Shown here one piece after another: positions 1 through 32,348 of a stretch of DNA of 32,348 nucleotides. Numbering within the stretch: position 1 is the first letter of the stretch; each line of letters starts with the position of its first letter. Origin of the DNA: Alphaproteobacteria bacterium (GTDB lineage: Bacteria; Pseudomonadota; Alphaproteobacteria; ATCC43930; CGMCC-115725); NCBI GenBank assembly GCA_030041385.1, contig JASHNY010000180.1, forward strand, positions 1 to 32,348, read 5' to 3'. A program made the translations under genes and the position numbers. The notes beneath the pieces were generated by a model. The model searched no databases and was not told the origin of the DNA. It saw nothing but the letters and a program-made list of their open reading frames with translations.

Positions 1-11
1 GAATCCCGACC

Positions 12-112
12 GTCATTCCGGTGCGGCCCAAAGGGTTGAGCCCGGAACCTATTTTCCAGAGGCCGGTGTTCATGGGTTCCGGATTCGCCGCTGCGCGCCG
101 CTCCGGAATGAC
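12..112. repeat. Palindromic intergenic repeat
   Basis: The outer arms GTCATTCCGG (12-21) and CCGGAATGAC (103-112) are perfect inverted complements. Inner arms CCGGAACC (42-49) and GGTTCCGG (75-82) nest inside them, so the roughly 100-base element can fold into one long interrupted hairpin. The CATTCCGG/CCGGAATG ends match the style of short palindromic repeats scattered between, and sometimes inside, genes of alphaproteobacteria. A smaller element with the same ends lies at 30067-30111. No coding function is suggested. Confidence 0.65.
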
Positions 113-452
113 CCGCGTGACGGGTTTCAAATGTCAGATTCCAACCCCTCGCTTTTCCCGGATAGCCGTCCGCAACCCGGCCCGGCTTACTGCGGCCGGT
201 TTTTCGGCTTGCCGGAGGCCGGCTTGACAGCCCTGACCGGAATCCCCCTCGCTGCCATGATCGCGTGTCCCTAAAACACAAGACGCCGATGCAAAACACG
301 TAAGCCGATTGCCAGGACATTGCGATGTCGCGCGGGACACCCGCCGCCCGATCGCGACGCAGGCATCGTCTGCGGGTTTCATAACACGATCGCGGAAACG
401 GGTGTCGTGTGCCATCATGGCGGCACAACGCGGCGGGCAAGGAGAACGGCCG
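113..452. other. Non-coding stretch upstream of the first lipoprotein gene
   Basis: No convincing gene is seen here. Open frames on both strands are GC-driven, with arginine- and alanine-rich translations and no recognisable domain. A GC-rich inverted repeat lies around 193-222. A TTGACA hexamer occurs at 224-229, but no matching -10 box lies 16-18 bases downstream, so I do not call a promoter. The region presumably holds the promoter and leader of the gene starting at 453. Confidence 0.4.
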
Positions 453-827
453 ATGCGGCTGGCGCGAACGGGCGCGATGGCATTGGGGCTGGCGCTGACA
501 TTGGCGGCCTGCGCGGGCCGCCCGGTGGACCCGGGCGACGCCGCCGAGCGCGCCGCCGGCGGCGTGTTGTGGGGCGCCACCGCGGGCGCCGCGCTCGGCG
601 CGACCTTTGCGATCAACCCGACGATCGGCGCGGCATTCGGCGCCGCCAGCGGGGCCGCGATCGGTGCCGCCACCGGGGTCGCAGCGGCGCAGCCCGCGAT
701 CACCTATGCGCCGATCGCGCCGGCGAGCGCCGCCGTGACTCCCGGCTTTTACGATTCCTGGGCGCCGGGCACCTTTGCACCGCCGCCCGGCACCATGGTG
801 CCGCCCCCGCCGGCAGGCGCGGGCTGA
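453..827 (+). CDS. Small glycine-zipper lipoprotein
   Basis: A 124-residue predicted outer-membrane or periplasmic lipoprotein of unknown role. The N-terminus is a short basic and hydrophobic signal sequence ending in the lipobox LAAC, with the lipidated cysteine at residue 20. Residues about 35-75 form an Ala/Gly-rich segment with G-x3-G spacing (GATAGAALGA and similar), typical of glycine-zipper proteins that pack in membranes. The tail is proline-rich. The ATG at 453 is chosen because GGAGAA lies a few bases upstream (441-446) and the signal sequence begins there; a longer in-frame extension back to 309 has no such support. The next gene is lgt, the enzyme this protein would need for lipidation, though a separate promoter appears to lie between them. 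The function is not known. Confidence 0.75.
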   Translation: MRLARTGAMALGLALTLAACAGRPVDPGDAAERAAGGVLWGATAGAALGATFAINPTIGAAFGAASGAAIGAATGVAAAQPAITYAPIAPASAAVTPGFYDSWAPGTFAPPPGTMVPPPPAGAG

Positions 828-870
828 ACCGCCGCCGATCGGCTGCGACGATCGCGATGCGGAGCCGCGC

Positions 871-899
871 TTGGCCCGGGCGCAAGCGCCGCCTATAAC
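871..899 (+). promoter_or_regulatory. Putative sigma70 promoter for lgt
   Basis: A -35-like TTGGCC (871-876) and a -10-like TATAAC (894-899) are separated by exactly 17 bases. Transcription would start near 906, about 50 bases before the lgt ATG at 955. The spacing and the -10 box are good and the -35 is partial. This is a sequence match only. Confidence 0.45.
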
Positions 900-954
900 A
901 GCGCCGGCGAGCGGGTGACTCGCTGCCGTTCTCCGCGCGGACGCCGCAACCCCG

Positions 955-1899
955 ATGCCGCTGTTCCTGATTCCCTTCCCGGCGATAAATCCGGTCGCGC
1001 TGTCGCTCGGCCCGTTCGCGATCCGCTGGTACGCCCTCTCCTACATCGTCGGCCTGTTGATCGGCTGGCGCTACTGCCTGGGCCTCGCCGACCGCCGGCC
1101 GCACCTCGTCGGCCGGACCGATGTCGACGATTTCCTGGTCTGGGCGACGCTCGGCGTCGTGATCGGCGGCCGCGCCGGATACGTGCTGTTCTACAACCTG
1201 CAATATTACATCGACCGCCCGCGCGAGATCGTGTTCCTGTGGCACGGCGGCATGTCCTTCCACGGCGGCGCCCTGGGGGTGACCGTGGCGATCTTTCTGT
1301 TCACGCGGGCGCGCCGCATCCCGATGTTCGCGTTTTCCGACATCATCGCGGCGGCGGTGCCGATCGGGCTGTTTTTCGGCCGCATCGCCAATTTCATCAA
1401 CGGCGAGCTTTACGGCCGGCCGGCCGACATTCCGTGGGCGATGAAGTTCCCTTCGGAGCTGCTCGCCTATCCGCAGAAGGCCGGGGCGGCGCTCGCCGCG
1501 GTCACCCGGATCGATCCGCGCATCAACTCGGTCGAGGCGATCATCGCCGCCTACCGCAACCATCCCCATATCCGGGCGATCGTCGACCAGGTGCTGACGC
1601 CGCGTCATCCGAGCCAGCTCTATGAGGCGTTCTGCGAGGGAATATTGCTGTTCCTGCTGCTGTTCGTCGCCGAGCGCGCGGGATGGCGGCAGCGGCCGGG
1701 CGTGCTCACCGGGCTGTTCCTGTGCGGCTATGCGGTCGCGCGCATGTCCGGCGAATTGTTCCGTCAGCCGGATGCGCAGCTCGGCTATCTGTTTTTCGGC
1801 ACGACGATGGGCCAGCTGCTGTCGATCCCGCTGTTGATCGCCGGAATCGCGATCATCGCCTGGGCACGGCATGCGCCCGCCGCAGGAGCCGGCCAATGA
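955..1899 (+). CDS. lgt: Prolipoprotein diacylglyceryl transferase Lgt
   Basis: A 314-residue integral inner-membrane enzyme that moves diacylglyceryl from phosphatidylglycerol to the lipobox cysteine of prolipoproteins, the first step of lipoprotein maturation. Several hydrophobic membrane segments are visible. His103 (in SFHGG) and Arg143 (in FGRIANFINGELYGR, the Lgt signature) fall at the same numbers as the essential residues of E. coli Lgt. HPSQLYEA and the C-terminal FRQPDAQLG motif are also present. The length is normal for the family. The stop codon overlaps the next start by four bases (ATGA at 1896-1899), implying translational coupling with the downstream methyltransferase. The start at 955 begins directly in the conserved N-terminus. 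Confidence 0.97.
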   Translation: MPLFLIPFPAINPVALSLGPFAIRWYALSYIVGLLIGWRYCLGLADRRPHLVGRTDVDDFLVWATLGVVIGGRAGYVLFYNLQYYIDRPREIVFLWHGGMSFHGGALGVTVAIFLFTRARRIPMFAFSDIIAAAVPIGLFFGRIANFINGELYGRPADIPWAMKFPSELLAYPQKAGAALAAVTRIDPRINSVEAIIAAYRNHPHIRAIVDQVLTPRHPSQLYEAFCEGILLFLLLFVAERAGWRQRPGVLTGLFLCGYAVARMSGELFRQPDAQLGYLFFGTTMGQLLSIPLLIAGIAIIAWARHAPAAGAGQ

Positions 1900-3005
1900 G
1901 CGCGGCCATCGGCGCGGCGGGGCTCGGCGAGCGGATCGCGCGGCGCATCCGGGCCGAGGGGCCGTTGCCGGTCGCCGCCTACATGGCGATGGCCTTGCAC
2001 GATCCCGAGGGCGGCTATTACCGCCGGCGCAATCCGGTGGGCCGCACCGGCGATTTCATCACCGCCCCCGAGATCAGCCAGATTTTCGGCGAGTTGGTCG
2101 GGCTGTGGTGCGCCGATCTGTGGCAGCGGATGGGCGCGCCCGACCCGATATTCGTCGCCGAACTGGGGCCGGGGCGCGGGACCTTGCTCGCCGATTTTCT
2201 GCGCGCCGCCGCGACGGTGCCGGGTTTCCGGCGCGCCCTGCGTCTCTACCTGGTCGAGGCGAGCCCGCTGTTGCGCGCGGTACAGCGGCAGACCCTGGGC
2301 GACGCCGCGCCGGAATTCGTCGCCGATTTCGACGCCGTGCCCGACGGCCCGCTATTGCTGATCGCCAACGAATTCTTCGACGCGCTGCCGGTTCGGCAAT
2401 TGGTTCGCGGCCGTGCCGATTGGGCCGAGCGGCTGGTCGCGGTCGATGATTCCGGGCGGCTGGTCTTTGCCGATTCGCGCGAAAGCCGGCTGGCCGGCGC
2501 GCTGGTGCCGCCGGGGCTGCGCGATTCGCCACCGGGCACGGTGGTCGAGATCTGCCCCTCCGGGGTGGCGCTCGCCGGGGCGATCGCGGCCCGGCTGGCG
2601 CGGCATTGCGGCGCGGCGTTGCTGATCGATTACGGCAGCGCGTCATCCGTGCCGGGCATCACCCTGGCGGCGGTGCGCGAGCACCGCCCGGCCGACGTGC
2701 TGGCCGATCCTGGCAGCGCCGATCTCAGCGCCCACGTCGATTTCGCCGCGCTTGCCGCCGCGGCGAACGCGGCCGGCGCCGAGACCTATGGACCGGTGGC
2801 GCAGGGCCGGTTTCTTGCCGCGCTCGGTGCCGAAGCCCGGCTCGCCGCGCTCTGTGCCGCGGCGCCGCCCGACCGGCGGCGGCGGCTCGCGGGCGGCCTC
2901 GCGCGCTTGATCGATCCGCGCCAAATGGGCACCTTGTTCAAGGTGATGGCCCTGGCCTCGCCGGGCCTTCCGGTACCGGCCGGGTTCGAGCGGAATGCGG
3001 AATAG
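1896..3005 (+). CDS. Class I SAM-dependent methyltransferase, MidA/NDUFAF7 family
   Basis: A 369-residue protein of the COG1565 (Methyltransf_28) family. The mitochondrial member, NDUFAF7/MidA, methylates an arginine of a complex I subunit during assembly; the bacterial role is generally inferred from that. Visible features are the N-terminal GPLPVAAYMAMALHDPEGGYY region and GRTGDFITAPEISQIFGELVG, which are family signatures. The SAM-binding glycine loop VAELGPGRGTLLADFL lies near residue 90, and NEFFDALPVRQ follows further on. The start overlaps the lgt stop (ATGA) and a good AGGAG lies at 1883-1887. Another complex I-related homologue (NDUFA9-like) is encoded at 28540. The link to complex I in this organism is inference. 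Confidence 0.9.
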   Translation: MSAAIGAAGLGERIARRIRAEGPLPVAAYMAMALHDPEGGYYRRRNPVGRTGDFITAPEISQIFGELVGLWCADLWQRMGAPDPIFVAELGPGRGTLLADFLRAAATVPGFRRALRLYLVEASPLLRAVQRQTLGDAAPEFVADFDAVPDGPLLLIANEFFDALPVRQLVRGRADWAERLVAVDDSGRLVFADSRESRLAGALVPPGLRDSPPGTVVEICPSGVALAGAIAARLARHCGAALLIDYGSASSVPGITLAAVREHRPADVLADPGSADLSAHVDFAALAAAANAAGAETYGPVAQGRFLAALGAEARLAALCAAAPPDRRRRLAGGLARLIDPRQMGTLFKVMALASPGLPVPAGFERNAE

Positions 3006-3017
3006 GCGGGGCACGGC

Positions 3018-3785
3018 ATGATCGCGCTCGGCACCCTCGCGGATGGCGGCACGGTTCGGCACGGGTTTTTCACGCGTGAGGGCGGCGTCAGCGGCGGGCT
3101 GTTCGCCTCGCTGAATTGCGGCTTCGGCTCGGGCGACGACCCGGCGCGGGTGGCCCGCAACCGGGCCATCGCGATGGACCGGCTGGGCCTGGCGGCGGCA
3201 AGCCTGGTCACCTGCCACCAGGTCCACAGCGCCGACATCGTCACCGTCGATGAGGTGTGGGAACCGCGGGCGGCGCCGCGCGCCGACGGCATGGCGACGC
3301 GGCGTGCGGGCGTGGCGCTCGGTGTTCTCGCCGCCGACTGTGCGCCCATCCTGTTCGCCGATCCGGAGGCTGGCGTTATTGGCGCCGCACATGGCGGCTG
3401 GCGCGGCGCCCTTGCCGGCGTGGCCGAAGCGACCGTCGCAGCCATGACCGCGCTCGGAGCGCGCCGCGAGCAGATCCGCGCCGGCATCGGCCCGTGCATC
3501 GCCCGGCAATCCTACGAGGTCGGACCGGAATTCCCCGAACGCTTCGCCGCCGGCGACCCGGACAGCAGACCATTCTTTGCCCCGGCGGCGCGCCCCGGCC
3601 ATTTCCTGTTCGACCTGCCCGGCTACATCGAGCACCGCCTGGCCATGCTCGGCCTTGCCGCAATCGAGCGCGCCGGCGGCGATACCGTCGCCGAGGAGGG
3701 GCGCTTTTTCAGCTATCGCCGGGCCTGCCTGCGCGGCGAGGGCGATTACGGGCGCAGCCTGGCGGCGATCGCGTTGGTCCCGTAG
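3018..3785 (+). CDS. pgeF: PgeF/YfiH-type multicopper oxidase-like protein (laccase domain)
   Basis: A 255-residue member of the DUF152/YfiH family (PF02578), called peptidoglycan editing factor or polyphenol oxidase. Characterised members have been assigned purine nucleoside phosphorylase/deaminase activity or removal of misincorporated amino acids from peptidoglycan precursors. The zinc-binding His and Cys motifs are all visible: CHQVHSADIV, ADCAPILFAD and AAHGGWRGALAGV, followed by GIGPCIARQSYEVG. The length is normal. It begins 12 bases after the methyltransferase stop, in the common alphaproteobacterial order lgt-MidA-pgeF. The exact substrate cannot be told from sequence. Confidence 0.93.
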   Translation: MIALGTLADGGTVRHGFFTREGGVSGGLFASLNCGFGSGDDPARVARNRAIAMDRLGLAAASLVTCHQVHSADIVTVDEVWEPRAAPRADGMATRRAGVALGVLAADCAPILFADPEAGVIGAAHGGWRGALAGVAEATVAAMTALGARREQIRAGIGPCIARQSYEVGPEFPERFAAGDPDSRPFFAPAARPGHFLFDLPGYIEHRLAMLGLAAIERAGGDTVAEEGRFFSYRRACLRGEGDYGRSLAAIALVP

Positions 3786-3794
3786 CGGCGAGCC

Positions 3795-3863
3795 ATGCCC
3801 TACCTGATTCTGTTTGCCGCGTTTTGCCTGATCGGGTTGATCGTGGGCTGCCTGCTGGTATGA
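3795..3863 (+). CDS. Possible 22-residue hydrophobic membrane peptide
   Basis: A short open frame of 22 codons, beginning MPYLILFAAFC and continuing as an unbroken hydrophobic stretch with two cysteines, long enough for one membrane helix. It starts nine bases after the pgeF stop, with a weak purine-rich GGCGAG upstream. Its TGA overlaps the ATG of the next gene (ATGA at 3860-3863), an arrangement typical of coupled translation. No charged residue is present. It could be a small membrane protein, a translational-coupling leader for the downstream lipoprotein, or chance. I know no family for it. Confidence 0.35.
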   Translation: MPYLILFAAFCLIGLIVGCLLV

Positions 3864-4732
3864 GCGAGGCACGCAAGCTCGCCCTCGCCGGAGCTGTGCT
3901 GCTGGCGGCGTGCCAGCCGCTGCCCCACCCGTTTGCCGACGACCGGCCGCCGGCGTCGCTGCTGGCTGTGCCCGACAGCGCCGGCATCTCGATCGGCCCG
4001 ATTGCGGGCGGACCCGCACCCACCGCCGCCAAGCTCGGCGCCGCGGTGGCAAAGGCGCTGCGCCAGCACGACATCCCCGCCAGCAACCGCACCGCCAGCC
4101 TGGCCAGCTTCGAGCTCGCCGGCCGGATCGACGAGGGCCCGCCGGGTCCCGGCGGCAGCCTGGTGAGGGCGTCCTGGCAGTTGCGCGATGCCAAGGGCCG
4201 TGTCGTCGGCGAACGCAGCGAGCAGGTCGCGGCGGCGGCGGCAGACTGGCAGCAGGGCAGCGATGACGCGGTCACCCGCCTCGCCGCGGCCAGCGCCGAT
4301 GCGCTGGCGCCGCTGGTCGCCGGCAAGCCGCCGGTCGAAGTGGCGGGCGACGACCGGCTGCGGGTTCGCGTCGGCCCGGTCGGCGGTGCGCCCGGCGACG
4401 GCGACCAGTCGCTGGCCAATGCATTGGCCGCGGTCTTGAAGCGGCAGGATCTCAACATCGTCGACGATGCGAAAGCCGGCGCCGATGTGACGGTAGCGGC
4501 GCAGGTGACGATAACGCCGGCGAAGGCCGACAAGCAGCATGTCAAGATCGTGTGGTCGGTGCGCCGCGCCAACGGCAGCGAAGTCGGCACGGTCGGGCAG
4601 GAAAACGACGTGCCGCGCGCCATGCTGAATGCGCCCTGGGGCGATCTCGCCTACAGCGTCGCGCTCGCCGCCGAAAGCGGGATTCTACAGGTGGTCGCCC
4701 GGGCCGGCCCGCCCTCCGGCGGCAAATCGTGA
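3860..4732 (+). CDS. Putative lipoprotein of unknown function
   Basis: A 290-residue protein whose N-terminus reads as a lipoprotein signal: hydrophobic residues 7-17 followed by a LLAAC lipobox with Cys18. The rest is soluble, Ala- and Asp-rich, and appears to contain two similar alpha/beta-type halves, each with a region resembling 'rVvGe.seqv' or 'gsevGtvgqen' followed by a W-containing segment (DWQQGSDDAVTRLAAASADAL and PWGDLAYSVALAA). This suggests an internal duplication. I do not recognise a named domain. It lies between pgeF and prs and overlaps the tiny hydrophobic ORF by four bases. The ATG at 3860 is preferred because it places the signal sequence correctly. Confidence 0.72.
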   Translation: MSEARKLALAGAVLLAACQPLPHPFADDRPPASLLAVPDSAGISIGPIAGGPAPTAAKLGAAVAKALRQHDIPASNRTASLASFELAGRIDEGPPGPGGSLVRASWQLRDAKGRVVGERSEQVAAAAADWQQGSDDAVTRLAAASADALAPLVAGKPPVEVAGDDRLRVRVGPVGGAPGDGDQSLANALAAVLKRQDLNIVDDAKAGADVTVAAQVTITPAKADKQHVKIVWSVRRANGSEVGTVGQENDVPRAMLNAPWGDLAYSVALAAESGILQVVARAGPPSGGKS

Positions 4733-4835
4733 GCCGCTTGCCGGCCGATTGCCTCGGCCGCGCGGGTTTGTTACAACTCGTCGCGCGTGAAGCCAGGGGA
4801 ACGGACCCGCTGGCGCCGGTCGCTGCCGCCATCCG

Positions 4836-5768
4836 ATGAAAATCCTGACCTGCAACAGCAACCGGCCGCTCGCCGAGGCGATTTCGGCCTATCTCGGCCT
4901 GCCGCTGACCAAAGCCAGCGTGCGCCGCTTTTCCGACATGGAAGTGTTTGTCGAGATTCAGGAAAACGTTCGCGGCGAAGACGTTTTCGTGATCCAGTCG
5001 ACCTCGTACCCGGCCAACGACCATCTGATGGAATTGCTGGTGGCGCTCGATGCGCTGCGGCGCGGGTCGGCGCGCCGGGTGACCGCGGTCATCCCCTATT
5101 ACGGCTATGCCCGGCAGGACCGCAAATCCGGGCCGCGCACGCCGATCTCGGCAAAGCTGGTGGCCAACCTGATCACCACCGCCGGGGCCGACCGGGTTCT
5201 GACCCTCGATCTTCACGCCGGGCAGATCCAGGGTTTCTTCGACATCCCCACCGACAATCTCTACGCCGAGCCGGTGCTGGTGAAGGACATCCAGGAGCAT
5301 CATTCAAAGCAGGACCTGGTCATCGTATCGCCCGATGTCGGCGGCGTCTTTCGCGCGCGCCAGATCGCCCGCCGGCTCGACGCCGACCTGGCGATCATCG
5401 ACAAGCGGCGCGAGCGCGCCGGCGTGTCGGAAGTCATGAACATCATCGGCGAGGTTGCCGGGCGCCGCTGCATCCTGGTCGACGACATCGTCGACAGCGC
5501 CGGGACGCTGTGCAATGCGGCGCATGCGCTCATCGACAGCGGCGCCGAGGGCGTATATGCCTATGCCACGCACGGGGTGCTCTCGGGCGGCGCGGTGGCG
5601 CGGGTATCCGCCTCGCCGATCGAAATGCTGGTGTTGACCGACAGCATCGTCGCCACCGAGGCGGTGCGGCTGTCGCATAATATCCGGCAATTGACGATCG
5701 CGCCGCTGATGGCCGAGGCGATCCTGCGCATCAGCGAAGAGCGGTCGGTTTCGAGCCTGTTCGTCTGA
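4836..5768 (+). CDS. prs: Ribose-phosphate pyrophosphokinase
   Basis: A 310-residue cytoplasmic enzyme that makes phosphoribosyl pyrophosphate from ribose 5-phosphate and ATP for purine, pyrimidine, NAD, His and Trp synthesis. Visible signatures are the N-terminal [24 protein letters not shown] segment, the [24 protein letters not shown] catalytic region (given here by its key Arg/Lys residues), the metal-binding [17 protein letters not shown], and the PRPP loop [11 protein letters not shown]. The length matches class I PRPP synthetases. A 103-base gap precedes it, with no strong ribosome-binding site. It is followed by L25, pth and ychF, the usual alphaproteobacterial order. Confidence 0.98.
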
Positions 5769-5849
5769 AATTTGCGCCTGGTGAGGTTGCCGTGCCATCG
5801 GCAAGGCCCGGCCGGCGCGGCGTTGTTGGTTGAAAGGAGTGCGACAGCG

Positions 5850-6512
5850 ATGCCCGAAATCACCACCCTGACGGCCGAGGCGCGCGGCCGCGTCGGCAAG
5901 GGCGCCGCCCGGGCGACGCGGCGGGCGGGGCGCGTGCCCGGCATCATCTACGGCGACGGCAAGGACCCGGTGGCGATCAGCCTCGAACCGCGGGACCTGT
6001 CGCGCGCCCTGGCGCGGCCGGGGTTTTTCGCGACATTGGTCGACGTTTCGGTAGACGGCGCCGTACACCGCACCCTGCCGCGCGAGGTCCAGCGCCACCC
6101 GGTCAGCGATTCCGCGACCCACATCGATTTCATGCGGGTCGGCGCCGGGGCGCGCGTGACCGTGACCGTGCCGGTCGTCTTCATCAACCACGAGCGCTCG
6201 GGCGGCCTGCGCCGGGGCGGCATCCTCAATGTGGTGCGCCACGGCGTCGAGATGAGCTGCACGGTGGATGCGATCCCCGAGCGGCTCGTCGTCGACCTCG
6301 ATGGGCTCGACATCGGCGACAGCGTTCATATCCACTCGGTCGCGCTGCCCGAAGGGGTGCGGCCGGTGACGACCGAGCGCGACTTTACGATCGCGACGAT
6401 CAGCGCCTCGTCGGCGGTGCGCGAAGAGGCGGCCCAGGCGGCAGCAACGGCGGCCGTGGCGCCGACCGAGGAGCAGGCTGCGGCACCGGCGGCGCCGACG
6501 CCGGCGGCCTGA
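5850..6512 (+). CDS. rplY: 50S ribosomal protein L25/general stress protein Ctc
   Basis: A 220-residue protein of the long (CTC) L25 type, which binds 5S rRNA in the large ribosomal subunit. The N-terminal L25 domain (EARGRVGKGAARATRRAGRVPGIIYG region, residues about 8-33) is followed by the C-terminal beta domain with GGILNVVRHGVEMSC. An Ala/Pro-rich tail of about 30 residues ends the protein, as in other alphaproteobacterial L25s. The ATG at 5850 is chosen because AAAGGAG at 5833-5839 sits at good distance; an upstream in-frame ATG at 5772 lacks this and adds non-conserved sequence. It lies 81 bases after prs and 28 before pth. Confidence 0.96.
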   Translation: MPEITTLTAEARGRVGKGAARATRRAGRVPGIIYGDGKDPVAISLEPRDLSRALARPGFFATLVDVSVDGAVHRTLPREVQRHPVSDSATHIDFMRVGAGARVTVTVPVVFINHERSGGLRRGGILNVVRHGVEMSCTVDAIPERLVVDLDGLDIGDSVHIHSVALPEGVRPVTTERDFTIATISASSAVREEAAQAAATAAVAPTEEQAAAPAAPTPAA

Positions 6513-6540
6513 CCCGGGCGGCGGGACCGATCGCGGCTCG

Positions 6541-7134
6541 ATGCGTCTCGTCGTCGGTCTCGGCAATCCGGGCGCGCGCTATGCCCGCAACCGGCACAAT
6601 ATCGGCTTTCTGACCGCCGATGTGGTGGCGCGCCGGTATGGGTTTGCCGGGTTTCGCGACCGCTTCAAGGGCGAAATCGCCGAGGGAACGATCGGCGACT
6701 CCAGGGTTTTGCTGCTGAAGCCGCAGACCTTCATGAACGATTCGGGCGAATCCGTCTTGGCGGCGATGAGCTTTTACAAGATCCCGCCGGGCGAGGTTCT
6801 GGTGATCCACGACGAGCTCGACCTGAAGCCGGGCAAGGTCAGGGTCAAGCGCGGCGGCGGCAGTGCCGGGCATAACGGGCTGCGCTCGATCGACGCCCTG
6901 GTCGGGCCCGACTATTGGCGCCTGCGTATCGGCATCGGCCACCCCGGCGTCCGCGAGCTGGTATTGCCCTATGTCTTACAGAACTTCCCGTCGGACGAGG
7001 CCGAGGGCTGGGTGGCGCCGGTGATCGACGCGGTGGCCGAGGCATTTCCGCTGCTCGTCGCCGGCGATCCGCCCGCCTTCATGAGCGAGGTCGCGCGCCG
7101 CTTCACCCCGCCGGAGCCGGCGGCCGAGGCCTGA
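6541..7134 (+). CDS. pth: Peptidyl-tRNA hydrolase
   Basis: A 197-residue enzyme that recycles peptidyl-tRNA dropped from ribosomes by cleaving the ester bond. The N-terminal VGLGNPGARYARNRHNIGF motif carries the catalytic histidine at residue 19. LLKPQTFMNDSGESV and the VIHDELDLKPGKV segment with its catalytic aspartate are present, as is GGSAGHNGLRSI. The length is normal. It sits between L25 and ychF, where it is found in many alphaproteobacteria, and ends three bases before the ychF start, so the two are probably co-translated. Confidence 0.98.
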   Translation: MRLVVGLGNPGARYARNRHNIGFLTADVVARRYGFAGFRDRFKGEIAEGTIGDSRVLLLKPQTFMNDSGESVLAAMSFYKIPPGEVLVIHDELDLKPGKVRVKRGGGSAGHNGLRSIDALVGPDYWRLRIGIGHPGVRELVLPYVLQNFPSDEAEGWVAPVIDAVAEAFPLLVAGDPPAFMSEVARRFTPPEPAAEA

Positions 7135-7137
7135 ACC

Positions 7138-8238
7138 ATGGGCTTCAACTGCGGCATCGTCGGCCTGCCCAATGTCGGCAAATCGACCCTGTTCAACGCG
7201 TTGACCGCGACCGCGGCGGCCGAGGCGGCGAATTATCCGTTCTCGACGATCGAGCCGAATATCGGCCGCGTCGGCGTGCCGGACGAGCGCCTTGCGGTGT
7301 GCGCGCGGCTGGCGAAATCGGCGAAGATCGTGCCGGCCCAGCTCGAATTCGTCGACATTGCCGGGCTGGTGCGCGGCGCCTCCAAAGGCCAGGGGCTGGG
7401 CAACCAGTTTCTCGGCCACATCCGGGAGGTCGATGCGATCGCCCAGGTCTTGCGCTGTTTTGCCGATCCCAATGTCGTGCACGTCGAAGGCTCGGTCGAT
7501 CCGATCCGCGACGCCGAGACGGTCGAGACCGAATTGATGCTGGCCGACCTCGACAGCCTTGAGCGGCGCGAGGCGGCGGCGCAAAAGCGCGCCCGCGGCG
7601 GCGAGCGCGAGGCGCGGCTGCAGCTCGCCGTCATCGAGCCGGTGCTGGCCGGATTGCGCGACGGCGTGCCGGCGCGCCGCGTGGCGCTCGCCGAGGATCA
7701 GCGGCCGCTGCTCAAGTCATTGCAATTGTTGACCGCAAAGCCGGTACTTTACATCGCCAACGTGGACGAGGCGAATGCCGCTGCCGGCAACGACGAGAGC
7801 CGCCGCGTCGCCGAATATGCGGCCGAACGCGGCGCCGAGGCGGTGACGATCTCGGCGGCGATCGAGGCCGAGCTGGCGCAGCTTGCCGACGAAGGCGAGC
7901 GGCGCGAGTACCTCGCCGCGCTCGGCCTTGCCGAAACCGGGCTCGACCGGGTGATCCGCGCCGGCTATGCCCTGCTCGGGCTGGTCACGTTTCTGACCGC
8001 CGGCCCCAAGGAGGCGCGCGCCTGGACCATTCCGCGCGGCACCAAGGCGCCGCAGGCCGCCGGCACGATCCACAGCGATTTCGAGAAGGGCTTCATCCGC
8101 GCCGAGACGATCGCCTATGCCGATTTCGTCGCCTGCGGCGGCGAGCAGGGCGCCAAGGACGCCGGCAAGATGCGGCTCGAAGGCGCCGATTACGTCGTGC
8201 AGGACGGCGACGTGATGCATTTCCGCTTCAATTTGTAA
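7138..8238 (+). CDS. ychF: Redox-regulated ATPase/GTPase YchF (Obg family)
   Basis: A 366-residue ribosome-associated P-loop NTPase of the Obg family that prefers ATP. The P-loop GLPNVGKS starts at residue 9. Switch regions (NYPFSTIEPN and DIAGLVRGASKGQGLGNQFL) and a central coiled-coil region follow. The C-terminal TGS domain contains FLTAGPKEARAWTIPRGTKA, HSDFEKGFIRAE and the usual end VVQDGDVMHFRFN. Length and order are typical. It starts three bases after the pth stop. Its role in oxidative-stress and ribosome quality control is known for the family and not visible in the sequence. Confidence 0.98.
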   Translation: MGFNCGIVGLPNVGKSTLFNALTATAAAEAANYPFSTIEPNIGRVGVPDERLAVCARLAKSAKIVPAQLEFVDIAGLVRGASKGQGLGNQFLGHIREVDAIAQVLRCFADPNVVHVEGSVDPIRDAETVETELMLADLDSLERREAAAQKRARGGEREARLQLAVIEPVLAGLRDGVPARRVALAEDQRPLLKSLQLLTAKPVLYIANVDEANAAAGNDESRRVAEYAAERGAEAVTISAAIEAELAQLADEGERREYLAALGLAETGLDRVIRAGYALLGLVTFLTAGPKEARAWTIPRGTKAPQAAGTIHSDFEKGFIRAETIAYADFVACGGEQGAKDAGKMRLEGADYVVQDGDVMHFRFNL

Positions 8239-8261
8239 GCTGCGAAACGAAGGAGGCAGTC

Positions 8262-8930
8262 ATGGCGGCCAATTCGGTACCTAGGACTGCGGTAGCGGCG
8301 TGGGACAAGCGGTGGGCGAGCGAGGAAGGGCGCGCCGACTGGCTCGACCCGGAGCCGGAGATCAGGGCGCTGGTGCCGATACTGCGGGCGCGCGGGGCGC
8401 GCGCTGCGCTCGATCTCGGCTGCGGCGTCGGCCGGCATGCACTGTTCCTCGCCGCGGAGGGGTTTGCCGTCGAGGCGATCGACGGCAGCCCGGTCGGGAT
8501 CGCCGAGGCGGGCAAGGCGGCCGCGGCGCGCGGCCTGACCCTCGGCCTGCGCGAAGGCTCCGCCGATGCGCTGCCCTTTGCCGACGCCGCGTTCGACTAC
8601 GTGCTCTCGTGGAACGTGATCTACCACGGCAACCAGGGCGATACCGCCCGCCGCCTCGCCGAAATCTGGCGCGTCTTGAAACCGGGCGGGCTGTACCAGG
8701 GCACGATGCTGCCGACCCGCAACAGCAATTACGGCATCGGCCGCCGGGTCGCGCCCGACACCTTCGTTAACGACGCGAGCGAAGAGCGGGCGCACCCGCA
8801 TTTCTATTGCGACGCCGGCGGGCTCGTCGCGCTGTTCGCCGGGTTCGAGCTGTTGTCGCTGGCCCAACGGGAGCACAAACAGCCGGGCTCCTGGCACTGG
8901 CATATCGTCGCCGAGCGGCGGGTCGCCTGA
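8262..8930 (+). CDS. Class I SAM-dependent methyltransferase (TehB/UbiE-like)
   Basis: A 222-residue methyltransferase. Motif I, LDLGCGVGRHALFLA (about residues 50-64), binds SAM. It is followed by motif II around VEAIDGS, then an ADALPFADAAFDYVLSWNVIYH segment and the post-motif LKPGGLYQGTML. The closest styles are TehB-like or Methyltransf_11/25 proteins; the substrate cannot be deduced. The ATG at 8262 is firmly set by a strong AGGAGG at 8251-8256. It lies 23 bases after ychF and may be the last gene of that unit, since it ends five bases before the convergent VOC gene with no visible terminator. Confidence 0.88.
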   Translation: MAANSVPRTAVAAWDKRWASEEGRADWLDPEPEIRALVPILRARGARAALDLGCGVGRHALFLAAEGFAVEAIDGSPVGIAEAGKAAAARGLTLGLREGSADALPFADAAFDYVLSWNVIYHGNQGDTARRLAEIWRVLKPGGLYQGTMLPTRNSNYGIGRRVAPDTFVNDASEERAHPHFYCDAGGLVALFAGFELLSLAQREHKQPGSWHWHIVAERRVA

Positions 8931-8935
8931 CCGAA

Positions 8936-9799
8936 TCACGCCTTGGGGTCGGCGGCCAGAAACAACAGCACGCCGTTGGCCTCGCGCGCCGGTACGGCAA
9001 GGGTTCCGTCCGGCAATTCGTCGAACGCGACATGCCATTGGGTCAGGTAATCGGCGGCGCGCTCGCGGTCGGCAACGGCGAGTTCGAGCGCGGCGACGCC
9101 CGGTAGCGGAAAATCGGGGTCGACATCACAGCCCGGGTGCATCGTCAGAAAATCGTCGGGCGTTGAAAACAATATGCGGTGGTCGCCGACCCGCACCGAG
9201 GCGACCGCGTCGGTCGTCGTCACCTCGTGCAGCCCGAACAGCCGGTCGAACGCAGGCAACAGCGGCGCCGTTTCGGCGACCAGAACGTGGATGCTTCTGA
9301 TCCCGATCGCCCCGTTGGGATGAACCAGCCAACCCGGCCGGCGCATCAATTCCGGGGTCAGGTGGCCGCACAGAAAGCAGTCGAGCGCCGGCGTCTCTTC
9401 CGGCGGCAGGTTGATCAGGCTGAAGCGCGGCACGACCGTGCCCTCGGGCAACTCGATCTGCCGCGCGAGGGCGCGCGGTTCGGCGGGATGCAATGACAGC
9501 GCGAGCAGCGCCGCGCGCACCGCCTCGGGCGTGTCGGCCAGCGCAAAGGCCGGCCCGACGATCCCTTCGCGCCGCGCGAGGAACGCCGCCAGGCGATGCG
9601 TATCGGCGTCGTCGGCGACAAAGCCAAGCAGTTCGAGATAGTCGCGGGCAAACATGATGCAGTAATTGGCCGTCGCCTGGCCGAGATGGCGGCCGCGCGG
9701 CGACAGCGTGAAACCGAGCCGCGTCCACCCGGCGCGCGCACGCTCGAGGTCGCGGACGCCGACAATGACGTGATCGATCCCGGCAATGCCGTTGCGCAT
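8936..9799 (-). CDS. VOC-superfamily protein (glyoxalase-like domain)
   Basis: A 287-residue protein that opens with a vicinal-oxygen-chelate fold segment (GIDHVIVGVRDLERARAGWTRLGF), followed by the HLGQATANYCIMFARDYLELLG region and a second related half from about residue 165 (GIRSIHVLVAE). This matches the glyoxalase-like (PF13468) type of VOC protein. Such proteins can be dioxygenases, isomerases, lyases or resistance proteins, and the substrate is unknown. The ATG at 9799 has GGAGA nearby (9806-9810). It is divergent from the nucleoside transporter at 9958, leaving a 158-base shared upstream region. Confidence 0.8.
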   Translation of the reverse strand: MRNGIAGIDHVIVGVRDLERARAGWTRLGFTLSPRGRHLGQATANYCIMFARDYLELLGFVADDADTHRLAAFLARREGIVGPAFALADTPEAVRAALLALSLHPAEPRALARQIELPEGTVVPRFSLINLPPEETPALDCFLCGHLTPELMRRPGWLVHPNGAIGIRSIHVLVAETAPLLPAFDRLFGLHEVTTTDAVASVRVGDHRILFSTPDDFLTMHPGCDVDPDFPLPGVAALELAVADRERAADYLTQWHVAFDELPDGTLAVPAREANGVLLFLAADPKA

Positions 9800-9957
9800 G
9801 ACGCATCTCCGAACGAGGCTCGGGCGAGATTACGCAAGCTCATGGCAGCGCGCCATGCGCTTTCCCTCTTCCGCCGACGACGACGCAGGCGCGGGCGATC
9901 GGCCGGCACCTGCTACAATCGACGCGCGAGAGGCGGCACGGCAGGCGGCGGCGGAAC

Positions 9958-11193
9958 ATGCGGGGGCTGTTGGGCATCGCGGCGTTGCTGCTGCTGGCAT
10001 GGGCGCTCAGCGAGGACCGTTTTCGGGTCAGGCTGCGCGTCGTCGCTGCCGGGCTGATGCTGCAATTGGGGCTGGCCCTGCTGTTTCTCGAATTCCGCCC
10101 GGCCCGGAGCGTGTTCCTGCTGCTGAACCGCGGGGTCGAGGCATTGCAGGCGGCGACCGATTCCGGCACCAGTTTCGTCTTCGGCTATCTCGGCGGCGGC
10201 ACCCTGCCCTTTGTTGAGACCCACCCGGGCGCCAGTTTCATTTTCGCCTTCCGCGCGCTGCCGCTGGTATTGGTGATCAGCGCCTTGGCGACGTTGCTGT
10301 TCTATTGGGGGGTGTTGCAGCGGATCGTGCAGGCGTTCGCCTGGGTATTGCGGCGCACGGTCGGGGTCGGCGGTGCGCTCGGCCTCGGCGCCGCGGTGCA
10401 CATTTTCGTCGGCCACGTCGAAGGGCCGCTGTTGATCCGCCCCTATCTTTTGCGCATGGAACGCGGCGAGATTTTTGCCCTGATGAGCTGCGGCATGGCC
10501 GGGATCGCCGGCACCGTGATGGTGCTTTACGCGGCGATCCTGGGACCGGTCATTCCGGGCGCGCTTGGCCACATCCTGGTTGCGGCGGTGATCAGCACCC
10601 CGGCCGCGCTCTCGGTCTCGGCGCTGATGGTGCCGTTCCACACCGATCCCGACGCGCCGGCGCAGCTCGAAATGCCGAGCCGGCCGGCGAGCGCAATGGA
10701 TGCGATCGCCCGCGGCACCGCCGACGGCATCGTCTTCCTCGCCAACATCCTGGCCATGCTGGTCGTGCTGGTGGCGCTGGTCAGCCTCGTCAACCAGGGG
10801 CTCGGCCACCTGCCGCACTGGGGCGGTGGCGCGGTCACCTTGCAGCGCCTGTTCGCATTCGCTTTCCGGCCGGTCATGTGGCTGATCGGCATCCCCTGGC
10901 CGGAGGCGGCGCAGGCCGCCCAATTGATGGGCACCAAAACCGTGCTGAACGAATTCGTCGCCTATATCGACCTGGCACGCCTGCCACCAGGCGCGCTCGA
11001 CCCGCACGCGCGGCTGATCATGACTTACGCGCTGTGCGGCTTCGCCAATTTCGGCAGTCTCGGCATCCTGATCGGCGGGATGGGGGCGATGGTGCCCGAG
11101 CGGCGCAACGAGATCGTTTCGCTCGGGCTGCGCTCGATCCTGTCGGGAACGATCGCGACCTGCATCAGCGGCGCCGTCGTCGGCATGCTGTAG
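9958..11193 (+). CDS. Concentrative nucleoside transporter (NupC/CNT family)
   Basis: A 411-residue inner-membrane protein with about nine to ten hydrophobic segments. The family order is visible: an N-terminal domain, a central gate domain, and a C-terminal transport domain containing GHVEGPLLIRPYL, the equivalent of the usual G-x-TEAPLLIRPYL, then MSCGMAGIAGTVMVLYA, MGTKTVLNEFVAY and CGFANFGSLGI. CNT proteins import nucleosides with sodium or protons. The binding motif here has VEG where TEA is usual, which could alter specificity. A TACAAT hexamer at 9914-9919 might be its -10 box, but no clear -35 is seen. It appears to be transcribed alone. Confidence 0.88.
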   Translation: MRGLLGIAALLLLAWALSEDRFRVRLRVVAAGLMLQLGLALLFLEFRPARSVFLLLNRGVEALQAATDSGTSFVFGYLGGGTLPFVETHPGASFIFAFRALPLVLVISALATLLFYWGVLQRIVQAFAWVLRRTVGVGGALGLGAAVHIFVGHVEGPLLIRPYLLRMERGEIFALMSCGMAGIAGTVMVLYAAILGPVIPGALGHILVAAVISTPAALSVSALMVPFHTDPDAPAQLEMPSRPASAMDAIARGTADGIVFLANILAMLVVLVALVSLVNQGLGHLPHWGGGAVTLQRLFAFAFRPVMWLIGIPWPEAAQAAQLMGTKTVLNEFVAYIDLARLPPGALDPHARLIMTYALCGFANFGSLGILIGGMGAMVPERRNEIVSLGLRSILSGTIATCISGAVVGML

Positions 11194-11274
11194 CCTCTGG
11201 CGATCCTGCCGGCGTAACGAAATGTTTACCCTGGTTTGTCAAGAAAGCGACACTTTCGAGCTGCGGAAGAGTCG

Positions 11275-11865
11275 ATGGACTCCGCGAACCAGACTGTCCC
11301 GATCGAGGACGGCACGATGCCGCTCGGCGACCACCTTGAGCCGGAGGCGGCGGCGCTGCCGTTCACCGACCCGCGGCTCGCCGAAATCTACCGGTATTGG
11401 CGCAGCAAGGCGCCGGTACCCGCGATGCCGCGACGCGCCGACATCGATCCGATCGAGATCCCGAAATTGCTGCCCGACGTCATGCTGGTCGATGTCGTCG
11501 CCGAGGGGCGCTACCGCTATCGGCTGATCGGCACCGAGAATGCGCAGGCGCACGGCATGGTCGCGACCGGCCGCTACCTCGACGACGTATTGCCGGGCAG
11601 GGAATACAAATCCCACGTGATCGCCCTTTACGACGAGTGCGTGCAGCAGCGCCGCGCGCTCTATTCGGAATGCCTGTTCCTGTCGCCGGAACGCCACGCG
11701 CCGGAACGCCACACCAAGGTCCTGTTCATGCCGCTGTCGGAGAACGGCGCCAGCGTCAACATGGTCTTTGTGATGCAGATTTTTCTGTACATCGAACAGG
11801 CGACGCGAGAGCGGCACTTCATCGACGCGCCGCCCTACCGCGAGATCGTGCACGTCCTGCTGTAA
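11275..11865 (+). CDS. PAS-type (PAS_5) domain protein
   Basis: A 196-residue protein resembling the PAS_5 (PF07310) family that is abundant in Rhodospirillales and related groups. Key elements are DPRLAEIYRYWRSKAP near residue 31, the PRRADIDPIEIPKLLPDVMLVDV segment, then RYRYRLIGTENAQAHG and a C-terminal beta-rich part. No output domain is attached, so it is either a stand-alone sensor or part of a separate pathway. The start at 11275 is preferred: GGAAGA lies four bases upstream, whereas the longer frame needs a TTG at 11236. The stop is eight bases from the convergent thioesterase. Confidence 0.75.
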   Translation: MDSANQTVPIEDGTMPLGDHLEPEAAALPFTDPRLAEIYRYWRSKAPVPAMPRRADIDPIEIPKLLPDVMLVDVVAEGRYRYRLIGTENAQAHGMVATGRYLDDVLPGREYKSHVIALYDECVQQRRALYSECLFLSPERHAPERHTKVLFMPLSENGASVNMVFVMQIFLYIEQATRERHFIDAPPYREIVHVLL

Positions 11866-11873
11866 GGACGGCC

Positions 11874-12722
11874 TCAGCCCGCCGGCACGACGAGGCGCCG
11901 GGCGCGGTCGCGCAGCGCGTCGGCAAGCCGGGCCGGGCGCCGCGCATCGAGGTCGAGCTGCACCCCGAACTGCCCGAGCCGCGCCAGTTCGCGCCCGGTT
12001 TGCAGTTCGCGCATGACATGGATGAAGCGGAGCGACGAACTGCCGAGATGGGCGATCGCGGTCTCGATCAGGTAAGGCTCGCCGAGCCGCGGCGTCCCGC
12101 TCAGCCGCAGCCCCAGCTCGAACGTTGAAAAGCCCCGGCGTGCGCTGGTGATGTAGTCTGCGGTCAGCCCGATCGCGGCGCCGATCTGCATCGACGCGTC
12201 GGTGAATTTGTGGACGAAGGCGGCCAGGCCGAAGCGGCCGTAGCCGTCGAGATCGGCCGGCCTGACCAGGCCCCGCGCGGTGGCGATGAAACCGCTGGTG
12301 CCGGCAGGATCGGCCCGCTCCTCGACCGCCGGCCCGTCCCACACCGCCAGCCGCGAGGCCAGCGCCGCCCGACGCTCCGCGGCGATCGGCGCCGCCTCGT
12401 CCCAACGCTCCTCGACCCAGGTGACGGTCTCCGCCGTGACCGAATCGACGAATCGGTGGCCGAGGCGCAGCCCGCCGTCGAGGCCGATTGCCGCGCTCTC
12501 GATATGAAACGCGCTGCCGGCGCGCATCTCGCGGGCGAAGCGCACGTCGAAGCGGCGCGTAAACCCGCCGCGGCGCAACGCCTCCGCCAGGCCGAACTCG
12601 GCCGCGAGCACGGATTCGGCCATATCGAGACGGTCGAAATAATAGCCGATGGTGAAATGCTCGGTCACGTCGCACTCCCATGGCGCGACGCTGCCGCGAT
12701 AGGTTTCGGTCCACTCGGTCAT
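11874..12722 (-). CDS. Thioesterase-like protein (tandem hot-dog fold)
   Basis: A 282-residue protein with two 4HBT-like halves. The first starts with WECDVTEHFTIGYYFDRLDMAE, the equivalent of the DxDxxGHxN hot-dog entry. The second starts near residue 144 with a similar RPADLDGYGRFGLAAFVHKF segment. Hot-dog proteins of this type hydrolyse acyl-CoA or acyl-ACP; the substrate is unknown. The ATG at 12722 is the natural start and lies 17 bases downstream of mtnA, making it the last gene of the petB-petC-mtnP-mtnA unit. A longer frame reaching back into mtnA is an overlap artefact. Confidence 0.8.
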   Translation of the reverse strand: MTEWTETYRGSVAPWECDVTEHFTIGYYFDRLDMAESVLAAEFGLAEALRRGGFTRRFDVRFAREMRAGSAFHIESAAIGLDGGLRLGHRFVDSVTAETVTWVEERWDEAAPIAAERRAALASRLAVWDGPAVEERADPAGTSGFIATARGLVRPADLDGYGRFGLAAFVHKFTDASMQIGAAIGLTADYITSARRGFSTFELGLRLSGTPRLGEPYLIETAIAHLGSSSLRFIHVMRELQTGRELARLGQFGVQLDLDARRPARLADALRDRARRLVVPAG

Positions 12723-12739
12723 CGGAAAACCCTTGCCGG

Positions 12740-13846
12740 TTACGCGGCACCCAGGCGGCGCCGCTCGGGAAACAGGCCGAGGAGCCCGTCGCGCGAGGCC
12801 GGGCAAACGCCGCGCTCGGTAATGAGCCCGGTAACGAGCCTCGCCGGGGTCACATCGAATGCATAGTTGGCCGCCGTGCTGTCCTCGGGGGTCAGCCTTA
12901 CCTCGCGCCGCACGCCGTCGGCGCTCCAGCCGGCGATATGGGTAACCTCGCGCGGGTCGCGGGTCTCGATCGGAATGGCGGAACCGTCGTCGAGCGACCA
13001 GTCGATGGTCGGCGACGGCAGCGCGACATAAAACGGCACGTTGTTGTCGCGCGCCGCGAGCGCTTTCAAATAGGTGCCGATCTTGTTGGCGACATCGCCG
13101 TTGGCCGCGGTGCGGTCGGTGCCGGTAATGCACAGATCGACCATGCCCTCTTGCATCAGGTGGCCGCCGGCGTTGTCGACGATCACCGTATGCGGCACGC
13201 CATGCTGGCCCAATTCCCACGCGGTCAATCCGGCGCCCTGGTTGCGCGGGCGGGTCTCATCGACCCAGACATGCAGCGGGATGCCGGCATCGAAGGCGCG
13301 GTAGACCGGCGCCAGCGCGGTGCCCCAGTCGACCGTGGCGAGCCAGCCGGCATTGCAATGGGTCAGGATGTCGATTCGCGCGCCGGCGCCCTTGCGGCGC
13401 TGTGCGGCGGCGATCAGTGCCGCCCCGTGCTCGCCGATCGCGCGGTTGATCGCGACATCCTCGTCGGCGATCGCTCCCGCCTTGACGAAGGCTGCCGCGG
13501 CACGCTCGCCCTCCGACAGGATCGCCAGCGCGCGGTGCATTTCGTCGAGCGCCCAGCGAAGGTTGACCGCGGTCGGCCGGGTCGCGGCGAGGGCGGCGAC
13601 CGCCTCGTCGAGGTTCCGCGCGGACGGATCGGCCATCATCGCCAGGGCGATGCCGTAGGCGGCGGCCGCGCCGATCAGCGGGGCGCCGCGCACCTGCATG
13701 TCGCGGATCGCGCGCACCGCCATGTCGAGCGTCGTCAATCTGACGATCGCCAATTCGTGCGGCAACAATGTCTGGTCGATGATCTCGACGGCGCACCGGT
13801 CGGCGCCGAGCCAGATCGTGCGCATGGCCCGGCCGGCGACGCGCAT
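12740..13846 (-). CDS. mtnA: S-methyl-5-thioribose-1-phosphate isomerase
   Basis: A 368-residue enzyme converting methylthioribose 1-phosphate to methylthioribulose 1-phosphate in methylthioadenosine salvage. Its fold is shared with eIF2B alpha subunits. The catalytic Cys164 ([10 protein letters not shown]) and Asp244 ([21 protein letters not shown] region) are present, as is the substrate-binding VRGAPLIG at about residue 52. The length is normal. It starts ten bases after the mtnP stop, so the two enzymes, which act in succession, are co-transcribed. Neither mtnK nor the later Met-salvage genes are in the window. Confidence 0.95.
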
Positions 13847-13856
13847 CGCCCGCCTC

Positions 13857-14732
13857 TCAGGCGCCCAGCACGCGCCCGGCGACGGCGTCGAGCCGTCGCG
13901 TCAGCGCCGGGTCGCGGCTGTCGGGGGCGGTGATCAGCGCATGGTCGAGCGCGCGCTGGCAGCCGTGCCCGCACGGTCCCTGGTGCGCGGCCAATAGCGG
14001 CACGACGCCCTTGACCAGGGCGCGCGCCTTGTCGGCATTGGCCAATAACACCGACACGATCGCCTCGACCGTGACCGCGTCGTGCCCCGGATGCCAGCAA
14101 TCGTAATCGGTCACCATCGCCACCGTCGCGTAGCAGATCTCGGCTTCGCGGGCGAGCTTGGCCTCGGGCATGTTGGTCATCCCGATCACGTCGCAGCGCC
14201 ACGCGCGGTACAATTCGCTTTCGGCGCGGGTCGAGAATTGCGGCCCGTCGATGACGAGATAGGTGCCGCCGCGCCGGGCGGCAATGCCGGCGCCCGAAGC
14301 GGCCTCGGCGAGCGCATCGCCGAGCCGGGCGCAGACCGGCTGCGCCATCGATACGTGGGCGACGCAGCCGGGGCCGAAAAAGCTTCTTTCGCGGGCGATG
14401 GTGCGGTCGACGAACTGGTCGATGATGACGAAACCGCCCGGCGCAAAATCCTCGCGCAGGCTGCCGACCGCCGACAATGACAGGATGTCGGTGACGCCGC
14501 AGCGCTTCAGCGCATCGATATTGGCGCGGAAATTGATCGCCGACGGCGGCAGCGCATGGCCGCGCCCGTGCCGCGGCAGAAACACGACCCGCTGGCCGGC
14601 CAGCGTGCCAAAGCAGAATTCGTCGGAGGTCGCGCCGAACGGGCTGTCGACGCGGCGCCACGCCACATCGCTCAGCCCGTCGATCTGATAGAGCCCGCTG
14701 CCGCCGATAATGCCGATGACAGGGCCGCTCAT
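13857..14732 (-). CDS. mtnP: S-methyl-5'-thioadenosine phosphorylase
   Basis: A 291-residue purine nucleoside phosphorylase-family enzyme that splits methylthioadenosine into adenine and methylthioribose 1-phosphate. The [14 protein letters not shown] phosphate-binding start, the [19 protein letters not shown] segment and the specificity region [14 protein letters not shown]...[29 protein letters not shown] are all clear, with NMPEA marking the MTAP type. A C-terminal pair of cysteines (GPCGHGCQ) resembles the cysteine-rich tail of thermostable MTAPs. The ATG at 14732 starts the domain exactly; the frame extends upstream into petC only by chance. It lies 19 bases after petC. Confidence 0.95.
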
Positions 14733-14751
14733 CCCTCGCCCGAAGAGTGGT

Positions 14752-15522
14752 TCAGTGCAGTCGCGACCACACCCGGCGCTTGGCCGCGTAGAGGACGCCG
14801 ACCGCAACGACGAGGAATAATATCACCCTGAAGCCGATGCGGTGCCGCTCGTCGAGATTCGGCTCCGATGCCCACGACAGGAACGTGGCGACATCGTGCG
14901 CCATCTGCGGGATCGTCGCCTTGGTACCGTCGGTGTACTTGACCTGCCCGTCGGCGGTCAGCGGCGGCGGCATCTTGATCTGATGGCCGGGGAAGGTGGC
15001 GTTGTAATAGGTGCCCGGTGTCTCCTTGAACCCGGCCGGCGCTTTGACGAAGCCGGTCAGGATACCGTAGACGTAATCGGGGCCGCCCTCGCGCGCCTTG
15101 ACCACCATCGACAAATCCGGCGGCAAGGCGCCGTTTTCCGCCGCGCGCGCCGCCTCGTCGTTGGGAAACGGCCCGACGAACATGTCGGACGGCTGCGCCG
15201 GGCGCTGGAACATCTGGCCCTGGTCGTTGGGGCCGGCGGTCACCTGGTATTGCGCAGCGATGCCCTTGACCTGGGCGGGCGTATAGCCGATCGCCTCAAG
15301 ATCGCGGTAGGCCAGGTGCTTCAGCGGATGACAGGCCGAGCAGACATCGTGATAGACCTGGAAGCCGCGCTGCAACGCGGCCTCGTCGTAGGTTCCGAAG
15401 ACGCCCTGGAACGACCATTCCTGATGCGCCGGAGCCGACGCCCCGTCCTCGGCACGGGCGAGGCCGACCGCGGCGCAGGCAAGGGCCGACGCGGCGACCG
15501 CAGCAATCAGCAGCCTGGCCAT
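14752..15522 (-). CDS. petC: Cytochrome c1 of the bc1 complex
   Basis: A 256-residue exported haem protein, the electron-accepting arm of ubiquinol-cytochrome c reductase. An N-terminal Sec signal (residues 1-24, ending ALACAAVGLARA) precedes the mature protein. The haem c motif CSACH is at 61-65 and the axial methionine is probably Met184 in HQIKMPPPL. A C-terminal membrane anchor (about 228-247) ends in basic residues. It starts one base after the petB stop, so translation is coupled. It is followed at 19 bases by mtnP. The partner Rieske gene is not intact nearby (see 16781). Confidence 0.97.
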   Translation of the reverse strand: MARLLIAAVAASALACAAVGLARAEDGASAPAHQEWSFQGVFGTYDEAALQRGFQVYHDVCSACHPLKHLAYRDLEAIGYTPAQVKGIAAQYQVTAGPNDQGQMFQRPAQPSDMFVGPFPNDEAARAAENGALPPDLSMVVKAREGGPDYVYGILTGFVKAPAGFKETPGTYYNATFPGHQIKMPPPLTADGQVKYTDGTKATIPQMAHDVATFLSWASEPNLDERHRIGFRVILFLVVAVGVLYAAKRRVWSRLH

Positions 15523-15523
15523 G

Positions 15524-16771
15524 TCAACCCCTCTCCGCCACGGGCACGCTACCGCCGCCGAGCACCGCGGCGCCGATGCTGAGCGGCAGCGGGCGCGGCC
15601 GCTCCAGCTTGCCGATCAGCGGAAACAGGACGAGGAAGTGCAGGAAATAATAGAAGGTGGCGATGCGCCCGACCGTCACCACGATCCCTTCGGGCGGATG
15701 GGCGCCGACCCAGCCGAGCGCCAGCACGTCGATGACCAGCAGCCAGAAGATCTTTTTGTAGACCGGCCGGAACTTGGCGCTGCGCACCGGCGAGGTGTCG
15801 AGCCAAGGGAGGATGAACAGCACCCCGATCGCCGAGAACAGCAGGATGACGCCGAACAGCTTGTTCGGCACCGAGCGCAGGATCGCGTAGAACGGCAGGA
15901 AATACCATTCAGGCACGATGTCGGGCGGGGTCTGCAGCGGGTTCGCCGGGATGTAGTTCTGCGGGTCGCCGAGGAAGTTCGGCGCGTAGAACACGATGAC
16001 CGCGTAGATCAGCAGAAACACGGCCAGGCCGAAACTGTCCTTGACCGTGTAATAGGGATGGAACGGAATCGTGTCTCCCGGCCCCTTATGGTCGATGCCG
16101 AGCGGGTTGTTGGAACCGTGGGTGTGCAGCGCGATCAGGTGCAAGCCGACCACCGCAACGATCACGAACGGCAGCAGATAATGCAGCGAGAAGAACCGGT
16201 TGAGGGTCGGGTTGCCGACCACGTAGCCACCCCACAAGAGGGTGACGATATCGTGGCCGACGCCCGGTATCGCCGAGAACAGGTTGGTGATGACGGTCGC
16301 CCCCCAATAGCTCATCTGCCCCCATGGCAGCACGTAGCCCATGAACGCCGTCGCCATCATCAGCAGCAGGATGACGACACCGAGCATCCACAGCAATTCG
16401 CGCGGGTACTTGTACGAACCGTAATACAGTCCGCGGAAGATATGGATGTAGACGACGATGAAGAACATCGACGCCCCGTTCATGTGGATGTAGCGCAACA
16501 GCCAGCCGTAATTGACATCGCGCATGATGCGCTCGACCGAATCGAACGCGAGGTCGGCGTTGGGCGTGTAGTACATCGCCAGAAAGATGCCGGTGACAAT
16601 CATGATCACCAGCATCGCGCCGGCGAGCGAGCCGAAATTCCACCAGTAGCTCAGGTTGCGCGGTGTCGGGTATTCGTAAAGCTCATGATGCATGACCTTT
16701 ACGAATGGCAGGCGGTAGTCAATCCAGCGGGTAATCCGGCCGTTCGCAGCGCCGGGTCCGGGTGGGGCCAT
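15524..16771 (-). CDS. petB: Cytochrome b of the bc1 complex
   Basis: A 415-residue integral membrane protein carrying both b haems and the quinol sites. The haem ligands are visible as His96 (RYIHMNGAS), His110 (YIHIFRG), His197 (SLHYLLPF) and His211 ([11 protein letters not shown]). The Qo-site PEWY is present in [12 protein letters not shown]. The length is usual for an alphaproteobacterial full-length cytochrome b. A good AGGAGGG precedes the ATG and overlaps the stop codon of the decayed petA frame. Normally petA lies directly upstream in a petABC operon; here only a relic is present, so petB must be transcribed from within the 287-base gap to trmL. Confidence 0.98.
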
Positions 16772-16780
16772 GGCGCCCTC

Positions 16781-16987
16781 CTAATCGATCTTGATGGCGG
16801 TGGCGGTCGCAAATGTGCCCGGTGGGGCGGCGAGGTTCAACAGCCTCGGCTCGCCCCGCCGCGCGCCGGCGCGGCAGTTCGACGTAACGTGCGATTGCGC
16901 CACACCCGCCATCCATATCCTCGTCAGCACGTAGCCGGCCGCCTCGCGGCGGCCCGGCGGGCAAGCTATACCGTTGAAGTGACCGAA
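16781..16987 (-). pseudogene. petA: Relic of petA (Rieske iron-sulfur protein), C-terminal end only
   Basis: The minus-strand frame ending at the TAG at 16783-16781, nine bases before petB, ends in LNLAAPPGTFATATAIKID. This closely resembles the invariable C-terminus of Rieske subunits (R-x-G-P-AP-NL-VPP-F-DT-I-IG). Without gaps, the residues before it (GARRGEPRL) also fit the family's GRIRKGPAP. Further upstream the likeness fades: where CPCHGS should be, the frame reads AQSHVT, so the second cluster-binding box is destroyed. A stop lies at 16990-16988. No N-terminal anchor, CTHLGC box or start codon exists in the rest of the gap. Position and order are exactly those of petA in petABC. The call rests on about 30 residues and is inference. 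Confidence 0.55.
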
Positions 16988-17012
16988 CTATGCGACAGAC
17001 TGCCGCATAAAT

Positions 17013-17036
17013 CGCGCCCGCCGGCGAGCGGGCGCG
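17013..17036. other. Perfect GC-rich hairpin upstream of trmL
   Basis: CGCGCCCGC (17013-17021) and GCGGGCGCG (17028-17036) form a perfect nine-base stem with a six-base loop, 22 bases before the trmL start. No T-run follows on either strand, so it is not a standard terminator. It may lie in the trmL leader or be leftover from the deletion that removed petA. Confidence 0.4.
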
Positions 17037-17058
17037 CCGGCTTCTGAGGCGAGCGCCG

Positions 17059-17547
17059 ATGCCCACGGTCGCGACGGCGGCTCCTGCGCTGCGGCTGGCG
17101 CTGTTCGAACCGGACATTCCGCAGAATACCGGAACCTTGCTGCGCCTGGCCGCCTGTTTCGGTGTCGCGGTCGACCTGATCGAGCCGCTCGGCTTTCTCA
17201 TGGACGACCGCCGGCTCAGGCGGGCGGCGCTCGATTATGCCGCACTTGCCGCGATCCGCCGGCACCAATCCTGGGCCGCGTTCGTGGCCGGGCGCGACCG
17301 CGAGTCGCGGCTCATTCTGCTGACCACGGCGGGCGACGTGCCGCTTTACCGCTTCGCTTTTGCCGCGCGCGACACGCTGCTCCTGGGGCGGGAGAGCGCC
17401 GGGGTTCCGGGTTTCGTGCATGATGCCGCAGCCGCGCGGGTCGCGATTCCCTTGCGGCCCGGCGCCCGATCGCTCAACGTCGCCGTCGCCGGGGCGATCG
17501 CGCTCAGCGAAGCGCTGCGCCAGACCGGCCATTTCGCCGCCGGGTGA
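17059..17547 (+). CDS. trmL: tRNA (cytidine(34)-2'-O)-methyltransferase TrmL
   Basis: A 162-residue SPOUT (knotted) methyltransferase that methylates the ribose of the wobble base in tRNA-Leu isoacceptors. Family motifs are [20 protein letters not shown] at the start, [10 protein letters not shown] in the middle and the knot-forming [20 protein letters not shown] at the C-terminus. The length is normal for this minimal SPOUT enzyme. GAGGCGAG precedes the ATG. It is divergent from the bc1 genes and seven bases upstream of hemF, with which it is probably co-transcribed. One of its likely substrates, a tRNA-Leu, is encoded at 26792. Confidence 0.94.
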
Positions 17548-17554
17548 CGATGCG

Positions 17555-18394
17555 ATGAGCGACAGCGCCGATCGGCAGAACCGGGCCGCCGCGTGGTTCG
17601 CGCAATTGCGCGACCGCATCTGCGCGGCGTTCGAGGCGATCGAGGACGACGCCGGCGGCCCGCTGCCGGCGGGCCGCTTCGTGCGCCGGGAATGGCAGCG
17701 GCCGGGCGGCGGCGGCGGCACGATGGCGATCATGACCGGGCGGGTGTTCGAAAAAATCGGGGTCAACGTCTCGACCGTGCACGGCGAGTTCGGGCCCGAG
17801 TTCCGCGGCGAGATTCCCGGCACCGCCGACGATCCGCGCTTCTGGGCCGGCGGCATCTCGCTCGTCGCCCATCTGCGCTCGCCGCTCGTTCCGGCGGTCC
17901 ATCTGAACACGCGGCACATCGTCACCGGCAAATCCTGGTTCGGGGGCGGCGCCGACCTGACCCCGATCTATCCCGACGCGCCCGCGGCGGAGGCGTTTCA
18001 CGCCGCTCTGGCCGCCGCCTGCGGGGCCTACGATCCCGGGTGCTATGCCCGGTTCAAGGCGTGGTGCGACGAGTATTTCTTTCTGCCGCACCGCGGCGAG
18101 CCGCGCGGCGCCGGCGGAATTTTCTTCGATTACCTCGACAGCGGCGACTGGGAGCGCGACTTTGCCTTCGTCCGCGGCGTCGGCGAGGCGTTTCTCGGCG
18201 TCTACCCGGCGATCGTGCGCGAGCGCATGAACCTCCCCTGGACCGAAGAACAGCGGCGGCATCAGCTCGTCCGCCGCGGCCGCTACGTCGAGTTCAACCT
18301 GCTCTACGACCGCGGCACCCGCTTCGGGCTCAAGACCGGCGGCAATGTCGAGGCGGTGCTGATGTCATTGCCGCCCGAGGCGGCCTGGCCATAG
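17555..18394 (+). CDS. hemF: Oxygen-dependent coproporphyrinogen III oxidase
   Basis: A 279-residue soluble enzyme that uses O2 to decarboxylate two propionates of coproporphyrinogen III in haem synthesis, implying aerobic growth. The signature [15 protein letters not shown] (about residues 126-140) and conserved histidines in AVHLNTRHI are present, with [14 protein letters not shown] and the C-terminal [35 protein letters not shown]. The start ATG at 17555 lies seven bases after trmL; a longer frame running back through trmL is a shadow. It ends nine bases from a convergent gene without a terminator. Confidence 0.97.
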
Positions 18395-18403
18395 CGGCAA
18401 TCC

Positions 18404-19300
18404 TCACACCTGCTGGATCGCCGACAAGAGCCAGTTGCCGCCGCGGCCGCGCACGAAGGTCCACACCTCCTCGGCCTCGACCGGGGCGCGCGGGTTGCCG
18501 CTGACCACGAGGTCGGGCGAATTCGCGGTCTGCCCGAGCCGCACCATGTAGTCGATCGCGCTCCATTGCATCAAAGCGGTGGCGTATTGCAGGTCGCCCT
18601 CCTCCCACGCCTCGGTGATCTCGCCCTTCAGCAAGCGCACGCCGGAAACCACGTTCTGCACGCCCTGGCTGGCGTTGCGCGTCAACTCTTCCGAGAAATA
18701 GCCGAGCATCTCGGGCGTCATCAGCGTCCGCAGGCGGGCGAGGTCGCCGTGGCCCCAGGCTTCCTGGATCTGGGCATGGATGCCCTGGAACGCGCTGAGA
18801 TCGGCATCGGAAACGCCGATATCGTGGCCACGGTAGCGCGGCGCCGCAGCAGGCGCCGCAGCGGCGCCGACCGAGCGCGGCATCATGCCGCCGCCCACCG
18901 TCGAGAACCCGCCGCCGAGCCCGCGGAACAGCAGGTAGATCAAGAACCCGATGATCAGCAGCGTGAACAGCCCGCCGAAAGCGTGGCCGAAAAATCCGCC
19001 GCCGAACAGGTGGGCGCCGATGAACCCGCCGAACAGCCCGGTCAGGAACGGGTGGCGGCTGAAGAAGCTGCCGCCGCCGTAGCCGTAATAAGAGCCGTAT
19101 GACGATCCTGGCGCCATGCTGCGGCTGAGCGGCGAGGCATGGTTGGATTCGTAGGTGCGCAGGCCGCGACTGCCGAAACTGGCCCCGCCGCCGCCGAAAT
19201 GCGTGCCGGCACGCGCCTCGGCCAGGCTCGGCGCAAGGGCCAATGACAGGCAGAACAGCAGCGACAGAAAAACGCGCCACCGCGGTGATTGTCTCGACAT
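18404..19300 (-). CDS. Tim44-like domain membrane protein
   Basis: A 298-residue protein with an N-terminal signal or anchor (residues about 9-30), a Gly/Ser/Tyr/Phe-rich low-complexity linker (GGGGASFGSRG, GSYYGYGGGSFF) and a second membrane segment near residues 105-125 (GLFTLLIIGFLIYLLF). The C-terminal Tim44-like domain (from about residue 165) ends in VWTFVRGRGGNWLLSAIQQV. Bacterial proteins of this layout are common and mostly uncharacterised; the domain is related to the mitochondrial import motor subunit Tim44. The ATG at 19300 places the signal sequence at the N-terminus. It is divergent from the small heat-shock gene. No operon partner is visible. Confidence 0.85.
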   Translation of the reverse strand: MSRQSPRWRVFLSLLFCLSLALAPSLAEARAGTHFGGGGASFGSRGLRTYESNHASPLSRSMAPGSSYGSYYGYGGGSFFSRHPFLTGLFGGFIGAHLFGGGFFGHAFGGLFTLLIIGFLIYLLFRGLGGGFSTVGGGMMPRSVGAAAAPAAAPRYRGHDIGVSDADLSAFQGIHAQIQEAWGHGDLARLRTLMTPEMLGYFSEELTRNASQGVQNVVSGVRLLKGEITEAWEEGDLQYATALMQWSAIDYMVRLGQTANSPDLVVSGNPRAPVEAEEVWTFVRGRGGNWLLSAIQQV

Positions 19301-19425
19301 GGCGATATCAGTCCATGATCGGGGCAAGGTGCTCCCGCGCCACGATATGGGGCGGCGCAACCGTCGATAAAGGGATCGGCCGGCCGGCGGCACGCTTTCG
19401 CGCGCCGCAGCTTGGCCGAAGCTTG

Positions 19426-19454
19426 CTTGATCGGCGCGCCGCCCGCCCCCAAAT
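19426..19454 (+). promoter_or_regulatory. Sigma32-like heat-shock promoter
   Basis: CTTGAT (19426-19431) and CCCCAAAT (19447-19454) are 15 bases apart and fit the RpoH consensus CTTGAA-N13-17-CCCCATNT with few mismatches. The gene downstream is a small heat-shock protein, which supports the reading. Transcription would begin near 19462, leaving an untranslated leader of about 80 bases. Confidence 0.5.
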
Positions 19455-19459
19455 CTTTG

Positions 19460-19540
19460 CCGGCACGGTGATTTGCCGGCGTCGGGCGCCGCTGTCGGGC
19501 CCGGCGGGGAGCTCTCGCTCAGGATGGAGGAGAACCTGCG
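19460..19540 (+). promoter_or_regulatory. Possible RNA-thermometer leader of the small heat-shock gene
   Basis: The leader contains GCCGGC (19460-19465 and again at 19476-19481), which can form a first hairpin. A CTCTC run around 19512-19516 can pair with the GGAGGAG ribosome-binding site at about 19526-19532. A long structured leader that masks the Shine-Dalgarno sequence is the hallmark of ROSE elements, which control hsp20 genes in alphaproteobacteria. The pairing here is short and I do not see an unambiguous conserved ROSE core, so this is tentative. Confidence 0.3.
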
Positions 19541-20029
19541 ATGTCGCGCCTGACCCTGTTCAATTCGCCCCTGCTGTTGGGTTTTGAGCATTTCGAGCGG
19601 GCTCTCGACCGCGTCAGCAAGGTGTCGAGCGACGGCTACCCGCCCTACAATATCGAGCAGATCGGCGACAATGCGCTGCGCATTACGCTGGCGGTGGCCG
19701 GGTTTGCGATGAGCGACCTCAACCTGACGGTCGAAGACAACCAGCTCGTCGTCCGCGGCAAGCAGAGCGACGACGGCACTCGCGTCTATCTGCACCGCGG
19801 CATCGCGGCGCGGCAGTTCCAGCGCTCGTTCGTGCTCGCCGAAGGGATCGAGGTGCGCGGCGCCTGGCTCGACAACGGGCTCCTCAACATCGACCTGGTG
19901 CGGCCGGAGCTCGAAAGCCGGGTGCGGACGATCGAGATTCGCAGCCCGCAAAAATCGGCCGCCGAGGGTGCCGAGGGGCGCAAGCGCGCCACGATCCGCC
20001 TGCGCGCCGCCGACACGCCGGGTGGGTGA
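19541..20029 (+). CDS. Small heat-shock protein, Hsp20/alpha-crystallin family
   Basis: A 162-residue ATP-independent holdase of the IbpA-like class. The N-terminus (LFNSPLLLGFEHFERALD) is typical of alphaproteobacterial class A proteins. It is followed by PPYNIEQIGDNALRITLAVAGF and the alpha-crystallin core up to about residue 130, with DNGLLNIDL in place of the usual A-x-x-x-N-G-V-L. The C-terminal IEI motif (RTIEIRS) that anchors oligomers is present. A strong GGAGGAG precedes the ATG. The DUF1150 partner gene often found right after this gene in related bacteria is absent. Confidence 0.94.
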   Translation: MSRLTLFNSPLLLGFEHFERALDRVSKVSSDGYPPYNIEQIGDNALRITLAVAGFAMSDLNLTVEDNQLVVRGKQSDDGTRVYLHRGIAARQFQRSFVLAEGIEVRGAWLDNGLLNIDLVRPELESRVRTIEIRSPQKSAAEGAEGRKRATIRLRAADTPGG

Positions 20030-20100
20030 GCCCGGCATCGCCGAGGGCGGCGATCCGGAGGTGACCTGGCCATCCACGAATTATTCAAGGGTTCGTGCAC

Positions 20101-20130
20101 CCCCGGATCATCCCCGGACTTGATCCGGGG
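20101..20130. repeat. Inverted repeat between convergent hsp20 and ptsN
   Basis: CCCCGGATCA (20101-20110) and TGATCCGGGG (20121-20130) are perfect ten-base inverted complements around a ten-base loop. The flanks continue GC-rich (ACCGGGGG). It lies in the 150-base gap between two convergent genes, so it may stop transcription from both sides, although no T-run follows. It also resembles the GGATCAAGTCCGGGGATGAT type of dispersed palindrome seen in alphaproteobacteria. Confidence 0.6.
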
Positions 20131-20179
20131 ACCGGGGGAAGCGAGAAACGGGAGCGCTTCAATCCAACACAACCATGCC

Positions 20180-20647
20180 CTAGGCGGCGTGGCTTTCGGT
20201 CGGCGTCGTCAACAGGGCGAACAACGCGTCGGCGCTGTTGGCCCCGCGTAATTTCTCGCAAATCGCCTGGTCGCGCAGCAGCCGCGAAATCCGCGACAAT
20301 GCGGTCAAATGGTCGCCGCCCGCGTCGAGCGGGGTCAGCAACACGAACACCAGATCGACCGGCTGCCCGTCGATCGCGTCGAACGGGATCGGCCGCTCGA
20401 GGCGGGCGAAGAGACCCTGGAAGCGGGTCAGTTCGGCGAAGCGGCCATGCGGGATGGCGACACCGAGGCCGATGCCGGTCGTGCCGAGCCGCTCGCGCTC
20501 GTTCAACACGTCATAGATGCGGCGCTCGGGCAATTCGGTCAGCGCCGCCGCGCGGCGAGACAATTCCTGCAGCGCCTGCCGCTTGTTGGCCGCGCGCAAT
20601 TGCGCCACGACACCGCGCGGCGTCAGCAGTTCGGCAATCTCGATCAC
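20180..20647 (-). CDS. ptsN: PTS IIA-like nitrogen-regulatory protein PtsN (EIIANtr)
   Basis: A 155-residue cytoplasmic phosphocarrier of the nitrogen PTS, which receives phosphate from NPr and regulates potassium transport, nitrogen and cell-envelope functions. The PTS_EIIA type-2 fold is clear. The phosphorylated residue should be His67 in GLGVAIPHGRF. LVFVLLTPLDAGGDHLTALSRISRLLRD is the conserved C-terminal half. It lies 69 bases downstream of rpoN, as in many Proteobacteria, but without the hibernation factor gene hpf that usually separates them. Confidence 0.95.
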   Translation of the reverse strand: MIEIAELLTPRGVVAQLRAANKRQALQELSRRAAALTELPERRIYDVLNERERLGTTGIGLGVAIPHGRFAELTRFQGLFARLERPIPFDAIDGQPVDLVFVLLTPLDAGGDHLTALSRISRLLRDQAICEKLRGANSADALFALLTTPTESHAA

Positions 20648-20716
20648 GGCCCTGTCCCCGCTTCGGCCAGCCCGATGTGCGCGCTGCCGCCAAGGTGGGA
20701 GCGGCCCCGGCCGCGG

Positions 20717-22231
20717 TCAAGCGCGCTCGTCGGCGTATAGCGCGAGGAGCCTGTCGCGGCGCCGCTGCACCGATGAGGGAATGCCCATCGCCTCGCGGTA
20801 CTTGGCGACGGTGCGGCGGGCGATGTCGATACCCTGCCCCTGCAGCAATTCGACGATCCGCTCGTCCGAAAGGGTGCTTTCGGCGGCTTCGCCCTCGATC
20901 AGCCCGCGGATGCGGAAGCGCACCGCCTCGGCCGAATGCGATTCGCCCCCGTGCGAGGCCGGGATCGCCGAGGTGAAGAAGTATTTCAGCTCGAACAGGC
21001 CGCGCGGGGTGGCGATGTATTTGTTGCTGGTGACGCGGCTGACCGTGCTTTCGTGCATCCCGATCGCATCGGCGATGTCGCGCAGGATCAGCGGCCGCAG
21101 CGATTGCACGCCATGGCGAAAAAACCCGTCCTGCTGCTGCACGATCTCGATCGCGACCTTGAGGATCGTCGCCGCCCGCTGGTGCAATGACTTGACCAGC
21201 CAGTTCGCCGCCTGCAGCCGCTCGGTCAGGTAGTCGCGGTCGGCCCGGCTCCGCGTCGCCCGGCTGACCCGGGCGTAGTACCGGTTGTTGACGAGAACAC
21301 GAGGCAGGGTCTCGGAATTGAGCTCGACGATCCACCCTCCTTCCGGCGTCGCCCGCATCAGGATGTCAGGCACGATCGCCTGCGCCAGCGGTGCATCGAA
21401 GGCAAGACCGGGGCGCGGGTCGAGCGACTTGATCTCGGCGATCATCCCGGCGAGATCCTCGGCATCGACCCCGCACAGGCGCATCAGCGCGCCGGCGTTG
21501 CGCGCGGCGAGCAAGGGCAAATTGTCCAGCAGCACCTGCATTGCCGGGTCGAGCCGGTTGCGGTCGCGCAACTGCAATGCCAGGCATTCCGGCAGGTCGC
21601 GGGCAAAAATCCCGGGCGGATCGAGCTCCTGGAGGCGCGCCAGCACGCGCTCGACCCGGTCCGCAGGACAGCCGAGCCGAACGGCCGCATCGCCGAGCTC
21701 GCCGCGCAGGTAGCCGGCTTCGTCGAGCTGATCGAGCAGGTAGGCGGCGATGACCCGGTCGGCGTGGTTCGGCAGGTCGGCGCCGATCTGCTCCATCAGA
21801 TGCTCGCGCAAGGTGTGCGGCCGCGCCGGCGCCTGATCGAGACCGGACAGATCGCCGTCGATCGCCCCGTTGCGGCTGCGCCACGCCAATGGTTCGCCGG
21901 CGAAATCGGCCGAGCCGTCGCCCTCCGCGCCGGCGGTCGCATGCCATTGCTCGACCGCCTCGGCGGCAAAGCCGTCGGCGATCGTCTCGGTCGATATCCC
22001 CGCGCCGTCTGCCGCAGCGCTTTCGGCGCCGGGCTCCGGGGCCGCGGCATCGTCGGCTTCGCGCTCGCCGTGTTCGAGCAGCGGGTTCTGCTCGATCTCG
22101 GCATCGACCAGATCGGCAAGTTCGAGGTTCGACAACTGCAGCATCTTGATCGCCTGCTGCAGTTGCGGCGTCATCACCAGCGCCTGCGTCTGGCGCAGTT
22201 CAAGCCGCTGCGAAAAGCCGATTCTGTTCAA
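20717..22231 (-). CDS. rpoN: RNA polymerase sigma-54 factor
   Basis: A 504-residue sigma factor for enhancer-dependent promoters (-24/-12). Region I is the glutamine-rich N-terminus (LRQTQALVMTPQLQQAIKMLQLS), which contacts the activator ATPase. An acidic region II follows (about residues 50-120), then the core-binding domain. The C-terminal DNA-binding part includes the helix-turn-helix HESTVSRVTSNKYIATPRG and an intact RpoN box, RRTVAKYREAMGIPSS. The length is normal. It lies 33 bases after lptB and upstream of ptsN. No cognate activator is in the window. Confidence 0.97.
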   Translation of the reverse strand: MNRIGFSQRLELRQTQALVMTPQLQQAIKMLQLSNLELADLVDAEIEQNPLLEHGEREADDAAAPEPGAESAAADGAGISTETIADGFAAEAVEQWHATAGAEGDGSADFAGEPLAWRSRNGAIDGDLSGLDQAPARPHTLREHLMEQIGADLPNHADRVIAAYLLDQLDEAGYLRGELGDAAVRLGCPADRVERVLARLQELDPPGIFARDLPECLALQLRDRNRLDPAMQVLLDNLPLLAARNAGALMRLCGVDAEDLAGMIAEIKSLDPRPGLAFDAPLAQAIVPDILMRATPEGGWIVELNSETLPRVLVNNRYYARVSRATRSRADRDYLTERLQAANWLVKSLHQRAATILKVAIEIVQQQDGFFRHGVQSLRPLILRDIADAIGMHESTVSRVTSNKYIATPRGLFELKYFFTSAIPASHGGESHSAEAVRFRIRGLIEGEAAESTLSDERIVELLQGQGIDIARRTVAKYREAMGIPSSVQRRRDRLLALYADERA

Positions 22232-22264
22232 TGAAGGCTCGACCGCCGAACGGTTACCGAGCGC

Positions 22265-23071
22265 TTATAGGCTGAATCTTTCGCCAAGGTAAACGCGCCT
22301 GACATCGGCGTCGGCGACGATCTCGTCGGGCGCGCCCTCCATCAATACCCGGCCTTCGTGAAGGATATAGGCCCGGTCGACGATCTTGAACGCCTCGCGC
22401 ACATTGTGGTCGGTGATCAGCACGCCGATCCCGCGGTCCTTCAAGTGGGCGACGAGGTCGCGGATGTCGTTGACCGCGATCGGGTCGATGCCGGCGAGCG
22501 GCTCGTCGAGCAGGATGAAATAGGGCTGCGTCGCCAGCGCGCGGGCGATTTCGCAGCGCCGGCGTTCGCCGCCGGACAGCGCCATCGCCGAGGCGCGGCG
22601 CAGATGGCTGATCGAGAACTCTGCGAGGAGCGCATCGAGCATCGCCTCGCGCGCCTCCGGCTCGGGTTCGGCGACTTCGAGGATGGCGCGGATGTTCTGT
22701 TCGACCGTGAGGCCGCGAAAGATCGAAGCCTCCTGCGGCAGATAGCCGATGCCAAGGCGGGCGCGGCGGTACATCGGCAATTCCGTGATGTCCTCGCCGT
22801 CGAGCGCAACGGTGCCGGTATCGGCCGCGATCAGCCCGGTGATGATGTAGAAGCAGGTGGTCTTTCCGGCGCCGTTCGGGCCGAGCAGCCCGACCACCTC
22901 GCCGCGCTGCACGGCGATGTTGACATCGCGCAACACCGGGCGCCGCTTGAAGCTCTTGCCGAGGCCGCGCCCGGTGAGCCCGCGATTGTCGGCGACAAGC
23001 CGAGGCCCGCGATTGATCCAGGGCGGCGTCGCGTCGCCGTCGTCGCGATCGAAATCGGTAAACCGCATCAC
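22265..23071 (-). CDS. lptB: LPS export ABC transporter ATPase LptB
   Basis: A 268-residue ATPase that powers lipopolysaccharide extraction from the inner membrane with LptF/LptG (not in this window). Walker A is GPNGAGKTT at residues 64-72. The Q-loop (YLPQEASIF), signature LSGGERRR and Walker B FILLDEP follow, then the switch histidine ([10 protein letters not shown]). An N-terminal extension of about 35 residues precedes the ABC fold and is longer than in E. coli. The start overlaps the lptA stop by four bases, showing translational coupling in the kdsD-lptC-lptA-lptB order. Confidence 0.96.
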
Positions 23072-24060
23072 CGCGCCTTGTGCCCGGTACCCGGTACCCC
23101 GGTGCCGTTATCGCGCCGGACAAACAGGCCGACGACGCGGTGATCCCCCGGCATCGCCGCAGTGCGGGGCATCATCCGGCTGACGTTGGTATTAAGATCC
23201 ATTACCGCGTATTGCCCTCTCATGACATCCTTATCGCGCGTGATCACGACATTGTCGATCAAGGTCACGATGCCGGTGACCGCATTATAGACGGCGTATT
23301 TGCCCTGTCCCACATCGGCTCCGTTGGTGACGACGACATGGCCTTCGGCGTCGAGGCGGGTGAGCTTGGAATCGGCCTCTGCGGCCGGCGGCTTGCCCGC
23401 TTCCGGCGGGCTCCGCTTCGCTGCGGCGGGCCCGGCCGGGCCGCGGCCCGGCGCCGCCGCGGGGGCCGTCTTGCTCAGGTAGCCGGTCAACACATCGGCG
23501 CGAATCGTGCGGCCGTTGCGGGTGGCGACGGCGTCGCCGCGCGCCACCGCGATCTGCTTCTGGTCATACCAGTCGAAGCTGTCGCGCGCGGTGACGGTTT
23601 CGGTCGGCGTCGTCATCTTCAGGGCCTTGCCGGTGATTACCGCGACCCCCTGGTCGACATCGTAGACGCCGCGGTCGCCCACGACGGTGTCGCCGTTGCG
23701 CGTCAGCACCACGTGGCCGTCCGCGTCGATGCGGTAGATCTGCGCGTTGCCGCCGGTGTTGCTGGTGGTGCCCTTAGCGTCGCGATAGTGCGCGACCAGC
23801 ACATCGGCATGCACCGTGGTCGGGCCCCGGGTCGCGACCGCGTTGCCGCGCGCGATGTAGAGCTTGGTGTTCTGCTGCCACTCGATGCCCGAATCGGCCT
23901 GGATCTGGATCGGCTGGCTGTTGTCGCCGAGGGCGCCCGGCGCCGTCGCGGACTGCGCCTGCGCCTGTGCCGGCGCCGCCATCGCCGGCCATGCGGCAAC
24001 CAGGATCGGCATGGCGCAGGCTGCCGCCAGCCACGGCGTTCGGCGGCGCGGCGCGGTCAT
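23068..24060 (-). CDS. lptA: LPS transport periplasmic protein LptA
   Basis: A 330-residue exported protein that forms the beta-jellyroll bridge carrying LPS across the periplasm. The N-terminal signal sequence ends near residue 28 (AWPAMAA). Two OstA-like repeats are visible: one around [19 protein letters not shown] and another around [20 protein letters not shown] third beta segment ([24 protein letters not shown]) comes after a Pro/Ala/Gly-rich linker of about 45 residues. It is longer than E. coli LptA, as is common in alphaproteobacteria. It overlaps lptC and lptB by four bases on either side. Confidence 0.92.
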
Positions 24061-25001
24061 GTCGCGCCGTCCTTGTGCAGCGCCGCATGGCTCGCCCGAT
24101 GCAGCACGTTTCGGCGATGCTCGACGCGGTGCACCCGGTGCACGACCCGGTGCGAGGCGACGCGGCGATGCGGCACGGGCCGCCGCTCCGCTGCCCGGGC
24201 GGGTTTTCGTGCGGCGCGCGCCGCCGCTTCCAGCGTCGGCCTCGCCCTGGCCTCGATCGTGGCCGCGGTGCGCGCGACCGCCGGCGGCACCGTCGGCGGC
24301 GGAGCCGTGGCGGCGGGCTTCGCGCCCTTGAGCACGAGATTGGCGCGGCCGGTAAAGATCACCGTGTCGCCCTTGTTGAAGATGCGAAAGCCCTGCGCCT
24401 TGATGTCGCCCGACGGGCCATGCCCGTGGATCGGATCGTCGCCGCGGGCGCTGTTGCTGGCGACGTTGACGCGCGCCGCGTCGGTAACGAACCGGGTGCC
24501 GTTCTGGTGGGTCAGGGTCACGTCGCCGAACAGGTCGAGTATCTGCACCTGGGATTGATAGACGCCGGTGGCGGCGGTGATGACGACCGAGGCGCCGCTA
24601 TGCGTCTTCATGTCCGCCCGCGGCGATTCGAGCGACATCAAATCCTCGCGGTCGGGTACCTGGCGGCCGACCGCGGCGGTCACCACGAACGGCCGGTTGT
24701 CGCGGTCGGTGCCGAGATAGCGCGGGTTCAGCATGCGCAATTGGCGCGCCTCGCGCAGGTCGATCGCCGGAATGCGGAACCGCATCCGCTCGATCAGCGG
24801 GGCCAGGCGGGGCCACACCGCCACCATCAACAGCAGGGTCAAGCCGATGATCGGCAACACCCGCTTCAACACGGCGACGCGCCGGCTGTAGGGGTTTCCC
24901 GGCAAGGCCGCGATCCGTTGCCCAAACCACGCGATCACCGTTGCTCGGTTCGGGCGGTCTGGCGGGTGCGGGGCAGAGGGCAACGGCTGCGCGCTTCTCA
25001 T
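24057..25001 (-). CDS. lptC: LPS export protein LptC with a His/Arg-rich C-terminal extension
   Basis: A 314-residue bitopic inner-membrane protein that passes LPS from LptBFG to LptA. One membrane helix (VLPIIGLTLLLMVAVWP, about residues 50-66) is followed by the periplasmic LptC jellyroll up to roughly residue 225. After that comes an Ala/Pro-rich linker and a strongly basic tail. The last 41 residues (24060-24182) contain eight His and nine Arg in H-R-V-type repeats; usual LptC proteins end near the jellyroll. The start at 25001 overlaps the kdsD stop (ATGA); an in-frame ATG further upstream lies inside kdsD. The tail's function is unknown. Confidence 0.88.
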   Translation of the reverse strand: MRSAQPLPSAPHPPDRPNRATVIAWFGQRIAALPGNPYSRRVAVLKRVLPIIGLTLLLMVAVWPRLAPLIERMRFRIPAIDLREARQLRMLNPRYLGTDRDNRPFVVTAAVGRQVPDREDLMSLESPRADMKTHSGASVVITAATGVYQSQVQILDLFGDVTLTHQNGTRFVTDAARVNVASNSARGDDPIHGHGPSGDIKAQGFRIFNKGDTVIFTGRANLVLKGAKPAATAPPPTVPPAVARTAATIEARARPTLEAAARAARKPARAAERRPVPHRRVASHRVVHRVHRVEHRRNVLHRASHAALHKDGAT

Positions 25002-26014
25002 GCGATCCCGGCGCGCAGGCAATCGTGCATGTGAATAAAGCCGGTCGGGCACTGCCCGTCGTCGACGACGAACAGCGAGGTGGTCGGCGGCGCATGGCCG
25101 GTCATCATCGCCAGCGCCTCGCCGGCGAGCCGCCCCGCGGCGATCGTCTTCGGATTCGGGTGCATGACCGCGGCGACGGTGCGGCCCAACAACCCGCTAT
25201 CCATGTGGCGGCGCAGATCGCCGTCGGTGATCACCCCGACGAGCCGCCCGTCCGCGGCGCACACCCCGACGCAGCCAAAGCTTTTCGCAGTCATCACCAG
25301 GATAGCCTCCGACATCGGCGCGTCCGGCGCGACCAGCGGGATGGCATCGCCGGTATGCATGATGTCGCTGACCCGCAGCAGCCGCCGGCCGAGCTGCCCG
25401 CCCGGGTGAAAACGCTGGAAATCCGCGGTCGAAAACCCCTTGCGCTCGAGCAGGGCAATGGCCAGCGCATCGCCCAGCGCCAGCATCACCGTGGTCGAGG
25501 TGGTCGGCGCCAGGCCCATCGGGCAGGCCTCGGCCGCAGGCGGCAACAACAGTACGACGTCGGCAGCCTCGGCCAGCGGCGAGGCGCGCCCGGCAGTAAC
25601 CGCGACGAGCGGGATTTCGAACCGGCGCGAATAGGCGATGATGGCGGCCAGCTCGTCGCTTTCGCCGGAATTCGACAGCGCGATGACGGTGTCGCCGACG
25701 CCGATCATGCCGAGATCGCCGTGGCTCGCCTCCGCCGGGTGGACGAACTGCGCCGGCGTGCCGGTCGAGGCGAGGGTCGCCGCGATCTTGCGTGCGATAT
25801 GCCCGCTTTTGCCGATGCCGGTGACGACAACCCGGCCGGTCGCTGCGGCGCACAGATCGAGCGTGGCGCAGAAGCTGTCGTCGAGGCTGTGGGCCAGCTG
25901 TTCGAGCCCGCCGATTTCGGCACGGATGACCCGCCGGCCGACCGTAAGATCGTCGTGGAGGCCCGCAGCCCGGCCGCCGCCGGACCGCGCCAACGTCGCG
26001 CGCATATCGTTCAT
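24998..26014 (-). CDS. kdsD: Arabinose-5-phosphate isomerase (KdsD/KpsF family)
   Basis: A 338-residue enzyme converting ribulose 5-phosphate to arabinose 5-phosphate, the precursor of Kdo in lipopolysaccharide. An N-terminal SIS domain carries VVVTGIGKSGHIARKIAATL and HPAEASHGDLGMI. Two CBS domains (from about residue 215) follow, with VTDGDLRR-type motifs. The operon with lptC-lptA-lptB fits an LPS role. The start is uncertain: ATGs at 26053 and 26014 and a TTG at 26065 share the frame, none with a strong ribosome-binding site. I prefer 26014 because about 25 residues already precede the conserved domain there. Confidence 0.93.
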   Translation of the reverse strand: MNDMRATLARSGGGRAAGLHDDLTVGRRVIRAEIGGLEQLAHSLDDSFCATLDLCAAATGRVVVTGIGKSGHIARKIAATLASTGTPAQFVHPAEASHGDLGMIGVGDTVIALSNSGESDELAAIIAYSRRFEIPLVAVTAGRASPLAEAADVVLLLPPAAEACPMGLAPTTSTTVMLALGDALAIALLERKGFSTADFQRFHPGGQLGRRLLRVSDIMHTGDAIPLVAPDAPMSEAILVMTAKSFGCVGVCAADGRLVGVITDGDLRRHMDSGLLGRTVAAVMHPNPKTIAAGRLAGEALAMMTGHAPPTTSLFVVDDGQCPTGFIHMHDCLRAGIA

Positions 26015-26098
26015 CGGGACCGCGAATCCGGTCTTTACCACATTGATACGCATTCGCCGCGGCAACCATCCGCGGGCCGGTGCGCCGCGGCGCCCGGG

Positions 26099-26743
26099 CT
26101 AGTGTGCGAAGATGTCTTGCTCCGCCCAGCCTTCGAGGTCAAGCCGGACCCGCGTCGGCAGAAACTCGAAACAGCGCTGCGCCAAGCCCATCCGCCCCTC
26201 GCGCACCAGGATCGCGTCGAGCCGGGCGCGCAGCGCGTGCAGGTGGAGGACATCGGACGCGGCGTAGCGCTGCTGCTCCTCGCTCAACGACGGCGCGCCC
26301 CAATCCGAGCTCTGCTGCTGCTTGGACAAGTCGATGCTCAGCAAATCCTTGCACAGATCGCGCAGCCCGTGCCGGTCGGTGAAGGTGCGGGCGAGGCGCG
26401 AGGCGATCTTGGTGCAATAGACCGGCTCTGCCATCGTGCCGAGGTAATGGTACATCATCGCCAGGTCGAAGCGGGCGAAATGGAACAGCTTGAGCACGCT
26501 CGCGTCGGCGAGCAGGCGCCGGAGGTTCGGCGCCGCATAGTCACCCGGCTCGAACTGGACAAGGTGGGCGCTGCCGTCGCCGCCCGAAAGCTGCACCACG
26601 CACAGGCGGTCGCGGTGCGGGTTGAGGCCCATCGCCTCGGTGTCGATCGCCACGGCCGGGCCGAACTCGATCCCCGGCGGAAGATCGCCGCGATGCAGGC
26701 GATAGTTGCCGCGCCGCGGCGGCGTGCCAGGACCCTCGCTCAC
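26099..26743 (-). CDS. rnd: Ribonuclease D (short form)
   Basis: A 214-residue 3'-5' exoribonuclease of the DEDDy type. The Exo I motif AIDTEAMGL, the Exo II region (FHFARFDLAMM) and Exo III (RYAASDVLHLHALR, with the tyrosine) are present. There is no HRDC domain, as in the short alphaproteobacterial form. The start is set at a GTG (26743) because the conserved sequence (YRLHRGDLPPGIEFGPAVAID) begins about a dozen residues later; the longer frame would run into the tRNA-Leu gene. It lies 48 bases after that tRNA on the same strand, so co-transcription is likely. Confidence 0.93.
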   Translation of the reverse strand: MSEGPGTPPRRGNYRLHRGDLPPGIEFGPAVAIDTEAMGLNPHRDRLCVVQLSGGDGSAHLVQFEPGDYAAPNLRRLLADASVLKLFHFARFDLAMMYHYLGTMAEPVYCTKIASRLARTFTDRHGLRDLCKDLLSIDLSKQQQSSDWGAPSLSEEQQRYAASDVLHLHALRARLDAILVREGRMGLAQRCFEFLPTRVRLDLEGWAEQDIFAH

Positions 26744-26791
26744 AACCGGCCTTCGCTCAACTGATGCCTCGCCAGCCTTGCGGGGTTCCCG

Positions 26792-26876
26792 TGGTGCGCC
26801 CGAGTGGAGTCGAACCACCACTCCTTTCGGAACACGGACCTGAACCGTGCGCGTCTGCCAATTCCGCCACGGGCGC
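26792..26876 (-). tRNA. tRNA-Leu (CAG anticodon)
   Basis: An 85-base leucine tRNA including an encoded CCA end (26792-26794). The seven-base acceptor stem GCGCCCG/CGGGCGC pairs perfectly. The D arm contains GGAATTGGCAGAC. The anticodon stem CACGG/CCGTG encloses the loop TTCAGGT, with CAG at 26840-26842. A long variable arm (TTCCGAAAGGAG), characteristic of class II leucine tRNAs, and a T loop GGTTCGACTCC are present. The anticodon reads CUG codons, frequent in GC-rich genes. A strong promoter lies just upstream and rnd follows. Confidence 0.97.
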
Positions 26877-26892
26877 TCTCCGGGCGGGTCCG

Positions 26893-26921
26893 GAGATAAG
26901 CTGCCCCCCCTTCCGTGTCAA
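26893..26921 (-). promoter_or_regulatory. Sigma70 promoter of tRNA-Leu
   Basis: On the minus strand a perfect -35 TTGACA (26921-26916) is followed after 17 bases by the -10-like TATCTC (26898-26893). The predicted start is about ten bases upstream of the tRNA 5' end at 26876. This is the best promoter match in the window and probably also serves rnd. Confidence 0.7.
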
Positions 26922-27018
26922 CCGCCTACGCTATCGGGGCGGCGCCGCATCGGGGGTGAGGGCCGGGTGTGCGGGCATTGCCTTGCGGTTTGCGCAAGGC
27001 GCTCGCCCAATTACCGGG

Positions 27019-27210
27019 ATGAGCGCCCAGCGTCTCGAGTTGCTCCGCTCCATCCGGGGCGACCTTGCCGAGGTCAAGGCGGACCTGGTGGAGATAAAGC
27101 AGCGCGTCGGCTTGCTCGAAGGCCACTATGCCAGCCTCTCCAGTCGGGTGGACCGCCTCGCCGGGGACGTGTTGTTGATCAAGCGTCGCCTCGATCTCGT
27201 CGAGGCTTAG
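27019..27210 (+). CDS. Small coiled-coil protein
   Basis: A 63-residue protein predicted to be almost wholly helical. Hydrophobic residues repeat in a heptad pattern from LELLRSIRGDLAEVKADL through VEIKQRVGLLEGHYASL to VLLIKRRLDLV, with charged residues in between. Such short coiled-coil ORFs with the ..HYASLSSRVDRL.. pattern are common hypothetical proteins in alphaproteobacteria. The start codon has only a weak ribosome-binding site. It is alone on the plus strand between tRNA-Leu (divergent) and the alcohol dehydrogenase (convergent). The function is unknown. Confidence 0.6.
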   Translation: MSAQRLELLRSIRGDLAEVKADLVEIKQRVGLLEGHYASLSSRVDRLAGDVLLIKRRLDLVEA

Positions 27211-27323
27211 CCGCAGGCTTGCAGCAGCCCTGTACACGAACGCCTCCGCCGTCGCGGATTTGCCGCAAAACGGGCGATGCTGGGAAATAGGCTCACCGGC
27301 TATTGCTGTCGGCGTGGCCAGGG

Positions 27324-28442
27324 TCAGCGCTGCGCCGTCACCACCACCTTGATCGCGTTGTCGATGCGCTCGCGGGCATAGCGCAAGCCCGTCGGCAGAT
27401 CGTCGAGCGGGAAGGTGTGGGTGTGGACGAGCTTGGCGTCGAACCGCTTCTGCTTCATCAGCGCCATCGCCCGGTGGGTCGCGCTTTTGCCCTCGCCGCG
27501 GATGCCGTAGACGTAAATGTTGTTGCGCACGATATGCGCGACATCGACCGGCACCCGTTCCTCGGGAAAGGCGGCGAGGCAGATGCGGCCGCCGCGGTTG
27601 ACCATCTGCGCCGCCTCGTTGAGCGCGTTGGGCGCGCCCGAGCATTCGATCACGAAGCGCACGCCCCGGCCGCCGGTCAGCCGCCTGACCGCGGCGACCG
27701 CGTCTTCCTCGCGCGCGTTGACCGTATGATCGGCGCCGAGCCGCCGGCCGAGTTCGAGCCGCGATTCGCGCGTGCCGGTCAGGATCACCGGGTCGGCGCC
27801 GAGCGCCTTGGCCACGGCGACGCCGAGGAGGCCGATCGGCCCCGGCCCGGTCACCACCACGCCGTCGCCGGCGACGAGGCCGCCGAGCACGTCGAGCCCG
27901 TACATCGAGGTGCCGGCGGTCACCACCAGCGTCGCCTCGGCGTCGCTCATGTCGTCGGGCACGTGAACGAGCGTGTTGATGTTGTTGACCGCGTATTCGG
28001 CGAACCCGCCATCGGTGGTGAAGCCGTTGGCGCGATGGCCTTTGGCGCGGTTGCCGTAATTGAGGCACGAGGTATACATGCCCTCGCGGCAGCGCTCGCA
28101 CCGCCCGCACCCGGCGTGAACCTCGACGGTGACGCGGTCGCCGGGCTGGAACTCATCGACCGCCGGCCCGAGCCGCACCACGGTGCCCATGTATTCGTGG
28201 CCGATCGTGAAATTCTTGTTGAACGGCAATTCGCCGTCGACCAGCGCCGGCACGCCGTGCTTGAGGATTTCGAGGTCAGTCGCGCAAATCGCCACCGCAT
28301 CGACGCGGACCAGTACCTCGGCCGGGCCGGGCGCGGGCACCGGCTTGTCGACGAGGTGCAGTTCCTCGGGGCCGCCCAGCACCCATGCCTTCATCCGCTC
28401 TGGCACCGGAAATTCGTTGGAAAGACCTGTCGTCGAACTCAT
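27324..28442 (-). CDS. Zinc-dependent medium-chain alcohol/polyol dehydrogenase
   Basis: A 372-residue MDR-family dehydrogenase. The catalytic zinc ligands are probably Cys53 (ICATD) and His82-Glu83 (GHEYMG). The structural zinc site has four cysteines at 112, 115, 118 and 126 (GCGRCERC...TSC). The Rossmann loop VVVTGPGPIGLLGVAVAKALGA binds NAD(P). The pattern is nearest threonine or sorbitol dehydrogenase-type enzymes; the substrate cannot be fixed. The protein has an N-terminal extension of about 16 residues. It is divergent from the NDUFA9-like gene across 97 bases that contain GC-rich sequence and a GATAAT hexamer (28510-28515). Confidence 0.9.
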   Translation of the reverse strand: MSSTTGLSNEFPVPERMKAWVLGGPEELHLVDKPVPAPGPAEVLVRVDAVAICATDLEILKHGVPALVDGELPFNKNFTIGHEYMGTVVRLGPAVDEFQPGDRVTVEVHAGCGRCERCREGMYTSCLNYGNRAKGHRANGFTTDGGFAEYAVNNINTLVHVPDDMSDAEATLVVTAGTSMYGLDVLGGLVAGDGVVVTGPGPIGLLGVAVAKALGADPVILTGTRESRLELGRRLGADHTVNAREEDAVAAVRRLTGGRGVRFVIECSGAPNALNEAAQMVNRGGRICLAAFPEERVPVDVAHIVRNNIYVYGIRGEGKSATHRAMALMKQKRFDAKLVHTHTFPLDDLPTGLRYARERIDNAIKVVVTAQR

Positions 28443-28539
28443 GCTTGGCTCCTTGGCCGCGTCATTGCCGGGCGGTGCAGGGGCGATATTGCCCTAGCGC
28501 GGCGGTTTTGATAATGCGCGGATGCGGATGGGGGCAACC

Positions 28540-29490
28540 ATGCAACGTAACCGGGTCGCGGTACTCGGCGGATCGGGATTTATCGGGCGCTATATCGTCA
28601 AGCGCCTGGCGGCGCGCGGCGATGCCGTTGCGGTCGGCTGCCGCAACGCCGAGCGCGCCCGCTTTCTGCGGCCGATGGGCGACCCGGGCCAGGTGGCGCT
28701 GGTCAATGTTGCGATCGACGAAGAGAGCGTCTTGCCGGCCTTTCTCGAAGGCAACGACGCGGTCGTCAACGCCGTCGGCATCCTGCACGAAAGCGGCCGG
28801 CAGCGGTTCGACCTGGTGCACCACACGGCACCGGCGCGCCTCGCGCGGCTGGCGCGCGAGGCTGGGGTCGGACGCATGGTGCACATCTCGGCGCTCGGGG
28901 CCGACCCGCGCTCGACCTCGGCCTATTCGCGCAGCAAGGCGGCCGGCGAGCAGGCGGTGCTCGACGCCTTCCCGACCGCGACGATCCTGCGCCCGTCGAT
29001 CGTCTTCGGGCCGGAGGACCAGTTCTTCAACCGGTTCGCGGCGATGGCGACGATATCGCCGGCCCTGCCGCTGATCGGCGACGGCGAAACCCGGTTCCAG
29101 CCGGTCTATGTCGGCGACGTCGCCGAGGCCGTCGAGCGCTGCCTCGACGACCCGGCCACGGCGGCGCGGACCTACGAATTGGGCGGGCCGCGCATCTACA
29201 CCTTCCGCGCGCTGATGGAATTGCTGCTCGCCGAAATCCGCCGCAAGCGCCTGCTGGTCAACGTGCCGTTCCCGGTCGCGGCGATCCAGGCGCGCCTGCT
29301 GTCGCTGCTGCCGAACCCGCCCTTGACCCCGGACCAGGTCGAGATGCTGAAAAGCGACAATATCGTCGCCACCGGGGCGATGGGGCTCTCCGCGCTCGGC
29401 ATCGTGCCGGAGGCGGTCGAGGCGATCCTGCCCACCTATCTCGACCGCTTCCGCCGCGGCGGCTGGTACGAGCGCCAGCGCGCGGTGTAG
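28540..29490 (+). CDS. NDUFA9-family NAD(P)-binding protein (atypical SDR)
   Basis: A 316-residue atypical short-chain dehydrogenase related to the complex I accessory subunit NDUFA9, found in most alphaproteobacteria. The N-terminal nucleotide-binding loop VLGGSGFIGRYIVKRLAARG (about residues 6-25) is intact. VHISALGADPRSTSAYSRSKAAGE provides the Tyr/Lys region, and ILRPSIVFGPEDQFFNRFA follows. It may help complex I stability or lipid/quinone metabolism; this is known only by analogy. The ATG at 28540 follows GGGG at 28530-28534; an alternative start at 28522 adds six residues. Confidence 0.88.
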   Translation: MQRNRVAVLGGSGFIGRYIVKRLAARGDAVAVGCRNAERARFLRPMGDPGQVALVNVAIDEESVLPAFLEGNDAVVNAVGILHESGRQRFDLVHHTAPARLARLAREAGVGRMVHISALGADPRSTSAYSRSKAAGEQAVLDAFPTATILRPSIVFGPEDQFFNRFAAMATISPALPLIGDGETRFQPVYVGDVAEAVERCLDDPATAARTYELGGPRIYTFRALMELLLAEIRRKRLLVNVPFPVAAIQARLLSLLPNPPLTPDQVEMLKSDNIVATGAMGLSALGIVPEAVEAILPTYLDRFRRGGWYERQRAV

Positions 29491-29555
29491 GACTCTTGCC
29501 GGGGCGGCGCGACTGCGCCGTTCCGATACGCGCACAACAACGAAAGGCTGTGCCT

Positions 29556-30035
29556 GTGGAAGACACTCTTTATCTCGATCTCGCCTCCGGGCGGGTCGTC
29601 ATCGAGATGCGGCCCGACCTCGCCCCCGACCATTGCGCCCACATCAAGTCTTTGGTGCGGCGCGGGTTTTACGACGGCATCGTGTTCCACCGCGTGATCG
29701 ACGGGTTCATGGCCCAGACCGGCGACCCGACCGGCACCGGCACCGGCGGCTCGGGCCGCCGCCTCAAGGCGGAATTCTCGAAGGAAAAGCACGTCCGCGG
29801 CACCGTCTCGATGGCGCGCACCTCGGACCCCAACAGCGCCGACAGCCAGTTCTTCATCATGTTCGCGCCGGCGCCCTCGCTCGACGGCCAATACACGGTG
29901 TGGGGCCGGGTCACCTCGGGCATGGAGCATGTCGACGCGATCAAGAAGGGCGATTCGCGGCGCAACGGCATGGTCGACGCCCCGGACAAGATCATCAAAT
30001 TGCAGGTGGCTGCCGATGCCGAGGCCGGCGCCTAG
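29556..30035 (+). CDS. Cytoplasmic peptidyl-prolyl isomerase (cyclophilin)
   Basis: A 159-residue cyclophilin without a signal sequence, which catalyses cis-trans isomerisation of proline bonds. The active-site run FHRVIDGFMAQTGDPTGTG carries the catalytic Arg, Phe, Met and Gln. SADSQFFIMFAPAPSLDGQYTVWG completes the pocket. The start is a GTG at 29556, with AAAGG at 29543-29547 eight bases upstream; the longer frame would need a TTG at 29496. It is the first of two adjacent cyclophilin genes whose DNA is clearly similar, so they arose by tandem duplication. Confidence 0.92.
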   Translation: MEDTLYLDLASGRVVIEMRPDLAPDHCAHIKSLVRRGFYDGIVFHRVIDGFMAQTGDPTGTGTGGSGRRLKAEFSKEKHVRGTVSMARTSDPNSADSQFFIMFAPAPSLDGQYTVWGRVTSGMEHVDAIKKGDSRRNGMVDAPDKIIKLQVAADAEAGA

Positions 30036-30066
30036 CATCCTGCCGATGACCGATTCGAGCCCGCGC

Positions 30067-30111
30067 CGCCATTCCGGGCTTGTCGCGAGGCGGCGGCGCC
30101 CCGGAATGGCG
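30067..30111. repeat. Palindromic repeat overlapping the start of the second cyclophilin gene
   Basis: CGCCATTCCGGG (30067-30078) and CCCGGAATGGCG (30100-30111) are perfect twelve-base inverted complements with a 21-base loop. The ends carry the same CATTCCGG/CCGGAATG core as the element at 12-112. The right arm contains the ATG at 30106, so this start codon would be base-paired in the folded mRNA. Confidence 0.65.
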
Positions 30112-30679
30112 ATTACCGCCGTCGCGCGGCTCATCGTGCTGCTGGCCGTGTTCGCCTGGGCCGGCACGGCCGCGGCGGCGCCGAAGATCGACCCGGAGAA
30201 CCTGGTCTATCTCGACACCGCCTACGGCCGCACCGTCATCTTGATGCGCCCCGACATCGCCCCCAACACCTGCGCCCAGATCCGCCGGCTGATCCGCGCG
30301 CATTTCTACGACGGCGTGCCGTTCTGGCGGGTCATTGCCGGGTTCATGGCGCAGACCGGCGACCCCACCGGCACCGGCATGGGCGGCTCCGGCCACAAAT
30401 TGAAGGCCGAGTTCTCGAACGTTAAGCATGTTCGGGGCACCGTCTCGATGGCGCGCGGCACCGACCCGGACAGCGCCGACAGCCAGTTTTTCATCGTCTA
30501 CGCGCCGGCGCCGCAGCTCGACGGCAAATACACGGTGTGGGGCAAGGTGGTCTCGGGCATGGAATACATCGACAAGCTCAAAAAGGGCGACCCCGCAGCG
30601 AACGGCAGGGTCGTCGATCCCGACCGGATCGTCCGCATGCAGGTGGCCAGCGACGTCGTCAACGCCGGCGAGAAAGCCA

Positions 30680-30687
<8 letters not shown>
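30106..30687 (+). CDS. Exported peptidyl-prolyl isomerase (cyclophilin)
   Basis: A 193-residue cyclophilin with a Sec signal sequence (MAITAVARLIVLLAVFAWAG, cleavage after AAAA), so it acts in the periplasm on folding of exported proteins. The core FWRVIAGFMAQTGDPTGTG differs from its cytoplasmic neighbour by Trp in place of His before the catalytic Arg. DSADSQFFIVYAPAPQLDGKYTVWG is conserved. The start at 30106 places the signal at the N-terminus. A longer form from 30046 would add 20 Arg-rich residues encoded by a palindromic repeat. It lies 70 bases after the first cyclophilin. Confidence 0.9.
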
Positions 30688-31984
<1,297 letters not shown>

Positions 31985-31988
31985 ACCG

Positions 31989-32155
31989 CTGCCCGCCACC
32001 GCCACCGCCCTCGCCAGCGCCATCGCCTTGGCGGCGAGCGGTCTGGCCTTGGCGCAGACGGCGGCGCCTCATCGTCGATGCCCAACGCCGCCCCGGCAGG
32101 ACCGGGTGCGGTGACGCCGAACCCGACCAGCCCCGGCACCGGTACGCCCCACTAG
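31989..32155 (+). pseudogene. Frameshifted remnant of a small exported Pro-rich protein
   Basis: One frame from 31989 reads as a signal peptide (LPATATALASAIALAASGLA followed by LAQTAAP) with no ATG upstream. Near 32068 the sensible reading moves by one base into the frame ending at the TAG 32153-32155: SSSMPNAAPAGPGAVTPNPT followed by SPGTGTPH. Signal peptide plus short Ala/Pro/Gly/Thr tail is typical of small secreted proteins, and a single missing base would reunite the two parts. The start codon also seems lost. Because the composition is simple, chance cannot be excluded. Confidence 0.3.
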
Positions 32156-32210
32156 CCAGCGGATCTGGCAGGCCAGCGGGAGCGCGTCACGCGCGCCCCG
32201 CTGTGCCGCA

Positions 32211-32348
32211 TCACCCGTAGGCCAACAATTGCAGCCGATGACGCCTGAGCCAATGGCGGGGCGCCGCGGAATCCGGAACCAGCGTTGCGACGAGGCGCCA
32301 GAAACGGGCGGAATGGTTCATCTCCGCAAGATGAGCCACCTCGTGCGC
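32211..32348 (-). CDS. YgjP-type zinc metallopeptidase, C-terminal fragment
   Basis: Only the last 45 codons are in the window; the gene continues past 32348. The visible protein starts with the zinc motif HEVAH (AHEVAHLAEMNHSARFW) and continues with LVATLVPDSAAPRHWLRRHR, ending LLAYG before the TGA. This matches the C-terminus of the YgjP/DUF45 (PF01863, M48-like) family, where HExxH is followed by MNHSxxFW. The family is thought to be metal-dependent peptidases of unclear substrate. The frame is too short to appear as a complete ORF. Confidence 0.85.
   Translation of the reverse strand, partial: AHEVAHLAEMNHSARFWRLVATLVPDSAAPRHWLRRHRLQLLAYG

Follow-up and report, generated by a model that had tools for sequence, protein, structure and literature searches.

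Internal loss of the Rieske gene petA before an intact petBC pair, and an unlinked long-form Rieske gene that probably serves the same bc1 complex in an alphaproteobacterium

Introduction

Coevolution and operon structure are normally expected to bind a catalytic subunit of a central respiratory complex to its partners. What, then, is to be made of a genome in which petB and petC are intact and no Rieske gene (petA) stands before them? This question is raised by a stretch of 32,348 nucleotides from an alphaproteobacterial genome, hereafter the window, which corresponds to contig C244 of an assembly of 4.39 Mb in 264 contigs (completeness 98.46%, contamination 2.57%). A preliminary description of this DNA had proposed that petA was deleted from its place and that a functional copy should exist elsewhere, with an assembly deletion as the main alternative. 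Here we combine analysis of the locus, the rest of the genome (G000), and its relatives, for which genus, family, and class are given as kinship labels (g1, g6, g11, etc.).

Results

An intact bc1 core and an ISP1 remnant

Both petB and petC are intact, as had been described. The petB gene (15524..16771, minus strand) encodes a cytochrome b with matches to Pfam PF00033 and PF00032 that keeps the cytochrome b histidine motifs and PEWY, and petC (14752..15522, minus strand) encodes a cytochrome c1 matching PF02167 that keeps CSACH and IKMPPP; we take the histidine motifs, CSACH, and IKMPPP to hold the haem ligands. Cytochrome b and cytochrome c1 each have a single match in the whole genome, namely these two genes, and the closest petB in a wider scan, among the best 80 of 594 matches, is 75% identical and belongs to an alphaproteobacterial MAG. 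The divergent neighbour at the petA position is a trmL-like SpoU methylase gene (17059..17547, plus strand; PF00588), whose product scores 126.7 bits with the TrmL model TIGR00185, under the cut-off of 190.6; of 11 loci tested in relatives, 10 have this divergent neighbour too, the exception being G017. The gap between this gene and petB (16772-17058) measures 287 bp. The earlier statement that it cannot hold a Rieske gene stands, as none is present there, and by reading we found no Rieske cluster-binding boxes in any of its minus-strand frames.

The gap does contain what is left of a petA of the short type, ISP1. The peptide LNLAAPPGTFATATAIKID, followed by a stop, is encoded at 16840-16781 on the minus strand and ends nine bases 5' of the petB ATG, its 19 codons occupying 16784..16840. 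We scored it with a matrix built from 18 ISP1 C-termini of relatives (from an initial 19, that of G033, which carries an insertion, was dropped). At 31.2 bits it is the sole one of 64,576 stretches in the six frames of the window to reach this score, the next best having -5.4 bits, and dinucleotide shuffling of the gap (2000 rounds) never reached it either, confirming the proposed better-than-chance match to Rieske C-termini. Intact ISP1 C-termini score 45.1-65.0 bits when each is left out of the matrix in turn, and the remnant falls below all 18; the tail is therefore homologous but decayed.

The beginning of the gene survives as well. In the frame of the tail and 24 codons 5' of it sits ATGGCGGGTGTGGCGCAATCGCACGTTACG, which an alignment of the gap with trmL-petA-petB junctions of same-genus genomes, a check that the preliminary description had proposed, places on the petA start; the same alignment located a conserved region upstream. 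The first 30 bases of petA from G005 and G004 have their best match in the window at 16912 on the minus strand (22/30 and 23/30, respectively), compared with 19/30 for the next best match on either strand of the whole window. Because these starts match best at 16912, the string AQSHVT corresponds to residues 5-10 at the N-terminus of the former PetA (MTDLAQSQVR in G005, MADLAHSQVT in G004), and is not the replaced CPCHGS box for which it had been taken. The TAG stop at 16988-16990, previously described as following this string, is located 5' of the petA start and so outside the gene.

The N-terminal part (16853..16912, minus strand; start codon and ~20 codons, with an approximate inner limit) and the C-terminal part share one open frame, MAGVAQSHVTSNCRAGARRGEPRLLNLAAPPGTFATATAIKID, which has 43 codons and is closed by a stop (16781..16912, minus strand). 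Intact petA has 184, 184, and 185 codons in the same-genus genomes G004, G005, and G002, respectively, which gives a net in-frame internal loss of ~141 of 184 codons (~423 bp). The gene was thus lost by one or more internal deletions that were net in frame. The deletion proposed earlier was correct in that the 3' end remains together with the ribosome-binding site of petB, but what was lost lies within the gene, and both of its ends are still present: the upstream region, the start, ~20 N-terminal codons, 19 C-terminal codons, and the stop, which is overlapped by the petB Shine-Dalgarno sequence (TAGGAGGGCGCCATGG). With homology at the petA position beside petB and trmL, and with its cluster-binding boxes lost, this sequence is a decayed ISP1 petA.

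Two conserved elements lie upstream of the remnant. One, GGTATAGCTTGCC (16960..16972, minus strand), is a possible -10 region, with TATAGCTTGC common to all six aligned sequences. The other, TGCGGCAGTCTGTCGCA (16991..17007, minus strand), is an imperfect palindrome, differing from its own reverse complement by three mismatches, that is conserved 5' of petA/petB and may be a regulator site; presumably it resembles a site of a redox regulator (RegA/RegR). When up to three mismatches were allowed, no second place for it was found in the window. Among 217 loci, 23 carry the form TGYGGCAGTCTGTCRCA; they come from 12 genomes belonging to genera g1 and g11 and are, as judged by coordinates, trmL or hemF - petA/petB junctions; a variant of the palindrome was seen in genus g6. 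Neither a sigma-70 promoter consensus nor a terminator was found in the gap (16772-17058).

An unlinked bc1-type Rieske gene

The genome has 17 Rieske-domain matches, and only one of these, at 4740-5288 of contig C84, passes the bc1-type model TIGR01416, with 226.4 bits against a cut-off of 97.4. Three other TIGR01416 matches in the genome (E up to 10) reach at most 13.2 bits, and the search with this profile yielded no other ISP1. A genome search for a Rieske protein with a TAT/anchor segment and both boxes, as suggested in the preliminary description, therefore does find its object: the C84 protein consists of a TAT/anchor domain (PF10399, 52.8 bits) followed by a Rieske domain (PF00355, 25.4 bits), both over cut-off, and has both cluster-binding boxes, CTHLGC and CPCHGSKY, the Tyr of the latter being the residue that we take to be Tyr165. 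Its best solved relative, at 205 bits, is 8smr, a ubiquinol-cytochrome c reductase iron-sulfur subunit. The genome thus encodes a single bc1 core and a single intact Rieske gene of the bc1 type, and it retains a petA remnant. The prediction of a Rieske copy elsewhere was right as far as the presence of an intact bc1-type gene is concerned, but this gene is not a moved petA; judged by its sequence, its product is of the bc1 type and of the long form, ISP2, not the in-operon ISP1.

Contig C84 very probably belongs to the genome of the window. Its GC content is 0.686, compared to 0.687 for the window, and its tetranucleotide correlation with the window (r = 0.992) compares with 0.983-0.992 for pieces of the window and 0.914-0.981 for eight loci of other genomes, although the highest of the latter, 0.981 for same-genus G001, is only slightly separated from C84. 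The single coq7 match of the genome lies on C84, and its four best outside matches come from the same genus (G006, G004, G005, and G001), with three of the seven same-genus genomes (G002, G007, and G003) ranking lower. Given this composition and the sole coq7 match with its same-genus relatives, contamination is an unlikely source of C84. In a quick tree the C84 ISP2 pairs with that of same-genus G007 (SH-aLRT 86); a more careful tree does not resolve the placement of either. The gene appears to be under constraint, with dN/dS of ~0.28 against G007 and ~0.30 against G001 (dN 0.20-0.23; dS 0.73-0.75, which is near saturation and makes these values rough). It adjoins a fumarylacetoacetase-like gene.

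Besides ISP2, the genome has 16 further Rieske-domain matches, most of them in frames of 290-750 codons, which we presume to be similar to ring-hydroxylating oxygenases; an aromatic-degrading lifestyle of the organism is possible.

Two Rieske forms in the family

Rieske proteins of the family fall into two forms, a short ISP1 ending in ...IKIG and a long ISP2 ending like ...IGENP...EQI, and this split is fully supported in our tree. Counted from three residues before RRDF, ISP2 has 202 residues compared with 170 in the ISP1 of the family (179 in G033 and 171-172 in G010 and G019). An extra block in the head (the QQPEYAQNWH region) aligns without gaps between ISP2 and 8smr, and the ISP1 sequences listed in an alignment have a gap there. 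Both forms have their counterparts in the ISP1 and ISP2 of Degli Esposti et al. 2014 (PMC4013037).

A quick, midpoint-rooted tree included 16 of 29 other-class and same-class loci together with G200 (G261, in which no motif was found, was left out). Here the C84 protein and the other ISP2 were found across the split from ISP1 (SH-aLRT 100), on a side that also holds 14 proteins from another class. A common origin of ISP2 with the Rieske proteins of another class of the phylum is only suggested by this result, because the tree is quick and midpoint-rooted. The best outside matches to the C84 protein among 249 phylum genomes drawn were G200 from the same class (67%) and then G065 from another class (56%). 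Both an ISP2 that was transferred in and an old duplicate are compatible with the Rieske trees, from both of which the ISP2 of G035, which carries a TGA, was left out.

Distribution and repeated loss of petA

Considering the petB loci of this genome and 29 relatives, petA lies directly upstream at 27 of 30, as ISP1 in 19 cases and as ISP2 in eight. The three loci without it are those of this genome, of G001 from the same genus, and of G017 from genus g11; in the latter two, no petA was found in the 1500 bp before petB. With three added loci (G014, G023, and G027), an ISP2-type petA directly precedes petB in 11 family genomes (G013, G014, G015, G021, G022, G023, G024, G026, G027, G028, and G031), whose petB is 74-79% identical to that of the window. 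All 11 have a single TIGR01416 match at E <= 1e-30, five of them being only 61-82% complete; at E <= 0.001 a second match, under cut-off, is seen in G015, G021, and G024. A free ISP2 was found in this genome (G000) and in G001, G007, G011, G017, G025, G035, G061, and G062, and it coexists with an intact ISP1 in G007, G011, G025, G035, and G061 (the box of the G035 ISP2 containing the TGA). Across the family, 34 of 39 genomes have a TIGR01416 match (E <= 1e-30) and 33 of 39 a petB match (E <= 1e-60), and those lacking one or the other are 74-87% complete. In a wider alphaproteobacterial set, drawn from the best 80 of 594 matches, petA precedes petB at 75 of the 76 loci with enough upstream sequence (that of L135 was found by reading). 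The exception, L125, is from a Rhodospirillales MAG from lichen, in which petB has no petA in the 1600 bp upstream.

In G001 (L085, on G001:C339), a 14-codon open frame, MACDPVFAYSLENG followed by a stop, lies directly before petB at the petA place, and from its sequence is an apparent remnant of the petA start and stop. The remnants thus differ, with 43 codons in G000 and 14 in G001. By reading, no petA remnant was recognised in G017, and no trmL was found beside its petB. In a petB tree of 36 rows, in which three rows are partial (G008, G019, and G023) and the bootstrap is not settled, G001 groups with G004 (98/79), which has petA, and the petB of G000 (15524-16771) groups with that of G017 (L019; 97/85), against the genus labels, neither of these two having petA. 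Since G001 groups with a petA-bearing genome and G000 with G017, at least two losses of petA are needed. The grouping of G000 and G017 may reflect transfer, convergence, or artefact.

A head swap at the hinge in genus g6

The petA place of genus g6 is occupied by ISP1 in G012 (L213) and G030 (L032), and by a protein with an ISP2 head in G021 (L212) and G026 (L022). Upstream and anchor DNA is very similar between the two kinds, the first 108 bases of the anchor agreeing at 89-98 positions, and just past the hinge the ungapped agreement is 5-8 of 30, partly through a 3-base gap. A gapped alignment puts the switch after GATACGCTGGC, at the hinge (DTLA). At the protein level, the anchors of G021 and G026 have 86% and 92% identity with that of G012, and no more than 56% and 61% with the anchors of free ISP2. 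The identity of their heads with ISP1 does not exceed 50% and 52%, whereas with free ISP2 it reaches 68%. On these sequence comparisons we interpret G021 and G026 as natural in-frame domain swaps between ISP1 and ISP2 at the hinge. They are the two clear swaps among the 11 in-operon ISP2 proteins, and the other nine lean weakly the same way. The swap therefore lends support to the view that an ISP2 head can serve the cytochrome b/c1 of the family; because these heads sit on an ISP1-like anchor, the fit of a free ISP2 may not be equally good in every genome.

Discussion

Taken as a whole, the evidence makes it very likely that the ISP1 petA was lost internally and that the bc1 complex is kept working by the unlinked ISP2 encoded on C84. 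In the most likely order of events, as we infer it, ISP2 would first have been present beside ISP1, a state still seen in G007, G011, G025, and G061, and redundancy of the two would then have been followed by loss of ISP1. The in-operon petA would have been destroyed by the internal loss of ~423 bp, net in frame, leaving petBC intact behind it, and the C84 ISP2 would now enter the same cytochrome b/c1 core, an assembly that we infer for this organism. The role of ISP2-type proteins as the in-operon subunit in 11 relatives counts in favour of ISP2 in bc1. Partners for electron flow and export are also encoded, in the form of five COX1-family genes and TatC.

We looked for co-adaptation of cytochrome b to ISP2 in the petB columns, with the partial G008, G019, and G023 dropped, and found nothing clear. 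Ten columns recur in two or more of the three genomes without petA and are rare among ISP1 genomes; three of them are close together (trimmed positions 158, 168, and 169). Another ten differ between in-operon ISP2 and ISP1 genomes. As these columns were compared informally and are confounded by descent, we claim nothing from them.

An assembly artefact, in which an intact petA was collapsed or mis-joined, would fit the fragmented state of the assembly and had been put forward as the main alternative. We reject it as extremely improbable, because the remnant scores below the C-termini of all 18 intact homologues (31.2 bits versus 45.1-65.0) and G001 and G017 also have no petA at the same place; in addition, the remnant frame is open and no other ISP1 was found in the genome. 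Another reading is that the complex is dead or only structural, with petBC persisting without a working Rieske partner and ISP2 serving otherwise. It has a precedent in Acidocella and in Acidiphilium, for which it has been proposed; in Acidiphilium, according to the accessible text of Degli Esposti et al. 2023 (PMC10715153), the bc1 genes are kept and the ISP gene is missing. It also accords with the unlinked position of ISP2 and with the absence of any copy of the palindrome, at up to 3 mismatches, on C84. According to the same text, however, cytochrome b of Acidiphilium and Acidocella has also lost haem ligands (PMC10715153), whereas the motifs of petB and petC are kept here and an ISP is present. 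The C84 ISP2 moreover retains both boxes and the Tyr (CPCHGSKY) and is under constraint, and proteins of its type are the in-operon subunit of 11 relatives. The option of a dead bc1, raised in the preliminary description, is thus unlikely, though somewhat less remote than an artefact of assembly.

A further proposal, compatible with takeover by the C84 ISP2, is that the 43-codon remnant persists because it is translated, as a leader from which ribosomes are coupled onto petB. In its favour, the loss preserved the frame and left the remnant open, and G001 likewise has a start and stop at the petA position, its 14-codon frame lying before petB; the petB of G001 groups with that of G004, not with that of G000. 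However, two in-frame cases would be expected by chance about 1 in 9 times without selection by our estimate, reading of the G017 locus revealed no in-frame remnant, the sequence of the 43-codon remnant is decayed, and petB has its own strong ribosome-binding site. We regard such a leader as doubtful. Equally doubtful is a broader combined proposition, in which the Rieske head would be a replaceable module of one cytochrome b/c1 core (with ISP1 loss and ISP2 takeover in G000, G001, and G017, and the hinge swap of G021 and G026 versus G012 and G030) and the remnants of G000 and G001 would also persist by helping petB translation.

Takeover by the C84 ISP2 has counterparts in other bacteria. Rubrivivax gelatinosus is said, in work by Ouchane et al. 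from 2005, to have two Rieske genes, one of them unlinked, with either serving the same bc1; its Rieske proteins are close duplicates, whereas ISP1 and ISP2 here are deeply split. In Methylocystis and a few other Rhizobiales, ISP2 occurs in isolated clusters without common flanking genes, as stated in the available part of Degli Esposti et al. 2014 (PMC4013037). The present case resembles these in having a second, longer Rieske gene outside petABC, but there, in the same portion of that paper, ISP1 is still in the operon, and here it is gone. The closest similarity is to Acetobacter, Lichenicola, and Lichenicoccus, for which the accessible text of Degli Esposti et al. 2023 (PMC10715153) describes petBC without petA and a long ISP located apart. 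In that text the authors trace the long ISP of the acetous Acetobacteraceae to beta/gamma-proteobacteria and describe its Tyr165 as generally replaced by Phe; the C84 ISP2, in contrast, keeps the Tyr (CPCHGSKYD). A readable ISP1 remnant in place also sets our locus apart from the split petA/petBC of that group as described there. Because a split of long-form petA and petBC is already published in this source (PMC10715153, as far as its accessible text goes), Rieske swaps of this general kind are known, and the present case adds to them an unusually legible petA fossil. Among the entries listed from the literature on Rieske genes and petABC, as represented by titles and the openings of abstracts and with subscription papers largely outside, we found no description of a petA remnant before petBC or of a hinge-level swap between ISP1 and ISP2.

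Within one genus we see the ancestral operon, a genome that carries both genes, and a loss whose fossil is still in place. Together with the head swap in a second genus, these states form a natural test set for asking which parts of the Rieske protein the cytochrome b/c1 core recognises. The case also carries a warning for annotation, since a petBC pair that lacks petA is not necessarily the sign of a dead bc1 complex.

Additional observations on free ISP2 genes

The free ISP2 genes do not share the surroundings of the C84 gene: none of six tested C84 genes was found near the free ISP2 of six relatives (3.5-11 kb; G061 and G062 left out). By reading, the free ISP2 of G025 and G035 have a common enolase-like neighbour, and that of G007 lies right beside an epimerase-like gene (L062). 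The latter is similar to a gene in the window, identified by domain search as NAD-dependent epimerase-like (28522-29490, plus strand), which presumably resembles NDUFA9-type proteins.

The ISP2 gene of G035 (L078, on G035:C174, minus strand) has a TGA in place of the first Cys codon of the CPCHGS box (F*PCHGS), where G025 and G061 have TGC/TGT. The TGA, seen in this one genome, could reflect a new pseudogene or an error in a base; a selenocysteine acting as cluster ligand would be a long shot. Two selB-like pieces lie at contig ends in G035, both under cut-off, and no Rieske protein with a selenocysteine cluster ligand was among the literature matches listed. The rest of the G035 gene is conserved, with dN of 0.10-0.12 and dS of 0.9-1.6.
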